DNA of 64,000 nucleotides from Paludibacteraceae bacterium (lineage in GTDB: Bacteria > Bacteroidota > Bacteroidia > Bacteroidales > Paludibacteraceae). Shown here one piece after another: positions 1 to 64,000 of the stretch. The notes beneath the pieces are model-generated. The model did no database searches. It saw nothing but the letters and a program-made list of their open reading frames with translations, and was not told the origin of the DNA. Each line of letters opens with the position of its first letter. Position 1 is the first letter of the stretch. The translations under genes and the position numbers were made by a program. Location: positions 1 through 64,000 of the forward strand of contig JAFTCC010000032.1 of NCBI GenBank assembly GCA_017454915.1, read 5' to 3'.

Positions 1-247
1 CCACCCACGGCTAATTCTGTGTCGCCCCTACGGGGCTAAATTAAATGGACGTGTCCGAGTTCCGTGGGTTCCACCCACGGCTAATTCTGTGCCGCCCCTA
101 CGGGGCTAAATCAAATGGACGTGTCCGAGTTCCGTGGGTTCCACCCACGGCTAATTCTGTGCCGCCCCTACGGGGCTAAATTAAATGGACTTGTCCGAGT
201 TCCGTGGGTTTCACCCACGGCTAATTCTGTGTCGCCCCTACGGGGCT
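1..247. repeat. 70-bp palindromic tandem repeat array, left block
   Basis: Three full units and one partial unit repeat with an exact 70-base period, with unit starts at 1, 71, 141 and 211. Each unit holds two hairpins: GCCCC-TAC-GGGGC, and CCGTGGGT-TCC-ACCCACGG across the unit junction. Between them lies a conserved stretch ending in a tccgag motif. Copies differ by only a few substitutions. The array runs off the left window edge, so its full length is unknown. It continues at 871-1515 on the other side of a REP-associated transposase gene, which suggests the two are functionally linked. Confidence 0.95.
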
Positions 248-280
248 GTTCATTGCATCTATATTTGTGCCGTCAGTGTT

Positions 281-384
281 AACCGCGTTAGCGGTGGCAC
301 AATGTTAGCCGTGGGTGAGTGAGCGTCAGCGAACGTAACCCACGGTACACAACGCCATCATTATATTCAAGCCGCGTTAGCGGC
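281..384. repeat. Second family of short hairpins (CCGC-GTTA-GCGG) beside the transposase gene
   Basis: Two short hairpins with a GTTA loop occur at 283-294 and 371-384. The second has a five-base stem, GCCGC/GCGGC. Between them, ACCCACGG at 338-345 is the inverted complement of CCGTGGGT at 309-316, the same arm sequences as in the 70-bp repeat but with a larger loop. These elements lie just past the 3' end of the transposase gene. They resemble REP palindromes in size and position. Whether the transposase recognises them is inference. Confidence 0.7.
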
Positions 385-396
385 GGCACAAATATA

Positions 397-852
397 TCAA
401 TCGGAAAATAAATAACGTTCATCGTATTTCACGCCATATTCGTCAAGAAACAATTTATACTCTTCCTGCCATGTCATTTTTTTGTGATGTTCCTCTTGGT
501 TGGCTATGTACTCTTTGGTTTTATTGATAACTGATGAACTGACCGAAAATGCACCGTAGCCGTCTTGCCATGCAAAATGCCCATAGATGAACCTGTCAAC
601 TTGTTTTATCCATTTGCTGCTTTCGGTTTTTATTGTCCTTACCATATCTGATAATGCCATTGTTTTCGGTAATGTGGCGAGAATGTGCACATGGTTGCGT
701 GTACCGCCTACAGCCAATGCCGTGCTTCCCATGTTGTTTATCACACCTGCGATATATGCGTGTAATTTTTGCCGTTCCTCATTTTTTATGTCAGCCCCGT
801 TTTTTACGTGGAATGTAATGTGAACGAATATTTGTGATAAAGAATTTGCCAT
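397..852 (-). CDS. REP-associated tyrosine transposase (IS200-like Y1/HUH family)
   Basis: This 151-residue protein is a full-length member of the Y1 transposase family that nicks single-stranded DNA hairpins. The HUH motif is HVH at residues 54-56 within a NHVHIL stretch. The likely nucleophile is Tyr115, in a YIANQEEHH block typical of Bacteroidetes members. The C-terminus (DEYGVKYDERYLF) is also characteristic of the group. There are no IS200/IS605-type ends or TnpB gene beside it. Instead it sits between two blocks of palindromic repeats, the arrangement of a RAYT, a domesticated transposase that may have spread REP sequences. It appears intact. No TAnnTTTG promoter is obvious upstream, where the repeat block begins 19 bases away. 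Confidence 0.9.
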   Translation of the reverse strand: MANSLSQIFVHITFHVKNGADIKNEERQKLHAYIAGVINNMGSTALAVGGTRNHVHILATLPKTMALSDMVRTIKTESSKWIKQVDRFIYGHFAWQDGYGAFSVSSSVINKTKEYIANQEEHHKKMTWQEEYKLFLDEYGVKYDERYLFSD

Positions 853-870
853 TATTTTTGTTTTTCCTGT

Positions 871-1515
871 GCCGCCCCTACGGGGCTAAATTAAATGGAC
901 GTGTCCGAGTTCCGTGGGTTCCACCCACGTCTAATTCTGTGTCGCCCCTACGGGGCTAAATTAAATGGACGTGTCCGAGTTCCGTGGGTTCCACCCACGG
1001 CTAATTCTGTGCCGCCCCTACGGGGCTAAATCAAATGGACGTGTCCGAGTTCCGTGGGTTCTACCCACGGCTAATTCTGTGTCGCCCCTACGGGGCTAAA
1101 TCAAATGGACGTGTCCGGATTCTGTGGGCTCTACCCACGGCTATTCTGTGTCGCCCCTACGGGGCTAAATTAAATGTACGTGTCCGAGTTCCGTGGGTTC
1201 TACCCACGTCTAATTCTGTGTCGCCCCTACGGGGCTAAATCAAATGGACGTGTCCGAGTTCCGTGGGTTCTACCCACGGCTAATTTTGTGCCGCCCCTAC
1301 GGGGCTAAATCAAGTGGACTTGTCCGAGTTCCGTGGGTTCCACCCACGGCTAATTCTGTGTCGCCCCTACGGGGCTAAATCAAATGGACGTGTCCGAGTT
1401 CCGTGGGTTCCACCCACGGCTAATTCTGTGTCGCCCCTACGGGGCTAAATTAAATGGACGTGTCCAAGTTCCGCGGGTTTCACCCACGGCTAATTCTGTG
1501 CCGCCCCTACGGGGT
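871..1515. repeat. 70-bp palindromic tandem repeat array, right block
   Basis: About nine and a half units of the same 70-base repeat. Junction hairpins start at 921, 991, 1061, 1131, 1200, 1270, 1340, 1410 and 1480; one unit has lost one base. Variation is mostly C/T changes in the spacer and at the hairpin loop. The block ends three bases before the stop codon of the next gene at 1518, so its last hairpin may also act as that gene's transcript end. There are no unique spacers between units, so this is not a CRISPR array. Confidence 0.95.
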
Positions 1516-1517
1516 TG

Positions 1518-2318
1518 TTATTTCGTCGGTTGATTTTTCCACTTGGCAATGGTGAATTGCGCGGCGTCGGCATTGCGCCTGAGAGTGTTGACGTCGCTGA
1601 ACGCCAGTGCCAGTTCGTAGGTCTGGGTCAGTGCTGTAGCGTCGCCGGCAGTGATGAAGTACGAAAACTGCGAGTCACCAGAGATGGTTACTTTGAGTTT
1701 TTCCCGCTCGTGGTTGGCAACGAATTTGAGCAGTTCCATGGCATTGTCGCCATCAAAGGTAAGGAACTCATGGTTGTCGAACACGTGTGGAGCTTTGATT
1801 GCTGTAACATGTGTCGTTGCGTCTTCTGCCGCAGCGATGGACAAATCAGTGTGGTTGAGCGGTTTGCTGCCATAGTAAACGCTGCGCACAAAAGACTGCC
1901 CCTTTTCGCTGACCGAGGCTTGGAGGAACGTTCGTTCGCTGTTGCCGCTGCTCATGAAACGCCGTGAAAGCAGTGTGCCCTCGGTCTGATATTTCTCGTC
2001 TTTTTGCAGCTCAAACAGGTTGAGCAGCGAGTCAAGTTTAGGTTCAGCGATTAGGAGTTGGCTGTCGGTATACTCAAGCGAGCGCAGCGCCTGCATGTAG
2101 CCAATGCTATCTTTGAGGAATTTTGCCTCGCGTCGTGCGCTGACGAGTTTAGGAAACATGGTGTCCACCGAATCGAGGGTGTTGAGGGCGGCGTTCCATT
2201 CGCCTTGGGCAATAAGTAAACCGCCACGTTCGATGCAGCCCTTGGCAAGTTCTTCGTCGCTTGGCTGGCAAGAGGCGAAAAGGCATGCCGACAACAAGAT
2301 GATAAGTGCTTTTTTCAT
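1518..2318 (-). CDS. Putative lipoprotein of unknown function
   Basis: A 266-residue protein starting with a lipoprotein signal (MKKALIILLSACLFASC), so Cys17 is the likely lipidated residue and the mature protein sits on the cell envelope. The first 130 residues after the signal look helical, with a TPR-like segment (LIAQGEWNAALNTLDSV). The rest is mixed and contains no motif I recognise. It is the last gene of a minus-strand run and is separated from the upstream sensor kinase by a 9-bp tandem repeat. Its stop abuts the REP array. Function cannot be given from sequence. Confidence 0.8.
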   Translation of the reverse strand: MKKALIILLSACLFASCQPSDEELAKGCIERGGLLIAQGEWNAALNTLDSVDTMFPKLVSARREAKFLKDSIGYMQALRSLEYTDSQLLIAEPKLDSLLNLFELQKDEKYQTEGTLLSRRFMSSGNSERTFLQASVSEKGQSFVRSVYYGSKPLNHTDLSIAAAEDATTHVTAIKAPHVFDNHEFLTFDGDNAMELLKFVANHEREKLKVTISGDSQFSYFITAGDATALTQTYELALAFSDVNTLRRNADAAQFTIAKWKNQPTK

Positions 2319-2338
2319 ATTTTGTTTTTTTTATTTGG

Positions 2339-2415
2339 CTAGTTTGGCTAGTTTGACTAGTAATTCTAGTAGGACTAGTAGGGCTAGTAGGGCTAGTTTT
2401 TCTAGTAGGACTAGC
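2339..2415. repeat. Exact 9-bp tandem repeat with CTAG core
   Basis: CTAG occurs nine times with a strict 9-base period, at 2339, 2348, 2357, 2366, 2375, 2384, 2393, 2402 and 2411. Most units read CTAGT followed by a variable NNN plus A, G or T. The array lies in the 133-base gap between the sensor kinase gene and the lipoprotein gene, so it is in the 5' region of the lipoprotein gene. CTAG is usually rare in bacterial DNA, so this density is striking. Confidence 0.95.
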
Positions 2416-2451
2416 AATTCTTAAATTCTATTCTTCTATTCTTCTCTCCTT

Positions 2452-4629
2452 CTAATTTTGCGCCAGCGGCAGTTCTACGGTGAAAGTGGTCTGCCTGCCA
2501 TCGGAGTGGAAATAAATTTTCCCCCCCGAGGCTTCTACGATACGTTTGCTGATGGCGAGTCCGAGTCCGCTGCCTGTGCTCTTGGTGGTGAAGTTAGGCA
2601 CAAAAATTTTGTCCTTAATGTCTTGTGGGACTCCGATGCCGTTGTCAATCACGTTGATAGTTGCCCATCCTGTGGCAGTGGTCAGTGTTACAATGATTTG
2701 CGGATCGGGTTGTCCGGCGAGGGCTTGTAGCGCGTTTTTGAGCAGATTGTTAATCACTTGCGTGATTTGCTCCATGTCAGTAGTAACGACAACTCCGTCC
2801 TGCGGTCCGTGGTAGTTGATGGGCACGGAACCGGCGTTAGCGCTGAATAGGGCAACCGCGGCAGAAACCTTTTGCGCCACGTCCACGCCCGTTATTTGCG
2901 GTTCTGGCATTTTGGCGAAGTCGGAGAATGTGGTGGCGATGTGGCTCAGGTTGTCGATTTGCTCGATGAGCAGCGGCGATGACTGGTCGAAGTACTCGGC
3001 AAAGCGTTCAGGGTCGATGGTTTTGAGCCTCTGCATCTGTTGTATGGTGAGCCTCATGGGTGTCAGCGGATTTTTTATCTCGTGCGCCACTTGCCGAGCC
3101 ATAGTCTTCCACGCGTCTTGCCGTTCGGCTATCGCCAGTTGTTTGATGCCTTGCTCCAGTTGGTCAACCATAGCGTTGTAGTAATCTACGAGTTGCCTGA
3201 ACTCGTCGTGTTCCCGATAGACGATTTTCTCGTTTTTTTGTCCCACGATTATGTCCCTCAGTTTTTCCGACACGAGGTGAATAGGCCTTGCAATTCTCCG
3301 GCTGATGAGCATGACAAGGATGATAGCGAGCATAGCCGTGATCAGGAAGATGGGCAGAAGTCTGCTGAGCAGCGAGTCCACTTGGTCAGCCACCTCGTCC
3401 GCCGAGATGAACAGCGGCACGGCAATGTATCCGAGTTGTTCATATTCCCCGTTATAGAACTCGGTGTATGCCGAGAGGTATGACAGGTCGCCGATTTTTT
3501 CTTCAAGCAGGCAAGTAGGCTTTTCAGCGAAATAAGGTTTAGGAGCCATGTTGTGCCCCAAAATGTGGTTGTTGAACAAATCGGGCTGCGAACTGCCTAT
3601 CACCCTGCCGTTGAGGTCAAAGACATGAATGTCGCTCTGGTAGGTAAAACTAAGGTCCTTGAGGTCGATGTTGAGGGCTTGGGTGTTGGTGGCGTTGAGC
3701 GATGTTGACCAGTAGTAGATGTCTTGCAGCGACCGTTGTATGTATTTCGTTTTCAGCGTTAAGTCATTGCGTTGCCTATGCTCGTAGCTGCGGCGCACGA
3801 AACTGACGATAAAGAAGAAAATAGTGGCGAAAGACGAAATCAGCACGATGGCGAAAAGCACTTGAAGCCTGTCGGTAAGACGCATATTGTGCTTGCGGCT
3901 GTGGCGTATGACGATGTATAGCGCATAGCCGAGATAGCAGAGCAGGAAAATTATGCTCAGGATATAGAAAATCCGCGTGCGCTTGCGTGGTTGGTTTTCG
4001 GCGTCGTGCGACAACGAGCGGTAGGAGAAGCTGTCGGCAAACCTTGTGTTGAAAGTCTGCGTGTCGTCTTTGAGTTCGCCCGATACCTGTGTGAGGCTGA
4101 AGAGGTAGTTGCCCTGCGCGTCAGTGATGTCGTGTCCGCTGTCAGTGCGCGTGTTGGTGAGCAGGACGGTTTTGTCCAAGAAACTGAAAGGCTGGTAGAA
4201 AGTGTTGTGGAGTTCCTGGTTTTCGAAGGGGTAGCTATGCTTGACAGGGACGATGGTCAGTATAGCGAAATTTTTAGCGGAACTCCACAGGCACAGGGCC
4301 TGCGCATTGCCGAGGCTTTGGAAGAACCATTTCCCCATGGCTTCCATGCGCACGTCGGACGCCGCCAGTTTGTTGTCGGTCCAGTAGCACAGTCCGGTTT
4401 GGTTGAAAATGTAAATCACACACGGCAGCCCTTCGATGTCAATTGTGCTGACAGTGTCGGGATGCTCGGTGTTGAGCGCGTTGATGAATTGTCTGGTAAC
4501 CGCTTCAGCCTTGGCGCATTCCTCGTTGACCGCGCGCTGCATTTTCACGTGCTTGGGCGAGCATGCAGCGAGTGCGGTGATGACAAGCGTCAGCACCATG
4601 GTGCGTAATATGCGTGCGGTGAGGGTCAT
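2452..4629 (-). CDS. Membrane sensor histidine kinase, NtrY-like
   Basis: A 725-residue sensor kinase. The N-terminus carries a signal with a possible lipobox Cys at 23. An N-terminal extracytoplasmic region of about 190 residues follows, then membrane segments near 219-241 and 256-278, a second sensor loop, and a third segment near 424-442. A HAMP-like linker then leads to the dimerisation H-box with His516 (ARQVAHEIKNPLTPMRL). The ATPase domain shows the N box (NNLLKNALQAL), DNGIGVP and GSGLGLAI motifs, so the catalytic core is complete. The NPLTPMRL form of the H-box is typical of NtrY-like kinases. No response regulator gene is adjacent. Its start overlaps the stop of the upstream glycosyltransferase gene (TAATG), so the two are probably translated from one transcript. 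The ligand is unknown. Confidence 0.88.
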   Translation of the reverse strand: MTLTARILRTMVLTLVITALAACSPKHVKMQRAVNEECAKAEAVTRQFINALNTEHPDTVSTIDIEGLPCVIYIFNQTGLCYWTDNKLAASDVRMEAMGKWFFQSLGNAQALCLWSSAKNFAILTIVPVKHSYPFENQELHNTFYQPFSFLDKTVLLTNTRTDSGHDITDAQGNYLFSLTQVSGELKDDTQTFNTRFADSFSYRSLSHDAENQPRKRTRIFYILSIIFLLCYLGYALYIVIRHSRKHNMRLTDRLQVLFAIVLISSFATIFFFIVSFVRRSYEHRQRNDLTLKTKYIQRSLQDIYYWSTSLNATNTQALNIDLKDLSFTYQSDIHVFDLNGRVIGSSQPDLFNNHILGHNMAPKPYFAEKPTCLLEEKIGDLSYLSAYTEFYNGEYEQLGYIAVPLFISADEVADQVDSLLSRLLPIFLITAMLAIILVMLISRRIARPIHLVSEKLRDIIVGQKNEKIVYREHDEFRQLVDYYNAMVDQLEQGIKQLAIAERQDAWKTMARQVAHEIKNPLTPMRLTIQQMQRLKTIDPERFAEYFDQSSPLLIEQIDNLSHIATTFSDFAKMPEPQITGVDVAQKVSAAVALFSANAGSVPINYHGPQDGVVVTTDMEQITQVINNLLKNALQALAGQPDPQIIVTLTTATGWATINVIDNGIGVPQDIKDKIFVPNFTTKSTGSGLGLAISKRIVEASGGKIYFHSDGRQTTFTVELPLAQN

Positions 4630-5564
4630 TAGTCCTTATTGTGGGTTTTGTATTCGCGTTCAAAGTACACAGGTCTGTTCTTGACCTCGTTGAAAATGCG
4701 TCCGAGATATTCTCCTATGATGCCTATGGTGAGCAGTTGCACGCCTCCAAGGAACAGAATGACGGTCATCATCGTGGGGTATCCAGCTACGGGGTCGCCG
4801 TAGAAGAGTGCTTTGAGGAACACGTAAGTCATGTAAGCAAATGCGAAGATGGACACCAGAACCCCCATTATTGTGGCAAGCCGCAGTGGGGCGGTGGTGT
4901 ATGACGTGATGCCCTCGATGGCAAGTTTGAAGAGTTTCCAGAAGTTAAAGCTCGAGTGTCCCTGTGTCCGGCTGCCGCGGTCAAACTCCACGGCGGTCTT
5001 TCTGAAGCCGATGAAAGTGAACAGGCCTTTGGTGTATCGTCCTGACTCGCGTAGTTGCCGCAGTGCCTGTATGCATTTGCGGTCGAGCAACCTGAAGTCG
5101 CCGACGTTGGGCAGCACGTCAATGTTGGTAGAGCCCTGTAAGATGCGGTAGAACGCCAGTGAGAGTTTCTTGCGGAGCCACGATTCTTGCCCGCGGTCTT
5201 TGCGGCGGGCATACACGTCGTCGTATCCCTCGCGCCATTTTTCCACCATCTGCCCTATAATCTGCGGCGGGTCCTGAAGGTCAGCGTCCATGACGATGAC
5301 AGCTTCGCCCTGAGCGTGGTCGAAACCGGCAAGCATGGCGTTCTCTTTGCCGAAATTGCGTGAGAGGTCAACGTAGCTGACATCGCTGCGGTTAGCGTAG
5401 AGTTGCTCAAGCAGGGCAAGCGTGTTGTCGCGGCTGCCGTCGTTGATGAAGAGATACTCCCATTGGTAATCGCTTAAAGGCTTGATGGCGGCATCAAGGG
5501 CCTCAACGAGCATGCCGATATTCTTCTCTTCGTTGTAAAGAGGGACTAAAATGGTTATTTTCAT
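4629..5564 (-). CDS. Family 2 glycosyltransferase, GtrB/DPM1-like, membrane-anchored
   Basis: A 311-residue GT2 enzyme. The N-terminal GT-A fold shows VPLYNEE at the start and the metal/nucleotide-sugar DAD motif at residues 93-95, followed by LQDPP. Two hydrophobic segments near 230-255 and 265-290 anchor the C-terminus. This layout fits enzymes that move a sugar from a nucleotide donor to undecaprenyl phosphate on the cytoplasmic face of the inner membrane. The exact sugar cannot be read from sequence. The length is normal for the family. It overlaps the sensor kinase gene by one base and lies 53 bases downstream of gluQ. Confidence 0.88.
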   Translation of the reverse strand: MKITILVPLYNEEKNIGMLVEALDAAIKPLSDYQWEYLFINDGSRDNTLALLEQLYANRSDVSYVDLSRNFGKENAMLAGFDHAQGEAVIVMDADLQDPPQIIGQMVEKWREGYDDVYARRKDRGQESWLRKKLSLAFYRILQGSTNIDVLPNVGDFRLLDRKCIQALRQLRESGRYTKGLFTFIGFRKTAVEFDRGSRTQGHSSFNFWKLFKLAIEGITSYTTAPLRLATIMGVLVSIFAFAYMTYVFLKALFYGDPVAGYPTMMTVILFLGGVQLLTIGIIGEYLGRIFNEVKNRPVYFEREYKTHNKD

Positions 5565-5617
5565 ATTGTTATTATTGAGACGCAGCAGGCCATTGGGCTT
5601 ATGCGCATTAAATCAGT

Positions 5618-6550
5618 TCAAATAGTCATCAGAATGTCTTTCGGCTTGATAGAGCAGGTATTGAACGTCTTAATCAGTTCTTGTGGTGTGACGGGTTCGC
5701 AGTCGTCCTTTAATCCTGTTTTATAAGCCAGAATGCCAATGAGTTGCTGAGGGCTGAACTTTTCGCGCAGCACCCCTATGTTGAGGCTGTTGTCGCGTTT
5801 TGAGAGCCTTTGGGCGTTTTCGTTGATTAGCAGCGGCACGTGCGCATATTCGGGTGGTTTGAGCGACAGCATGCCGCATATCGCAATCTGCTGGTGCGCC
5901 GACAGAATCAGATCCCGTCCCCTCACCACTTGCGTAACGCCCGACAGCGCGTCGTCCACACTTACGGCAAGTTGGTAGGCAAACGCCCCGTCAGCCCGCC
6001 GGATGACAATGTCACCACAGTCGCGCTTGAGGTTGCACCGTTGCGGACCATAGATGGCATCGACGTAACTGCTTTCAGCATCAGGCATCATGAGCCTCCA
6101 CGAAGGTTTACGCTCCGCCATGCGCTGCCGGATTTGGTCGTAGGTCAGGCCGCGGCATGCGCCCGAATAGACGACACGGTTGTCCGATTGGTGTGGGGCC
6201 TGTGTGGCGAGTATGTCGGCGCGGGTGCAAAAGCACGGATAGACGAGCCCTTGCTGCGTTAGCTGTTCAAAATAATGTCGGTAGATGTCGGTGCGTTGGC
6301 TTTGGTAAAGTGGAGTCCCGTCCCATTCAAGTCCAAGCCACTCAAGGTCTGACATCAGAGCGTCGGCATATTCCTGTCGGCTGCGCTCGGGGTCAAGGTC
6401 TTCTATGCGCAGAAGCCATAAGCCGCCACTCGCACGGGCAAAGAGCCACGACATGAGGGCGGCATAGACATTGCCCAAATGCATCCGTCCCGTGGGGCTC
6501 GGAGCAAAACGGCCGATGTGATGACTGTTTTTCACAATACTTTTGGGCAT
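5618..6550 (-). CDS. gluQ: Glutamyl-Q tRNA(Asp) synthetase (GluQRS-type)
   Basis: A glutamyl-tRNA synthetase paralogue without an anticodon-binding domain. In this family the enzyme attaches glutamate to queuosine in tRNA(Asp). It has the nucleotide-binding signature (RFAPSPTGRMHLGN), a KMSKS-like loop (RLSKRDNS), and a Cys pair plus Tyr and further Cys (YPCFC, then YSGAC) that bind zinc in GluQRS proteins. I chose the ATG at 6550 over one at 6568. A TAnnTTTG box at 6566-6573 would place the transcript start near 6559, excluding the longer form. The product is then 310 residues, normal for the family. It sits downstream of argS, with which it shares strand. Confidence 0.88.
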   Translation of the reverse strand: MPKSIVKNSHHIGRFAPSPTGRMHLGNVYAALMSWLFARASGGLWLLRIEDLDPERSRQEYADALMSDLEWLGLEWDGTPLYQSQRTDIYRHYFEQLTQQGLVYPCFCTRADILATQAPHQSDNRVVYSGACRGLTYDQIRQRMAERKPSWRLMMPDAESSYVDAIYGPQRCNLKRDCGDIVIRRADGAFAYQLAVSVDDALSGVTQVVRGRDLILSAHQQIAICGMLSLKPPEYAHVPLLINENAQRLSKRDNSLNIGVLREKFSPQQLIGILAYKTGLKDDCEPVTPQELIKTFNTCSIKPKDILMTI

Positions 6551-6565
6551 CACCTCACAAATCGA

Positions 6566-6573
6566 CAAAAGTA
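6566..6573 (-). promoter_or_regulatory. -7 promoter element (TACTTTTG) for gluQ
   Basis: Read on the minus strand this is TAnnTTTG, the Bacteroidetes -7 consensus. It lies 15 bases before the chosen gluQ ATG and decides between the two possible start codons. The -33 element is not clear. Confidence 0.55.
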
Positions 6574-6620
6574 ATAGTTTAAGGCGCCTTGTTCCATGAT
6601 TGCGCTAAGCCCGGTAACCA

Positions 6621-8435
6621 TTACATCCGCTCCGGCGCCTCAATACCGAGCAGGAGAAGTGCGTCGGCAGTGATTTTAGCCACATTTTTGGAGAGCAGCA
6701 CCCTCATGGCTCGTATGTCCTTGTCGGGCTCGTTAAGCACGCTGTAGTCGTGGTAGAACTGGTTGTATTCCTTGACGAGGTCGTACACATAGTTGGCGAT
6801 GAGCGCCGGGCTGAAGTCCTTGCCCGCCTGTTCGATGACAGACGGATATTCCGCAAGGCGTTGTATAAGTGCCTGCTCCTTGTCGTTGATAGCAAGCTGT
6901 TTTGTGCTTGCGGCAGGCTTGAGTTCCTCAGAATCAGCCTTTCTCAAGATGGAGCGTATGCGGGCGTAGGTATATTGTATGAACGGACCTGTGTTACCGT
7001 TGAAGTCGATAGACTTTTCGGGGTCGAAGAGCATGTTTTTCTTCGGGTCCACTTTGAGTATGAAGTACTTGAGTGCTCCCAGTCCCACGCGGCGGGCAAT
7101 CTCGTTGCTTTCTTCGGCGGTGATGTCAGTTAGTTTTTCCACCTTGTCGGCACTGACTCTTTTAGCCTGCTCAATCATGTCCTCCATGAGGTCGTCAGCG
7201 TCCACCACGGTGCCCTCGCGGCTTTTCATCTTACCGTTTGGCAGTTCCACCATTCCGTATGAGAAATGCACGAGGTCTTTGCCCCACTTGAAGCCGAGGC
7301 GGTCAAGCAGGATTGACAGCACTTGGAAGTGGTAGTCCTGTTCGTTGCCCACGACATATACCATGCGGTCAATGGGGTAGTCTTGGTAGCGCAATTTGGC
7401 TGTGCCGATGTCTTGCGTCATATAAACGCTTGTCCCGTCGGCGCGCAGCAGCAGTTTCTCGTCGAGTCCGTCAGCCGAGAGGTCGGCCCACACCGAGCCG
7501 TCGTCGCGTCGGTGGAACAGGCCCTTTTGCAGTCCTTCCTCAACTTCCTTCTTGCCCACGAGGTAGGTGTCCGACTCGTAATAAATTTTGTCAAACCCGA
7601 CTCCCATCATGCGGTATGTCTGGTCAAATCCGTCATAGACCCATTTGTTCATCTTTCTCCACAGGCTTCTGACCTCTTCATCTCCTTGTTCCCACTTAAC
7701 GAGCATTCTGTGCGCTTCTTCCATCAGCGGGCTCTCTTTTTCGGCGCGCGCCTTGGCTTCGTCAGGTCTCATGCCTTCGTTTTCGAATTTCAGCTGCAAA
7801 TCTCTAACCTCGGCGCGGTAGTGCTTGTCGAACTCCACGTAGTAGTCGCCCACGAGGTGGTCGCCTTTCTTGCCGGTGCTTTCAGGCGTTGCGCCGTTGC
7901 CCCACCGCAGCCATGCCAACATGGACTTGCAGATGTGAATGCCGCGGTCGTTGACGATATTGGTGCGTACCACACGCCAGCCGTTGGCGCGTTGTATTTG
8001 CGCTATGCTGTGCCCGAGCAGGTTATTGCGCACATGCCCGAGGTGAAGAGGCTTGTTGGTGTTGGGCGAACTGTATTCGACCATCATCAGCGGGCTGTTG
8101 TCACACACGGCTTTGTGCCCATAGTTGTCGTCGGCGTCTATGCCGAGCAGGCATTTGTACCAGAATCCGTTGCTTATGACGAGGTTGAGGTATCCGCCCA
8201 CGGCGTTGTAGTCAGCCACCTCTGCGGTGTGCTGCTTGAGATATTCGCCGAGGTCAGCCGCCACTTGAGCCGGAGCCTTGCGGGCGGCCTTGACGAAAGG
8301 GAAGACAATGACTGTAACGTGTCCCTCAAACTCTTTTTTTGTCTTCTGAAGTTGAAGTTGGCTGTCCTCGAGTTCTATGCCGTAGAGACTCTTGACGGCT
8401 TCGCGGATGTCGGGTATAAGAATTTCTTCTAACAT
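6621..8435 (-). CDS. argS: Arginyl-tRNA synthetase
   Basis: A 604-residue class I aminoacyl-tRNA synthetase that charges tRNA(Arg). It has the N-terminal Add1 domain, a HIGH motif (NKPLHLGHVRNN) and the degenerate KMSKS region seen in ArgRS (GKMKSREG). The C-terminal anticodon-binding helix bundle ends in the family-typical ALLLLGIEAPERM. The length is normal. It is divergent from glnS, with a 154-base region between them holding a promoter on each strand. An open frame of 369 residues on the opposite strand is a shadow. Confidence 0.97.
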   Translation of the reverse strand: MLEEILIPDIREAVKSLYGIELEDSQLQLQKTKKEFEGHVTVIVFPFVKAARKAPAQVAADLGEYLKQHTAEVADYNAVGGYLNLVISNGFWYKCLLGIDADDNYGHKAVCDNSPLMMVEYSSPNTNKPLHLGHVRNNLLGHSIAQIQRANGWRVVRTNIVNDRGIHICKSMLAWLRWGNGATPESTGKKGDHLVGDYYVEFDKHYRAEVRDLQLKFENEGMRPDEAKARAEKESPLMEEAHRMLVKWEQGDEEVRSLWRKMNKWVYDGFDQTYRMMGVGFDKIYYESDTYLVGKKEVEEGLQKGLFHRRDDGSVWADLSADGLDEKLLLRADGTSVYMTQDIGTAKLRYQDYPIDRMVYVVGNEQDYHFQVLSILLDRLGFKWGKDLVHFSYGMVELPNGKMKSREGTVVDADDLMEDMIEQAKRVSADKVEKLTDITAEESNEIARRVGLGALKYFILKVDPKKNMLFDPEKSIDFNGNTGPFIQYTYARIRSILRKADSEELKPAASTKQLAINDKEQALIQRLAEYPSVIEQAGKDFSPALIANYVYDLVKEYNQFYHDYSVLNEPDKDIRAMRVLLSKNVAKITADALLLLGIEAPERM

Positions 8436-8490
8436 ATTGGGTTAATTTTTGCTGATTTATGGCAGTAACGCACTGCCGCTATATATTTTG

Positions 8491-8498
8491 CAAAATTA
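8491..8498 (-). promoter_or_regulatory. -7 promoter element (TAATTTTG) for argS
   Basis: A TAnnTTTG match on the minus strand, 55 bases upstream of the argS ATG, in the divergent argS/glnS intergenic region. Confidence 0.6.
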
Positions 8499-8553
8499 CA
8501 AAAAAAATGCCATACAAACCCGCTGTTAAAAACGCTGTGTGCAAAAAAAATCG

Positions 8554-8561
8554 TAACTTTG
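8554..8561 (+). promoter_or_regulatory. -7 promoter element (TAACTTTG) for glnS
   Basis: A consensus TAACTTTG box 28 bases before the glnS ATG. The same exact octamer recurs in front of several other genes in this window. Confidence 0.75.
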
Positions 8562-8589
8562 CACAAACTCAAAAAACAAATCAGTAAAT

Positions 8590-10251
8590 ATGGCAGAAGA
8601 ACGCAGCCTGAATTTCATTGAACAGATTGTCGATAACGACATTAAGAACGGAGTTAACAACGGACGTGTGCAGACCCGCTTCCCGCCCGAGCCCAACGGC
8701 TATCTTCACATAGGTCATGCCAAGGCTATCTGCATGGACTTTGACATAGCCAAGCGCTTCGGTGGTGTGTGTAACCTGCGGTTTGACGACACTAATCCGG
8801 CAAAGGAGGACACCGAATATGTGGATTCTATCATGCAAGACATCCGCTGGCTGGGCTATGAGTGGGGCAACCTGTACTATGCCTCCGACTATTTCCAGCA
8901 GCTCTACGACCTTGCCATCCGCTTCATCAAGGAGGGCAAGGCATACGTTGACGAGCAGACGGCGGAACAGATAGCGGAGCAAAAAGGCACGCCGACACAG
9001 CCTGGCGTTGAGAGCCCGTTCCGCAACCGTCCCATCGAAGAGAACCTTGCTCTGTTTGAGAAGATGAATTCCGGCGAGGTGCCCGAAGGAGCTATGGTGT
9101 TGCGCGCCAAGATAGATATGGCGAACAGTAACATGCACTTCCGCGACCCCATCATGTACCGCGTTATCACTTCGCATCCTCACCACCGTACAGGAACCAA
9201 ATGGAAAGCATACCCCATGTATGACTTCGCGCACGGGCAGAGCGACTATTTCGAGGGTGTGACACATAGCATCTGCACGTTGGAGTTCGTCGTTCACCGT
9301 CCGCTTTACGACTGGTTTATCGACCAGTTTGCCGACACAGACTATCGTCCGCACCAGTATGAGTTCAACCGCCTTAACATCACCTACACAGTGATGTCAA
9401 AGCGCAAGATGCTTCAGCTGGTTAAAGAGGGAGTGGTAGCAGGTTGGGACGACCCGCGCATGCCGACAATCTGCGGACTGCGCCGACGCGGCTACACCGC
9501 CAATGCCATACACGACTTCATAGGACGCATAGGCTACACCAAGGTTGAGGGCGTGATTGACGTCGGACTGCTCGAACACTGCTGCCGTGAGGACCTCAAG
9601 GCCACCACGCCGCGCGTGCTCGCCATAATGAACCCCATCAAACTCGTTGTGGACAACTATCCGGCGGACAAGACAGAGCGTCTGACGATAGAAAACAACC
9701 CCGACAACCCCGAATTGGGCAGCCGCGAGTTGACCTTCAGCCGTGAACTCTTTATCGAGCGCGACGACTATATGGCAGACGCTCCCAAGTCGTTCTACCG
9801 CTTGAGTGAGGGTAGGGAAGTGCGCCTGAAAGGAGCGTATATCGTCCGTTGCACAGGTGCCGAGACGGATGCAGACGGTAATGTAACAACAGTGCATTGC
9901 GAATATATTCCCAACACTAAGACCGGCGAGAGCGATTGCAACCGCAAAGTTAAGTCAACCATCAACTGGGTGGACACGCGCAATGCCCTTGACGCAGAGG
10001 TGCGACTCTACGACCGCCTCTTTAACGACGAGAACCCCGGCATTTATGAGGGTGACTTCCACGACCTGCTCAACCCCAATTCGCTCACCGTGGTCAAGGG
10101 CGTGAAAGTTGAGGCAAGCCTTGCCAACGCAAAACCACAGGACAAGTTCCAGTTCCAGAAGATAGGTTACTTCTGCGTTGACGACGACAGCACACCAAAC
10201 ACCCTTGTATTCAACCGAACCGTGTCCCTCAAAGACAACAATTATAAATAA
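8590..10251 (+). CDS. glnS: Glutaminyl-tRNA synthetase
   Basis: A 553-residue class I synthetase that charges tRNA(Gln) directly. The HIGH motif lies near residues 40-43 (PPEPNGYLHIGHAK), and the KMSKS loop appears as VMSKRKM. The central domain and the two C-terminal beta barrels are complete, ending with a typical FNRTVSLKD stretch. Its presence means the organism can make Gln-tRNA without the amidotransferase route. It is divergently transcribed from argS. The last about 20 bases overlap the antisense remnant of a small gene. Confidence 0.97.
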   Translation: MAEERSLNFIEQIVDNDIKNGVNNGRVQTRFPPEPNGYLHIGHAKAICMDFDIAKRFGGVCNLRFDDTNPAKEDTEYVDSIMQDIRWLGYEWGNLYYASDYFQQLYDLAIRFIKEGKAYVDEQTAEQIAEQKGTPTQPGVESPFRNRPIEENLALFEKMNSGEVPEGAMVLRAKIDMANSNMHFRDPIMYRVITSHPHHRTGTKWKAYPMYDFAHGQSDYFEGVTHSICTLEFVVHRPLYDWFIDQFADTDYRPHQYEFNRLNITYTVMSKRKMLQLVKEGVVAGWDDPRMPTICGLRRRGYTANAIHDFIGRIGYTKVEGVIDVGLLEHCCREDLKATTPRVLAIMNPIKLVVDNYPADKTERLTIENNPDNPELGSRELTFSRELFIERDDYMADAPKSFYRLSEGREVRLKGAYIVRCTGAETDADGNVTTVHCEYIPNTKTGESDCNRKVKSTINWVDTRNALDAEVRLYDRLFNDENPGIYEGDFHDLLNPNSLTVVKGVKVEASLANAKPQDKFQFQKIGYFCVDDDSTPNTLVFNRTVSLKDNNYK

Positions 10252-10538
10252 AAGTTCTTGAATACAATAAACACTGGCGCGACATGACTTCACTTGTGTT
10301 TAGTTCGTTTTCCAAATAGGAATAGATATATCGAGCTGACTGAATATACAAACCAGTTCGAGGGTCTGAAAGTTTTTCGTAAATCTCTGAATTATATAAT
10401 TAATTTGCGGAATGCGTCATCAAAACTCAATCCTCGCTCCTCAATGAGTAGCGCAGCCAACTGCGAGAGTTTACGTTCACGCAAGAACTCAAAATCACGC
10501 TGTTCTTCTTCTGTTAAATGATTAAAATCAGTTGGCAT
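10229..10538 (-). pseudogene. Frameshifted small gene, 48-residue first half plus out-of-frame second half
   Basis: An ATG at 10538 opens a 48-residue frame (MPTDFNHLTEEEQRDFEFLR and on) that stops at 10392. Immediately after, in another frame, a coherent sequence continues: SEIYEKLSDPRTGLYIQ, then SARYIYSYLENEL. It stops at 10229. Read together the halves look like one small protein of about 100 residues interrupted by a single-base shift in the AT-rich stretch around 10392-10400. The style of the second half resembles small proteins in Bacteroidales DUF3791/DUF3990 toxin-antitoxin-like loci, but that is an impression only. A promoter box at 10596-10603 precedes it. The first half might still be made. 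The rest of the 10252-10669 gap shows nothing else. Confidence 0.55.
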
Positions 10539-10595
10539 GGGAATAGAGATTTATATTTTTTGCAGGAAGGATGCAGACCTTTCAAAAATTTGCAG

Positions 10596-10603
10596 CAAAG
10601 ATA
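10596..10603 (-). promoter_or_regulatory. -7 promoter element (TATCTTTG) upstream of the frameshifted small gene
   Basis: TAnnTTTG on the minus strand, 57 bases upstream of the ATG at 10538. It suggests the remnant was, or is, its own transcription unit. Confidence 0.5.
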
Positions 10604-10669
10604 CACTTTTTAATCACATTTACAAATAAGCGCACATCAGATACAAGCGCAGCTTGGCGCGATGTGGTT

Positions 10670-12376
10670 TTACTTGTCGTGCTTTTGCTCGTAGATTGTT
10701 TCGTTGACGTTGATGATATAGTCTGCCATTTTTTCAAGTTCGCAAATGATGTCCATGTAGTTGACTCCGACGGCGTATCCGTATTCTTTGTCAGTCACGG
10801 CGCGCATGTTTTGGTTTTTGAGTTCGTCGCGGAAGTTGTTTATCTCATTTTCCATGTTAGTCATTTCGTAGAATTCGTTTGGCGTGATGTCGATGCGTTC
10901 AAGCGCTGACACCATGTATGTTTCGGCTTGGCTGACGAGGTAAATCATCCGCTCGAAGTTTTTGTTCTGCTCGTCAGTATATTGTATTTTATCGTCGAAC
11001 TTGTGGCGTATGAACCTCGACAGGTTGAAGTTGGCGTCGCCCACCGACTCGAGTTCGTTGACGATACGCAGCATTTTCTGCACTTCGCGTTTTGACTGCT
11101 CGCTGAGCCGCCCGTCTGCCACTTGGTTGAGGTACTGCGCTATTTCGTACTCCATGCGGTCACAAATGCCTTCATATTTCTCTATTCTTGAGTAGATTTG
11201 CGTGAACCGTGTCTGATCTTGCTCACTAAAGAGGTCGTGTACCATGCCCATCATGCGCTGTGTGCGCACAGCAAAGACATGCACTTCTTTCCATGCCTGA
11301 AGGATTGAGAGTTCGCTTGTTGACATTAGTCCGCCCGAAATGAAGTGTAGTTGACTATCATTTTCTTTCTGCTCGGGCTTGGTGGGAATAATTATTGTTA
11401 CAAGTTTTTCCAACTGCGGAACAAACCAAATGAGAATAAGCGTGTTAGTGAGGTTGAACAGGGTGTGGAACGTAGCCAGGATGCCGTTAAGTCTGTCGGG
11501 CGAGACGTCGGCAGGCACTCCGGGTTGGAAGTCCACGCTCCACAGGCCGCAAATCTCTCCAACGAACGGTCTGAACACGCACAGCACCCATATAACACCG
11601 AAGACGTTGAATACCAAATGCGCTAATGCGGCTCGCCGTGCCTGTATTGATGCCGACAATGCCACTACGTTTGATGTTATGGTGGTGCCGATGTTTTCAC
11701 CCATCACCAGCGCAATGCCCATATCTACTGGCAGCACGTGGGCAGAGCAGAGTGTCATGGTGATAGCCATGATGGCTGCCGATGATTGTACTGCAAAAGT
11801 CAGAATACCTCCGACCAGCAGGTAGAGGAAATAGCTGCCATAGCCCCAGCTTGAGGTGGAGACGAAAAAGTTGCGGACTGCGTTCATCTCGTCAAGGTGC
11901 ATTTCTGCAGCGTTGATTTTGAGTGTCGTCAGACCGAGCAACATGAGCGAAAGACCCATCAGGAAATCACCCATGTTGGGGTTCTTGCGCGTATGAATGA
12001 ATGCCACGGCAATTACAATGGTGGCATAAATTACGATGCGCAAATCGAAAGAGCCTCCGCCGAGAACCATGATCCATGCGGTGAATGTGGTGCCGATGTT
12101 GGCACCCATGATTACGGAAATGGCCTGCGATAGGCTCAACAGTGACGCCGAAACGAAACTTACCGTCATCACTGTAGTTGCCGTGGACGATTGGATGGCG
12201 GCAGTGATAAATGCACCCGTCAGAACGCCGGTGAAGCGGTTGGTGGTCATGGTGCCGAGAACGTTGCTCAACTTGCTGCCGGCCATTTTTTGAAGGCCCT
12301 CACTCATAATCTTCATGCCGTACATAAGCATCGCTACGGAGCCTATGAGGGTCATGATTTGAACTAATAAAAGCAT
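10670..12376 (-). CDS. Na+/phosphate cotransporter family protein with PhoU-like C-terminus
   Basis: A 568-residue protein. Residues 1 to about 310 form the transport domain of the NptA/SLC34 type. It carries two copies of the family signature around AAIQSSTATTVM and FAVQSSAAIMAI, each followed by a GANIGTT or GENIGTT motif. These inverted repeats form the sodium/phosphate path. Residues from about 350 to the end are a cytoplasmic helical PhoU-like domain. Bacterial members move phosphate across the inner membrane or help adjust its level. The length is normal for the long bacterial form. No phosphate regulator genes are beside it. The tiny transcription unit at 12411-12570 ends just upstream of its start. 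Confidence 0.9.
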   Translation of the reverse strand: MLLLVQIMTLIGSVAMLMYGMKIMSEGLQKMAGSKLSNVLGTMTTNRFTGVLTGAFITAAIQSSTATTVMTVSFVSASLLSLSQAISVIMGANIGTTFTAWIMVLGGGSFDLRIVIYATIVIAVAFIHTRKNPNMGDFLMGLSLMLLGLTTLKINAAEMHLDEMNAVRNFFVSTSSWGYGSYFLYLLVGGILTFAVQSSAAIMAITMTLCSAHVLPVDMGIALVMGENIGTTITSNVVALSASIQARRAALAHLVFNVFGVIWVLCVFRPFVGEICGLWSVDFQPGVPADVSPDRLNGILATFHTLFNLTNTLILIWFVPQLEKLVTIIIPTKPEQKENDSQLHFISGGLMSTSELSILQAWKEVHVFAVRTQRMMGMVHDLFSEQDQTRFTQIYSRIEKYEGICDRMEYEIAQYLNQVADGRLSEQSKREVQKMLRIVNELESVGDANFNLSRFIRHKFDDKIQYTDEQNKNFERMIYLVSQAETYMVSALERIDITPNEFYEMTNMENEINNFRDELKNQNMRAVTDKEYGYAVGVNYMDIICELEKMADYIINVNETIYEQKHDK

Positions 12377-12410
12377 ATATGTTTAATTATTTAATTGATT
12401 GCGGTTGGGC

Positions 12411-12445
12411 AAAAAAAAGTATAAACCTTTTACAAAGTTTATACT
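12411..12445 (-). terminator. Intrinsic terminator of the tiny 12.5-kb unit
   Basis: A nine-pair stem, AGTATAAAC at 12418-12426 with GTTTATACT at 12437-12445, is followed on the minus strand by eight T residues (A run at 12411-12418). It ends the transcript that starts at the promoter box 12563-12570. Confidence 0.85.
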
Positions 12446-12557
12446 ATAATTTTTCAATTTCCGCGCCGCGCCGCTGGTCTGCCGCAGGGGTAAACGCAAA
12501 CAGGCTCAACATGGTTATGAGCGTCAAACCGGCATATTTGCGCAGAAAGTCAAGCAT
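12444..12557 (-). CDS. Possible 37-residue hydrophobic peptide, or the body of a small RNA
   Basis: An ATG at 12557 opens a 37-codon frame with a basic start, a hydrophobic core (AGLTLITMLSLFAF) and a charged tail ending EIEKL. It looks like a signal peptide or a single membrane segment. The ATG lies only five bases after a perfect TAACTTTG box. The TAG stop falls inside the stem of a strong terminator, so the whole unit is about 150 bases. If translated from this ATG the message is leaderless; a second ATG 15 codons on is possible. The alternative is a noncoding small RNA whose frame is accidental. No homologue is recognised. Confidence 0.45.
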   Translation of the reverse strand: MLDFLRKYAGLTLITMLSLFAFTPAADQRRGAEIEKL

Positions 12558-12562
12558 TTGCG

Positions 12563-12570
12563 CAAAGTTA
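12563..12570 (-). promoter_or_regulatory. -7 promoter element (TAACTTTG) of the tiny unit
   Basis: An exact TAACTTTG on the minus strand, within about 150 bases of a strong terminator. This shows an independent short transcript in the 320-base gap between recQ and the phosphate transporter gene. Confidence 0.7.
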
Positions 12571-12697
12571 CGGATTTTTAGCGAAATAACAAGCGAAACA
12601 AGCACAAAAAATGAAACTCTAAATGTAAATTCTAATGACCGGTCAGGGTTAGAATTAGTATCAAAAACGAACGGGGAGAGTGAAATAGGTGCGGAAT

Positions 12698-14620
12698 TTA
12701 TGATTTGTTTGAGCAGATGTATTCTCCTTGAAGTGTGATGTCTCCGTTGTCAAGCATGATACGCAGCGTTTCATTGACGAGCCCGCGGTCGTATTGCGGG
12801 ATTTGGTCAGCCACGGTTCTTGCAAGATGTGGTTTCTTGTCCGCAAGGATTTCAATGACCGAGTGTCTGATGGCAGTAAACGTGCCGCCGTCGGGCTGTT
12901 GCGGTTCGTTTTGCAGACAGACGTCGCAATGTCCGCATGGTTTTGAGTCGTGTTCACCGAAATATCGTACGAGTACTTGCGAGCGGCATACGGCGTCTTG
13001 TGTGACATAGTGCATGACGGCGTTGATGCCTTCCTCAAAGTTTTTCTGTCTGTCCTCGTATGCGGCACGGGTAATGAAGACATCGTCTTTAGAAACTCTT
13101 ATTTGGTTGAATGACACGTATGGTGTTTGGCGGTGCGGCACATATTTGATGATGTACTGCCTTGAGAGCGCGAGCAGACTTTCGGCTACTATTTGCGGTG
13201 TGGTTCCGATATGTTGTGCTATCCGTGTTTCGTCAATCGGTGCAAGGTCGGCAAAAACTCCCGTTGTCGTGCGCAGAATGTCCTGTAATACTCTGTCCTG
13301 TGTGGCAGGCAGTTGAACGTCGTAGAGTTGGTCGCGTTCGGTGAGCACCTGTACTCGTGTTGGTATGTTGACCTCTTCCGACAGCGTTATGTAGCCCGAG
13401 AGTTCGAGGATATGCAGTGCGGCATAGGTTTGGAGTGGCGGCAAGTGCCTTTTGATGCAGAAGTCGGTGATGTCAAAAGCGAAAGCGGCGTCCTGTCCGG
13501 TGCCCACGGCAATGGAGTAGTTGTGGCACAAATCATCATATACTTGTGCGATGAAATCCTTTTGCGGGAAGTTGTTTTTGAGTCTTGCCTTGATTGTGGG
13601 CAGGTCGTGGTGAGCGTCGAAAATCACCACCGCGTATGCCATTTTGCCGTCTCTTCCTGCTCGTCCCGCCTCCTGGAAGTATTCTTCGAGCGTGTTAGGC
13701 ATAGTCCAGTGGATTACGAGTCTTACATCGGGTTTGTCAATGCCCATGCCGAATGCGTTGGTGGCCACTATCACGCGCGTTTCGCCGGAGGTCCAGAGTG
13801 TCTGGTTTTTTGTGCGCTGTTCGCTTTTCATGCCGGCATGGTAGGGCAAGGCGTTGATGCCGTGTGAGATGAGGTAGTCGGCAATTTGCTTGGTGAGCTG
13901 GCGGTTGCGGACATACACGATGGCAGTGCCGCTATGCTTGTTGAGGAGCCTCAAGAGTTCGGTGCCCTTGTCTTCGGTGCTCTGTATGCTGTAGGTGAGG
14001 TTAGGGCGGCGGAAACTGCTTTTGAGCACATTTTCGGCTTTGAACCTCAGCTGTTTTTGTATGTTGGCGACGACGCGGCTTGTGGCTGTGGCTGTGAGGG
14101 CAAGCACCGGAACATTGGGGAACGCGTCGCGGATTTGCCCTATCTGCAGATAGGCAGGGCGGAAGTCATAGCCCCATTGAGAGATGCAGTGAGCCTCGTC
14201 AACGACAAGCAGTTTGACGTTCATGTCGCGGAGTTTCTGCCTAAACAACTGTGTGTTGAGGCGTTCGGGCGAGAGGTAGAGGAAACGGTAGTCGCCAAAA
14301 ATGCAGTTGTCAAGTTGCTGGTTAATCATGCGGCTTGTCATGCCCATGTATATAGCAGTGGCCTTGACGCCGATTTTGCGCAGGTTGGCGACTTGGTCTT
14401 TCATGAGTGCGATGAGCGGCGTGATGACGATGCAGAGCCCTTCCATTGCTAATGCAGGCACTTGGAAGGTAAGACTTTTGCCGCCGCCGGTAGGCATAAG
14501 CCCAAGCGTGTCCTTGCCTGACATGATGCTGCGGATGATGTCGAGCTGGAGCGGGCGGAACTCGGTGTAACCCCAAGTCCGGCGAAGTATGTCGTATAAT
14601 TGTTGGTCTGCCGCCGTCAT
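12698..14620 (-). CDS. recQ: RecQ-family ATP-dependent DNA helicase
   Basis: A 640-residue superfamily 2 helicase that unwinds DNA 3' to 5' in recombination and fork repair. The Walker A motif is MPTGGGKS, the DEAH box is VVDEAHCISQWG, and motif VI ends in QEAGRAGRDG. The RQC zinc site is seen as a spaced Cys set (CRSQVLVRYFG, then CGHCDVC). The C-terminus has a winged-helix-like stretch but no clear HRDC domain, so this is a shorter RecQ form. It is the third gene of a probable operon with the HhH protein and the YihY/BrkB protein; gaps are 25 and 12 bases. Confidence 0.93.
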   Translation of the reverse strand: MTAADQQLYDILRRTWGYTEFRPLQLDIIRSIMSGKDTLGLMPTGGGKSLTFQVPALAMEGLCIVITPLIALMKDQVANLRKIGVKATAIYMGMTSRMINQQLDNCIFGDYRFLYLSPERLNTQLFRQKLRDMNVKLLVVDEAHCISQWGYDFRPAYLQIGQIRDAFPNVPVLALTATATSRVVANIQKQLRFKAENVLKSSFRRPNLTYSIQSTEDKGTELLRLLNKHSGTAIVYVRNRQLTKQIADYLISHGINALPYHAGMKSEQRTKNQTLWTSGETRVIVATNAFGMGIDKPDVRLVIHWTMPNTLEEYFQEAGRAGRDGKMAYAVVIFDAHHDLPTIKARLKNNFPQKDFIAQVYDDLCHNYSIAVGTGQDAAFAFDITDFCIKRHLPPLQTYAALHILELSGYITLSEEVNIPTRVQVLTERDQLYDVQLPATQDRVLQDILRTTTGVFADLAPIDETRIAQHIGTTPQIVAESLLALSRQYIIKYVPHRQTPYVSFNQIRVSKDDVFITRAAYEDRQKNFEEGINAVMHYVTQDAVCRSQVLVRYFGEHDSKPCGHCDVCLQNEPQQPDGGTFTAIRHSVIEILADKKPHLARTVADQIPQYDRGLVNETLRIMLDNGDITLQGEYICSNKS

Positions 14621-14645
14621 AATAAGTGCGTTGGGAATATTTTTT

Positions 14646-15578
14646 TTATTCTGCAGTCAGATAATGTTTTAGGCGGTTATAATCATCATCGGTGATGATG
14701 TCCAGTTCGCGTATTTGCTCCACGTTGTCAATTTTGATTTTATTTCGGCGCAGGTCGTATATGGCTTTTGCCTTGTCAAAAGTGAGGTATGGATTGACCC
14801 TAAGGCGTCCGACAGATGCCTTGTTGATGTTGATTTTCACTATTTTCCCGCTGTTGATGGTGCTGTGCTGCCTTATGCTGTCTATAGCGTCGCTCGGTAT
14901 GCCAATTTCCGATAGCTGTTCATGGCTGTAGTACCCGCCCAGTTTCTGCCGGTATTGCACTATACGTTGTGCGCGGTAAGAGCCTATGCCTCTGATTTTG
15001 ATTAGGTCGGTGGTGTCGCAGTCGTTAAGTTCCACAATAGTGTCGCTCTTAAGGCTTTTGTGTCGGTGTACTTGAACTGTGTCTGAGGCGAAAACAAGGT
15101 GCGGCTTTACGGCAGCGAAAGATGCGCTGTCAAGTCCATACGTTTTGCCGAAGCGCTCTGCATTGCGGAACACGCCCCCCTTGGCTCTATAGCGCAATAT
15201 GTTGCGTGTGACGTATGGCGAAAAGCCTATTTTGATAAGTGTCAGCGAGTCAACGCTGTTGGGGTTAAAAGCTGGTACAGGCGTAACGATATTGTTGCGG
15301 AAGAAATCATCATTGCGCTTGCCGCCTGTTTGCTGTGGCTTGTAGGTGCGGTGATAGCGGCGGTATTTAGCGGAGTCAATTCTGATGCAGTATTGTTGAA
15401 AGTCGTTGTATTCCCGCTCCCAAAGTGAGTCGGCTGTGTTTTGCTCCCGCTGGTCTGTTTTTACTGGCAATGCATTGATAATTAGGAGTGTGGTTACAAT
15501 GGCGAGTAGCAGCAGGGTAGCCGTCGCTTGTCGGCGGCGGAAATGAAACATATCCTTTAGCCATTCGAGCCACTGCAT
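14646..15578 (-). CDS. Membrane-anchored helix-hairpin-helix (ComEA-like) protein
   Basis: A 310-residue protein with one N-terminal membrane segment (TATLLLLAIVTTLLIINAL) and a long periplasmic or surface part. It contains repeated helix-hairpin-helix units: FNPNSVDSLTLIKIGFS, VELNDCDTTDLIKIRGIGSY and ININKASVGRLRVNPYLTF. These bind DNA without sequence preference in ComEA and related proteins. In Bacteroidetes such multi-HhH proteins are common and mostly uncharacterised. A role in DNA uptake or envelope-associated DNA binding is inference. It lies between recQ and the YihY/BrkB gene. Confidence 0.8.
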   Translation of the reverse strand: MQWLEWLKDMFHFRRRQATATLLLLAIVTTLLIINALPVKTDQREQNTADSLWEREYNDFQQYCIRIDSAKYRRYHRTYKPQQTGGKRNDDFFRNNIVTPVPAFNPNSVDSLTLIKIGFSPYVTRNILRYRAKGGVFRNAERFGKTYGLDSASFAAVKPHLVFASDTVQVHRHKSLKSDTIVELNDCDTTDLIKIRGIGSYRAQRIVQYRQKLGGYYSHEQLSEIGIPSDAIDSIRQHSTINSGKIVKININKASVGRLRVNPYLTFDKAKAIYDLRRNKIKIDNVEQIRELDIITDDDYNRLKHYLTAE

Positions 15579-15590
15579 GGTTCGTTTTCC

Positions 15591-16907
15591 TTACAGGTCT
15601 TTGACCAGAGGGTCGTCAATGCAGTTTGCTGCATGCAGTTTGCTCAACCTTTTCGCAAGTCGTGTCATCTCTTCATTTGGGCTGGTTATGAAGTCTTCGG
15701 TGCCGTAGTGCGACGCCATGTTTACAACGTCGCTGACATGCAGTTGGCCGATGTCAACAGCTGGCTGATACGACTTGCCGGTGGTGGGGTCGGCAAAGAC
15801 TTCGATTAGCACTTTTGCGTTAACCATGTCCTGTAGGATACGCTTTGTGAGGCGTATAGGCAGGTGGTTATCAAGCGCGATGCGCTCCGCATTAAGCGGT
15901 GTCTCGCCTTCGGCAAAACGGCATACGATGAGCCTTACGATATACAAGGTAAGAAAGTTCTTGTAGTAGGGGGAGATGTTGTCGGTGTCGGTCTCGTAGT
16001 CGAAGTTGGCAACGTTTTGTGAGGCATAGACGATTTCGGCTCCGAGCAGCATGATGATACACGAGATTTGGATGAAAAGTAGCAGCAAAGGTATTGCGGC
16101 GAATGAGCCGTAAACGACGTTGTAGCGGCTTAAATAAACTTGCCCCCAAATGTAAACCTGCTGAAAAAGATTGAAGAATACGCTTGAGAACAAAGCACCA
16201 ATGCTGGCGTTGACGAACTTCACTTTAGTGTTAGGCAAAGCCGTGTAGAGCACGAAAAACATCACCCAACTGATCATATATGGCGTAAGAACGATAAAGA
16301 ATTGAATGAGCGGGCTTATTCCGCGCATGATGATAGAGCCGGCATCGGAATTTCCGAAATAAATTCTTAATCCTGTGGATGTTATGATGAGCGCCGGCAT
16401 AAGCAGCAAGATGGAAAGGTAGGTGGTGAATTGGCGGACGTATGAACGGGTGTTTTTCACCTGCCAGATGTCGTTGAATGCAAGTTCCAAATCCATGAAG
16501 AAGGACAGAATGGCCCACATCAAGGCTATGATGCCGACACCAATGAACACGCCGCCTGTTGCCGTTTCAAGATATCGTTGCACAAATTCCATGACATTGT
16601 CAACCATGTTAGCCTGTCCCACGAAACTGTCGTTTAGTGCCTCCTGGATGATATTTTCAAACCCGAAACCTCGCGCAATACCAATCATTAACGCAAGAAT
16701 AGGCACAGTGGCGAACAGTATAGAGTAGGTGAGAGCGGAAGCTCGGACGATAAGCTTGTCGTTCTGAAAGCCTCGTACGGCAAGCACAAGAGTGCGGGCA
16801 GTATTGTAGCCTAAACGGCGAGAACTTGTCAATTCGCCCGCGGTGATGCGCCAAATGTCGTAGCGCAAAAAGCGATATGCACTTCTGAAAATATCTGTCA
16901 GACCCAT
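15591..16907 (-). CDS. YihY/virulence factor BrkB family membrane protein
   Basis: A 438-residue inner-membrane protein with about six hydrophobic segments in residues 60-300. It carries the family pattern RASALTYSILFATVPILA near residue 60 and a YGSFAAIPLLLLFIQISC segment before the last membrane helix. The C-terminal about 130 residues are soluble and may form a winged-helix-like domain. The function of the family is unsettled; earlier RNase BN labels are wrong. It is first in a likely operon with the HhH protein and recQ. A TAACTTTG box lies at 16933-16940. Confidence 0.88.
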   Translation of the reverse strand: MGLTDIFRSAYRFLRYDIWRITAGELTSSRRLGYNTARTLVLAVRGFQNDKLIVRASALTYSILFATVPILALMIGIARGFGFENIIQEALNDSFVGQANMVDNVMEFVQRYLETATGGVFIGVGIIALMWAILSFFMDLELAFNDIWQVKNTRSYVRQFTTYLSILLLMPALIITSTGLRIYFGNSDAGSIIMRGISPLIQFFIVLTPYMISWVMFFVLYTALPNTKVKFVNASIGALFSSVFFNLFQQVYIWGQVYLSRYNVVYGSFAAIPLLLLFIQISCIIMLLGAEIVYASQNVANFDYETDTDNISPYYKNFLTLYIVRLIVCRFAEGETPLNAERIALDNHLPIRLTKRILQDMVNAKVLIEVFADPTTGKSYQPAVDIGQLHVSDVVNMASHYGTEDFITSPNEEMTRLAKRLSKLHAANCIDDPLVKDL

Positions 16908-16932
16908 ATTATAGATGCTTGAATGTGAACGG

Positions 16933-16940
16933 CAAAGTTA
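16933..16940 (-). promoter_or_regulatory. -7 promoter element (TAACTTTG) for the BrkB-HhH-recQ operon
   Basis: An exact consensus on the minus strand, 25 bases upstream of the ATG at 16907 and just downstream of the terminator of the preceding gene. Confidence 0.7.
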
Positions 16941-16960
16941 AGCAAAATGTTTCACACGGC

Positions 16961-16994
16961 AAAAAAAAGTGCCCTCCCAAATCAGGGAGGACAC
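16961..16994 (-). terminator. Intrinsic terminator of the 167-residue membrane protein gene
   Basis: Stem GTGCCCTCCC at 16969-16978 with GGGAGGACAC at 16985-16994 (one mismatch), loop AAATCA. On the minus strand it is followed by eight T residues. Confidence 0.85.
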
Positions 16995-17072
16995 CTTTCC
17001 AGTGTGTATGCAAAATGCCTATTGGCATGTGCGCATAAAACCTTAAAAGCAAATTTTGATGCCCGATTGTGG

Positions 17073-17576
17073 TTAAAGCAACAAGGCGAGTGTCTCTGTG
17101 TCAAGTTTTACAACTTGCTCGTAAGCGACGTATTGGTAAGGCTCGTAAGCATAAACTTGGGCAACGCCATATTTGCGGTCTGGCGAATAGAGAATGTCGA
17201 GCCTTACGCCACCTTCGGCTATAGGCGCGAGTTTCGACAGTTGGGCAGTGTTTGCGTTGGCCAGCGCCTCATAAAGAGTGCGGGCAGAACCATTAGCGAA
17301 ATATAACTCTTTGCTCTGTAGTATTTTGCCATCTTCACTGCGATAGACCTTTTCTCCTGCAAAAAGGTAGTAGCACAGTGCAGCAAGTGCAAGTGCGGCA
17401 GCGAAAGCCAGTATATAATAAACTGAACCTGAATTATCAAGATTGCCGAAAATAAGAGCGCATGCGCAGCCCACAACAACCAGTGCGCAGGTGATGACGT
17501 AAACGTAATTTTTAGGGTTGTATATTTTTGAGGCGGACACAGGCAGCGCGTCCACCATGTTTGGTGTTATATCCAT
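17073..17576 (-). CDS. Small membrane protein of unknown function
   Basis: A 167-residue protein. After a short cytoplasmic start come two hydrophobic segments at about 25-45 (VYVITCALVVVGCACALIFG) and 52-70. A soluble C-terminal domain of about 95 residues follows, with many Tyr (YGVAQVYAYEPYQYVAYE). No motif is recognised. It is a single gene with its own terminator at 16961-16994. The soluble half probably faces the cytoplasm if the N-terminus does, but this is a guess. Confidence 0.7.
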   Translation of the reverse strand: MDITPNMVDALPVSASKIYNPKNYVYVITCALVVVGCACALIFGNLDNSGSVYYILAFAAALALAALCYYLFAGEKVYRSEDGKILQSKELYFANGSARTLYEALANANTAQLSKLAPIAEGGVRLDILYSPDRKYGVAQVYAYEPYQYVAYEQVVKLDTETLALLL

Positions 17577-17660
17577 AATTGATAAATGATTGTTGTTATT
17601 TGTTAAACGATACTTTTTTGAATTAGCGCATATCAGCGCAGTCGAATTGTGGCGTATCGG

Positions 17661-18056
17661 CTAACAAAGCAGTCTCCTCAATGTGTAAACGTAGTGTTGT
17701 TTTGGTAGAGTGAAAGCAAACGGTAGTACGGTGTGCCGTGCTGTTGATGCCATGATGGCGGCTTTGCGGCATTCAAGGCATGGCTGTGTGTGTGAAATCC
17801 TGTTCTTCCATTGCTTGAGCACATATTTGGCAGTGTGTTGTTTGTTGCCTTTTGCCATGGGCGACATGGAATGTGTCTGCAGTTCGGCAGGCAAACTAAT
17901 AGTGTTGTTTTGCGCTGCAATATCAACCTCCTGCTGTTGCTCGTCGCTCATGTATATGGCGACGTCAGCCACCGGTTCGGTGAATGACACTACGGCGGCA
18001 AGCGCGATAAGATATAGCGGTGCGCAAAGTGCGAAATATGTGAGTATGCGTTTCAA
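17661..18056 (-). CDS. Small secreted or membrane-tethered protein, unknown
   Basis: A 131-residue frame beginning at a TTG codon with a signal-like stretch (ILTYFALCAPLYLIALAAVVSF). It then has a polar, His-rich and Cys-containing tail (QPCLECRK). There is no recognisable domain. It begins 30 bases after the 3' end of rnpB, so it might be read from that promoter or from its own. A 117-residue frame lies opposite; I favour the minus strand because of the signal-like start and the gene direction of its neighbours, but coding is not certain. Confidence 0.5.
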   Translation of the reverse strand: MKRILTYFALCAPLYLIALAAVVSFTEPVADVAIYMSDEQQQEVDIAAQNNTISLPAELQTHSMSPMAKGNKQHTAKYVLKQWKNRISHTQPCLECRKAAIMASTARHTVLPFAFTLPKQHYVYTLRRLLC

Positions 18057-18085
18057 AATCTGAAACTGTTTATGGTCAAAAAAAA

Positions 18086-18437
18086 GTCAGAGGGCCTGTA
18101 AGCCGGGTTCTGTCCCGCTGTTGCGGTGTCTGCCATTAATCTGCGGCGCATGTTGCCATGCGTCTGTAGCGTTCTACCCTCCGGCTGGGGCGAGCAACCC
18201 TCATAGCGCCGGTTTACTTGAACTTGCAACCCTTATCAGGCACGGCTGCGGATGTCGCCACCCGCACGGTGGGCTCTTACCCCACCTTCTCACCCTTACC
18301 CGCTTGCACAGGCGGTTATTTTCTTCTGCCTTAAGACGACCCTCACGGACCGCTTCCCGTTAAGAAGTAAGGTGCTCTGTGTTGCCCGGACTTTCCTCAA
18401 CGCCATAGATGGCGCAGCGGCAGACCGGTCCTCTGAC
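18086..18437 (-). ncRNA. rnpB: RNase P RNA, bacterial class A
   Basis: The ribozyme that trims tRNA 5' ends. The universal 5' P4 segment GAGGAAAGTCCGGGC is present in reverse at 18384-18398. The 3' signature ACAGAACCCGGCTTACAGGC is present at about 18094-18115. The ends pair as P1: GTCAGAGG at the 5' end with CCTCTGAC at the 3' end, directly followed by eight T residues that can end transcription. The length of about 352 bases fits. The region 18438-18589 upstream shows no clear TAnnTTTG box. Confidence 0.95.
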
Positions 18438-18589
18438 TATAAGTGTCCTGTGAGCGGACTTAACATCGTTTGACACAATTTGTGTCCCTATACTTTGCAG
18501 TCATCAACCTCGAACCAAAATTCCTCCACGCCTTAAGCTATCCGTAGAAGTTACACGGCTGTTGACTAACGATTTTCGGCGGTAGATGC

Positions 18590-20599
18590 TTATTTAGTGT
18601 TCAAACTGCTCTTTATCAGATAGAAGCACAATAAAGCATACATAAGCAGTGCGAGCCACTGCGCTCCGTTGCATCCTGCCCATGTTGTGAGCGTCAAATC
18701 CGCTCCGGCAAATTTTATAGCCGCGCTAACCACGCCCATCAATGCTCCGCCGGCTATGAATCCGCTGCTTATCAGTGTGCCTTTTTCGACGCGTGCGGCA
18801 TTAAGTTTCTTGTCAGTGCTCCGTGAGCCTACGTACCAGCTAATCAGACCGCCGACAAGTAGCGGGGCGTTGAGGTCCATAGGAATGAACATTCCGAGTG
18901 CGACGGCGAGTGCCGGAACTCCGCACAGGGTGAGGATGATGGATATTAGTGCGCCAAAAGCGTAGAGCCACCATGGCGTTCCGGCTCCGGTCATAAGCGG
19001 TTCGATGACAGCTGCCATTGCGTTAGCTTGAGGAGCAACGAGAGCATTGTCACCCGTGAAGCCGTAAGTTTTGTTGAGTATCATCATTACCCCGCCCACC
19101 GTTGCGGCAGACACGAGGGTGCCAAGGAATTTCCATCCTTCTTGCTTAGCCGGGGTGGTGCCAATCCAATATCCTATTTTTAAGTCTGTTATGAATCCGC
19201 CTGCCATCGACAACGCCGTGCATACCACTCCGCCCATAACCAGAGCGGCAACCATTCCGGCAGTACCTTTAAGGCCTATGGCCACGAGCACCACGCTTGC
19301 CAGTATGAGCGTCATGAGCGTCATGCCGCTGACGGGGTTGGAGCCAACTATAGCAATGGCATTGGCGGCAACGGTCGTGAACAAAAAGGCTATGAGTGCG
19401 ATGACGAGGATACCGACAATGGCCTGCACAAGGTTGTGGACTACACCGAGGTAGAAGAACAAGAACGTGGCGAGCAGGGCAATCACAATGCCAATCATGA
19501 TGATTTTCATGCTCAGGTCGCGCTGGGTGCGCGCCACTTCTTTTTGAGCCGTGTTTTTACCCTTGAGTTCTTGTGCGGCGAGTCCCACTGCGCTCTTGAT
19601 TATGCCCCATGATTTGATTATGCCTATAAGGCCTGCCATGGCTATGCCTCCGATGCCGATGTGGCGGGCAAAAGTCTTGAAGATGTCTTCGGCCGCCATG
19701 TCGCTTACTGACCCTGACACAGCAGCGTCAAATGTCGGGTTGAGGGTCTGCATCACGTTGTCGCCGAGCAGCGGAATAAGCGGCACCACGATGAACCAGA
19801 TGAATGCAGAACCGGCACATATTATGGCAGCATATTTAAGTCCGACGATGTATCCTAATCCGACAACTGCGGCTCCTGTGTTGAGTTTGAAAACCAATTT
19901 TGCTTTGCTCGCCACAGCCTCGCCGAATGGCATGACACGCGTGGTGAACGTTTCTGCCCACAGTCCGAACGTCGCAACGATGAAATCGTATATTCCGCCG
20001 ATAAGTCCGGCAATCAGCAGGGGTTTAGCCTGACTGCCGCCCTTGGCTCCCGACACGAGCACCTGCGTGGTGGCAGTGGCCTCAGGGAAGGGATACTTGC
20101 CGTGCATGTCGCTCACAAAATACTTGCGGAAAGGAATGAGAAACAATATGCCGAGCACGCCTCCGAGCAGCGAGCTGAGAAAAATCTGCATGAAATTGAC
20201 AGACATTTCGGGATACTTGGCCTGAAGGATGTAAATGGCAGGCAGGGTGAATATCGCACCAGCCACAATCACACCGGAGCAAGCTCCAATTGATTGGATT
20301 ATTACGTTTTCGCCGAGCGCATTCTTGCGCTTGGTGGCGGTTGACAGCCCAACGGCTATTATGGCTATCGGTATCGCAGCCTCAAACACTTGACCGATTT
20401 TCAAGCCAAGGTATGCGGCGGCGGCACTGAACAAGGCTGCCATCAGCAGACCAAGCCCCACACTGCGGAAATTAACTTCCGGATACACTTTGTCCGACTT
20501 GAGTATCGGTTCATATACCTCGCCATCATGAAGTTCGCGGGACGCGTTCTCCGGCAATGAGATTTGTTCTTGAGGTTCGTTGTTTAAGTCTTTTCCCAT
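18590..20599 (-). CDS. OPT family oligopeptide (or metal-chelate) transporter
   Basis: A 669-residue polytopic inner-membrane protein with roughly fourteen or more hydrophobic segments. Family features include the N-terminal ARELHDGEVYEPI-like lead (here SRELHDGEVYEPILK), LGLKIGQVFEAAIP, and a later FPEATATTQVLVSGAKGG stretch that is diagnostic of bacterial OPT proteins. These use the proton gradient to import small peptides or metal-siderophore-like compounds; the substrate here is unknown. The length is normal. It stands alone between rnpB and the divergent ftsK gene. Confidence 0.9.
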   Translation of the reverse strand: MGKDLNNEPQEQISLPENASRELHDGEVYEPILKSDKVYPEVNFRSVGLGLLMAALFSAAAAYLGLKIGQVFEAAIPIAIIAVGLSTATKRKNALGENVIIQSIGACSGVIVAGAIFTLPAIYILQAKYPEMSVNFMQIFLSSLLGGVLGILFLIPFRKYFVSDMHGKYPFPEATATTQVLVSGAKGGSQAKPLLIAGLIGGIYDFIVATFGLWAETFTTRVMPFGEAVASKAKLVFKLNTGAAVVGLGYIVGLKYAAIICAGSAFIWFIVVPLIPLLGDNVMQTLNPTFDAAVSGSVSDMAAEDIFKTFARHIGIGGIAMAGLIGIIKSWGIIKSAVGLAAQELKGKNTAQKEVARTQRDLSMKIIMIGIVIALLATFLFFYLGVVHNLVQAIVGILVIALIAFLFTTVAANAIAIVGSNPVSGMTLMTLILASVVLVAIGLKGTAGMVAALVMGGVVCTALSMAGGFITDLKIGYWIGTTPAKQEGWKFLGTLVSAATVGGVMMILNKTYGFTGDNALVAPQANAMAAVIEPLMTGAGTPWWLYAFGALISIILTLCGVPALAVALGMFIPMDLNAPLLVGGLISWYVGSRSTDKKLNAARVEKGTLISSGFIAGGALMGVVSAAIKFAGADLTLTTWAGCNGAQWLALLMYALLCFYLIKSSLNTK

Positions 20600-20623
20600 A
20601 ATGTCTAAAATTGATAATCAGCG

Positions 20624-20631
20624 CAAAGGTA
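20624..20631 (-). promoter_or_regulatory. -7 promoter element (TACCTTTG) for the OPT gene
   Basis: TAnnTTTG on the minus strand, 24 bases upstream of the ATG at 20599. Confidence 0.6.
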
Positions 20632-20696
20632 CAAAAAAATAAGCGTATGCGCAATGTGCCGTATAATGTTTATTTTGATATTACGCAAAAAAAACG

Positions 20697-20704
20697 TAAC
20701 TTTG
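20697..20704 (+). promoter_or_regulatory. -7 promoter element (TAACTTTG) for ftsK
   Basis: An exact consensus. It puts transcription start near 20711 and argues for ATG 20760 rather than the ATG at 20718, which would be only about seven bases from the transcript end. Confidence 0.7.
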
Positions 20705-20759
20705 CATTCTTGTAAAAGTGAATGAATTATATCGCAATAACGAACGTATCAGAACGCTA

Positions 20760-23408
20760 ATGGCAAGTAAACCAAGTAATAAACCCCAAACCAATTCAGT
20801 AGAGCAGATTGACGAGACGAGCCGTTGGAAAACCTTTGTGGAGTTTTTCCATTCCGAAATGTTCCGCGTCATCACGGCGGTCATTCTTCTTGGCCTGTCG
20901 GCATACGCCTTTTTCTCCATGGTGAGTTTCCTGATAGCAGGAGCCGCGGACCAGAGCGTGCTGCAGTATGATAACCCAATTCAAAAACGCGCAGAAATTC
21001 ATAACTGGTGCGGTGTGGAAGGCGCTTTGTTTTCACAATGGATTATAAACGGGGCGTTCGGTTTGGCGTCGTTCGTGTTGCTGTTTGGCATCGTGCTCTT
21101 TGGCTTGTGGCTACTTAATGCCGTTAAAATAAAATTGTTGAGGCTTTTTATAAAAACGGTGTTCTGGACGGTGTGGGGCTCTGCCATGTTATCGTTTGTG
21201 ATGCAGTGGTTTGACGACAAGACATTTTTGTCGTTTGGAGGAGCTCATGGTGAGCTGTTGAGCGGCACGGCCGTGTCATACATAAACCCTCTTGGCTTCA
21301 CGATTCTTATGCTTGTGTGCCTGATAGTGTTCCTTGTGTGTATGCACAAAGGCTTCTGGCCGTGGGTTAAAAGCCTTTGGCCGAGGTTCATGGCATGGAG
21401 GGAGAGGCGTAAGCAGGAAAAGGAACGCAAGAGGCAGCTACAACTGCAGCAACAGCAAAAAAATACCCAATCAGACGAAGATGACCCGAAGAGTCCGGAA
21501 GAACCTGACGATTCAGATAAACCCGTTAATCCAGACAATTCAGATGACCCTGAAAATCCCGACGGAGTTACAATAACTTTTGGCATGGGAGAAGACAGCG
21601 GCACCGAGGGTACCGGAGACACCGGGGACGACGATGATGACAGCCAACCCGATAAACGGCCCTCCAAAAATACCGATACGGAGTTTGTAATAAACAATCC
21701 TGACAACCCTGATGAAACAGACGAACCTGAAACTCCGGCTACTAAAGACGGTGAAGACGGTGAGGACAAGGATGGTGATAAGAGTGGTGAAGAAGGCTCA
21801 GATGATGTGGAAATCAACATAACCAAGCCTGAGGACACGGACACCTCCAAGCAGTTGACCCCGCTTGAGCAATATGGTCCATACGACCCGCATGCCGAGT
21901 TGAGCCACTACAAGTTCCCGCCGCTTGACTTGCTCAAGACATATCCGGACGAGAACAAGCCCGTCATCGATATGGAGGAGCAGCAGGCTAACAAAGAAAA
22001 AATCGTGAAGACGCTTGCCGACTACGGCATTGGTGTGGAGCGCATCAACGCCACCATAGGCCCCACGATTACACTGTATGAAATAGTGCCAAAGGCGGGC
22101 ATACGCGTCAACAAGATACGCAACCTTGAGAACGACATCATGCTTTCGCTTGCGGCTACCGGCATCCGTATCATAGCGCCGATACCAGGTAAAGGCACCG
22201 TTGGCATTGAGGTGCCCAACAAGAACTCGCAAATCGTTTCAATGCACTCCGTTATCGCAAGCCGCAAGTTTCAGGAGGAGAGCAAATATGCCTTGCCGGT
22301 GGCTCTCGGGCGCACCATTACTAACGAGGTCTTCATGTTTGACCTTGCCAAGGCTCCGCACCTGCTTGTGGCTGGCGCAACAGGACAAGGTAAGTCGGTA
22401 GGACTCAATGCCATAATTACCTCGCTGCTCTATAAAAAGCATCCATCGGAACTCAAATTTGTGCTTGTGGATCCCAAGATGGTGGAATTCAACATTTATG
22501 CGAAGATAGAAAAGCAGTATATGGCTAAACTGCCAGAAGAGGAGGACGTTATCATTACCGATTCCACAAAGGTTATCCAGACGCTCAACTCGCTCGTGGT
22601 GGAAATGGAAGACCGTTACAAACTGCTTATGAAAGCCGGGTGCCGCAACATAGTGGAATACAATGAGAAATTTGTCAACCGACAACTGAGTTCCGCCAAT
22701 GGCCATCGTTTTCTGCCATACATAGTCATTGTGATTGATGAGTTTGGTGACTTCATCATGGTTGCCGGCAAGGAGGTTGAGATGCCGATAAGCCGTATCA
22801 CACAAAAGGCCCGCGCCGTGGGTATGCACATGATACTTGCCACGCAGCGCCCGTCGGTCAATGTAATCACAGGTATCATCAAAGCCAATATACCGGCCCG
22901 CATTGCCTTCCGTGTACAGTCGCAAATAGACTCTCGCACCATACTTGACGGCAAGGGTGCAGACCAACTTGTCGGCCGTGGCGATATGCTCTACAGCAAC
23001 GGCAACGACCCCGTGCGCGTGCAGTGTGCATTCGTTGACACGCCCGAGGTGGAGAGCATCACAAAATTCGTGAGTGAGCAACAGGCATATCCGCATGCGT
23101 ATGAACTGCCGGAGTACGTGCCTGAAAGCGGTGATGCGGAGGGCGGACTTAAGCCCGGAGAAGTGGACACAAGCCACCTCGACCCGATGTTTGCTGATGT
23201 GGCGCGGTTTGTTGTGACACAACAACAAGGTTCCACATCCGTTATTCAGCGCAAGTTTAATATCGGATATAACCGTGCCGGACGGCTTTCTGACCAACTT
23301 GAGGCGACGGGTATCGTTGGACCCAACAACGGCCCTAAAGGTCGTGCCGTGCTCGTGCAGGACGAGATGACATTGGCAGAGATTTTCTCAAGATACAACG
23401 TGTTTTAG
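20760..23408 (+). CDS. ftsK: DNA translocase FtsK
   Basis: About 882 residues from the chosen start (MASKPSNK). An N-terminal domain with about four membrane segments anchors it at the division septum. A linker rich in Asp, Glu, Pro and Gly follows (roughly residues 230-375). The motor domain has Walker A GATGQGKS and Walker B VIVIDEFGDF. The C-terminal winged-helix gamma domain, which reads orienting sequences on DNA, is seen as SVIQRKFNIGYNRAGRL. The protein pumps chromosome ends apart during division and helps dimer resolution. It is divergent from the OPT gene. The acidic linker is long, but linkers vary widely in this family. Confidence 0.95.
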   Translation: MASKPSNKPQTNSVEQIDETSRWKTFVEFFHSEMFRVITAVILLGLSAYAFFSMVSFLIAGAADQSVLQYDNPIQKRAEIHNWCGVEGALFSQWIINGAFGLASFVLLFGIVLFGLWLLNAVKIKLLRLFIKTVFWTVWGSAMLSFVMQWFDDKTFLSFGGAHGELLSGTAVSYINPLGFTILMLVCLIVFLVCMHKGFWPWVKSLWPRFMAWRERRKQEKERKRQLQLQQQQKNTQSDEDDPKSPEEPDDSDKPVNPDNSDDPENPDGVTITFGMGEDSGTEGTGDTGDDDDDSQPDKRPSKNTDTEFVINNPDNPDETDEPETPATKDGEDGEDKDGDKSGEEGSDDVEINITKPEDTDTSKQLTPLEQYGPYDPHAELSHYKFPPLDLLKTYPDENKPVIDMEEQQANKEKIVKTLADYGIGVERINATIGPTITLYEIVPKAGIRVNKIRNLENDIMLSLAATGIRIIAPIPGKGTVGIEVPNKNSQIVSMHSVIASRKFQEESKYALPVALGRTITNEVFMFDLAKAPHLLVAGATGQGKSVGLNAIITSLLYKKHPSELKFVLVDPKMVEFNIYAKIEKQYMAKLPEEEDVIITDSTKVIQTLNSLVVEMEDRYKLLMKAGCRNIVEYNEKFVNRQLSSANGHRFLPYIVIVIDEFGDFIMVAGKEVEMPISRITQKARAVGMHMILATQRPSVNVITGIIKANIPARIAFRVQSQIDSRTILDGKGADQLVGRGDMLYSNGNDPVRVQCAFVDTPEVESITKFVSEQQAYPHAYELPEYVPESGDAEGGLKPGEVDTSHLDPMFADVARFVVTQQQGSTSVIQRKFNIGYNRAGRLSDQLEATGIVGPNNGPKGRAVLVQDEMTLAEIFSRYNVF

Positions 23409-23441
23409 GAACACACAAAAACGCGATTAAGGTCAAATTCA

Positions 23442-23462
23442 GACACTTCTACAAAAAGTGTC
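23442..23462. terminator. Weak hairpin after ftsK
   Basis: GACACTT at 23442-23448 pairs with AAGTGTC at 23456-23462. It has no T run, so its strength as a terminator is doubtful. Confidence 0.35.
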
Positions 23463-23479
23463 ATTAACCATACCCTACA

Positions 23480-24406
23480 ATGAAAACCAACTTCTTATTA
23501 TTAGTTATGTCAATTTTCAGTTTCTTGTCATGCAATGGCACACAATCAACCAAGGCCCCTATCAATTCCTTCACCTATCACTATGATGGAACGATAGGTG
23601 GTAATTCGTTCACTTACTCAATTAAACCCGATAGTGCGGGACATGTCTTTCGGGCCGAGATGCTGGAGCACATGGATTATGGTGAGATGTCGTGTCCTCT
23701 TGACGAAACGTTCATGGAGAATCTGCGGTTAGTGTGTGAGAAACACGATATATTCCGTTGGAACGGATATGACAAAACTAACCCCCACGTGTGCGATGGA
23801 GATGGCTTTTCTTTGGACGTGGAATATGAAGATGGCTGTAGTGTGGATGTGCATGGCATGAATATGTCGCCCAACGGATATTGGGATTTTGACAAGGAGA
23901 TGCTGGCTCTGTTCAAGCCTGTTGTGGACTCTCTGCTTGAGGAAGGCAAACAAAGGCAGATAGCTGCAGGTGTGAGTGGGCCGATGACTTCTATTATTAT
24001 GAATTTTATTCAGAAGGGCACGTCTGGCAGCGATAGCTACGAGGTGTTTTTCCTGCGGCGTGAAATACGCTCTGGCAATTTTAGCGTGCGCATAAAGAGC
24101 CGCAGCGGAGAATTCTTCCCAGTTGGCGAGTGGAACTATTATGGTGATGCTGATGACGATAAAATTTGCTGGGATGCGTTTGCGGATTTAGTGAAGAAAT
24201 ATGACATCATTAAGTGGTATGACTATGATAAGGCTGCAGAGGACTATAACAATGCTGAGTGGTTCCAACTGAGTTGCGGCTTTAAAAATGGTCATATAAG
24301 TGCTCATGGCACAGAACATCCCGAAAACTATGATGCTTTCCGGAAGGACTTCCTCCAGCTGCTTAGAAAAGTGGTGGACAAGTCAGGAATTGAACCCAAC
24401 AAATAG
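23480..24406 (+). CDS. Putative lipoprotein with two copies of an unknown domain
   Basis: A 308-residue protein with a lipoprotein signal ending LLVMSIFSFLSC. Two related halves follow. In the first (about 30-150) a segment FRWNGYDK is followed by VEYEDGCSVDVHGMNM and then WDFDKEMLALFKPVVDSL. In the second (about 165-300) the matching pieces are IKWYDYDK, CGFKNGHISAHGTEHP and DAFRKDFLQLLRKVVDKS. The protein therefore arose by internal duplication. No named family is recognised. It follows ftsK by 71 bases and ends before a strong two-way terminator. Confidence 0.8.
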   Translation: MKTNFLLLVMSIFSFLSCNGTQSTKAPINSFTYHYDGTIGGNSFTYSIKPDSAGHVFRAEMLEHMDYGEMSCPLDETFMENLRLVCEKHDIFRWNGYDKTNPHVCDGDGFSLDVEYEDGCSVDVHGMNMSPNGYWDFDKEMLALFKPVVDSLLEEGKQRQIAAGVSGPMTSIIMNFIQKGTSGSDSYEVFFLRREIRSGNFSVRIKSRSGEFFPVGEWNYYGDADDDKICWDAFADLVKKYDIIKWYDYDKAAEDYNNAEWFQLSCGFKNGHISAHGTEHPENYDAFRKDFLQLLRKVVDKSGIEPNK

Positions 24407-24459
24407 ACTTCTGATTTTCGCCCATGTTCGGTCATTAGCCGACATTGTGTTAAAAATGC

Positions 24460-24499
24460 AATCAGCCGCTTCTTTCTGACTTGAGAGAAGCGGCTGATT
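24460..24499. terminator. Bidirectional terminator between convergent genes
   Basis: A perfect 14-pair stem, AATCAGCCGCTTCT at 24460-24473 with AGAAGCGGCTGATT at 24486-24499, separates the plus-strand lipoprotein gene from glmM on the minus strand. T runs are short on both sides. Confidence 0.8.
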
Positions 24500-24522
24500 A
24501 GTTAAAGACTGGCAGGAGGATG

Positions 24523-25911
24523 TTAAAGATTGGCTATTTGTTGGATTTCTTTAATTATTTCCTGTGCGATGTCGTCTGCCTCTTGCGGCGTGTGAGCCTC
24601 GCTGTACACGCGGATGATTGGTTCGGTGTTTGACTTGCGGAGGTGTACCCAACTTTCGGGGAAGTCAATCTTAACTCCGTCGCGGTCATCCACTTTGTGC
24701 GCTTTGTATTTGTCTTTTACGGCTGCCAGCAGTGCGTCAACGTCAAGTCCGGGCTTGAGGTCTATGCGGTTTTTGCTTATGAAGTATTTGGGGAATGTGG
24801 CGCGCAGTTCCGACACTTTACATCCTTTTTTTGCAAGGTTGGTAAGGAACAGCGCGATGCCCACAAGCGCGTCTCTTCCATAGTGTAGTGCGGGGTATAT
24901 GACTCCCCCGTTGCCTTCGCCGCCTATCACTGCGTTGGTGCGCTTCATCTCTTCAACCACGTTGACTTCGCCGACGGGAGAGGCTGAATAAGAGCCCCCG
25001 TGGCGTTCTGTAATGTCGCGTAGGGCACGTGTGGACGACAGGTTGCTGACAGTGTTGCCGGGTGTGTTGCTGAGCACGTAGTCGGCAACAGACACGAGGG
25101 TATATTCCTCACCGAACATGTCGCCGTTTTCGCAAATGATGGCAAGGCGGTCAACATCAGGGTCAACGACAAATCCGACATTTACCCCGCCTTTGCGGCA
25201 GCGGTCGGCAATTTGCGTCAGGTGTTGCGGCAGCGGCTCGGGGTTATGAGGGAATATGCCGTCGGGGTTGCAGTTGAGCTCTATCACGTTTTTTACGCCC
25301 AGTCTGTCAAGCAGCAGAGGTATGGCTATGCCGCCAACAGAGTTCACACAATCGATTGCAACTGTGAAGTTGGCTTTGCGTATGGCCTCTGCATCGACGA
25401 GTTTTAGCCCGAGCACCTGTGCCACATGACGTTCGGCATAATCTACCACGTGCCTTTCATGACCCAACTCTTCAACAGGAGCAAAGGTGAAATCTTCGCT
25501 TGCGGCTATGGCAAGCACTTCTTTGCCCTCTTTGTCGTTGAGGAACTCACCACGCTCGTTGAGCAGCTTAAGGGCGTTCCATTGTTTTGGGTTATGGCTT
25601 GCGGTGATGATTATTCCGCCAGCCGCATGTTCGCTCGTTACCGCAATTTCTGTGGTGGGGGTCGTAGCCAGGCCTATGTTTACGACATCAAACCCCATGC
25701 CCATGAGTGTGCCGGCGACGAGTTTGTCAACCATGCTGCCCGACAACCGCGCGTCGCGTCCAACGACGATTTCGTTAGATTTTAATTCGCGCGACCGCCT
25801 CTGTTTGGCATACGCTGCGGTAAAGCGTACGATGCTAACGGGGTCAAGCCCGTCGCCAACTGCGCCGCCTATGGTGCCGCGTATGCCCGAAATGGATTTT
25901 ACTAAACTCAT
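24523..25911 (-). CDS. glmM: Phosphoglucosamine mutase (phosphohexomutase family)
   Basis: A 462-residue alpha-D-phosphohexomutase. The active-site serine is Ser105 in TASHNPKQW, the metal-binding loop is DPDVDR, and the sugar-binding loop is GGEGNGGV. The phosphate-binding loop near the C-terminus is RKSNTEPIIRVYSEA. GlmM turns glucosamine-6-phosphate into glucosamine-1-phosphate for peptidoglycan and LPS precursors. A phosphomannomutase role cannot be fully excluded from motifs alone. Its start overlaps the DUF4827 gene's stop (ATGA), so glmM is second in a two-gene unit. Confidence 0.88.
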   Translation of the reverse strand: MSLVKSISGIRGTIGGAVGDGLDPVSIVRFTAAYAKQRRSRELKSNEIVVGRDARLSGSMVDKLVAGTLMGMGFDVVNIGLATTPTTEIAVTSEHAAGGIIITASHNPKQWNALKLLNERGEFLNDKEGKEVLAIAASEDFTFAPVEELGHERHVVDYAERHVAQVLGLKLVDAEAIRKANFTVAIDCVNSVGGIAIPLLLDRLGVKNVIELNCNPDGIFPHNPEPLPQHLTQIADRCRKGGVNVGFVVDPDVDRLAIICENGDMFGEEYTLVSVADYVLSNTPGNTVSNLSSTRALRDITERHGGSYSASPVGEVNVVEEMKRTNAVIGGEGNGGVIYPALHYGRDALVGIALFLTNLAKKGCKVSELRATFPKYFISKNRIDLKPGLDVDALLAAVKDKYKAHKVDDRDGVKIDFPESWVHLRKSNTEPIIRVYSEAHTPQEADDIAQEIIKEIQQIANL

Positions 25912-26441
25912 GATTGTTTATTGAATTTTATTTTAAGCTTATAAACGTAAGGTGTCAGCGGACTTTGGTCGGAGCCAAATCCGAGTATCGCCGGACAAAT
26001 TATTGTCGCTTCCGCGCCGCTCCGCTGCATCATGCCTACCGCAAGGTGCCATGCAGGACAACTTGCGTCGTCGGTTACACCGTAAAAAAATGAGGTGGGG
26101 TAGGCTATCTCGGAAGTGGTCCAATAGGAAATGGTGTCGGGGTGCTCCGAGAGGTCAAACTTCTTGTAACGGATATGAATTTTGTTGCCGATCTCGACAG
26201 TGTCTTTGCCAGTGCCCTTTTTGTCAAGACGGAAATAAAGAGCATCCTCGGTCTTGTAAAACTCGTTTTCGGCAAAAACAGAATCTTTAGGCATTGCCCC
26301 CAAAACTTTAATGTTGTTTCGAGAGATGTACGACTTTATGGTCGCTTTCTCTGCCTTCAGTTCGTCGGCGTAGGTGCCTTTGGTGCAAGCCACAACAGAC
26401 ATTACGGCTACAAGAAGGATTATTATTTTGATATTACGCAT
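25908..26441 (-). CDS. DUF4827-type lipoprotein, FKBP-fold-like
   Basis: A 177-residue lipoprotein (signal ending VMSVVAC, Cys19). I recognise it as the DUF4827 type that precedes glmM in Bacteroidales. The middle and end have the outline of an FKBP-like fold, with GNKIHIRYKKF and a closing PYVYKLKIKF strand, although the catalytic aromatic residues of true isomerases are not evident. Its function is unknown; envelope protein folding is inference. The coupling to glmM by a four-base overlap suggests shared expression. Confidence 0.75.
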   Translation of the reverse strand: MRNIKIIILLVAVMSVVACTKGTYADELKAEKATIKSYISRNNIKVLGAMPKDSVFAENEFYKTEDALYFRLDKKGTGKDTVEIGNKIHIRYKKFDLSEHPDTISYWTTSEIAYPTSFFYGVTDDASCPAWHLAVGMMQRSGAEATIICPAILGFGSDQSPLTPYVYKLKIKFNKQS

Positions 26442-26508
26442 AATTCTATATTTTTTTATCTTAAAATCATCTTTCGATTGTCAGACACGATATCGTGCCC
26501 CGATGTCA

Positions 26509-26561
26509 CTAAATGCTAAAATGTCAAATAGTAAATTGCTAAATGGTAAATCTAAAATGCT
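26509..26561. repeat. Degenerate AT-rich short repeat
   Basis: The motif CTAAATG or its variants (AGTAAATTG, CTAAATGG, CTAAAATG) recurs about every 8-11 bases between the FKBP-like gene and the DUF4827 gene. It is imperfect and low in complexity. No function can be assigned. Confidence 0.6.
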
Positions 26562-26566
26562 CTCTA

Positions 26567-27106
26567 CTAACGCCTTTTGACTCTTAAACTTATAATTGCC
26601 TGTGAGTAGGGCGGCACCTTGTCCGTCCCCTCGCGGCCATAAAGCAATGCCCATGGGGCAAGAATTTCAGCCTTGCCGCCCTCTGTCATAAGCGTGAGTG
26701 CGTAGTCTATTGCGTCAAGTGCCTGCTTGCGGCCCGCTTTGATTGTCATCTCCCGCTCTTCGGCTATCGTGCCGTCGGTGAGTTTGAGCGTGTAGGCGAT
26801 GCCAAGCTCTTGGTCTTGCTCTATTTTGGGGCCTTCAGGATTTTCGATGATTCGTATCCAGCAGCCATTGTCGTGGAATGTGAATGGCACCTCGCCTTGG
26901 GTGTTAAGGGTGTCGTTGGCTTGCTCTGCAAGCATTTTCAGCTGCTCTGACGCTTGTCGGGCGAGGACTTGGTTACCTTCCATCACCGCAATGCGCACAG
27001 AGTCAGGCTCATTGCCGTTACTCGGGCGTTGAGGGGCTATGCGCTTGTCGCAACTTTTGCAACCGCACAAAAGCGCAAAACACGATATGAGCAAGTAGTG
27101 TCGCAT
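26567..27106 (-). CDS. FKBP-type peptidyl-prolyl isomerase-like lipoprotein
   Basis: Starting from the second ATG (MRHYLLISCFALLCGC) this is a 179-residue lipoprotein. The C-terminal half has the FKBP pattern: a GIAYTLKLTDGT strand, a helix (LDAIDYALTLMTEGGKAEIL), the ALLYGREG loop and the closing YSQAIISLRVKR. Some members of this Bacteroidetes lipoprotein group (GldI-like) lack activity, so isomerase function is not certain. A TAACTTTG box at 27117-27124 lies so close that the upstream ATG at 27112 would sit four bases from it. It is divergent from hsp20. Confidence 0.75.
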   Translation of the reverse strand: MRHYLLISCFALLCGCKSCDKRIAPQRPSNGNEPDSVRIAVMEGNQVLARQASEQLKMLAEQANDTLNTQGEVPFTFHDNGCWIRIIENPEGPKIEQDQELGIAYTLKLTDGTIAEEREMTIKAGRKQALDAIDYALTLMTEGGKAEILAPWALLYGREGTDKVPPYSQAIISLRVKRR

Positions 27107-27116
27107 TGACATTTTG

Positions 27117-27124
27117 CAAAGTTA
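27117..27124 (-). promoter_or_regulatory. -7 promoter element (TAACTTTG) with almost no leader before the FKBP-like gene
   Basis: An exact consensus. Only ten bases separate it from the ATG at 27106 and four from the ATG at 27112, so the message would be leaderless or nearly so. Confidence 0.65.
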
Positions 27125-27203
27125 CGATTTTTTTTCAATTTATTCCCCTTGCTGCCAAAATGTCAGTAAAAAAGAATGAAAAATGGACTTTTTGGCATAA
27201 AAT

Positions 27204-27245
27204 ACTGACAATTAGTCAGTTATGTGGCAGTGGCACTTACTTTGC
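27204..27245 (+). promoter_or_regulatory. Sigma-54-type -24/-12 promoter with upstream palindrome, for hsp20
   Basis: TGGCAC at 27231-27236 and TTGC at 27242-27245 are separated by five bases, placing GG and GC twelve bases apart, exactly the sigma-54 layout. Just upstream is the palindrome ACTGAC-AATTA-GTCAGT at 27204-27220, a candidate activator or repressor site. A further TGTCAGT lies about 50 bases before it. No TAnnTTTG box is seen here. Heat-shock control by RpoN is inferred. Confidence 0.7.
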
Positions 27246-27334
27246 CTAATATAGGGTGAACGCTCGTTAAAAAGAGTTGACAATAAAAATTAAAAAGTAA
27301 TAAAACAACAATTAATAAATAGGAGGATACAATC

Positions 27335-27763
27335 ATGACACCTATCACAAGAATGAACCAAGCATGGTTACCAAGCATTTTCAACGACTTGTTTGACAAC
27401 AACTGGGCAACGGTATCAAGCACCACCCCGGCAATCAACGTCAGTGAAGACAAAGATAAATATGAGGTTGAGGTAGCAGCTCCGGGCATGACCAAAGACG
27501 ACTTCCGCATCCATGTAACTCAAGACGGCGAACTCGTAATTGGCGTTGAGAAAAAGACGCAGAGCGAGGAGCACAAAGAAGATAAGAAATACTTGCGGCG
27601 CGAGTTTTCTTACAGCAAATTTGAGCAGACAATTGACCTGCCAGACAACGTTGAGCGCAGCCGCATAAGCGCAAAAGTTAACGATGGAGTTCTGACCATC
27701 AGCCTGCCAAAGAAAACTGAAGAAGAAAAATCACGCTCACTGACCACCATCAACATCGATTAA
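27335..27763 (+). CDS. Small heat shock protein, Hsp20/alpha-crystallin family
   Basis: A 142-residue ATP-independent holdase that binds unfolding proteins. The N-terminal arm (residues 1-30) is followed by the alpha-crystallin domain, with its VAAPGMTKDDFRIHV strand and the A-x-x-x-n-GVL signature seen as AKVNDGVLTISLPK. The length is normal. A strong AGGAGG ribosome site lies at 27321-27326, unusual against the weak sites elsewhere and fitting for rapid high output. Transcription is likely from the sigma-54-type promoter at 27231-27245, giving a leader of about 80 bases. Confidence 0.93.
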   Translation: MTPITRMNQAWLPSIFNDLFDNNWATVSSTTPAINVSEDKDKYEVEVAAPGMTKDDFRIHVTQDGELVIGVEKKTQSEEHKEDKKYLRREFSYSKFEQTIDLPDNVERSRISAKVNDGVLTISLPKKTEEEKSRSLTTINID

Positions 27764-27813
27764 GCGGTTTTACAACGCTTGCAAGTTCATAGCTTCATAC
27801 ATTAACAAGTTTA

Positions 27814-27846
27814 GGGCTCGGAATTTTTCAGTTCCGAGCCCGCTTT
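27814..27846 (+). terminator. Terminator after hsp20
   Basis: A perfect ten-pair stem, GGGCTCGGAA at 27814-27823 with TTCCGAGCCC at 27832-27841, followed by GC and a five-T run. Confidence 0.88.
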
Positions 27847-27872
27847 TTGTGTGGTATGGGGGTGATGAAATT

Positions 27873-29969
27873 TTATTTCAGCCATTTGTCGAGCCATGCG
27901 AAGAATGTGCGTTGCCAAAGCACTCCGTTCTGCGGTTTGCTGACCCAGTGGTTCTCGTCGGGGAAGTAGAGCAGTTCTGCCGGCACTCCGCGCAGCACGG
28001 CGGCGTTGAAGGCTGCCATGCCCTGCGAATCGACTATGCGGTAGTCCTGCTTGCCGTGTATGCAGAGGATTGGGGTGTCCCATTCTCCGATGAAACGGTG
28101 CGGCGAGTTGGCATAACTGTTTTGCGCGACTGCGTTGTCCTTCTCCCAATATGCTCCGCCGAGGTCCCAGTTGACGAACCACATCTCCTCTGTTTCTACG
28201 TATTGTTGCTCGAGGTTGAAGATGCCGTCGTGTGCTATGAAGGCTTTGAAGCGTTTCTGGTGATGCCCGGCAATCCAATAGACTGAGAAACCTCCGTATG
28301 ATGCTCCCACACACCCGAGGCGGTCGGCGTCAACGTATGGCTCGGTGGCGAGGCTGTCGATGGCGGTGAAGTAGTCGCGCATGTTCTGTCCGCCGTAGTC
28401 TTTTGAAATCTGCTCGAGCCATTGCTGTCCGTAACCGTAGAGTCCGTGGCGGTTGGGGGCTATGATGACGTAGTCGTTGGCAGCCATGATTTGGAAGTTC
28501 CACCTTGTGCTCCAGAATTGGCTCACGGGGCTTTGTGGACCGCCTTGGCAGTAGAGCAGGGCGGGATATTTTTTATTGGGGTCGAAGTCGGGCGGCAGTA
28601 TAATCCAGCACTGCATCTGCTCGCCGTTGGTAGTGGTGAGCCAGCGCTCGCGGACTTCTCCCATGTGGAGTTGGTCGAGGATGTGTTTGTTCTCAAATGT
28701 GATTTGTGTCTGCTCTCCTGAATTGATGTCGATGTTGTAGAGTTCGTTAGGCATTGACATGCTGTGACGCAGTCCGGCGAGGTGTCCGTCGTTGAGCAGC
28801 CCTATCCATGCGTAGTCGTGCACGCCTTGTGTGATTTGGCGTATTTGCGGGTTGCGCAGGTCGGTGAGTTGGTAAACTTGGCAGGTGGCGTGCTGCGTTG
28901 ATGTGAAGAATAGCCCGTCGGACGTTTTGTTCCAAATCATTGCTTCGACGCTCTGGTCGAAGTTGGCGAAGAGGTCCCATTTTTCGTGGCTCTGCAGGTC
29001 CATCACGTAGAGGCGGTTTTTGTCGGACTCATATCCGTCGCGCTCCATAGACTGCCATGCAATATACTTGCCGTCGGGCGAGAATAGCGGGTTGATGTCA
29101 TAGCCCATGTTTTGGTCGGCGGTGTCGAGTTTGCAGAGGTTGACGGTTTCGCCGGTTTCTATCTCGTAGAGGAATATGTCGGAGTCTGTTGAGAGCGAGT
29201 ACTCTTTGCCGGTTTTTTTGCGGCAGGTGTACGCTATGAATTTGCTGTCGGGCGAGAAGTCGAGTTGTTCCATGCCTCCCCACGGGCGCATGGGTGACTC
29301 GAATAGTGTGCCTTCGAGCAGGTCGGTAGGCTCTCCGAGTTTTGAGCCGTCAAACGGTGCTACAAAGGGGTGGGGGATTTGGTCAACCCACTCGTCCCAG
29401 TGGCGGTACATCAGGTCGGTTACTATGCGTCCCTCGGCCTTGTCGAGGTCGGGATAGATGTCGGCGGTAGTTGGTCCGTTCTGCACTGTTGCGATATATA
29501 GCAGTTGTTTTTCATCAGGTGAGAAGCGGAAGTCCTCCACGCCGTCTTCCACGTCGGTAAGTTGAGTGCTCTTGCCTGTTTCCGTGTCAAGTATGTGGAC
29601 TTGCGGCGCTCCGCTTTCTGCACTTAAATATGCTATGCGTTTGCCATCGTTGAGCCATTGCGCGCAGTGCTCCGAAGTGTTGGTGCGCGTGAGGCGTTGG
29701 TTGTTATTGCCGTCGGCGTCAATAACGTAGAGTTCGCGGTTTGATTTGTTCTCTTTGACGTTGGAATAAGTTACTCCATAGAGTATCCGCTTGCCGTCGG
29801 GTGATACGCACGGACCACTCATGTTGCCGAAAGCCCACAGCACTTCGGGTGTTAGGCGGTGGTTCTCAATCGCGGGTTCGTTTTTGTCGCACGTTAGCGT
29901 TTCGGTCTTTTTCATTTCGCATGCGGTTAGGGCGAGCACTATGCCCGCAATTGTTAATAGTTTTTTCAT
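27873..29969 (-). CDS. S9 family peptidase (prolyl oligopeptidase type) lipoprotein
   Basis: From the ATG at 29969 (MKKLLTIAGIVLALTAC) this is a 698-residue envelope lipoprotein; an upstream ATG at 30011 would overlap dsbD and spoil the signal. The first about 420 residues form a beta-propeller with PD40-like repeats (SPDGKRILY, SPDEKQLLY, SPDGKYIAW). The C-terminal alpha/beta hydrolase domain has the nucleophile in GASYGGFS and a His near the end (DENHWVS). It cleaves small peptides, often after proline or alanine. It lies just downstream of dsbD. Confidence 0.9.
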   Translation of the reverse strand: MKKLLTIAGIVLALTACEMKKTETLTCDKNEPAIENHRLTPEVLWAFGNMSGPCVSPDGKRILYGVTYSNVKENKSNRELYVIDADGNNNQRLTRTNTSEHCAQWLNDGKRIAYLSAESGAPQVHILDTETGKSTQLTDVEDGVEDFRFSPDEKQLLYIATVQNGPTTADIYPDLDKAEGRIVTDLMYRHWDEWVDQIPHPFVAPFDGSKLGEPTDLLEGTLFESPMRPWGGMEQLDFSPDSKFIAYTCRKKTGKEYSLSTDSDIFLYEIETGETVNLCKLDTADQNMGYDINPLFSPDGKYIAWQSMERDGYESDKNRLYVMDLQSHEKWDLFANFDQSVEAMIWNKTSDGLFFTSTQHATCQVYQLTDLRNPQIRQITQGVHDYAWIGLLNDGHLAGLRHSMSMPNELYNIDINSGEQTQITFENKHILDQLHMGEVRERWLTTTNGEQMQCWIILPPDFDPNKKYPALLYCQGGPQSPVSQFWSTRWNFQIMAANDYVIIAPNRHGLYGYGQQWLEQISKDYGGQNMRDYFTAIDSLATEPYVDADRLGCVGASYGGFSVYWIAGHHQKRFKAFIAHDGIFNLEQQYVETEEMWFVNWDLGGAYWEKDNAVAQNSYANSPHRFIGEWDTPILCIHGKQDYRIVDSQGMAAFNAAVLRGVPAELLYFPDENHWVSKPQNGVLWQRTFFAWLDKWLK

Positions 29970-29992
29970 TATTGTCGTTTTGCTTGTTTCTG

Positions 29993-31918
29993 TTAGTTTG
30001 ATGTTAGCCACTTCAGGAATTTGTCAGGGTCTGTGGTGAATGCGCACGGCGGGGCGATTACTTTACCGTCGGGAGCCTGAATAATGAAGAAAGGTTGCGC
30101 GTTGGCGTAGTAACGGTGGCGTTGCAGGTAGCTCCACTTGTCACCGTATGTCTTGAGAGTGATGCTCTTGCCGTTTTCTGTTACGGTGATGGGCTCGTCA
30201 AGCTCGCGTTTGTCGTCCACCATGAGAGTCACGACGATGAACTCGTTGTCGAGGACCTGCTTTACGCGGCTGTCCGCCAGCACTTTGCTCTCCATCTCGC
30301 GGCAGTTGACGCAGCCGTATCCCGAGAAGTCGATAAGCACGGTTTTCCATTCCTCTTGTGCCAGTTTCATGGCCTCGTCGTAGTCCGTGAGGTGCCGGTT
30401 TTTGTCGCCGTTGATGCTAAAGTCTTGTGGAGCTGCCGGCGGAGCAAATGCGCTGACGGCGTTTACTGGTGCTCCCCACAGGCCCGGCAGCATATAAACT
30501 GCAAAAGCTATGGAAATAAGTCCGAGCATAAGCTCGGTGGTGCTTGCTCCCCTTGAGTCGCTGTCCTCATTTTTGAGGGTGATGATGCGCAGCAGATAAA
30601 GTCCCATGAGCAGGAATATGGCGAACCACAGGCACAGGAACATGGGCCTGGAAAGAAGTCCCCAGCCGTATGCCAAGTCTGCCACGGAGAAGAACTTGAG
30701 CGAGAAAGCGAGTTCAAGAAATCCGAGGCACACCTTCAGGCGTTGCATCCACTGCCCTGATTTCGGCAACTTTTGTGTTGCGGCAGGGAACAGTGCGCAA
30801 AGGCTGAACGGCAGAGACAGCGCAACGGCGAACCCTAACATTCCAACAGCAGGCGCAAGCAGCCCGCCGTCAGTGGCGGCTTCCACGAGGAGTGTGCCGA
30901 TGATGGGGCCTGTGCAACTGAACGACACAAGCACGAGAGTGAACGCCATAAACAAGATGCTCACAAATCCGGCGGCAGAGTTGGCGCGCTGGTCGAGGCG
31001 GTTTGTCCACGAGGCTGGAAGAACAATTTCAAAGGCTCCGAAGAACGACAGGGCGAATACTATGAGCAGCGCAAAGAACAACAAGTTGAAGAAAGCGTTG
31101 GTGGCGAGGTTGTTGAGCGCCGATGCGCCGAAGATGACCGTGATAAGCAGGCCGAGCCCGACGTAGATGAGCACTATGGCAAGTCCGTAGAGCCATGCGT
31201 CGCGTCGTGCGTGACCACTTTCGCCACGGTGCATGAAGAAACTGATGGTCATCGGAATCACTGGCCACACGCACGGGGTGAACAGTGCGACAAGACCGCC
31301 GAGCAGTCCCATTAAGAAAATCCACCACAGGCTCAAACCTTTTTGCGGCACGTCACCGCCCTCAGGTATTTCTGCCGGCTTCCAAAATTCAGATGTGTCT
31401 GCCGCCGGAGCGCCAAAGTCAATGGTGTGGAACGCGCCTTCACCATCATCAACAGGTGCGGCACTCACGGGGTTTTCGTTGAACGAGAAATCATAGCGGT
31501 TGTTACTCAAGCAGCTGTTGCCGTCGTTGCAGACGTTGTATGCCACATATCCCTTGAAGTCAATCTTTTCGCCATTCCTTGGCAGCCGTTGTTCGATGGT
31601 CATGGAGTGTTCATAATAGGTGATGTCCATGTCGAAGTCCTCATCGAAGATTGTGATGGGTTTGCCTTTGACGTGCGGCGGCTCGTCAAGTCTCACGCCT
31701 CCGAGTTCTTCAAACTCGAGCCGTGTGGCAGACGGCCCGTCGTCAGGTGTGTTAATGTCATAGAGGTGCCAGCCGTCATCAATGGAGGCCGTGAGTCGCA
31801 CAACTACATCCTTTGCGGTCGTGTCGGCTTGGAAAGTCCAGTGTACAGGGTTGTAAATCTGCGCCTGCATGAGCAGCCACACTGCAGCAAAGATAATTGT
31901 TAGACTAATTCTTTTCAT
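29993..31918 (-). CDS. dsbD: Thiol:disulfide interchange protein DsbD
   Basis: A 641-residue three-part membrane protein that carries electrons from cytoplasmic thioredoxin to the periplasm. After a signal peptide, the alpha domain (about 20-150) has its redox Cys pair in NVCNDGNSCLSNN. The middle part has about eight membrane helices with the conserved FTPCVWPVIPM and FSCTGPIIGT Cys motifs. The C-terminal thioredoxin-like domain holds CVNC. All redox cysteines are present. It is upstream of the S9 peptidase gene with a 23-base gap. Confidence 0.92.
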   Translation of the reverse strand: MKRISLTIIFAAVWLLMQAQIYNPVHWTFQADTTAKDVVVRLTASIDDGWHLYDINTPDDGPSATRLEFEELGGVRLDEPPHVKGKPITIFDEDFDMDITYYEHSMTIEQRLPRNGEKIDFKGYVAYNVCNDGNSCLSNNRYDFSFNENPVSAAPVDDGEGAFHTIDFGAPAADTSEFWKPAEIPEGGDVPQKGLSLWWIFLMGLLGGLVALFTPCVWPVIPMTISFFMHRGESGHARRDAWLYGLAIVLIYVGLGLLITVIFGASALNNLATNAFFNLLFFALLIVFALSFFGAFEIVLPASWTNRLDQRANSAAGFVSILFMAFTLVLVSFSCTGPIIGTLLVEAATDGGLLAPAVGMLGFAVALSLPFSLCALFPAATQKLPKSGQWMQRLKVCLGFLELAFSLKFFSVADLAYGWGLLSRPMFLCLWFAIFLLMGLYLLRIITLKNEDSDSRGASTTELMLGLISIAFAVYMLPGLWGAPVNAVSAFAPPAAPQDFSINGDKNRHLTDYDEAMKLAQEEWKTVLIDFSGYGCVNCREMESKVLADSRVKQVLDNEFIVVTLMVDDKRELDEPITVTENGKSITLKTYGDKWSYLQRHRYYANAQPFFIIQAPDGKVIAPPCAFTTDPDKFLKWLTSN

Positions 31919-32160
31919 GTTTATTGTTAATTATCAAATGCGAAGTTACGGAAAAAAAAGCAGATGGCAAAACTTTTTTTGTCATGGCAGCGACTTCCCT
32001 TTTGGCAGCACCAACAAAGAGCAGAGAATATGGATATATTATAACGGCGAATGAGCAAATGATTTTTTTTGTGTTCAACAATTCAAGACAAATCGGTCAT
32101 TAGGCCGACAACAAGATTTCTCATTTCTAAACTTTCCATATACATAATTTCGCAATTATG

Positions 32161-32250
32161 GCACGCTTTCAGCGTGCATAGGTGAGTTGATTCCACATCC
32201 GCAGGTTGCATAGCAACCTGCGGTTACTGAAAGGACACGCTTTCAGCGTG
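32161..32250. repeat. Cluster of three REP-like hairpins
   Basis: Hairpin one is GCACGCT-TTC-AGCGTGC at 32161-32177. Hairpin two is a perfect eleven-pair stem, CCGCAGGTTGC-ATA-GCAACCTGCGG, at 32199-32223. Hairpin three, CACGCT-TTC-AGCGTG at 32236-32250, repeats the first. They lie in the 556-base gap between dsbD and the WYL gene. They differ in sequence from the 70-bp repeats at the left end. The rest of the gap is AT-rich up to 32160 and purine-rich after 32250, with no gene that I trust. Confidence 0.85.
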
Positions 32251-32474
32251 ATAGTTGTGGATTGCAGTGCGCAACAATGTGGAACGCCGAGGGAGTGTGA
32301 GGAGAAAGGATGTGTCGGGTGGATTATGGGTGTTGTAGTTGTGATTTGAGTTGTGCGGAGATTGTTGCGATGATGAAACCACGGAGTGTGGAGTACTGCT
32401 TTGCGCGTGAATGGGGTGTGAGGTTCTTTGTCTTCTTGAGGTGCTTTTTGTATTCTTTTTTGGGCCGATTTGGG

Positions 32475-33419
32475 TTAAATGCCATATTTGTCTGCCATAC
32501 TCTTTACCAGCCATATAATTTCCTCTCTCACGTATTGAGGCGACAAGATTTCAACTTCGTTGCCCATGGATAGAATGTGTTGAATGAAGTCGTATGATGG
32601 CATTACTTTTACTGTAAAGATGGAGTAGTCGCTATACTTTTCCACTTCTCGTTGTGATTTGTGGAGCGGTAGTGAGCGGATATATTGTCTTCGATGGTTG
32701 ATGTCGCTGACTTTCAGGCGTATAAGTTCTGTGCTGAAGTCTTCATGGTCAACAATGATTCCAAAAGCGTCGTCGAAGTACGATTTGGCTGAAAAATCGC
32801 ATGGAATCTTGAACTTTTCGTCAGTCGCTTCAAGCCGTTTTATTCTGTCGAGTGCGTAGCGGCGAATATGCCTTTTGCTGGCGTTGTTATTGTTTTCAGG
32901 GTCGTTTCGGTCCACGCCTATGATGTACCATCGTTGTTTGAATATTTTGACGCAATAAGGTTCCAGCATTATTTCTTGCGGCATGTCGTCGTAGAAGTCT
33001 TGATAGACCATGAGTATGATATGATTATTTTTCATGGCTTCCAGAATTTTTAACAGATAGGTGTTGCCAGACGGCACAGGCTCGTAGAGCACCCTCTCGC
33101 GCAGATTTTTGCTGTCTTGCAGCAGGTTGTTGACGGCAAAAGCCGATAGCAGCCAGTCTTTGATATTGTCTTTCTCCAACCATTCTCGGTTGCCGATGCG
33201 GTACCTGTATCCGTTGCGTGCATCAGATGAAATTTCGATGCCAAATGTTTCCTCTATCGCCCTTAGACAGTCGGCGAAAGTCCGTTTGGGCAGTGCCGTC
33301 CCTTGCGAGTTGACATCGGTCTTTGCCCATTCTTCAACAAACTCGCTATAGGTCATGCCCCGAGGGTTTTCATATAGTTTTGTCAGAATCCAGATGTGTC
33401 TGCGTAAGTAATCTTTCAT
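32475..33419 (-). CDS. WYL-domain transcriptional regulator
   Basis: A 314-residue protein. An N-terminal winged-helix-like part (about 1-75) has a TFADCLRAIEETFGIEI stretch. A linker and the WYL domain follow at about 120-215, with MLEPYCVKIFKQRWYIIGVD and RRYALDRIKRL, then the WCX C-terminal part. WYL proteins sense a ligand, often nucleic acid fragments, and control nearby genes, frequently of defence systems. Here the neighbours are a broken nuclease gene and the micro-gene cluster, so its targets are not clear. No promoter box was seen. Confidence 0.85.
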   Translation of the reverse strand: MKDYLRRHIWILTKLYENPRGMTYSEFVEEWAKTDVNSQGTALPKRTFADCLRAIEETFGIEISSDARNGYRYRIGNREWLEKDNIKDWLLSAFAVNNLLQDSKNLRERVLYEPVPSGNTYLLKILEAMKNNHIILMVYQDFYDDMPQEIMLEPYCVKIFKQRWYIIGVDRNDPENNNNASKRHIRRYALDRIKRLEATDEKFKIPCDFSAKSYFDDAFGIIVDHEDFSTELIRLKVSDINHRRQYIRSLPLHKSQREVEKYSDYSIFTVKVMPSYDFIQHILSMGNEVEILSPQYVREEIIWLVKSMADKYGI

Positions 33420-33481
33420 TTTTTTTGAGTCAGGAGCCAGGAGTCAGTAGTCAGTAGTACTTAAAAAACTCATAAAAAGGA

Positions 33482-33532
33482 AGTGCTACTCTCGATTTAT
33501 AATGAAAATAGGGAGTAGCACTATCTGCTATT
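33482..33532. terminator. Hairpin at the end of the nuclease gene remnant
   Basis: AGTGCTACTC at 33482-33491 pairs perfectly with GAGTAGCACT at 33523-33532, with a 31-base loop. It overlaps the stop codon of the LHH gene. No T run follows, so it may be a transposed inverted repeat rather than a terminator. Confidence 0.5.
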
Positions 33533-34049
33533 TGTTGTAAATCCTGTGTTTTTCGTCTTCTGAGAATGCTTTGAAGCGTGCCTGCCAGTGTTGTGATTTT
33601 TCAGCGTCAAACTGCTGGCGGTCGATTTCTGATTCATCGTCAAAATGATGCAGAATGCTGAAGTTGCCGTCGCCTTTGTGTTCTGCCCATGTGAGTTCGG
33701 CAAGTGGCGAGTCTTGGTGTTGTCCGATGTTGTGGAGTTCGTATGGGTCGCCGTTTTGGTCGCGCGGCGGAAAACCTTCGCCAATCAGGTCCACATTGTT
33801 GTATTGTGCCCACTCTTCGTATTTTTTGAGCCCCTGCTGCGGCGAGTCACGCAGCCATGTATTTCGCCGTATGGAATAGTCGCTCCAGTCGATGTCTGTG
33901 CGGCACAGCGCCCATCTTCCGCCGACCTTTCAGGCCTGAAGTCCGGTGCGCATATAAATCTCTGCCTCTGCCATTGAGCCGATGTGTCGGATAATCTCCT
34001 CTGGCCAGCATGTCCGTTGACGGATAGTGTTTTGTTCTTGAGTAGTCAT
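33528..34049 (-). pseudogene. LHH-family (HNH/Endo VII) nuclease gene with an in-frame TGA
   Basis: From the ATG at 34049, 39 codons read MTTQEQNTIRQ to MRTGLQA, then a TGA at 33930-33932. The same frame continues for 133 codons without a further stop. That part contains EELAQ-like spacing, GDPYELHNIGQHQDSPL and LAELTWAEHKGDGN, then ESEIDRQQFDAE. I recognise the LHH nuclease pattern of polymorphic toxins, although the expected His-His reads His-Asn here. The length, about 172 codons, fits a stand-alone toxin domain. One base change (for example CGA to TGA) would explain the break. No immunity gene is evident unless it is one of the small genes nearby. Confidence 0.75.
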
Positions 34050-34121
34050 GATATGGTATGATAAAAACTGTTTGTAAAGGTAGTGCTTCTATTCCAATTG
34101 AGCAAATGGGTGTTGTCCCCC

Positions 34122-34155
34122 AAAAAAATCGGGAGTATAAACTTCCGATTTTTTT
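34122..34155. terminator. Bidirectional terminator after the micro-gene cluster
   Basis: ATCGGGAG pairs with CTTCCGAT (one mismatch) around a short loop, flanked by seven A on one side and seven T on the other. It can stop transcripts in both directions, including the minus-strand micro-gene operon ending at 34169. Confidence 0.85.
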
Positions 34156-34168
34156 GTGCTAAGTATCA

Positions 34169-34357
34169 TTATTTATGAATAAGTTTACATATCCACCTCC
34201 ACAGCGGCAGCGGCATATAGGAATGCTCATTGGTCATGTTACCGCAACGTGGGCAGGGGACTGGCATAGACATAATAGTCGCATTCCATTCAATGTCTGG
34301 CGCCTCAAAGCGCATGCCGCATGCCCTGCATACAAATTGTGTTTGTCCTCTGTACAT
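34169..34357 (-). CDS. Small zinc-ribbon protein, last gene of the micro-gene cluster
   Basis: A 62-residue protein with two Cys pairs, CRAC at residues 10-13 and CPRC at about 35-38. This is the pattern of a rubredoxin-like zinc ribbon, with a basic and aromatic tail (PLWRWICKLIHK). It may bind nucleic acid or a partner protein. It is the last of four tightly placed small genes on this strand. No family name can be given with confidence. Confidence 0.7.
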   Translation of the reverse strand: MYRGQTQFVCRACGMRFEAPDIEWNATIMSMPVPCPRCGNMTNEHSYMPLPLWRWICKLIHK

Positions 34358-34410
34358 TGTTGATAATTTTTAGTTTTTGTTTAATCCTCATTTCTTTACA
34401 AAGTTGTTAT

Positions 34411-34548
34411 CTAAATGCCTGGACGGTTCATTTTATCCCTGATGTCTTTGAGAGGGTCGGATTGTTTTTTCTTGGAAAATGCGTCGATTATTGCTTTTAC
34501 GATTGTTCCTACTGTTCCCAATGGTGCTGGATCTTTGAAAATAATCAT
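34411..34548 (-). CDS. Micro-gene: 45-residue protein, unknown
   Basis: Starts at ATG 34548 and encodes MIIFKDPAPLGTVGTIVKAI followed by a Lys-rich part and DPLKDIRDKMNRPGI. A short hydrophobic or amphipathic helix is followed by a charged helix. It is too short for usual gene finders. It lies 53 bases upstream of the zinc-ribbon gene and 53 bases downstream of the next micro-gene, and the even spacing supports a real operon. No homologue is recognised. Confidence 0.55.
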   Translation of the reverse strand: MIIFKDPAPLGTVGTIVKAIIDAFSKKKQSDPLKDIRDKMNRPGI

Positions 34549-34601
34549 AATGATGAAGTTTTTATGCCCTGCGGCGCGGTGTGCGTCGCAGGGCGGGTTA
34601 A

Positions 34602-34745
34602 TTACTTTTGGTTGTTGTTTGATGTGTTGCTGCTGGTGCCAAGGGCTTTGCCCAAGTCTTCCTTACCGCGTCGGCCGAGTTCAGTTGCTGTGCCTAATGC
34701 CAACAGACCGAGGGCAATTTTTACTAATCCTTTTGCGAGTTCCAT
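34602..34745 (-). CDS. Micro-gene: 47-residue protein with an amphipathic helix, unknown
   Basis: Starts at ATG 34745 and encodes MELAKGLVKIALGLLALGTA, then ELGRRGKEDLGKALG and a Ser/Asn-rich tail. The first 20 residues would form an amphipathic or membrane-seeking helix. The composition resembles small peptides that sit on membranes, such as modulins or type I toxins, but that is only a resemblance. Codon use and spacing match its neighbours. Confidence 0.55.
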   Translation of the reverse strand: MELAKGLVKIALGLLALGTATELGRRGKEDLGKALGTSSNTSNNNQK

Positions 34746-34807
34746 GATAGAGTGATTTAATGTGTGACAAATAAGAGTTGATATGCCTATCGGCGTTTAA
34801 CCATTGT

Positions 34808-34951
34808 CTAATACTTCGTGTCGAAAAGGAAGTCGATAAAGTCAGAGATGACCTTTCCGATAGAATGTCCTTTTTGAACCAGTTCGCCAGCTGTTTTCTT
34901 GACGACTTCGTGATTTTTTAGTACTTCTTGTAATGTTTTGTCTTGGTCCAT
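34808..34951 (-). CDS. Micro-gene: 47-residue acidic/helical protein, first of the cluster
   Basis: Starts at ATG 34951 and encodes MDQDKTLQEVLKNHEVVKK, followed by TAGELVQKGHSIGKVISDFI and DFLFDTKY. It is probably all helix. It follows a TAAATTTG promoter box at 35000-35007, giving a leader near 40 bases, and leads a four-gene cluster that closes with a terminator at 34122-34155. No family is recognised. Confidence 0.55.
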   Translation of the reverse strand: MDQDKTLQEVLKNHEVVKKTAGELVQKGHSIGKVISDFIDFLFDTKY

Positions 34952-34999
34952 AGTAAAAATTATTTAGTGGGTTAATATGTTTTTTTTGTTTTTCGGTGG

Positions 35000-35007
35000 C
35001 AAATTTA
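35000..35007 (-). promoter_or_regulatory. -7 promoter element (TAAATTTG) of the micro-gene operon
   Basis: TAnnTTTG on the minus strand, 48 bases upstream of the first micro-gene ATG. No clear -33 element. Confidence 0.6.
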
Positions 35008-35182
35008 AATGTTTGCAATGCGAAATTACCGCATAGGTGTGAAAAAAATGAAAGTTTTTGTTAAGCCGAAGTCAGAATTGCCTTTAATTTTGTTGGCCTA
35101 AAAAGTGTGGACACGACATGGCGTGTCCCAATAATCTTGACATGCAAATAGTAAATAATTTGCCTATGTGCAGAATTTTTGC

Positions 35183-35190
35183 GAACTTTG
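35183..35190 (+). promoter_or_regulatory. Near-consensus -7 element (GAACTTTG) for valS
   Basis: One base off TAnnTTTG. It lies 34 bases before the ATG at 35225 and would exclude the longer start at 35168. Confidence 0.45.
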
Positions 35191-35224
35191 CATGATAATT
35201 CAAAAACTGCGTTTTTTTAGCAAT

Positions 35225-37843
35225 ATGGAACTTTCGAGTAAGTACAACCCCTCTGAAATTGAGGGCAAATGGTATGAGTATTGGTTAAACCACGGTATTT
35301 TTCATAGTGAGCCGGACGGCCGTGAGGCTTATACGGTTGTTATTCCTCCCCCTAACGTTACTGGTGTGCTGCACATGGGTCATGTGCTGAACGAAACTAT
35401 ACAGGACATTTTGGTGCGCCATGCGCGTCAGCAGGGCAAGAATGCCTGCTGGGTGCCGGGAACGGATCATGCCTCGATAGCTACTGAGGCAAAAGTGGTG
35501 AACCGTTTGGCAAGTCAAGGCATCAAGAAGACAGACCTGACACGCGAGGAGTTTTTGAAGCACGCATGGGCATGGACCGAGGAACACGGCGGAATAATAC
35601 TGAAGCAGTTGCGCCGTCTGGGATGCTCCTGTGACTGGGACCGCACGGCTTTCACCATGGACGAAAAACGATCGGCAAGTGTGCTCAAGGTGTTCTGCGA
35701 CTTGTATGAGAAGGGATTGATTTACAGAGGCGTGAGAATGGTTAACTGGGACCCCAAGGCACTGACGGCTTTGTCGGACGAGGAAGTCATCTTTAAGGAA
35801 CATCAGGGCAAACTCTACTACCTGCGCTACCGCACCGTGGAGGACCCCGAGAAATATGCGGTTGTGGCAACCACCCGTCCTGAAACGATAATGGGCGACA
35901 CGGCAATGTGCATCAACCCCAACGACCCCAAGAACGCGTGGCTGAAAGGCAAGCATGTGATTGTGCCGCTTGTGAACAGGCAAATTCCGGTTATTGAGGA
36001 CGAATATGTGGATGTGGAATTTGGTACGGGTTGCCTTAAGGTTACACCGGCTCACGACATCAACGACTATATGCTCGGCGAGAAGCACCACTTGCAGAGC
36101 ATAGACATCTTCAACGACAACGGCACACTGTCAGAAGCTGCAGGCCTGTATGTGGGTATGGACCGTTTCGACGTGCGCGAGCAGATAGAGAAAGACCTTG
36201 CAGAAGCCGGTCTGCTGGAAAAAGTGGAGGCTTACACCAACAACGTGGGCTGCTCGGAACGCACTGGTGTGCCCATCGAGCCGAAACTGTCAATGCAGTG
36301 GTTCCTGAAGATGGAGCACCTTGCGCAGATTGCGCTTGAGCCGGTGATGAAGGATGAGATAATGTTCTATCCGCAGAAGTACAAAAACACTTACCGCCAC
36401 TGGCTCGAGAATATCAAGGACTGGTGCATCAGCCGCCAACTCTGGTGGGGTCACCGCATTCCGGCGTATTACTTGCCCGACGGCAGGTTTGTTGTGGCTC
36501 CAACGGTAGAAGACGCCCTCAAAAAAGCGCAGGCTATTAATCCGTCTGTAACAGCAGCCGACTTGCGGCAAGACCCCGACTGCCTCGACACGTGGTTCAG
36601 CTCGTGGCTTTGGCCGATAAGCCTCTTTGACGGCATCAACACCCCCGGGAACAAAGAAATCAGTTACTATTATCCAACGGCTGACCTCGTTACCGGTCCT
36701 GACATCATATTCTTCTGGGTAGCGCGCATGATTATGGCAGGCTACGAATATGAGGGCAAAATGCCGTTCAAACACGTTTATTTCACTGGCATAGTGCGCG
36801 ACAAACTTGGACGCAAGATGTCTAAATCACTCGGCAACAGCCCCGACCCGCTGGACCTGATAGACCGCTATGGCGCTGACGGAGTACGCATGGGAATGAT
36901 GCTTTCGGCACCTGCCGGAAACGACATTTTGTTTGACGAGTCGCTCTGCGAGCAGGGCCGCAACTTCTCCGGCAAGATATGGAACGCTTTCCGACTCGTA
37001 AAAGGTTGGCAAGTGGACGACAGCGTCAAGGCAACTGACGCTCAGCGGCAGGCTATGAAGTGGATGTCGGCTAAAATTACTGACACGCTCGTGGAGGTTG
37101 AAGACTTGTTCGGCAAATATCGTCTTTCAGAGGCACTTACGCTGCTCTACAAATTGTTCTGGGACGAGTTCTCAAGTTGGTATCTTGAGGCGATAAAACC
37201 CGAATACGGCAAGCCACAAAACGCCGAAACATATCGCACCACACTCCATTATTTCGACATACTACTACGTTCGCTCCATCCGTTCATGCCGTTCATTACC
37301 GAGCACCTGTGGCAGGCACTTGAGGACCGCAAAGAAGGTGAAACGATTTGTAATCAGGAGGCTAAGTGCGAAAACCAAGAACAGAAGGCGGTGCTGGACG
37401 ACTTTGAGATCGCAAAGCAGATTATAACCGGCATACGCAACGTCCGCGCACAAAAGAACATCGGTAACAAGGTTGACCTCACCGTACAGGCTGTTAACGT
37501 AAGCGATGTGCCTTTCAGGGCCGTTGTCGAAAAACTTGGCGGTGTGAAAGAGATTGAGCACGTTGCAGAAAAGGCTGCGTCTGCTACCAGTTTCCTCGCA
37601 GGTAACAGTGAATATGCTGTGCTGCTCGACGGTCTGGTGGACACTGCCGAAGAAGTTGCAAAACTCAAGAAAGAGCTTGAGTATCTTGAAGGTTTCCTTG
37701 CGAGCGTGAACAAGAAACTCGGAAACGAGCGCTTCGTTCAGAATGCAAAGCCCGAAATCGTAGCCAACGAGCGCAAGAAACAGGCTGATGCCGAACAGAA
37801 AATCGCCGCACTGAAAGCCTCGATTGAGCAATTGAGCAAATGA
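35225..37843 (+). CDS. valS: Valyl-tRNA synthetase
   Basis: About 872 residues from [20 protein letters not shown], the usual start of the family. The upstream ATG at 35168 is rejected on this basis and because of the promoter position. The HIGH motif is [13 protein letters not shown], the KMSKS loop is [13 protein letters not shown], and the editing domain lies between them. The C-terminal coiled coil ([20 protein letters not shown] and on) binds tRNA. The enzyme charges tRNA(Val) and clears mischarged threonine. It is followed 58 bases later by the DUF2723 gene. Confidence 0.97.
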
Positions 37844-37901
37844 GGCTGACTGATTGCACGCAGTGCTTTTGTTACGAATTTAATAACCATTTTATCATAT
37901 A

Positions 37902-40900
37902 GTGAAACGTTTCAAACTTTACAACAACATCGTCGGTTGGGTGGTGTTCCTGATTGCCGCCGTAACATATTTGTTGACGATAGAGTCCACAGCAAGTTTC
38001 TGGGACTGCGGAGAGTTTATCTCAACGGCTTATAAATTAGATGTGGGACATCCGCCCGGAGCACCATTCTTTATGCTCACCGCGCATTTCTTCACTCTGT
38101 TTGCCAAAGACCCCACAATGGTGGCGGTAATGGTTAACGCCATGTCGGCTATCTTTTCGGCCCTGACTATTTTGTTCTTGTTCTGGACAATTACCGCCTT
38201 GGCGCGCAAGATTGTCGTAAGGACGCTGTCGCCTGCTGTTAAAGGTCAGAAAGCTTCTGGAGAGGCTCAAGAGATGACACTTGCGCAGGGTGTGGGCATA
38301 TTGTTTGCCGGAGCGGTTGGAGCACTGGCATATACTTTTTCCGACACGTTCTGGTTCTCGGCAGTCGAGGGTGAGGTTTATGCCTATTCTTCGTTCTTCA
38401 CCGCTGTTGTGTTCTGGGCTATACTGAAATGGGACGACGTGGCAGACAGCCCCGATTCAGACCGATGGATTATCCTCATCGCATATCTGATGGGACTGTC
38501 AATAGGTGTCCACTTGCTTAACCTGCTTGCCATACCTGCCATAGTGCTTGTGTATTATTGCCGCAAGTATGAACCAACTTTCAAAGGTTTCATAATCGCC
38601 ATGCTTGTCTCAGTCGTGTTGTTGGGCGTGGTGCTCTATGGGCTTATTCCTGGTTTTGTGCAGATGGCCTGCTGGTTTGAACTGCTGTTCACCAATATGC
38701 TTCATGCTCCGTTTAATACTGGTCTGCTGGTTTACATTGTTCTGACGGTAGGCATTCTGGCTTGGGCTATATGGCAAACTGCCGGAGAGCGGAATTACAA
38801 TGCCATGTGCGCTGCTACAGTGTTGGCTCTGACGGCTGTCGGCATACCATTCTTTGGCAGGAGCGGTGCGATGGCTGTTTTGATTGGTGCGGTGGTAATA
38901 GCCGCTATGGCACTTTTGCTGTGGTTGTTCAAGCATTTGGTTAATGCCCGCTTTCTCCATACCGTTGTGATTTCAGCTGCTCTGATGTTGCTCGGTTATT
39001 CAACCTATGCAGTAATAGTCATCCGTTCAGGGTCTGACCCTGCCATGGACCAGAACTCGCCAGATAACGTGTTCAACCTCAAGTCATACCTTAACCGTGA
39101 GCAGTATGGCGACCGCCCGTTGCTTTATGGTCCGGTGTATAACGCCCCTGTTGCGCTTGACGTGAAGAACGGTATCTGTGAGCCGCGCGAAACTGTTGGC
39201 GCGCCCCAATATGCTCCTAAACCCAAAATGAGCCCAGACGAAAAAGACGAGTATGTTATCACAGGATATAAGCACGACTATGTGATGGACGACCGTTTTA
39301 TGATGATTTTCCCGCGTATGTACAGCGCGCAGTCGAGCCATATTGAGGCGTACAAAGCATGGGGTAACGTGAAAGGCAAGAGAATTAAATTTGACTACTG
39401 CGGACGCGACCGTGTAGAGTACTGCCCAACGTTTGTCGAAAATTTGCGTTTCTTCTTCGCCTATCAGTGCCATTTCATGTATTGGCGATATTTCATGTGG
39501 AACTTTGCCGGACGCCAGAATGACCTTCAGGGACACGGCGAAGTTGACCGTGGCAACTGGATTTCAGGCATCCCGTTCCTTGACAACCTGATGCTTGGTG
39601 ACCAGTCTAAGCTGCCCGACCGCCTTAAAGAGAACAAAGGGCACAACGTTTACTATATGCTCCCGCTGCTGCTCGGACTGCTCGGAATAGGTTTCCAACT
39701 CTCACGAGGCAGAAAGGGCTTCCAGAACTTTATGATAACGTTCTTGCTGTTCTTCTTAACAGGCTTGGCCATCGTTGTTTACCTCAACCAGACACCCTAC
39801 CAGCCCCGTGAGCGTGACTACGCTTACGCAGGTTCGTTCTACGCGTTCTGCATCTGGATAGGCATGGGCGTGCTGGCATTGATACAACTGGTTGAGGACT
39901 TGAGCCGCGGCCGTCTGTCGCAGCGGGTCAAAACACTTGTTGCAGTGGTTGCGGGCGTGCTTTGTCTTGGAGTTCCGGCGTTGATGGCGCAGCAGAACTG
40001 GGACGATCACGACCGCTCGGGCAGATACGTATGCCGCGACTTCGGGCAAAACTATCTCAATTCGTGCCGCAAAGATGCTATCATCTTCACTAATGGCGAC
40101 AACGACACTTTCCCGTTGTGGTATAATCAGGAGGTTGAGGAGTTCCGCACAGATGTCCGTGTCTGCAACCTGTCTTATCTGCAGACCGACTGGTATATTG
40201 ACCAGATGCGTCGCCCATATTATGAGAGCCCGGCATTGCCAATAAGTTGGAAACCAAACCAATATCAGGCAGGTACCAACGAGATTGCTTGGGTGCGCGA
40301 TCAAATCCCCGAACTGACGATTGATCAGGCATTCAACTGGATGCTTGAAAAGACCGACCAGCGTCAGAAAAAAGAGGGGGCCGCGTTCTGGAATCACGAG
40401 GATGTGACTTCAGAATTGCCCACAGCACAGCTCTATCAGCCTATAGTGCCAGAAGAGGTGCTCGCAAGCCCGGCATTCAGTCAAGGCGACAGCTGCAGGT
40501 TCTCGCCTGAACAGATGGCAAAGTCAATTGCAATACCAATCAGCAACCGGCTCACGCGTTCGGAGATGATGATACTTGACATAATCCGCAACAACCACTG
40601 GAAACGCCCTGTCTATTTTGCCGTTACGGTTGGCTCAGATTATTATCTTCACATTGACGACTATTTTGAACTCACAGGTTTGGCATATCAGCTCACGCCA
40701 GTCAAGCATGATGGGGATGAAGGTGTCAACACAGTTGATATGTACGACAATATGATGCACAAGTTCAAGTTTGGCGGCGTAGATGAGAAGCCTCTCTATC
40801 TTGACGAGAACGTGCTGCGCATGTGTCATACCCACAGGCTGATGTTCGCACGCCTTGCCGATGCGCTTATTGTAGAAGGTGAAAAAGAAAAGGCACTTGA

Positions 40901-41219
40901 GGTGCTCGACTACGGCTTGGAGCGCATTCCAACATTTAATGTGCCTCACGACTACTCCAGCCTGTCGATGGCTCAGTCGTATTATCAGCTCGGGGAAAAT
41001 GCCAAGGCTGACCAAATTTTGACTGACATCGCAGATAATGCTACGCAGTATATTGACTACTATCAGTCGCTCAACAAGATGAGACGCCAGAGCGTTCAAG
41101 GTCACTTGCAACAATCGGTGGCTATATTGGGCAATGTGCTTCAAATCGCTTACCGCTCAAAGCGCGATGACATTGTGGAACGCTATCAGGACGCATATAT
41201 GCGTTACTCGATGAGATAA
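37902..41219 (+). CDS. DUF2723 (GT117-type) polytopic membrane protein
   Basis: A 1105-residue protein starting at a GTG codon. About twelve membrane segments fill residues 10-700. The diagnostic N-terminal loop is FWDCGEFISTAYKLDVGHPP, where the acidic residues match the catalytic position of O-mannosyltransferase-like enzymes. The C-terminal 350 residues are soluble, with TPR-like stretches near 950-1060 (ALEVLDYGLERIP, YYQLGENAKADQIL). The family is common in Bacteroidetes and is thought to glycosylate proteins at the membrane; the substrate here is unknown. ruvA follows after seven bases, so the two are probably co-transcribed. Confidence 0.85.
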   Translation: MKRFKLYNNIVGWVVFLIAAVTYLLTIESTASFWDCGEFISTAYKLDVGHPPGAPFFMLTAHFFTLFAKDPTMVAVMVNAMSAIFSALTILFLFWTITALARKIVVRTLSPAVKGQKASGEAQEMTLAQGVGILFAGAVGALAYTFSDTFWFSAVEGEVYAYSSFFTAVVFWAILKWDDVADSPDSDRWIILIAYLMGLSIGVHLLNLLAIPAIVLVYYCRKYEPTFKGFIIAMLVSVVLLGVVLYGLIPGFVQMACWFELLFTNMLHAPFNTGLLVYIVLTVGILAWAIWQTAGERNYNAMCAATVLALTAVGIPFFGRSGAMAVLIGAVVIAAMALLLWLFKHLVNARFLHTVVISAALMLLGYSTYAVIVIRSGSDPAMDQNSPDNVFNLKSYLNREQYGDRPLLYGPVYNAPVALDVKNGICEPRETVGAPQYAPKPKMSPDEKDEYVITGYKHDYVMDDRFMMIFPRMYSAQSSHIEAYKAWGNVKGKRIKFDYCGRDRVEYCPTFVENLRFFFAYQCHFMYWRYFMWNFAGRQNDLQGHGEVDRGNWISGIPFLDNLMLGDQSKLPDRLKENKGHNVYYMLPLLLGLLGIGFQLSRGRKGFQNFMITFLLFFLTGLAIVVYLNQTPYQPRERDYAYAGSFYAFCIWIGMGVLALIQLVEDLSRGRLSQRVKTLVAVVAGVLCLGVPALMAQQNWDDHDRSGRYVCRDFGQNYLNSCRKDAIIFTNGDNDTFPLWYNQEVEEFRTDVRVCNLSYLQTDWYIDQMRRPYYESPALPISWKPNQYQAGTNEIAWVRDQIPELTIDQAFNWMLEKTDQRQKKEGAAFWNHEDVTSELPTAQLYQPIVPEEVLASPAFSQGDSCRFSPEQMAKSIAIPISNRLTRSEMMILDIIRNNHWKRPVYFAVTVGSDYYLHIDDYFELTGLAYQLTPVKHDGDEGVNTVDMYDNMMHKFKFGGVDEKPLYLDENVLRMCHTHRLMFARLADALIVEGEKEKALEVLDYGLERIPTFNVPHDYSSLSMAQSYYQLGENAKADQILTDIADNATQYIDYYQSLNKMRRQSVQGHLQQSVAILGNVLQIAYRSKRDDIVERYQDAYMRYSMR

Positions 41220-41226
41220 TGCCGTT

Positions 41227-41835
41227 ATGATAGACTACGTTAAAGGGAACATTACAGATTTGAGTCCGGCAGTCGCGGTGTGCGAGGCTGGTGGTGTGGG
41301 CTATGAGGTGAATATCCCGTTGAGCGTATATGCTGAACTTTCTGCCGATAAGAGCCGCACAGCCGAGCCGGTCCGCATCTATGTTCATGAAGTGATACGC
41401 GAGGATGCGCACCTTTTGTTCGGTTTTCTCACCAAGCAAGAGCGTGAGGTGTTTCGTTTGCTTATTACGGTGTCTGGCATAGGTCCCAACACTGCAAGGC
41501 TGTTTCTCAGTTCTTACTCGGCATACGAGTTGCAGCAGCTCATTGCCACTGGCAATGCCAAGGCGTTGAGCCAAGTAAAGGGTATTGGTGCCAAGACCGC
41601 TCAGAGGCTCGTTGTGGACCTCAAGGATAAGATTATGAAACTTGACATTGGCCCGAGTGGCGAAATCGCCGACATTACGCTGCCGAGTGGTCAGACGGCC
41701 GAAGAAGCCGCTGCCGCTCTCACTATGCTGGGTTTCCCTGCCGCGGCAAGCCAGAAAGTTGTGGGACAGATTTTGTGCGAACAACCTTCGGCATCTGTCG
41801 AGCAAGTTATCAAACTGGCACTTAAAATGCTTTAG
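41227..41835 (+). CDS. ruvA: Holliday junction DNA helicase subunit RuvA
   Basis: A 202-residue protein that binds four-way junctions and loads the RuvB motor. The N-terminal OB fold (1-65), the two helix-hairpin-helix motifs (LITVSGIGPNTARLFL and ALSQVKGIGAKTAQRLV), and the C-terminal domain that touches RuvB (ALTMLGFPAAASQKVVGQIL) are all present. The length is normal. ruvB and ruvC are not in this window. It lies directly after the DUF2723 gene. Confidence 0.96.
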   Translation: MIDYVKGNITDLSPAVAVCEAGGVGYEVNIPLSVYAELSADKSRTAEPVRIYVHEVIREDAHLLFGFLTKQEREVFRLLITVSGIGPNTARLFLSSYSAYELQQLIATGNAKALSQVKGIGAKTAQRLVVDLKDKIMKLDIGPSGEIADITLPSGQTAEEAAAALTMLGFPAAASQKVVGQILCEQPSASVEQVIKLALKML

Positions 41836-41891
41836 ACAAGTTTATCAATTTAGGCATAATGACCGATTGTGCTCTTTTGCCTAATGGTTCT

Positions 41892-41938
41892 CAGATACGA
41901 CGACAGCCGACTGTAGCAGCCGGCTGTCGTCGTATCTG
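41892..41938. terminator. Long hairpin terminator between convergent genes
   Basis: A perfect 18-pair stem, CAGATACGACGACAGCCG at 41892-41909 with its complement at 41921-41938, and an 11-base loop. There is no long T run, but the position between ruvA and the minus-strand YbjN-like gene fits a two-way stop. Confidence 0.75.
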
Positions 41939-41947
41939 TGAACAGTA

Positions 41948-42328
41948 TTATTCTATGTTTTGGTAGAACTCTTGGCGGGTTCCCTGAAGAATGCCAAGTG
42001 CGCGCGGGATGATATTGCTCACATCTGGGGTGCTGTCGAGCAAAATCTCAAAGAATAGCCAGACTTCGTCATCCAGTATACATGTTTTGCATACCTTCAT
42101 CTTCATGTTAGTCTTGTTGGCGGCATCAAGCACGATGTCGCGGTTCTCGTCGGTTACGTCATAGATGGCGGGCATGATAAGCTGGAAAAACTCGTCATCC
42201 TCGTCGTTGTTCACAAACAGGAACGTGCCCATTTGGTATTTGAACACTATGTTCCCGTTTTCAGGATTCACTTCCGGCGTAAAGCCTTGCTTGCGCAGAA
42301 AGTCTAATACCAATTCTGATGTTTTCAT
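41948..42328 (-). CDS. YbjN-like small protein
   Basis: A 126-residue soluble protein. It has the outline of a YbjN/T3SS-chaperone-like fold: a helix (LVLDFLRKQGFTPEV), then strands (NIVFKYQMGTFLFVN, DDEFFQLIMPAIY) and a central helix with NKTNMKMKVCK. Such folds act as binding partners or chaperones. It follows the kinase-AAA gene on the same strand with 78 bases between, so the two may work together, but this is inferred from position only. Confidence 0.65.
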   Translation of the reverse strand: MKTSELVLDFLRKQGFTPEVNPENGNIVFKYQMGTFLFVNNDEDDEFFQLIMPAIYDVTDENRDIVLDAANKTNMKMKVCKTCILDDEVWLFFEILLDSTPDVSNIIPRALGILQGTRQEFYQNIE

Positions 42329-42406
42329 AATGTAAACTTTAATTGTTTGATAATTGTGATTATCCTATTAAATTTCCCTGTAAATTAGCGTTTTTTATAC
42401 TCTATC

Positions 42407-44221
42407 TCATACGTATCCCACTTTTCGGCGGGTTAGGTTGCTACGCTCTGTGCTTTCCATTTTCTGCCTTATCTCATCGTACATTTTTATCGTGTCGGGG
42501 CGCAAAGATGGATGGGTGTTTTTGAGTGATGTTTCGAGCAGTTCTTGAGTGATGTCCTGGTCGGTGTACGCGGCTATCATTGCCGCGTCGTTGACCACAA
42601 ACGCTATGTCGCTGGCTATGTATCCTTCCGACATTTCGGCAAGCCTGTCAGCATTTATTTTGTTTTCGTCAAAGGGTCTGTCTTTGAGGTGAATCAGAAA
42701 CATCTCTCGCCGCGCTTCCTTGTCAGGTATCGGCACATAGACTTGCTTGTCAATGCGTCCTGTGCGCAGTACCGCGGGGTCTATTTTGTCAGGGCGGTTG
42801 CTGGTGCCGATGACGAAAATTCCGCGCTCCGAGCAGTTGTTGAGTTGCGAGAGGAACTCGTTGACTTCGCCTGCGGAGTATTGTGCGGCATAGTTGCTTC
42901 TGTCAGGCACCAGTGCGTCAAACTCGTCAAAACATACCACTATAGGTGCTTTTTCTGTTGCCTGCTTGAAGAGTTGTGCGATTTTTTCCTGTGAGCCGTG
43001 AACGAATGAACTTGCGAGGTCCGATGCCTTGACGATAACGAAGTTGAAGCCTGTCTCCTCGGCAAATTTTTCTGCCACGAAAGTCTTTCCGCACCCCGGA
43101 GGACCATAGAGCAGCATGCCGTTGGGTGCGCTCAAGCGGTATTTTGCCACCTTTTCCTTGTTCTTTATCACGAAGAGAACGTGTTTTGTCAGGTAGTCTT
43201 TAAGTTCCTGCATGCCTGCTATGTCCTTAAATCCGTTGCCATTGCCTTTCCTGATGTCAAACTCAACGTAGTTGGGCCCTTGTTCTCGCTGCCTGCCTTG
43301 GCTGCTCTCTGGTGTGTCAGACGAGGCTGCTTTGCTGTGAGGCGTCGAGGGGTCTTCTTGGGCTTTATCAGCAGAGTTGCCGTCAAGGTCACATAGCAAT
43401 GCATCGATGTTTTTATAACGTTCATGATATGACAGTGCCAAACCCTTGGCAAGTACGATTTTTATGCGTATGTCAACGTCTAACGAATCAAAATCAATGG
43501 GGTGTGCTTTGCGGAAGTCTTTCAGTTTAATAGCAGCCGTCGAGCGCTTTATGTTTTCAGGAATTTCCGTCTGCCACGGTTTTTTCCCGGTCAGCATCAC
43601 GTAGAGCACCATTGAGGCTGCAAAAATGTCAGACTGCTCGTCATATATTCCGATAAACGTTTCGTTGGCACAGTAGGGTAGTTCGAGGTCTGACGTGTCG
43701 AAAGGCACTTTGCCGTTGCAGCGACCCGAAACGTGCCCTAAATCGATGACTTCAGCTGGACCATTGGCCGGTAGCATAATGTTTCGCGGCGTTATGTCGT
43801 TATGGTTCAGTTCGAGGTTGTGCATGAACTTCAGGCCTTCAAGCATTTCACGGAAAATGCGCAGGGCAGTGCCGGTGTCGATTTTGCCTTCGCGCTGTAT
43901 TTTTTCTGTCAGCAGCTCTCCGTGAAAATATGCCGTGATGTAGTATTGGCACGTGCCTTCCTCAACGCTATCATAGATGCCGCTGCTGATGTAGCTTATG
44001 ATGTTTTTGTGCTTCATCAGTCTGCAATGCTCTATTTCGAGGACTTCACCGCTCGATGTGTTAAGCATCTTTTCGGGTAACCGCTTGATGATGAATAGCT
44101 TCAGAAAATACGGATTACCGTCAGCGTCCTCAATGCGGTAACTTTCGGTGTAGATGTTTTCTTTGATGAGGCTTTGTACAGTGTAGCCGCCAATTTCTAT
44201 GCCTGTTGATAGTGTTGCCAT
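42407..44221 (-). CDS. Protein kinase fused to an AAA+ ATPase
   Basis: A 604-residue two-domain protein from ATG 44221 (MATLSTGIEIGGY); a longer start is rejected because a promoter box lies at 44263-44270. Residues 10-280 form a Ser/Thr-type kinase: Lys41 in FLKLF, catalytic loop HND at 140-142 with Asn147, and DLG at 160-162 in place of DFG. The glycine loop is weak. A polar linker (about 285-318) leads to an AAA+ domain of the FtsH/spastin type: Walker A GPPGCGKT at 373-380, Walker B FDEFD at 431-435, arginine fingers at 486 and 489. No protease domain follows. A role as a regulated unfoldase or remodeler is inference. Confidence 0.9.
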   Translation of the reverse strand: MATLSTGIEIGGYTVQSLIKENIYTESYRIEDADGNPYFLKLFIIKRLPEKMLNTSSGEVLEIEHCRLMKHKNIISYISSGIYDSVEEGTCQYYITAYFHGELLTEKIQREGKIDTGTALRIFREMLEGLKFMHNLELNHNDITPRNIMLPANGPAEVIDLGHVSGRCNGKVPFDTSDLELPYCANETFIGIYDEQSDIFAASMVLYVMLTGKKPWQTEIPENIKRSTAAIKLKDFRKAHPIDFDSLDVDIRIKIVLAKGLALSYHERYKNIDALLCDLDGNSADKAQEDPSTPHSKAASSDTPESSQGRQREQGPNYVEFDIRKGNGNGFKDIAGMQELKDYLTKHVLFVIKNKEKVAKYRLSAPNGMLLYGPPGCGKTFVAEKFAEETGFNFVIVKASDLASSFVHGSQEKIAQLFKQATEKAPIVVCFDEFDALVPDRSNYAAQYSAGEVNEFLSQLNNCSERGIFVIGTSNRPDKIDPAVLRTGRIDKQVYVPIPDKEARREMFLIHLKDRPFDENKINADRLAEMSEGYIASDIAFVVNDAAMIAAYTDQDITQELLETSLKNTHPSLRPDTIKMYDEIRQKMESTERSNLTRRKVGYV

Positions 44222-44262
44222 CTTAATTCTTGTGTTTTTGTTCGGAATTGTTTTTAGATGGG

Positions 44263-44270
44263 CAAATGTA
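44263..44270 (-). promoter_or_regulatory. -7 promoter element (TACATTTG) for the kinase-AAA gene
   Basis: TAnnTTTG on the minus strand, 41 bases upstream of ATG 44221. Confidence 0.6.
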
Positions 44271-44315
44271 GGAAAAAAAACTAACATTTATGCAACGCCT
44301 TTCGCTTTTTTTTCA

Positions 44316-44323
44316 TAATTTTG
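44316..44323 (+). promoter_or_regulatory. -7 promoter element (TAATTTTG) for mntP
   Basis: TAnnTTTG, 25 bases before the TTG start of mntP. The leader is too short to hold a manganese riboswitch. Confidence 0.6.
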
Positions 44324-44348
44324 CAAAAAAGAGAAAAGCAGCGACGGT

Positions 44349-44894
44349 TTGCAAATCATAGAAATCATATTGCTTTCCATAGCTCTTGCGGTGGATTGTT
44401 TTGTGGTTTCAGTGAGCAAGGGCATTCAGGTGCGGCGTTTTATGCGCGGCAGTGTGTTCATGGCGGTGTGTTTTGGAGTGTTTCAGGCTTTAATGCCGTG
44501 CATTACTTATTTCATTGGCCGTCAGATTTATGATTTGATAGCTGCCTATCAACCCTACATAGCCTGCGCCCTGCTGGTCGGCATAGGTTTTCATGTCTGC
44601 GTTGATGCCCTCCGCAAGCGTGGCGACGTGGCAACTGGAACTGGTTATCCAATGGTGGAGGTGCTGGCGTTTTCGGTGGCAACGAGCATTGACGCCCTTT
44701 CGGCGGGTGTGGTGCTGTTAGCGGAAAGCCTGAATGATTTCCTGACAGATATTGTGCTAATAGGAATGGCAAGCTTGCTGTTATCGCTTGTGGGCACGGC
44801 GGTTGGAATAACAATGGGGAAGAGTTTGAAAATAAATGTGCAGTTTATAGCCGGCGTGATACTGCTTGCGCTCGGACTGTGGCAGTTAGTTTAG
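44349..44894 (+). CDS. mntP: Manganese efflux pump MntP
   Basis: A 181-residue inner-membrane protein with six hydrophobic segments. It starts at a TTG codon. The two repeated halves carry the family's Asp residues: ALAVDCFVVSVSKG near residue 15 and ATSIDALSAGVVL near residue 118. It exports manganese to avoid toxicity. The length is normal for the family. It is first of a plus-strand series with the DUF3109 and nucleosidase genes. Control of the family by manganese is known elsewhere; no operator is recognised here. Confidence 0.9.
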   Translation: MQIIEIILLSIALAVDCFVVSVSKGIQVRRFMRGSVFMAVCFGVFQALMPCITYFIGRQIYDLIAAYQPYIACALLVGIGFHVCVDALRKRGDVATGTGYPMVEVLAFSVATSIDALSAGVVLLAESLNDFLTDIVLIGMASLLLSLVGTAVGITMGKSLKINVQFIAGVILLALGLWQLV

Positions 44895-44900
44895 TTTATA

Positions 44901-45500
44901 ATGCTTCAAATCGGAACAAATACTATTGTGAGCCTTGATGTAGTAGAACGTTGTTTTTGCTGCGACTTGTGTCGTTGTAATGGCGCTTGTTGCGTTGAAG
45001 GCGACGCTGGCGCTCCGGTTACTGACGATGAGGTTAAGACGATAGAGGACTTGTTGCCCACGCTGTGGGACAGTCTGAGCGCCAAGGCGCAACAAGTTAT
45101 CAATCAGCAGGGAGTAAGCTATTCCGACCAACAGGGCGAACGAGTGCTGTCGGTCGTAGATGGAAAAGAATGCGTGTTCAGCCGGCTCAACGATGACGGC
45201 ACAACGCTTTGTGTGATTGACGAGGCTTTTCGCCAAAACAAGACGGGAGGTTTTCAAAAACCAATATCCTGTGCATTGTATCCTATACGGTTGACGGAAT
45301 ATCAGTCTTTTACGGCTGTCAACTACCATCATTGGGACATCTGCTTGCCGGCATGCCAACTGGGAGTGGAAATGAAGATGCCCGTTTATAAATTTCTGCG
45401 TGAACCACTCATCAGACGGTTTGGCAAACAGTGGTACGATGAGTTGGACCTCGTTGCGCAGCAGTGGTTAATGCAAAAAAAAAGGAGGAAAAATAAATAA
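44901..45500 (+). CDS. DUF3109 family protein, Cys-rich
   Basis: A 199-residue protein of the DUF3109 type. Conserved cysteines appear in CFCCDLCRCNGACC near residues 18-31, GKECVFS near 99, and ISCALYPIRL and DICLPAC near 122 and 147. They probably hold a metal or iron-sulfur cluster, as in related CxxCxxxxCC proteins. Its biochemical role is not known. It begins six bases after mntP ends, and its stop overlaps the next start, so it lies within an operon. Confidence 0.8.
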   Translation: MLQIGTNTIVSLDVVERCFCCDLCRCNGACCVEGDAGAPVTDDEVKTIEDLLPTLWDSLSAKAQQVINQQGVSYSDQQGERVLSVVDGKECVFSRLNDDGTTLCVIDEAFRQNKTGGFQKPISCALYPIRLTEYQSFTAVNYHHWDICLPACQLGVEMKMPVYKFLREPLIRRFGKQWYDELDLVAQQWLMQKKRRKNK

Positions 45501-46165
45501 TGGGTAAAATTGCGATTTTAACGGCGATGGACAAAGAGCGTGTCCAGATTGAAAAACTGCTTAAAGAACTTGGTGCTGGCGATCGTTTCATATTGCGTAA
45601 ATGCGGAATAGGGAAGGTTAGTGCAGCCATTACAGCCACAGAACTAATAGTGCGCGACGACGTGGGTGCGATTATTAACACCGGTTGTGCAGGAGGCAAT
45701 TCCTGCTATGTTAAAGTCGGTGACGTGGTTATCGCCGATCGCACAGCATACCATGATGTGTTTTGCGGCGACGAGGCTGCGGAGTGGGATTTCCTCGGAC
45801 TGCCGCAATTTATGCAGCCCGACCCAGGCTTGCTCCGGCAGGCGAGACAATGTATGGGCGGAAAAGGCAGTGAAAATGTTAAATTCGGCTTAATTTGCAC
45901 CGGCGACCAGTTTGTCACTTCTGTCGGCGAGATGGATAAAATAAGGGCAAAATATCCGGATGTTCATGCCGTTGACATGGAAACAGCCGCTATTGCGCAC
46001 GTGTGCTGCAAGTTCAATGTGCCGTTTTTGAGTCTTCGGGTGGTGAGCGACACCCCGGGGGTGGATGCCCACACCGAACAATATCAGGACTTTTGGGACA
46101 AACTTGCTGACCGCTCATTCGAGACAATGAAACAAATTCTAATCAGTTTGATAAAACAAAAATAA
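45500..46165 (+). CDS. mtnN: 5'-methylthioadenosine/S-adenosylhomocysteine nucleosidase
   Basis: A 221-residue nucleosidase that cuts adenine from MTA and SAH, recycling sulfur and freeing methyltransferases from SAH. The N-terminus has ILTAMDKER, where Glu of the usual AMEEE is shifted. The central INTGCAGG and VDMETAAIAHVC motifs are present, and the catalytic Asp lies in RVVSDTPG. Its ATG overlaps the DUF3109 stop (TAATG) and follows a strong AGGAGG about ten bases before. Other phosphorylase-superfamily activities are less likely. Confidence 0.85.
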   Translation: MGKIAILTAMDKERVQIEKLLKELGAGDRFILRKCGIGKVSAAITATELIVRDDVGAIINTGCAGGNSCYVKVGDVVIADRTAYHDVFCGDEAAEWDFLGLPQFMQPDPGLLRQARQCMGGKGSENVKFGLICTGDQFVTSVGEMDKIRAKYPDVHAVDMETAAIAHVCCKFNVPFLSLRVVSDTPGVDAHTEQYQDFWDKLADRSFETMKQILISLIKQK

Positions 46166-46196
46166 AAGCATATCAAAGCATAATAAAATCACTGCA

Positions 46197-47606
46197 ATGA
46201 AACGTTACTTTCTTACTATTTGTGCAATCCTGTTCTTTGTGGTGTCGTTTGCGGCTCCCAAGGCTAAATATGTGTTTTACTTCATAGGCGACGGCATGGG
46301 CGTTAACCAGGTCAACGTAACCGAGGCTTACTTGAGTGCTGTCAATGGTGAAATCGGAGCGCGGCATTTGCTGCTCACCCAGTTTCCAGTCGTGAGCATG
46401 GCTACCACTTTCAGCAAGAGCAGCCCTGTTACTGACTCGGCGGCGAGCGGAACAGCCCTTGCCTCGGGCACGAAAACATACAACGGAGCAATTGGCGTCG
46501 ATAACGACACACTTCCGGTTTATTCTGTTGCTGTGGCAGCCAAGAAAGCGGGGAAAAAAGTGGGAGTGATAACGTCGGTCAGTGTTGACCACGCCACCCC
46601 TGCATCTTTCTATGCGCACCAGAGCTACCGCAAGAAATACTATGAGATTGCTGCCGAAATACCTACAGCTGGATTCGACTTTTATGCCGGAAGCGGTTTT
46701 GTAAGCCCTGCGCTCAACTATAGCAAGGACGAGATGGAAAATATTGAGGACACATTGAGCAGAGGTGGCTATCTGGTGCTTCACGGCTTGGACGAATACC
46801 GCGCTCACGCTGCCGACAAAGCGCCAAAAGTGCTCATTCAGGCGGAAGGCGCAGACCAACACTCGCTGCCATACTCCATCGACCGCAAGGAAGGTGACAT
46901 CACACTGGCTCAACTGACGAAATGTGCGATAGAACAACTGACCCGTGACAACAAAAACGGCTTCTTCCTGATGGCAGAAGGCGGCAAGATTGACTGGGCG
47001 GCGCATCACAACGACCCTGCCACAATGGTTGGTGAGGTGATAGACATGAACGAGGCTGTGAAGGTGGCGTATGAGTTCTATCGTCAGCATCCCGACGAAA
47101 CACTCATCGTTATCAGTGCGGACCATGAAACGGGAGGACTCGCATTGGCTCGCAACAACGTGTATAACCTCAATCTCGAAAAACTTTCAAGCCAAAAGTG
47201 CTCACAAGAAAAATTAAGTGATGCAATAACACGCCTTGGCAAAGACAAGGGCGATTCAATCAAGTACAGCGACATACAGGATTTGCTGAAGCGTGAGATG
47301 GGATTTTGGGATACGGTTGAGCTGACATGGGAGCAGGAAAAAATGCTCCGCGACGCATACGAGAAATCATTTGTGCAAAACAAAAAGCGCAAAGAGAAAC
47401 AGATGTATGCGCAGACAGAACTCGTGGCTAAAGCAGCAATGAAAGTTATGAGCCAAGCCGCTGGTTTGGATTGGTCCACAGGAGGGCATACCGCTGGCTA
47501 CGTGCCTGTTTATGCCGTTGGGGTAGGGCAAACTAAATTTTCGGGATTGCTCGACAATGCCTTGCTTCCACAACTTATTATGCAAATCGCAGGATACCGG
47601 AAATAG
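46197..47606 (+). CDS. Secreted alkaline phosphatase
   Basis: A 469-residue PhoA-type phosphatase with a signal peptide (ILFFVVSFA). Metal ligands appear in FIGDGMGVNQV near the start and in SADHETGGLAL. The nucleophile serine is in DSAASGTALASG. The C-terminal His lies in WSTGGHTAGYVPVYA. It removes phosphate from esters in the periplasm. The length is normal. It stands alone between mtnN and aqpZ; no pho box was recognised. Confidence 0.92.
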   Translation: MKRYFLTICAILFFVVSFAAPKAKYVFYFIGDGMGVNQVNVTEAYLSAVNGEIGARHLLLTQFPVVSMATTFSKSSPVTDSAASGTALASGTKTYNGAIGVDNDTLPVYSVAVAAKKAGKKVGVITSVSVDHATPASFYAHQSYRKKYYEIAAEIPTAGFDFYAGSGFVSPALNYSKDEMENIEDTLSRGGYLVLHGLDEYRAHAADKAPKVLIQAEGADQHSLPYSIDRKEGDITLAQLTKCAIEQLTRDNKNGFFLMAEGGKIDWAAHHNDPATMVGEVIDMNEAVKVAYEFYRQHPDETLIVISADHETGGLALARNNVYNLNLEKLSSQKCSQEKLSDAITRLGKDKGDSIKYSDIQDLLKREMGFWDTVELTWEQEKMLRDAYEKSFVQNKKRKEKQMYAQTELVAKAAMKVMSQAAGLDWSTGGHTAGYVPVYAVGVGQTKFSGLLDNALLPQLIMQIAGYRK

Positions 47607-47616
47607 TTAAAAACTC

Positions 47617-47647
47617 TTGTTGTTTTGATAAAATTTCACTAAATTTG
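47617..47647 (+). promoter_or_regulatory. Promoter for aqpZ (TTG, 20 bases, TAAATTTG)
   Basis: TTG at 47617-47619, a spacing of 20 bases and TAAATTTG at 47640-47647 match the Bacteroidetes -33/-7 layout. The ATG follows 34 bases later. Confidence 0.7.
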
Positions 47648-47681
47648 CGATACAATTAAACCAACCTTAAACTATAAAGAA

Positions 47682-48380
47682 ATGAAAATTTCACAAAAAA
47701 TGGCTGCAGAATGTCTTGGCACATTCTGGCTTGTACTCGGCGGTTGCGGAACTGCCTTGTTTGGTGGCGTAGGTTTCCTCGGTGTTGCCCTCGCCTTTGG
47801 TCTTACCGTTGTAACCATGGCCTATGGCATAGGTCACATTTCTGGCGCTCACCTCAATCCTGCCGTGTCGCTTGGCGTATTCGTCAACGGACGCATGACT
47901 GCCAAAGAAATGCTTCTCTATTGGTGCGCACAAATTGTTGGCGCGGTTCTTGCCGGTGCAGTATTGTTCGGCATAGCTAAGGCTGCAGGAATGCCAATAG
48001 GTCTTTTCGCCGCTAACGGCTACGGCGCAGAGTTTGCTGCTGAAGCTGGTGCTGCTTACCAGAGCGTAAATGTGTGGGGCGCGTTTGCAGTTGAATGCCT
48101 GCTCACGTTCGTGTTCCTGATGGTTATCCTCGGAGTTACTGACGAGGCTCACGATTGCGGCAAGTTCGCCGGTCTGGCAATAGGCCTCTGCCTCACACTC
48201 ATCCACCTCATCAGCATTCCGCTGACCAATACTTCTGTCAACCCGGCGCGCTCTATATCACAGGCCCTGTTTGCTGACAGTGAGGTAGCGCTTCCCCAAC
48301 TGTGGCTCTTCATTGTGGCGCCTTTGTGCGGAGCCGCGCTTGCCGGACTGTGCTACAAGTTACTCGTCTGCAAGAAATAA
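47682..48380 (+). CDS. aqpZ: Aquaporin Z-type water channel
   Basis: A 232-residue membrane channel with six helices. The two NPA boxes are HLNPAVS near residue 64 and SVNPARS near 187. The narrow selectivity residues fit a water channel rather than a glycerol facilitator, which would have larger openings and extra residues. It allows rapid water flow for osmotic balance. The following gene begins 12 bases later. Confidence 0.93.
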   Translation: MKISQKMAAECLGTFWLVLGGCGTALFGGVGFLGVALAFGLTVVTMAYGIGHISGAHLNPAVSLGVFVNGRMTAKEMLLYWCAQIVGAVLAGAVLFGIAKAAGMPIGLFAANGYGAEFAAEAGAAYQSVNVWGAFAVECLLTFVFLMVILGVTDEAHDCGKFAGLAIGLCLTLIHLISIPLTNTSVNPARSISQALFADSEVALPQLWLFIVAPLCGAALAGLCYKLLVCKK

Positions 48381-48392
48381 ATAACTCACTAA

Positions 48393-49061
48393 ATGAACAC
48401 TCTGATAGCCATATTGCTCGCAGCCGTGCTGCAGTTTACCGAAACCTATAAGAGCGAATACGAGAACGCCCTTGAGTTCTATCGTCAGCACCCCGAAGTC
48501 AAACAACAACTGATTCAGTCAGGGTTGACTGACGACGAGGCTACAATGGCGATGGCAATAGTTGCGCCAGAACTCGCCGTGCATTACGTGTTTAGCGACT
48601 GGGCACAGACTAAAACACTGCAACTCATCTACGTCCAGTACGACCATTCGGATTTCAGCATCGGTTTTTTCCAGATGAAACCCAGTTTCATCGAATATCT
48701 CGAAAAACGCGTTGCGGTTGACGAGGTAATGAAAAAGCAGTATGGTGACGTTGTGATACGTGCAACAGATGTCATACAGCAGCGCAAAGTCAGAGTCGCG
48801 AGGCTCACAAGCCTCAAGTGGCAGACCAAGTACCTCTGCCTATTCATGCAGTATGCCAAGCAGCGCAAAGATGACTTTAAGTCGCCCGAGGAGCGCGTGG
48901 CATACTGGGCTACGCTTTACAATGCAGGCTTCAAGGTTTCGGATCAGACAATTGCCAAACTGCGCAAGATAAAAGGTTTTCCCACCTTGCGCCGGCAGTT
49001 CAACTACTCCGACATCGCCCTAATCTTCTACAAAGCCCTTAAAGAGCAAGAGAAGAAATAA
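48393..49061 (+). CDS. Secreted lysozyme-like protein, unknown substrate
   Basis: A 222-residue protein with a short signal-like start (MNTLIAILLAAVLQF). It carries features of the lytic transglycosylase/lysozyme fold: a possible catalytic Glu in IVAPELAVHY, then DFSIGFFQMKPSFIE, and a later WATLYNAGF segment that matches the conserved Tyr-Asn-Ala-Gly piece. Cell wall cleavage is therefore likely but not proven. It follows aqpZ with a 12-base gap and ends in a strong terminator. Confidence 0.65.
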   Translation: MNTLIAILLAAVLQFTETYKSEYENALEFYRQHPEVKQQLIQSGLTDDEATMAMAIVAPELAVHYVFSDWAQTKTLQLIYVQYDHSDFSIGFFQMKPSFIEYLEKRVAVDEVMKKQYGDVVIRATDVIQQRKVRVARLTSLKWQTKYLCLFMQYAKQRKDDFKSPEERVAYWATLYNAGFKVSDQTIAKLRKIKGFPTLRRQFNYSDIALIFYKALKEQEKK

Positions 49062-49081
49062 TGAAATCACTATAACTTCAC

Positions 49082-49117
49082 GCGGAGGTTGCTTTTGAAC
49101 AGCCTCCGCTTTTTTTG
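49082..49117 (+). terminator. Terminator after the lysozyme-like gene
   Basis: A ten-pair stem (one G-T), GCGGAGGTTG at 49082-49091 with CAGCCTCCGC at 49100-49109, followed by eight T. Confidence 0.88.
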
Positions 49118-49223
49118 TGTTGAAATACCATATCACTTGTGTATTCGTCTCTGTTTATACTCTTAGGAATTATTCCTCAAGGCACCTGTTGCGTGTTTTT
49201 TTACCAAAAGAAATTAATCCATA

Positions 49224-49275
49224 TTTGTTTGTTTTAACATTTTATCGTATATTTGTATTGTAAATATGCAAATAT
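49224..49275 (+). promoter_or_regulatory. hipBA promoter with overlapping inverted repeat (likely HipB operator)
   Basis: TTTG at 49224-49227, 20 bases, then TATATTTG at 49248-49255 form a full -33/-7 promoter. The inverted repeat ATATTTG (49249-49255) and CAAATAT (49269-49275) overlaps the -7 box and the start site, so binding there would shut the promoter. The HipB-like protein is the natural candidate for self-repression. Confidence 0.65.
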
Positions 49276-49328
49276 GTAATATTAATGATTGATTTAGCAC
49301 ATAAATTAACAAATAACTATAGTTAACA

Positions 49329-49640
49329 ATGGATGATTATTCTGAATTTTCAGCACCTGAATTAGTGAAGATGCTGGGCGGAAGGTTTAAGGATTATCGG
49401 TTAAGGGCCAATATGACACAAAAGGAGGTTGCAGAGATGGCTGGTCTATCCGTACTGACGGTTCATAGGTTTGAGAATGGCGCGGTGGCAAATATATCTC
49501 TTAGTACATTCCTACTCCTGTTGAAAGCGGTGGGGAGCATAAACGATTTGCGGGAACTAATGCCAGAGCAGCCAGAATCATTGTACTTGTATAAGGAAAA
49601 CAACCAAAAGGTAAAGCGTGTAAGACATAAAAAGTTATGA
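49329..49640 (+). CDS. HipB-like antitoxin, XRE-type HTH
   Basis: A 103-residue protein with a Cro/C1-type helix-turn-helix at about 20-70 (LRANMTQKEVAEMAGLSVLT, then VHRFENGAVANISLSTFL). It overlaps the hipA-like gene by four bases (ATGA), the standard antitoxin-first layout. It probably binds the toxin and represses its own operon through the inverted repeat over the promoter. The C-terminal tail is Lys-rich. Confidence 0.88.
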   Translation: MDDYSEFSAPELVKMLGGRFKDYRLRANMTQKEVAEMAGLSVLTVHRFENGAVANISLSTFLLLLKAVGSINDLRELMPEQPESLYLYKENNQKVKRVRHKKL

Positions 49641-51142
49641 GTCAAGTTATAAAAGTTATCCTATGGGGTAAGGAAATTGGGCGTTTGGCATGGCACGATG
49701 CTCGTAAGACATCCTTTTTTATGTTTAATCCAGAGTATCTGAAAGGCTCTTTGGATGTGGCGCCTTTAGTGGCATCTGTCAATAGCCCTCTAAGTTTGCG
49801 TGCCATTTTCGGCGAGGCGGAGCGTATTTATCAAAAATTGCCGTCTTTTATAGCCGACTCGCTACCTGACGCATGGGGTAATGAACTGTTTGAGCAATGG
49901 AGAAAGGAGAATAAACTAACCGCAAGGAGTGTAACCCCTTTAGAAAAACTGGCATTCATAGGCAAGCGTGGTATGGGTGCGTTTGAGTTTGTACCCGAGA
50001 TAGAACGCGGTCATTTTGCTGATATAATTGACATTAAGGCGTTGGCTGCATTGGCTGAAAAAATTGCCGTAGAGCGTGAGAATGTGCGTATTTTGCCCGA
50101 TGAATCTCTTACTTTGCAATCGCTTATTGCTGTTGGCACATCAGCTGGCGGTCGTCAGCCTAAGGCGATAATCGCAATGAATCGCAAAACAGGAGAAATC
50201 CGTTCGGGACAAATTGATGTTAACCCCGATTATGATTATTACATTCTTAAGTTTGGCGACAAGCGGCGCTCCTCTGCCGAGCTGGAACAAACTTATTACG
50301 AAATGGCCATTGCCGCAGGTATTAACATGATGCCTTCCAATTTGATAGAAGTTGAGGGCATAAGGCATTTTCTTACCATGCGGTTCGACCGTGACGAAAC
50401 GGGCAAACTTCACACGCAGACATTGGCGGCCATGATGCCGGAGGCTGACAGTTATGAGAAATTGCTGCTGGTTTGCCGCAAATTGTATCTGCCCGAGGTT
50501 GATTGCCAAGAGGTGTTCCGCAGGCTTGTATTCAATATTTTGGCGAACAACACTGACGACCATAACAAGAACTTCACATTCATAATGAATCAGCAGGGCA
50601 AATGGCGGCTCTCCCCCGCCTATGACATGACTTATGTTTTTGATAGTGGTGGATTTTTGCCGAACAAAGAGCATTGCCTAATGATTGGAGGCAAACTTAC
50701 CGACATTACGCTTGAAGACATGATTTCATTTGCTAATGAAAATGGTATTCGCGCTCCCAAAACTATTATTCGTAAGGTGGCGGCAGCAGTGTCATCGTTC
50801 CGAATAATTGCTGAGAAGAATGGGGTCTTAGATGAGTGGACTGGTAGGGTGGAAGCAACAATCATTAAACACCTGAAAGCATGGGGTGAATGGAATGATG
50901 CAAGTTCTGTTGAAGTGAATATGGAAGGCCATATAGTTTCCAATATCCGTGTTGAACAGGCTTATAAGGGCAACTTTCATCTTTATGCCACAATTGACGG
51001 ACACGAGCGGAAATTTGTCATCGGCAAGAACAAAGCAGAGTACGCCACGATAGAAAGGACAGGTGTCGCTAATTTGTCTGCTGAGCAACTAAAAAAATTG
51101 GTCACAACCTATCTTATCCCCAACGGCAAGGAAGAAAACTAA
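49637..51142 (+). CDS. HipA-family toxin kinase with C-terminal extension
   Basis: A 501-residue protein. The N-terminal HipA part includes a G-loop region with GTSAGGRQPKAI near 170. The kinase core has the catalytic loop NTDDHNKNFTF near 313 and the Asp of SPAYDMTYVF near 337. HipA proteins phosphorylate targets such as glutamyl-tRNA synthetase and cause dormancy. The last about 75 residues (from SSVEVNMEGHIVSNIRVEQA) extend past the usual 420-440-residue HipA end and form a strand-rich domain that I do not recognise. The upstream HipB-like gene overlaps it. Confidence 0.88.
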   Translation: MSQVIKVILWGKEIGRLAWHDARKTSFFMFNPEYLKGSLDVAPLVASVNSPLSLRAIFGEAERIYQKLPSFIADSLPDAWGNELFEQWRKENKLTARSVTPLEKLAFIGKRGMGAFEFVPEIERGHFADIIDIKALAALAEKIAVERENVRILPDESLTLQSLIAVGTSAGGRQPKAIIAMNRKTGEIRSGQIDVNPDYDYYILKFGDKRRSSAELEQTYYEMAIAAGINMMPSNLIEVEGIRHFLTMRFDRDETGKLHTQTLAAMMPEADSYEKLLLVCRKLYLPEVDCQEVFRRLVFNILANNTDDHNKNFTFIMNQQGKWRLSPAYDMTYVFDSGGFLPNKEHCLMIGGKLTDITLEDMISFANENGIRAPKTIIRKVAAAVSSFRIIAEKNGVLDEWTGRVEATIIKHLKAWGEWNDASSVEVNMEGHIVSNIRVEQAYKGNFHLYATIDGHERKFVIGKNKAEYATIERTGVANLSAEQLKKLVTTYLIPNGKEEN

Positions 51143-51244
51143 GCAGTTCACCACCATCTGCTTTTTTGTAAATAATTAGCAAAAATAACGGATGTAATTT
51201 CATTGGCAATCTCAAAAAGATTTGCACAATAACAAAAAAATCTC

Positions 51245-51252
51245 TAAATTTG
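51245..51252 (+). promoter_or_regulatory. -7 promoter element (TAAATTTG) of the structured RNA
   Basis: TAnnTTTG about 90 bases before the long hairpin, in the 429-base gap after hipA. It puts the transcript start near 51260. Confidence 0.65.
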
Positions 51253-51259
51253 CAACACG

Positions 51260-51533
51260 GAAGTTAGTATGTCCCCCACATTCATTTGACGCTTACTGTT
51301 CTTCCGTAAAAACATATAGCGTTTGCGACGCATTTTCCACGCAGTCAGAAACCTAGCAACTTTCAACTTGTGTATCATTGGAGAATAGCATCACGAACGC
51401 CCATAGACGGTATGTTTAACCATGAAATGTCATGGGAATACATATCGAGCGTGGGCGGTGTTGTTTCTCATGAGATACAAGGTTTTGCTAGGACCTCTGA
51501 TTGGCGTGAAGGATAACACCCTCACGCTTTTTT
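51260..51533 (+). ncRNA. Structured noncoding RNA, long interrupted hairpin, 6S RNA-like
   Basis: The region folds on paper into one long interrupted hairpin. CACGC-AGTCAGA (51338-51349) pairs with TCTGATT-GCGTG (51496-51508). CCTAGCAA (51352-51359) pairs with TTGCTAGG (51485-51492). CTTG plus TATC pair with GATACAAG (51474-51481). CGCCCA (51398-51403) pairs with TGGGCG (51452-51457), TATGT with ACATA, and CCATG with CATGG at the tip. About 171 bases with a central open region is the size and shape of 6S RNA, which binds RNA polymerase. A promoter box precedes it and a terminator ends it. An upstream ACGGAAG/CTTCCGT hairpin at 51256-51307 may be a processed leader. A leader regulator for the next gene is the alternative. 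Confidence 0.65.
51504..51533 (+). terminator. Terminator of the structured RNA, competing with its closing stem
   Basis: GCGTGA at 51504-51509 pairs with TCACGC at 51522-51527, followed by six T. The same GCGTG is the 3' arm of the long hairpin's closing stem with CACGC at 51338-51342, so the two pairings exclude each other. Confidence 0.8.
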
Positions 51534-51571
51534 ACAATTCAATAGCGATAAATCTAAAAAAGAAAAAGGTT

Positions 51572-51955
51572 ATGGATGGATGTGGAAAATATTTATTAGG
51601 ATGTATATTGATAATCTGTATTTACAGCTTTATGAGCAATAGGGTATCAGTAACAAAATATGGAAAATGTTATCATCGGGATAATTGTGAAACATTAAAA
51701 TTTAGTCGTAACGTTCACTCTACTTGGATATTGTTTGCAAAAATCCTCAGACACCCGTGTAACAAATGTAAACCCAATGATAGTAATTATGATAATGATA
51801 GTTCTTATGATGTAAGTGATGAAGTTTATGTGTGTCCATGTGGTAAGTGTTATCATAATGAAGGCTGTTACCATCTTAATAATTGTAATGCTAAAAAAAT
51901 AAAAATATCTAAAGCAAGAAAACTTGGTAAACGCGCCTGTAAAGATTGCCTCTAA
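51572..51955 (+). CDS. Cys-rich membrane-anchored protein with two metal-binding-like repeats
   Basis: About 127 residues from ATG 51572; an ATG at 51422 would read through the structured RNA and is rejected. A membrane segment (YLLGCILIICIYSFM) leads to two copies of a short Cys/His motif: YGKCYHRDNCETLK with a later CNKC, and CGKCYHNEGCYHLNNC with a later CKDC. These resemble Ada-type or competence-related small zinc modules with the KxYHxxxC layout. The DNA is AT-rich compared with the flanks, a sign of acquisition. Confidence 0.7.
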   Translation: MDGCGKYLLGCILIICIYSFMSNRVSVTKYGKCYHRDNCETLKFSRNVHSTWILFAKILRHPCNKCKPNDSNYDNDSSYDVSDEVYVCPCGKCYHNEGCYHLNNCNAKKIKISKARKLGKRACKDCL

Positions 51956-51990
51956 ATCTCATCGATATTGATATTGAAAAAAATTAAGCC

Positions 51991-52953
51991 ATGGAATTTA
52001 AATCTAATCAGAAACAAGACTTGTCGTCAGGGTGCGCTGCCGCACTATGCTTTATACCGACAATATTAGTTGCGGTAATAGGACTATGCTGCCTGCCTTT
52101 TGGATTAGTACTTATTGTTTTGGGAATTATATGGTTCATGTTGTCATTTTCCGAAATAAAGAAAGCTCGGCAACGTGAAAAAGATAGACTTGAGCAACTT
52201 AAAATGATTAGGGAGAATACTGATTATGAATTGTGTGCTAAGACATTGACTGTTATAGATCAAGGAAGGCCGATTGCAGAGCTTGACAGTGATTATATGT
52301 CACTTACCCCCATTCAAAGAGAATATACTCTTAATAGCGTATTTGAGAATGTCGTTAAAAAGGGAATAGAAGATGGCATCATAACAGAAGATGAGGAAAA
52401 GGCTATAAGTACGTTCGCAGAACATTTTAGTTTATCTAAGCAAGTGTTTGATGCTCAACCATGGTATGAACAATATGTAAAACTACTGACACTAAATGAT
52501 TTAATGAATGGAATAGTTCCGAAACGGCGTGAAATCTCAATTGAAGGATATTTTCTGAATCTCGTTAAAGGCGAACAATTGTTGTGGCGGTTTGATGATA
52601 TAGCATATTATGAAGAGGTAAAACGCACACATTATGAAGGGCGTTCGTCGGGTGTTAGCATACGTATTGCAAAAGGAGTGTATTATCGAACAAGCGCTTC
52701 TAAAGGTGTCCCTGTAACTACAACTGAGATGAAGCAAAAGGCCATTGGTACTCTGTTTGTTGCAACAAAGAACCTATATTTTTATAGTGCTCAAAAGACT
52801 GTCAAAATACCGTTTAATAAAGTGGTCGCATTCACACCATACTCTGACGGTTTAGGAGTGCAGAAAGACACAGCTACTGCAAAACCTCAAATATTTGCTG
52901 GACTTGATGGCTGGTTTGCATTTAATTTGGTAAGCAATATTTGTAATTTGTAG
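51991..52953 (+). CDS. Membrane protein with a PH-like C-terminal domain, unknown
   Basis: A 320-residue protein. Two hydrophobic segments at about 15-55 are followed by a coiled helix and a helical middle. A C-terminal strand-rich part (about 190-320) reads as a PH-like/GRAM-like domain (IGTLFVATKNLYFYSAQKTV, then IPFNKVVAFTPYSDGLGVQ). Similar proteins are scattered in mobile regions of many bacteria. No function is known. It follows the Cys-rich gene after 35 bases in an AT-rich segment. Confidence 0.65.
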   Translation: MEFKSNQKQDLSSGCAAALCFIPTILVAVIGLCCLPFGLVLIVLGIIWFMLSFSEIKKARQREKDRLEQLKMIRENTDYELCAKTLTVIDQGRPIAELDSDYMSLTPIQREYTLNSVFENVVKKGIEDGIITEDEEKAISTFAEHFSLSKQVFDAQPWYEQYVKLLTLNDLMNGIVPKRREISIEGYFLNLVKGEQLLWRFDDIAYYEEVKRTHYEGRSSGVSIRIAKGVYYRTSASKGVPVTTTEMKQKAIGTLFVATKNLYFYSAQKTVKIPFNKVVAFTPYSDGLGVQKDTATAKPQIFAGLDGWFAFNLVSNICNL

Positions 52954-53135
52954 ATATATGCCCCTAAATTATTGTGATATTTTATAAAGAACTATATAGA
53001 CAACAAACTGATTAGAGTTTGAGTAAATAGCTCCATTGGATTTATTGTCTTGGGAGATTGTTTTTTAGGTTAGTCAAAGGGCTCACAATCCTTTTGTCAA
53101 TCTAATTTGTTTTCTTGACATCTATGCTGCATGAC

Positions 53136-53537
53136 TTATTCATCTTCGCATGGATTTTCGTTAAAAGTTTCACCACCGTTAGCATATTTCCAATAGCCAG
53201 CAATACATGATTTTGTGCATGCGTACCCTAATGCATCGTGGAAATTTCTTGCCATTGTCGCATTTTGAGTTGATACAACTAATTCATTATAATAAAAAAC
53301 AGCAGTGGTTGAACCATCAGTATGCATTTGTTCTTTTGCATGATTTTTTAATACTTCTAAATTGGTTTCTTGTGTTATATATACAAAAACGCGCATTTTT
53401 GCATCATCTTTATAGTATGCAACTTGGTTGAATTTTTTTTCGTTGTCGTTATCGGCACTATTGCATGCGGCAAATAAGGAAACCAAAAAACACATAACCA
53501 TCATAAAGGGTAAAAAAAAGCAGCATTTCTTTTTCAT
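53136..53537 (-). CDS. Small lipoprotein, unknown
   Basis: A 133-residue protein with a lipoprotein signal ending VSLFAAC. The mature part contains YITQETNLEVLKNHAKEQM and two late Cys (YACTKSCIAGYW) that could form a disulfide. No family is recognised. Base composition is AT-rich like the two genes before it. It faces them and lies beside the tRNA gene. The 182-base gap 52954-53135 shows no gene. Confidence 0.65.
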   Translation of the reverse strand: MKKKCCFFLPFMMVMCFLVSLFAACNSADNDNEKKFNQVAYYKDDAKMRVFVYITQETNLEVLKNHAKEQMHTDGSTTAVFYYNELVVSTQNATMARNFHDALGYACTKSCIAGYWKYANGGETFNENPCEDE

Positions 53538-53600
53538 AGTTGGATTAATTAAACAATTGTAGATACTAATACTTTTTGATATTCTCTTGCGGAGGATACT

Positions 53601-53677
53601 TGGTGACCCCGGTGGGATTCAAACCCACGACCTTCAGAACCGGAATCTGACGCTCTATTCAGCTAAGCTACGGAGCC
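53601..53677 (-). tRNA. tRNA-Arg (anticodon CCG)
   Basis: A 77-base tRNA on the minus strand with the 3' CCA encoded. The acceptor stem is GGCTCCG with CGGGGTC, the anticodon stem CAGA/TCTG encloses the loop TTCCGGT giving anticodon CCG, and the T loop TTTGAATCC is intact. It reads CGG arginine codons. Its 3' end faces the AT-rich segment 49.2-53.5 kb, the side on which integrating elements usually sit. Confidence 0.95.
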
Positions 53678-53785
53678 AAAACTATTTTTCTAATTCACTA
53701 TTTACTATGTATTTGCATTGCAGTTTGCGTTTTTTTACCGCCCGGTCGAGAGGCAACGTGCGCAACCGGCAAATGGTTTCTTATG

Positions 53786-53793
53786 CAAAGGTA
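53786..53793 (-). promoter_or_regulatory. -7 promoter element (TACCTTTG) upstream of tRNA-Arg
   Basis: TAnnTTTG on the minus strand, about 110 bases before the tRNA. It would give a tRNA precursor with a long leader. Confidence 0.45.
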
Positions 53794-53867
53794 CGGATTT
53801 TTTGCGAAACAGTCAAACGTCAAAAAACCGTCAAAAACCCGTCAAACCCCCATTGTTTGGGCTGTGT

Positions 53868-54542
53868 TTATCTTCTCGACCTCATGAAGATTAGCAAGTA
53901 CTGGACGAGTGTGGCGAGGCTTGCAAGGGCTGCAACGACGTAGGTGTATGCTGCGGACTTGAGTGCGTCAACCGCCATGGGTTTGGTCTGCGCGTCAACG
54001 ATGCCGGCTTTGTCAAGCCACTGCACTGCGCGCTTGGAGGCGTTGATTTCCACGGGCAGTGTTATGAGTGAGAAGAGAGAGGTGATGGCGAACAGCACAA
54101 TCCCAACACCGAGTAAGTATGGGGTTACCTCCAGCAACAGTATTCCGATGGTGAGTATCCATGGTGTAAACTTGTTGGATATGTTCACTGCCGGCACGAG
54201 CGCACTTCGCAAGCGCAGGGGCGAGTAGGCGGTGGCGTGCTGAACTGCATGTCCGCACTCGTGAGCCGCAACGGCGATGGCGGCAACGGTTCGTTGGCCA
54301 AAGACGGGAGTGCTCAGGTTCACGGTCTTCTTCATGGGGTCATAGTGGTCGGTTAGCGAACCTTCTGTGGAGAGTACGCTGACGTCGGTGATGCCGTTTT
54401 CACGAAGCATCTGCTCTGCAACTTCTTTGCCGCTTTGCTGCACTCGAACTTGACCATATTTTTGCATCTTTTTTTCGAGGTTGTTGCTCACCAGATAACT
54501 GATGAGTGCAATCACTCCGAAAATCATGTAATAGCCTATCAT
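53868..54542 (-). CDS. YugP-type membrane zinc metallopeptidase
   Basis: A 224-residue membrane protein. The zinc site is HECGH in AAHECGHAVQHATAY, with a probable third ligand further on. Hydrophobic segments lie at the N-terminus, around 120-165 and near the C-terminus. It matches the YugP family of small membrane proteases of unknown substrate. It lies 13 bases after the PorD-like gene on the same strand, where related genomes often have other genes, so the link may be local. Confidence 0.85.
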   Translation of the reverse strand: MIGYYMIFGVIALISYLVSNNLEKKMQKYGQVRVQQSGKEVAEQMLRENGITDVSVLSTEGSLTDHYDPMKKTVNLSTPVFGQRTVAAIAVAAHECGHAVQHATAYSPLRLRSALVPAVNISNKFTPWILTIGILLLEVTPYLLGVGIVLFAITSLFSLITLPVEINASKRAVQWLDKAGIVDAQTKPMAVDALKSAAYTYVVAALASLATLVQYLLIFMRSRR

Positions 54543-54555
54543 AACTCTCTGCTGT

Positions 54556-55467
54556 TTATTGTTTTATTTTCTCGTAAGTGTTTATGCGTGTAGGATCTAC
54601 ATCAAAAAGTATCTGGTAAACGTTTTTTTTCTCGTCTGGCGTGCCTTTTGTGAAGATGTCGGTCAGTTCCTGATTTTTTGCGTCAAGGAAAAGCGCGACG
54701 AGTGCTGTTTCTGGTCTTGCGCGGTTAACCTTGCGCAGCACTTCTATGTTTTTTGCTATAGCCGCTCTGCCGTTGTCCACATTGGCTGACATCATGTCGA
54801 GTCCAAGGCGGTGATATTCATAAAAGTAAAGGCGAAGTGGCTTAAATGCGTCGTCCATCAGGTTGTTGATGATGGCGTAGCGGTTGCGGTGGTCATCAAA
54901 CGCCTTCCAGCCTTTCATCTCGCCGCCTTCGATTGATGCGCTCTGGGCGTTGCTCACTATGTTTTCGCACTGCTGGAAATATGGCGTGCCGCCCATCTTA
55001 GCGTATGTGTCTGCGTCCCAGCCCATGACGAGGTAGGCATAGTAGGTGAGCAATGCCGTGAGGTTTGAGCTGAAACTGTTGTCCTGAAATTCCAACTGGT
55101 CATATTCCGCATACTTGAAGTTGAAGTTGTTGTCCTTCATGTTGAGTAGCGGGGTGGTGTACGAAGTCTCAAAAACCGGACGGCGGGCCTGAAGGGTGAG
55201 CTCACAGTTGAACATGTTGTTGGCTTCGTCATATCCGTTGACGACTATCAGCACCGAACATTCAATCCGTTCTTGTTGCGTGACGGTTTGATTGGTGAAC
55301 TTGCGGTTGTTGAGATACTCTGTTATGCTTGTCTGCAGTGTGCTGAAAACCTGCTTGTTAGAACCCTGTATCTGGTCTGAGTTGATTGTGACGCGGCAGT
55401 CCAATTCTTGTGCCGCCATCAGTGCCGGAACTATCGCAAGTAGTAGTATGAGCAGTTTTCTGGTCAT
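54556..55467 (-). CDS. DUF4835/PorD-like secreted protein
   Basis: A 303-residue protein with a signal peptide (LLILLLAIVPALMAAQ). It matches the DUF4835 type, called PorD in work on type IX secretion. The start ELDCRVTINSDQIQGSNKQVF is typical. The position right after coaBC is also usual for Bacteroidetes. Its mechanism is not known. A type IX-secreted protein at 60143-63133 fits the presence of that secretion route. The ATGA overlap with coaBC suggests co-translation. Confidence 0.85.
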   Translation of the reverse strand: MTRKLLILLLAIVPALMAAQELDCRVTINSDQIQGSNKQVFSTLQTSITEYLNNRKFTNQTVTQQERIECSVLIVVNGYDEANNMFNCELTLQARRPVFETSYTTPLLNMKDNNFNFKYAEYDQLEFQDNSFSSNLTALLTYYAYLVMGWDADTYAKMGGTPYFQQCENIVSNAQSASIEGGEMKGWKAFDDHRNRYAIINNLMDDAFKPLRLYFYEYHRLGLDMMSANVDNGRAAIAKNIEVLRKVNRARPETALVALFLDAKNQELTDIFTKGTPDEKKNVYQILFDVDPTRINTYEKIKQ

Positions 55468-56681
55468 TTGTTCTTGTGTTCAACTATGTGGTCCACAATG
55501 GCTTTTGCCACTTGTGCTTTGCTCATCAGTTCAAGTTCTTTTCCTTCTTTTTTACCACGCGTGAAAATGGTTACCTTGTTGGTGTCACAGCCAAACCCTG
55601 CACCCTCGTCGCGCAACGAGTTGAGGACAATGAAGTCGAGGTTCTTGCTGTCCATTTTTTTGAGCGCGTTGACTTGCTCGTCATTAGTTTCAAGCGCGAA
55701 GCCGAGCATCCACTCGTCGGGCTGACGCTTTACTTTGCCGAGTGCGGCGGCGATGTCTTTGGTAGGTTCAAGGTCTAAGCTGATGTTTTGTTCATGGCGC
55801 TTTATTTTGCTGCCGCTTGTCGTTTTGGGCCTATAGTCTGCCACCGCTGCGCAAAGTATCACTCCGTCAAAGTAGTTTTTAGCGTGGCAGGTTAGTGCCG
55901 CCTCGTACATCTGTTGGGCAGTGGTTACGCCAATAATCTCAATGTCGCTGTGTTTTGCCTTGACGCTGACAGGTCCGCTAATCACCGTCACGCTTGCTCC
56001 TCTTGCCCGGCATTCGTCAGCGAGTGCGTAAGCCATTTTTCCTGTTGAGTGGTTGCTGATGAACCGCACAGGGTCAATGTTCTCCACTGTTGGGCCTGCG
56101 GTAATCAGAATACTTTGATACTCAAGGCTCTGTGGTGTTAGCAAGTCTTGCGTGGCAGTCAGTATGTCTTCAGGCTCTGGCATTCGTCCTTCTCCGCTTA
56201 CGCCGCATGCCAGTTCGCCCGTGGCTGGCATCATGACTTCCATGCCTCCGATGTCCTGCAGTGTCCTGATGTTGGCTTGCACGATTGGATTATGCCACAT
56301 GGCTTCGTTCATGGCAGGTACTATAAGCCGTGGTCCGCCAAAGGCGAGCATCTGTGTCGTGAGGGCGTCGTCGCCAATGCCGGCTGCGAATTTACCGATG
56401 ACGTTGGCTGTGGCAGGCGCTACAACGAAAATGTCTGCCCACTGCGCAAGCGACACGTGGGCTGTGGTGCGTGGCTCACGGTTGTCAAACACATCGGAGT
56501 AAAGCGGATTGCAAGATACTGTCTCAAGCGTCAACGGAGTAACGAAACGCAGGGCATTGGCTGTCGCCACTACCCTGACATCCGCGCCGCTCTTCTTATA
56601 GCGACGTATCAAATCCGGTATCTTGTAGGCGGCTATGCCACCACTGATGCCGACTAATATGTGTTTGCCGTTCAAGCACAT
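55464..56681 (-). CDS. coaBC: Phosphopantothenoylcysteine decarboxylase/phosphopantothenate-cysteine ligase
   Basis: About 405 residues from ATG 56681; a longer frame overlaps the omega-like gene and lacks family sequence. The N-terminal CoaC half is a flavoprotein, with HILVGISGGIAAYK, a conserved PAMNEAMW and the active-site Cys loop ACGVSGEGRM. The C-terminal CoaB half has ITAGPTVENIDPVRFISNHSTG and the AVADYRP motif. It joins Cys to phosphopantothenate, then decarboxylates the product, making coenzyme A precursor. It sits between the omega and PorD-like genes. Confidence 0.95.
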   Translation of the reverse strand: MCLNGKHILVGISGGIAAYKIPDLIRRYKKSGADVRVVATANALRFVTPLTLETVSCNPLYSDVFDNREPRTTAHVSLAQWADIFVVAPATANVIGKFAAGIGDDALTTQMLAFGGPRLIVPAMNEAMWHNPIVQANIRTLQDIGGMEVMMPATGELACGVSGEGRMPEPEDILTATQDLLTPQSLEYQSILITAGPTVENIDPVRFISNHSTGKMAYALADECRARGASVTVISGPVSVKAKHSDIEIIGVTTAQQMYEAALTCHAKNYFDGVILCAAVADYRPKTTSGSKIKRHEQNISLDLEPTKDIAAALGKVKRQPDEWMLGFALETNDEQVNALKKMDSKNLDFIVLNSLRDEGAGFGCDTNKVTIFTRGKKEGKELELMSKAQVAKAIVDHIVEHKNK

Positions 56682-56697
56682 GGCACCCAAACTGACC

Positions 56698-57039
56698 TTA
56701 AAGTTCTTCTTCTTTCTCCTTGAGCGGATTGCGGTAGATGATCTTATGGTCAATGAACTCCTGTGTGGCTATCATGTGAGGTTTCGGAAGCCTCTCGTAG
56801 TAGCGCGAAAGTTCTATTTGTTCCTTGTTCTCAAACACTTCCTCAACACCGCTGTCTTGGTTTGCATTAGCAAATTCCTGTAACTTCTGGTCAAGCTCAT
56901 GCTTCATTTCGGTGTTGATTTGGTTTGCGCGCTTGGCAATGATGGCGACAGTTTCGTAAACGTTTCCAACCTCGCTCCACATGGCGTTCATGTCGCGAGT
57001 TTGGGTGTTGGCATCAGCCGTGATTTTTTTGAAATCCAT
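56698..57039 (-). CDS. rpoZ: RNA polymerase omega (Rpb6-like) subunit, Bacteroidetes type
   Basis: A 113-residue protein. The conserved Rpb6/omega core is seen as GNVYETVAIIAKRANQINTE at about 25-44, the helix that holds the beta-prime subunit. The C-terminal half (FENKEQIELSRYYERLPKPH) is typical of the Bacteroidetes form. It helps RNA polymerase assembly. Gene order bamD, omega, coaBC, PorD-like is usual in the phylum and supports the call. Confidence 0.85.
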   Translation of the reverse strand: MDFKKITADANTQTRDMNAMWSEVGNVYETVAIIAKRANQINTEMKHELDQKLQEFANANQDSGVEEVFENKEQIELSRYYERLPKPHMIATQEFIDHKIIYRNPLKEKEEEL

Positions 57040-57109
57040 AATTGTTTCTCGTTTTATTTTGTTTGCCCATTCTGATGGGCGGTTATTATTTGCTGATTAT
57101 CTTTGGGTT

Positions 57110-57907
57110 CTATTCTTTCAAATGTTTTTTTATCTCAATGTAGATTTTGTCGGCCTGCTTGCGGAATTTTCCGTCAGGATATTCGTTGATGAAGCTGTAG
57201 TACTCGTCTTTGGCATCACGAAACCTTTCCTCCTGCGTGTCGCTTGCGCTGGATTTGGCGCGAAGATATTTGCTCTCGAAGATTATGTAGCCGAACTCTT
57301 CGCGGTAATTTGAGAAGGGATAATCGTTGAGCGCGTTGTTTGACACGATGATGGCAGATTGGTAGTTGTCGCCGCGATACAAACCGAGGTTGCGGTATAA
57401 GCGTGCGGTGAGCAACTCTTTGTATGCCAACTTGTTGAATAACTCGTCAAGCAGTTGGTCGGCCCTTTGTATGCTGTCTGATTCTGGATATAATTCCGTA
57501 AATTCCTGCAGGTTGCTGATGGCCTCGTTTGTCGTGGTCTGGTCTAACCGTGCGTCAGGCGACATGAGATAGTTGCAGTAACCAATCATGAATTTTGAGA
57601 GTTCAGCGTACTCGCCTCTCGGAAAACTGCGCAGATAGGTCTGATAGTAGTCTATGGCGGATTGATAGTCTTTGCTGCCTCGGTGACATTCAGCCAGATA
57701 ATGTAAAATCTGCTGTGAGCGGTCCGTGCCGCGGTAGTACATGGCTATGTCGTCAAACAAACCTTGAGCCTTGATGTACTTCTTGGCGTTGAACAACTCA
57801 ACAGCCTTCTGATACTTAAAGTTATGGTCAGTTGACTTGAGGATTTTGTTGTAGTCTGAACAGCCGCACAAAACCACTGTAAGCAATATGAAAATATATT
57901 TGCGCAT
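57110..57907 (-). CDS. bamD: Outer membrane assembly lipoprotein BamD
   Basis: About 265 residues from ATG 57907 (MRKYIFILLTVVLCGC), a lipoprotein signal; a longer frame to 58006 would overlap rsmI and lose the signal. The mature part is a row of TPR units: KAVELFNAKKYIKAQGLFDD, YLAECHRGSKDYQSAIDYY and later ones. BamD is the lipoprotein partner of BamA that inserts beta barrels in the outer membrane. A TAACTTTG box lies only nine bases before the ATG. The length is normal. Confidence 0.92.
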   Translation of the reverse strand: MRKYIFILLTVVLCGCSDYNKILKSTDHNFKYQKAVELFNAKKYIKAQGLFDDIAMYYRGTDRSQQILHYLAECHRGSKDYQSAIDYYQTYLRSFPRGEYAELSKFMIGYCNYLMSPDARLDQTTTNEAISNLQEFTELYPESDSIQRADQLLDELFNKLAYKELLTARLYRNLGLYRGDNYQSAIIVSNNALNDYPFSNYREEFGYIIFESKYLRAKSSASDTQEERFRDAKDEYYSFINEYPDGKFRKQADKIYIEIKKHLKE

Positions 57908-57916
57908 ATTATCGTG

Positions 57917-57924
57917 CAAAGTTA
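57917..57924 (-). promoter_or_regulatory. -7 promoter element (TAACTTTG) nine bases before bamD
   Basis: An exact consensus on the minus strand. The spacing leaves a leader of only a few bases, as at the FKBP-like gene and the 12.5-kb tiny unit. Confidence 0.65.
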
Positions 57925-58002
57925 CGACTTTTTTCGCAAACAGCAAAAAAATATCATAAGCCTGTGCTATTATAGGCTTGACATTTTTTACGGAGCCACT
58001 TA

Positions 58003-58668
58003 TCACTTTTTCCCTGCAACGATGATTACAAATTCCCCTTTGGGTGGGGTGGCGGTAAAATGTGTGACAAGTTCCTGAAGCGTACCGTGCAATGTCTGTT
58101 CGTGTATTTTGCTTATTTCGCGGCTCACCGACGCGCGCCTTTCGTTTCCGAGGGCTTCGGCGAGTTGCTGCAGTGTCTTAACTACGCGGAACGGTGATTC
58201 GTAGAAAATCATCGTGCGTGTTTCCTCTTTTATTTGGTTGAGCCGTGTCAGCCGCCCTTTTTTTTGTGGTAGGAAGCCCTCGAAGCAGAAGCGGTCGTTT
58301 GGCAGCCCGGAATTTACGAGCGCCGGTATGCATGCTGTGGCTCCGGGCAATGTCTGAACCTCAATGTCCGCCTCCACGCATGCCCTGACGAGCATAAAAC
58401 CCGGGTCGCTAATGGCTGGTGTGCCGGCGTCGGAAATAAGCGCCACGTTGAGGCCGGCCTTAATGCGTTCCACAACACTGCCAACAGTCTGGTGCTCGTT
58501 GAACTTGTGGTGGCTCTGCATAGGGGTGTGAATGTCATAGTGGTGCAGCAGCACGCTGCTTGTGCGTGTGTCCTCGGCAAGAATTAAATCTGCCTCTTTG
58601 AGGACGCGCACAGCGCGAAACGTCATATCGTCGAGATTGCCGACAGGGGTGGGGACTACGTAGAGCAT
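58003..58668 (-). CDS. rsmI: 16S rRNA (cytidine-1402-2'-O)-methyltransferase
   Basis: A 221-residue SAM-dependent methyltransferase of the tetrapyrrole methylase fold. It shows LYVVPTPVGNLDDMTFRAV at the start, then LILAEDTRTS and ISDAGTPAISDPGF. It modifies C1402 in the decoding centre of 16S rRNA. It is slightly shorter than proteobacterial RsmI, lacking the C-terminal extension, which is normal here. It precedes bamD on the same strand. Confidence 0.93.
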   Translation of the reverse strand: MLYVVPTPVGNLDDMTFRAVRVLKEADLILAEDTRTSSVLLHHYDIHTPMQSHHKFNEHQTVGSVVERIKAGLNVALISDAGTPAISDPGFMLVRACVEADIEVQTLPGATACIPALVNSGLPNDRFCFEGFLPQKKGRLTRLNQIKEETRTMIFYESPFRVVKTLQQLAEALGNERRASVSREISKIHEQTLHGTLQELVTHFTATPPKGEFVIIVAGKK

Positions 58669-58707
58669 AAAAATGTCGTGGGTAGAAATGCAGACGCAGT
58701 GGCTTAA

Positions 58708-59745
58708 TTATGCGAACAGGCGCGCTACTATAGCAAGGAAGTTCTGTTGGTCTTCTGACTCAAAATCCCAATGCAGGGTGTTGCGCAGATAGGCTTGTGC
58801 CTCGTCGAGCGACTTGGTGAGGTTGAGGGCCTGTATGGTTTTGTTCATGATTTCACCCTTGCTGTCAAACAGAGTGCGCTGATAGTAAAAGCGGTCGCCG
58901 AGCGTCATGCCTTGGAATATGTCAACGATGCGGGCCTTGTTGAGCTGCTCGTTGCGGGTTGTGGAATTGACTGAAGTGCCAATCGTGGCGGCCTGTTGGG
59001 TGTTAAACAGGTCAAAGGCGTCTGGCTCGGCATTGCCGTTGATCGTGTTCTCGTTTGCGCTTATCTGCTCAGCAGACTGTTCTTCATCTGAAGCGTCTTC
59101 TGCTCCGTCGCTAATTTGTGCTGGCTCGTCCGGTTGCTGTTCTTGTGCAAAGGCGTTCTGCTCTTGAGTCGCGGCGATTTCTTCCTGTTCTTGCTCCTGC
59201 TCCAGCTCCTGAGGTTCGGCGTCAATGTGTCCGCCGTTGTCGCCGTGTTGCCTAAAGTTTTGAGCAGCGTGCAAAACTCTTGAAATCCAACTCTCACTTG
59301 TCTCTGGCTCCGCTTCTTTTTCCTGCTGGGGCTCGTCGTTATGCGCAGCTTCGTGTGTTTCGGCTATGTGCTGTTCTTCTGGCTGCGTCGGTTCTTCGGT
59401 TTCTATTTGTTCTTTGGAGTTATCCTGTTTCGTGTGCTCTTCTGCGTCATAATCATTTTGCGGCTCACTTGCGGCTACTGTCTGCTCATGATTTTCAACA
59501 TTTTGCTGCTCTTCATTCAGTTCTTTGCGCTGCTCGTGGGACGTGTCCGCTTCTTCTGCTGTTGCAGGGGCGTTGACGTCTGTGGGGGTGAGGTCGTCTA
59601 ATCGTTTGGCTATGTTCTCTGCCTTGTGTTTGGCAAGTTGAAGAAGAACGGGGGGGAGTGAGTTTATCTCGCCGAGGCCTTTGGTGAGTTGAGTGAGTTC
59701 GGCGATGTCGTTCAATAGTAATTCTACTACAAGTTTGTTGTCCAT
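58708..59745 (-). CDS. Acidic Glu/Gln-rich protein with conserved C-terminal domain
   Basis: A 345-residue protein, likely cytoplasmic. Residues 1-50 are helical (LVVELLLNDIAELTQLTKGL). About 60-250 form a disordered tract rich in Glu and Gln (for example EPQELEQEQEQEEIA). The last about 80 residues are conserved in Bacteroidetes, with IFQGMTLGDRFYYQRTLFD and MNKTIQALN, ending ENQ-like LHWDF and FLAIVARLF. Function is unknown. A TAACTTTG box lies 24 bases before the ATG. Confidence 0.75.
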   Translation of the reverse strand: MDNKLVVELLLNDIAELTQLTKGLGEINSLPPVLLQLAKHKAENIAKRLDDLTPTDVNAPATAEEADTSHEQRKELNEEQQNVENHEQTVAASEPQNDYDAEEHTKQDNSKEQIETEEPTQPEEQHIAETHEAAHNDEPQQEKEAEPETSESWISRVLHAAQNFRQHGDNGGHIDAEPQELEQEQEQEEIAATQEQNAFAQEQQPDEPAQISDGAEDASDEEQSAEQISANENTINGNAEPDAFDLFNTQQAATIGTSVNSTTRNEQLNKARIVDIFQGMTLGDRFYYQRTLFDSKGEIMNKTIQALNLTKSLDEAQAYLRNTLHWDFESEDQQNFLAIVARLFA

Positions 59746-59768
59746 AATGAAAATTTATTTTGCAAGCG

Positions 59769-59776
59769 CAAAGTTA
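59769..59776 (-). promoter_or_regulatory. -7 promoter element (TAACTTTG) for the acidic protein gene
   Basis: An exact consensus on the minus strand. The 397-base gap to the next gene also holds the opposite promoter at 60004. Confidence 0.65.
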
Positions 59777-60003
59777 TTAAAAATTATCTGATTATTTCTT
59801 TGACTGCGCGGAAAATCAAAGAAATATTTGTTTTTTTTATTAGCGCAACGCTAATTTAATGCTTTTTTATGCCCCGACAGTTAACTCTGTGCTGCCTCAA
59901 TTTTTGTTGGCCATCTTGTAATGAAATGATACAAAAAAGCCTAAAAATGTAGCGATTTTGTGTTTTTGTGGCACATTTTCTTTCCATTTTGAAAAAATAT
60001 CCG

Positions 60004-60011
60004 TAACTTTG
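60004..60011 (+). promoter_or_regulatory. -7 promoter element (TAACTTTG) for the large secreted protein gene
   Basis: An exact consensus. It gives an untranslated leader of about 125 bases before ATG 60143. The leader shows no clear hairpin. Confidence 0.65.
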
Positions 60012-60142
60012 TGACGTTTTATTAAGGTATTTATATTTCCATAAGGTTAATAGAATTTGTGTCGAGTTGAGTAATATCAGCCGCTTTTTTAGATCAATGC
60101 CGCCAGTGGCATTAGAATTTTATGATATAAAGGACTACGCCT

Positions 60143-63133
60143 ATGAAGTTTTTCTTTACTGCTTTTTCAAGATTCACAGCCCGTTATTTAAGTTTGTTGT
60201 TGGTGTGGTTGCCAATATCTTTGATATTTGCGCAAGACACTTGGGTATTCACATTCAACTATGCGACTACATCCAAGAAAAACCTGACGTGGAACTCTCG
60301 GGTTACTAAAAATGGTGTTGCGCAAAACGATGTAGTATGGAGCCATAGCGCTAACGCTGTATCGTACACGCAGGGTTCGGGATGCTTCGTGTCAACAACC
60401 CCCATCACGATTTGTTCGTCAATATCAATAAATTATATTAAATCCGTAACGGTCAATTATACTGCCGAACGTGCTGGGCAGACTGTTAAGATGTCGTATC
60501 TCGAGCCGATGACGACCGAGGGCTTCACAACTTACAACACTGCCAACCAGTATTATTCTAACACTAACGCCCCGCGGGCATACAGCACAACTCCTTTGAC
60601 AGCCAACATTGCGGAGGACGACTCGTTCAACGGCTATATCCAGTTGCAGTTCAAAGGCTATAGTTCGTCATACAAGATAGGCATCATTTCGGTGGTGGTT
60701 ACCACCTATGCAGCACCGTTGCGCACGGTGTCTTTCGATTGCCACGACCTTGCGCCCGACCCAGCGCCGCTGACTGAAGTGGAATGTGGTGAAGGCGTGA
60801 GGTTGCCGGTTGTCAATATGCCTCTTTGCGGAAGGTGGCAGTTTGTCGGATGGCTTTTCGACCCGCAAACGGAAACGGTAACGTCTGAGCCGCCTTTGCT
60901 TAAGCACCCTGGCTCCATTTATAAGCCTAATCAGGACGTTACCCTGCATGCGCTTTTCAAGAAGGACGGGGCGTATGTGCCGACTTCCACGCAATACATT
61001 TTCAGCAAATCAGAATATACTCTGATGACAGAGCAAGGCACGTGGGACGGACCTACTCCCACTTACCTCTCGGCAGGGACTGGCGTGGGCTGGTCATCTG
61101 ATGCCACAATTGTTTCACCACGTTCTTATACCGACATAACTAAAATACATGTAAAGGGTAATCTGGAGCGATTCTGGGCAACAGGGGATGTTAAGGTCTA
61201 TGTCGATGATAATCTTGCGTTTACATATTCTATACGTCCCGACCATGTTGAATTGGAGTTTGACGTTGATTTTGCAACACCGGTCAATGGCAATGTCAAA
61301 ATTGAGTTCCTTGGCTTTACCGGGGTTGCCGTGGCGATAGATTACATCGAGGTGTACTACTCGGATTATGTGGGTTATTTCTATAGTTCTGTGCCGGAAT
61401 GCCCTGAAGACATCACGCCTAAAGTGCTCTGGGGACAATCTGATTTCACAATAGAGGGTGCGACAAGCGGCTCAATTACGCTGCCGCTGTCGAGTGCTAT
61501 TGCTGGCGCGAGGGACGAAACACGAGACGTGCTCACGTTCTCTGCTGCTTTGCCGCAAGGACAGGTTTTTGAACTGATTGTGGACGGAGGCGAGAAGACG
61601 GTGAAAGTGCCGGCGATAGTGTCGAGTGCTAAAACAAGCGTAAACACCACGGAAGACGAAGACATCGTGATTCTGCCGGGCGCAAAACTCACGCTTTGGT
61701 CTGGCACCGTCAATGCCCGAAACCTCTACATCTACCGCAGGAATGACACCAGCGGACAGCTCGACATGAGAGGCGGAACGCTTAACCTGAACGGCGAAAG
61801 CATGCTTGTGCTCACCATCAATCCCGACCGCTACTATTTCTTTGGCACGCCTTATCAATCCGATTTGGCGCAAGCACATTACCTTAATGGCGCGGCAACT
61901 AATTACAACACGCCGGATGCTTCTCTCGACTGGTGGATTGTGCAGAACTATGACGGCGCACGGCGCGCTCAGGTGGGCTACGACTGGAACAACTGGCAGG
62001 GCATACAATCATCAGCAACACAGCTTCGTAGCGGAGAAGGACATGCCATTGGCATTGACATCGTGGGCAAACCTCATGCGCAGCGCTCTTACGTGTTCCC
62101 GTTTGAGCACGACTTGAGCACGGAAAACGATGCAAAACAAATCGCCGTGTCAGCGCACGTTCCAACGTCAGGGGGTGCGTTTGACGAAGGGTGGAACTTC
62201 CTGAGCAACCCATATCTGCATAACATGAAAGGCGCGGGGGCATCGTTACCCGGAAGCAGGCTGCTCTATTTTGTGCTGCCGGTTGACGGCACAGACCAAA
62301 GGTTCAGCCAGCACCTTGCTTCTGAAATAACGTCTTTGCCGCCGTTCTCAACTTTCTTCGTTCAAGTGCGCGGCAGTTCTGACACCTATCTTACACTTGG
62401 CAGCAACGGTGCGCGGGCGGCGTCTGCACAGCAGCGGAGAGCAGCATCGCAAAGCTTATCAGAAGGAGCGCAAATGGCGGACGAGCCGCTCCTGATGAGG
62501 TTTAACATCACAACTCCAGATGATGACCACGACCATCTGACGCTCGTCTTGGCAGATGATTTCAGCGCTGACCAACTCGTTATTGGCGAAGACCAAGAAA
62601 AACTCGGCAACGGTGACTTCATACAGCTTTACGCTCTTGAGCAGAACCGCAGGCTCGCGTTCGACGCTATCAATAAGGATGACGCACAAGCTGGCACTCG
62701 GCTTGGCATGTATCTGCCCGCTGCTGGACAGTACACTCTCTCGTTCAGCGAACTCAACGGCAACACAAATGACATCGAGGCGGTTTATCTTGTTGACGAA
62801 GTGGACAACACGGTTACAGACCTCTTAGCGTCAGATGCCACCTTTAGTGCCGCATCGGGCTTGAGCAACGACCGCTTCAGCCTTCGCGTTGCCTTCAAGG
62901 GCTCGCAACAAGGCGCAGGGGATGAGGAGAGCCTGCATGGCTTGGAAATCATCACCCGCGACGGAGAAATCGCCGTGAGCGGCATTGCGGAGACCAAAAT
63001 GGTGCGCCTGTTCAACGCAGAGGGCAAAATGTTGCTTGAAACCGGAGCGCAAGGTACATGGCGTTCGCACAAGCTGCCGCAAGGTGTGTATGTGCTGCTT
63101 GTGGGCAACGCAACGCGCAAAGTGGTGCTGTAG
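60143..63133 (+). CDS. Large secreted protein with type IX secretion C-terminal domain
   Basis: A 996-residue protein with a signal peptide (about 1-31). The N-terminal part has a beta-rich domain (about 32-200). A stretch resembling an InlB-type repeat follows near 215-280 (FVGWLFDPQTETV, then DVTLHALFKK). A second beta-rich domain precedes a long region with GTPYQSDLAQAHYL and ENDAKQIAVSA that resembles Bacteroidetes fibre or adhesin-like proteins. The last about 75 residues form a T9SS type A sorting domain, with GLEIITRDGEI, MVRLFNAEGKMLLETG and QGVYVLLVG. It should be exported across the outer membrane. The function of the body is unknown. Confidence 0.85.
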   Translation: MKFFFTAFSRFTARYLSLLLVWLPISLIFAQDTWVFTFNYATTSKKNLTWNSRVTKNGVAQNDVVWSHSANAVSYTQGSGCFVSTTPITICSSISINYIKSVTVNYTAERAGQTVKMSYLEPMTTEGFTTYNTANQYYSNTNAPRAYSTTPLTANIAEDDSFNGYIQLQFKGYSSSYKIGIISVVVTTYAAPLRTVSFDCHDLAPDPAPLTEVECGEGVRLPVVNMPLCGRWQFVGWLFDPQTETVTSEPPLLKHPGSIYKPNQDVTLHALFKKDGAYVPTSTQYIFSKSEYTLMTEQGTWDGPTPTYLSAGTGVGWSSDATIVSPRSYTDITKIHVKGNLERFWATGDVKVYVDDNLAFTYSIRPDHVELEFDVDFATPVNGNVKIEFLGFTGVAVAIDYIEVYYSDYVGYFYSSVPECPEDITPKVLWGQSDFTIEGATSGSITLPLSSAIAGARDETRDVLTFSAALPQGQVFELIVDGGEKTVKVPAIVSSAKTSVNTTEDEDIVILPGAKLTLWSGTVNARNLYIYRRNDTSGQLDMRGGTLNLNGESMLVLTINPDRYYFFGTPYQSDLAQAHYLNGAATNYNTPDASLDWWIVQNYDGARRAQVGYDWNNWQGIQSSATQLRSGEGHAIGIDIVGKPHAQRSYVFPFEHDLSTENDAKQIAVSAHVPTSGGAFDEGWNFLSNPYLHNMKGAGASLPGSRLLYFVLPVDGTDQRFSQHLASEITSLPPFSTFFVQVRGSSDTYLTLGSNGARAASAQQRRAASQSLSEGAQMADEPLLMRFNITTPDDDHDHLTLVLADDFSADQLVIGEDQEKLGNGDFIQLYALEQNRRLAFDAINKDDAQAGTRLGMYLPAAGQYTLSFSELNGNTNDIEAVYLVDEVDNTVTDLLASDATFSAASGLSNDRFSLRVAFKGSQQGAGDEESLHGLEIITRDGEIAVSGIAETKMVRLFNAEGKMLLETGAQGTWRSHKLPQGVYVLLVGNATRKVVL

Positions 63134-63165
63134 CAGATTTTTTTGTTTGCCATAGAATACATGAG

Positions 63166-63197
63166 GGTGTCGGTTAGTCTGACCGGCATCTTTTTTT
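63166..63197 (+). terminator. Terminator after the T9SS-exported protein gene
   Basis: A nine-pair stem with two G-T pairs, GGTGTCGGT at 63166-63174 with ACCGGCATC at 63182-63190, followed by seven T. Confidence 0.85.
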
Positions 63198-63199
63198 GT

Positions 63200-63677
63200 C
63201 GTCCGCCCTCGTTTGTTGGCATGAAATTTGCACCTATCATATCAAATCCGATTTTCCCCATGCTGTCGTGGGGCGGGGCCGCAAAACTGGGCCTCGCGTC
63301 ATTGGGATGACATGAATTAGGCGAGTGGGCATGAAGTCCGACTGCGTAGCCAGTAAGCTCTGAGGCTGACAGTACCTCACGATTCGGATACTCACCCCGG
63401 CGAAGACACAGGTCCCCCCTCTCAAACGCTGCAACGCGTTTCATTGGATACCGCTGACACTGAAATATAACCCTCTCCATACGGACTCTGGCAACGCCTA
63501 TTGCGGGCGAGGCTGCGGAGGGAGTTATAGATATGCACACAACAAAGTAGAGCCCGTAAAATCCCCATTTTTTTAACATTTTTATTTACTTGGACTAATT
63601 ATACCCGCAGCCGCGCGATTGTATTCGCATTGGCAAAGGTATATGCTCCCGCAAAAATAACTTTCATTTTTAATATT
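63200..63677. other. Unassigned element with an antisense open frame
   Basis: This GC-richer stretch between a terminator and the last gene has no recognised gene on the plus strand. On the minus strand a 264-codon frame starts at 63579 with a signal-like MLKKWGFYGLYFVVCIS, but its end (62785) lies inside the preceding gene, and the terminator at 63166-63197 falls within it. It also holds several inverted repeats, for example TGAGG/CCTCA at 63361-63379. It may be a conserved noncoding RNA or a mobile repeat rather than a gene. The last about 100 bases are an AT-rich leader. Confidence 0.4.
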
Positions 63678-64000
63678 ATGATTATTCAACCAATTACCAG
63701 TCCCGACCGCATAGGGATGGGGTTTATTAAATTGAACCATCAGACTGCTTACGACAATTTCGTTTTTAACGCTCGTTTAGAGTTTGCCAAACTAAATATG
63801 TATCTTAGCGGTGGCACGGCAATTGACCAGAACGACCTTGTTCACAGCCTCGGTCCCGACATCGTTGCGTTCACACTTGACCTAATTGGTGTGTTCGTGA
63901 TTGAGATAACACGTAGCCGCAACCTCAATGCAATGTTTCTTAAAGGATTGGAATATATAGACCGCTATCCTGATGTGCAGGAGTACTTTGTGTTCGACTT
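63678..64000 (+). CDS. Unknown protein, cut by the window edge
   Basis: An ATG at 63678 opens a frame that stays open to the window end, giving 107 codons. It reads MIIQPITSPDRIGMGFIKLN at the start and later LVHSLGPDIVAFTLDLIGVF and LEYIDRYPDVQEYFVF. No motif or family is recognised. The codon pattern looks genuine. The rest lies beyond the window. Confidence 0.6.
   Translation, partial: MIIQPITSPDRIGMGFIKLNHQTAYDNFVFNARLEFAKLNMYLSGGTAIDQNDLVHSLGPDIVAFTLDLIGVFVIEITRSRNLNAMFLKGLEYIDRYPDVQEYFVFD

Follow-up and report, generated by a model that had tools for sequence, protein, structure and literature searches.

Background

ClpP is a central bacterial protease and a drug target. To our knowledge, the unfoldases known to serve it (ClpX, ClpA, ClpC and ClpE) are all Clp/Hsp100 proteins. 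Degradation by ClpP can be linked to a kinase, as in the McsB-ClpC-ClpP system with its YwlE phosphatase. The ClpP-docking tripeptide of the Clp ATPases is (L/I/V)-G-(F/L) (PMC8745299).

The protein described here is encoded in a 64,000 nucleotide stretch of Paludibacteraceae DNA, referred to as the window, and joins a kinase-like domain to an AAA+ module. Like ClpX, ClpA and ClpC, it has an AAA+ motor with a pore loop, a hydrophobic-glycine-aromatic tripeptide and, in some lineages, a neighbouring clpP. Those proteins have a Clp/Hsp100 module, whereas that of the fusion is Cdc48-like, its N-terminal domain is kinase-like and the zinc domain of ClpX is absent. The Clp tripeptide is in an internal loop, while that of the fusion is at the very C-terminus and may also have tyrosine. 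Cdc48, p97 and VAT are nearest to the AAA+ module in both sequence and fold, yet these have two such modules rather than one, an N-domain in place of the kinase-like domain, and a different C-terminal tail. FtsH has a related AAA+ module, but the fusion carries no M41 protease domain, having instead the tail and a separate clpP. The proteasomal ATPases PAN and Rpt provide a functional parallel, since their C-terminal tails dock a peptidase. Their tails are of the HbYX type, however, whereas the fusion has [IV]G[FY], a different N-domain and no proposed 20S proteasome partner. HbYX itself is absent from the C-terminus of the window protein, which ends KVGYV with glycine at the Hb position. Compared with McsB-ClpC-ClpP, the kinase fold is eukaryote-like and fused to the motor, and a low molecular weight (LMW) phosphatase gene is present in one lineage only. 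No description of the fusion family was found in the open-access texts that were searched.

Organisation of the locus

The fusion gene occupies 42407..44221 on the reverse strand and encodes 604 amino acids, with the reading frame at 44221-42410 and the stop codon at 42407. A 626 amino acid version was rejected, because its start is upstream of the promoter box and the relatives begin at the equivalent of residue 1. This box, tacatttg at 44263..44270 on the reverse strand, was read from the sequence and is of the TAnnTTTG type, the consensus of Bacteroidota promoters. The closest relative is 63% identical from end to end, so the fusion is no spurious open reading frame. Together with Pfam matches far above the cut-offs, this bears out the first-pass annotation, which had described a single 604-residue protein with kinase-like and AAA+ parts.

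A YbjN-fold protein of 126 amino acids is encoded 78 nt downstream in the same direction, at 41948..42328 on the reverse strand (coding part 41951-42328, stop codon at 41948). A 27 nt inverted repeat with 93% complementarity is located at 41887..41943, between this operon and the convergent ruvA, and is the probable operon terminator. The genes upstream of the fusion, MntP, DUF3109 and a nucleosidase-like gene, are shared between the window and a related genome (G001). Elsewhere in the window, at 49329-51142 on the forward strand, a HipB-like HTH gene precedes a complete HipA kinase gene (HipA_C, 7e-42), and the two resemble a toxin-antitoxin pair.

The AAA+ motor

The AAA+ module spans residues 328-572 (43240 to 42506, reverse strand; 42506..43240) and was assigned from profiles, sequence and fold searches, and motifs. 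The Pfam AAA model matches with an E-value of 6e-35, far above its cut-off. The Walker motifs are complete, as had been noted initially, with Walker A GPPGCGKT at residues 373-380 (43082-43105, reverse strand) and Walker B CFDEF. The arginine finger reads RTGR, and an N occupies the sensor-1 position. Walker A and B are kept in all 61 aligned relatives, and sensor-1, the arginine finger and the aromatic pore loop in most.

The module had originally been called FtsH-type, which did not hold. The CDC48 model scores 187 bits against 160 bits for FtsH, and p97/Cdc48 structures are the top matches in searches by sequence and by fold. The 187 bits are to be read against a CDC48 family cut-off of 802 bits, the fusion having one AAA module. 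Membership of FtsH was rejected; there is no Peptidase_M41 match and the protein ends about 30 residues past the AAA lid. No Clp-type module is among the AAA models listed, the best of these being CDC48, FtsH and PAN.

The kinase-like domain

Residues 1-283 (43373..44221, reverse strand) form the kinase-like domain, as defined by Pfam Pkinase, a motif table of the relatives and a structural model with pLDDT >90. The Pkinase match has an E-value of 1e-23 and scores 84.5 bits, the cut-off being 31.7, therefore by the family cut-off this part of the protein has a eukaryotic-like protein kinase fold. A linker of low confidence follows at residues 284-327 (43241..43372, reverse strand), with pLDDT of about 36-53 for residues 281-320. 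The HND and DLG variants of the kinase motifs that had been read from the sequence are indeed present, at H140-N141-D142 and D160-L-G162.

Across the motif table of 61 relatives, the clade of the window protein retains K41 (the ATP lysine), E62 (the helix-C glutamate), D142, N147 and D160. This suggests that kinase activity may survive in this clade. An active kinase could phosphorylate substrates, or YbjN, for the attached motor, which would make the fusion a fused counterpart of McsB/ClpCP and a refinement of the ClpP model set out below. One lineage has in its operon an LMW protein phosphatase (Pfam LMWPc, 4e-27), consistent with a phosphorylation switch. However, in the same table the window protein and its clade lack both the glycine-rich loop and the Lys of HRDxKxxN in the catalytic loop. 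In addition, the relatives with Hsp70-type operons mostly have HNE in place of HND, so that the catalytic Asp has become Glu, and some have HNN or HNG. Two relatives (L065 and L195) have lost nearly all of the motifs, a few domains are plainly dead, and there are members with YbjN that have no kinase domain at all. Tagging of this kind is thus rather doubtful.

The loss of the catalytic Asp in many relatives leaves kinase activity uncertain, and in many of these the domain is probably a pseudokinase. The motor motifs, in contrast, are kept almost throughout, so on the pattern of motif conservation it is not kinase activity that is conserved across the family.

The C-terminal tail

Residues 573-604 (42410..42505, reverse strand), assigned from the sequence and the model, form a C-terminal helix and tail ending RRKVGYV. 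The VGY tripeptide (42413..42421, reverse strand) is spelled identically in the ClpP-docking loop of the ClpX from its own genome. In the relatives the tripeptide comes after a linker of variable length. It was spotted in the first alignment, of seven sequences, before the neighbouring 203 amino acid gene discussed below was recognised as ClpP.

Of the 82 full-length proteins, 65 have a [IVL]G[FY] tripeptide within their last 16 residues (IGF in 49, VGF in 7, IGY in 5 and VGY in 4), compared with 1.4% of shuffled tails. In the other proteins of the fusion loci, leaving out the triple-AAA family described below, it occurs in about 2 of 830, and in a second sample of neighbouring proteins in 4 of about 330 (last 10 residues). 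Four Hsp70-type or stray members lack a tail of the [IV]G[FY] type (L186, L331, L332 and L063). The ClpX docking loops of the fusion-bearing genomes are VGY, VGF, IGF or IGY. A strict match of F or Y between ClpX loop and fusion tail was considered and rejected. Fusions with Y tails are found in 3 of 6 genomes with ClpX-VGY and in 1 of 10 with ClpX-[IV]GF, and as this correspondence is weak across genomes it is not used as proof.

Short basic-hydrophobic C-termini can also be Clp degrons, as in MuA. Such a tail could make the fusion a regulated substrate of ClpXP instead of a partner of ClpP. A signal recognised at its end would not tolerate trailing residues, however, and there are often 1-8 of these after the tripeptide, and about 16 in one case (L046), as in ...VGFKRTDNN, ...RIGFNFSGD and ...VGFNVNNDDKPTACN. 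The glycine of the tripeptide is also strictly kept, and a degron would leave the linkage to clpP unexplained. A role as a degron is therefore very improbable.

Linkage to clpP

At 12 loci the gene order is YbjN, fusion, ClpP, in most cases preceded by aminopeptidase P. The ClpP at these loci, here called ClpP2, is encoded by a 203 amino acid gene, matches Pfam CLP_protease with an E-value of 1e-55 and has the S-H-D triad. It is divergent and falls in a clade of its own (100/100), separate from the housekeeping ClpP of the clpP-clpX operon, and one genome (G197) carries both. In L055, a lineage unrelated to these, a fusion ending KIGFDN is followed after 13 nt by a ClpP belonging to the other clade. 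The evidence on ClpP2 reflects a small number of evolutionary events, seen for the most part in metagenome-derived genomes that are incomplete.

The 12 fusions linked to ClpP2 are exactly those with a V[QE][GSP]L tail, which no others have, so the strongest clpP linkage coincides with a non-canonical tail. L167, a sister of one of these fusions, has no ClpP2 and has the tail IIGYH. In the other ClpP2 genomes that were checked, clpX is present with IGF or VGF and no clpP adjoins it. ClpX there keeps IGF with only ClpP2 to dock on, and ClpP2 did not therefore demand a new tail. Nor is ClpP2 dedicated to the fusion, since 15 genomes have ClpP2 and no fusion.

No genome with a convincing fusion is demonstrably without ClpP among the 358 of the host's family, a comparison of low power, since nearly all of these genomes carry ClpP and its mere presence therefore says little. 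The ClpP of the host itself is encoded at G000:C47:13492-14019. One 92% complete relative (G059) has neither ClpP nor ClpX detected. In a number of genomes (G166, G186, G225, G169, G174, G089, G124, G071, G103, G067 and G203; loci L214-L224 and L229-L246) the housekeeping clpP beside clpX has been lost. The sole full ClpP found in them is divergent and encoded elsewhere, its nearest solved structure being 1y7o, and their clpX retains the IGF/VGF loop.

These results bear on the model first put forward, in which the fusion would instead act as a stand-alone remodeler, disassembling or refolding proteins without a peptidase, controlled through the kinase-like domain and with YbjN as adaptor. The tail would then dock some other cofactor. 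The Cdc48/p97 proteins nearest to its AAA module are largely remodelers, the Hsp70/J-like/TerB operon described below would suit disaggregation, and most fusion loci, that of the window among them, have no clpP nearby. Against this, the tail shares its ClpP-docking letters with the ClpX of the same genomes, clpP adjoins the fusion in two separate lineages, and the type of tail changes with the linked ClpP. The tail letters and the clpP neighbours point to ClpP-coupled degradation over stand-alone remodelling, which appears unlikely.

The YbjN-fold partner

The window YbjN-like protein matches Pfam YbjN weakly, at 18.6 bits with a cut-off of 22, and those of its relatives exceed the cut-off at 36.9 and 42.1 bits. 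The structure predicted for the window protein (pLDDT 94.8) resembles those of DR1245, type III secretion chaperones, E. coli YbjN and AmyR (4h5b, 2bsh, 6vu7 and 5fr7). As modelled, the protein has a class I T3SS chaperone-like fold, and the predicted fold is common to the YbjN/AmyR/DR1245 and TY-Chap1 families. We know of no studied member of these that is encoded beside an AAA+/ClpP unit. YbjN and TY-Chap1 have been placed among the peptide-binding chaperones (PMC9503650, PMC5398634, PMC3575483).

A six-frame HMM scan of the fusion loci found YbjN adjoining the fusion in 28 full-length loci; the loci with YbjN include L049, L054, L058 and L174. In the tree, the window protein belongs to a clade of 22 members (99/96), and YbjN is present in all except four that are flanked by ribosomal proteins. 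Six AAA relatives have no kinase domain (L048, L196, L333, L334, L335 and L340), and each has two YbjN genes beside it. YbjN therefore goes with the motor rather than with the kinase. Adjoining these genes in two of the loci (L048:7239-7793 and L196:725-1309) is a conserved protein of 184-194 amino acids from no known Pfam family.

All 15 loci that have ClpP2 and no fusion also have no YbjN; in every one, aminopeptidase P and ClpP2 are immediate neighbours, and YbjN was found nowhere in these 15 genomes. This indicates that YbjN and the fusion have been gained or lost as one block at the aminopeptidase P-ClpP2 site. The YbjN-like gene that had been reported to follow the fusion is thus a real, linked partner, on the evidence of its adjacency, its joint gain and loss at one site, and a peptide-binding chaperone fold. 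Whether it is always linked was also raised, and here the answer is divided: about 30 other loci have an Hsp70-type operon instead.

Family distribution and gene neighbourhoods

The fusion is sporadic across Bacteroidota. Matches at E<=1e-60 were found in 58 of the 358 genomes of the host's family, counting truncated and kinase-less forms. Beyond that family, about a dozen full-length matches came from 393 genomes at the level of the order and 5 from 395 at that of the phylum; the other order and phylum matches, at about 220 bits, are to the AAA part alone, in frames of FtsH length. Relatives occur in Empedobacter, Salegentibacter, Plebeiobacterium and Daejeonella, and the cultured members Salegentibacter salarius and Empedobacter are of the Hsp70 type described below. 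The domain pair is thus a conserved family, for which about 80 full-length sequences were gathered.

The Hsp70-type loci, about 30 from several families and orders, have Hsp70, J-like, coiled-coil and TerB genes in constant order, and YbjN and Hsp70 were never found together at one locus in the six-frame scan. The operon (L045, L047, L159-L165, L316-L332) consists of a J-like NPYRILG protein, a coiled-coil protein, an Hsp70 of about 840 amino acids, the fusion and TerB, often with DUF6804; no description of it was found in the open-access literature. One Hsp70-type locus (L066:16080-16832, L066_12) encodes a membrane protein with a PVGF tail and a possible YbjN-like domain, a weak assignment for which HMMER did not find YbjN and hhalign gives 65%.

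An LMW phosphatase, a triple-AAA protein or both are present at 8 loci. The triple-AAA protein (L187, L188, L190, L192 and L348), of about 1035-1100 amino acids and ending IGF, usually has in its operon the LMW protein phosphatase together with a fusion of shorter length, and is a second AAA+ type with an IGF tail.

Kinase and AAA domains are also found in the anti-phage systems PD-T4-6, MADS6 and IetA, and PADLOC matches the fusion to IetA (5e-33), PD-T4-6 (5e-26) and mad6 (9e-26). A role in defence would suit the sporadic distribution. However, the matches reflect the general AAA and kinase folds, and the YbjN-group loci are set among housekeeping genes in conserved order (MntP, DUF3109 and nucleosidase-like; ribosomal proteins; aminopeptidase P). 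These stable neighbours make a defence island unlikely for the window lineage, and defence as the function of the fusion is quite improbable.

A proposed ClpP-dependent machine

The reading that we consider fairly probable, drawn from sequence comparisons, is that the fusion docks on ClpP and unfolds proteins for it, with the kinase-like domain serving in regulation or recruitment and the YbjN chaperone delivering substrate. Against this reading stand the position of the tripeptide at the C-terminus and not in an internal loop, the non-canonical tail of the ClpP2-linked group, the genomes that have ClpP2 and no fusion, the four members without the tail, and the many loci with no clpP nearby. 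The motor would use ATP to unfold substrates within a degradation machine that depends on ClpP, and would hexamerise by way of its Cdc48-like AAA+ module. A flexible tail at the C-terminus (...RRKVGYV) would plug into the hydrophobic pockets of ClpP, as does the internal IGF loop of ClpX. If so, the peptidase would be recruited non-covalently, at the end where FtsH has its fused protease. The YbjN-fold protein would bind substrate peptides and bring them to the motor, much as secretion chaperones deliver to their ATPase. The kinase-like domain would be a regulatory or recruiting front end, and in the window clade it may actively tag substrates. In other lineages the Hsp70/J-like set, or the LMW phosphatase and triple-AAA protein, would replace YbjN with the same motor. 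It can be suggested, tentatively, that this is a further class of ClpP protease, having a Cdc48-like unfoldase, a C-terminal IGF-type tail, its own kinase tagger or switch, and interchangeable front ends (YbjN, Hsp70/J-like, or phosphatase and triple AAA).

Bacteroidota are a dominant phylum of the gut. If the motor hands proteins to ClpP, this would be an undescribed kind of bacterial protein-destruction machine. A Cdc48-like partner of ClpP with a kinase-like domain and an adaptor of secretion chaperone fold would widen the set of ClpP machines and suggest a role for orphan YbjN proteins. It would also connect the turnover of proteins in Bacteroidota with phospho-signalling or with pseudokinase folds.
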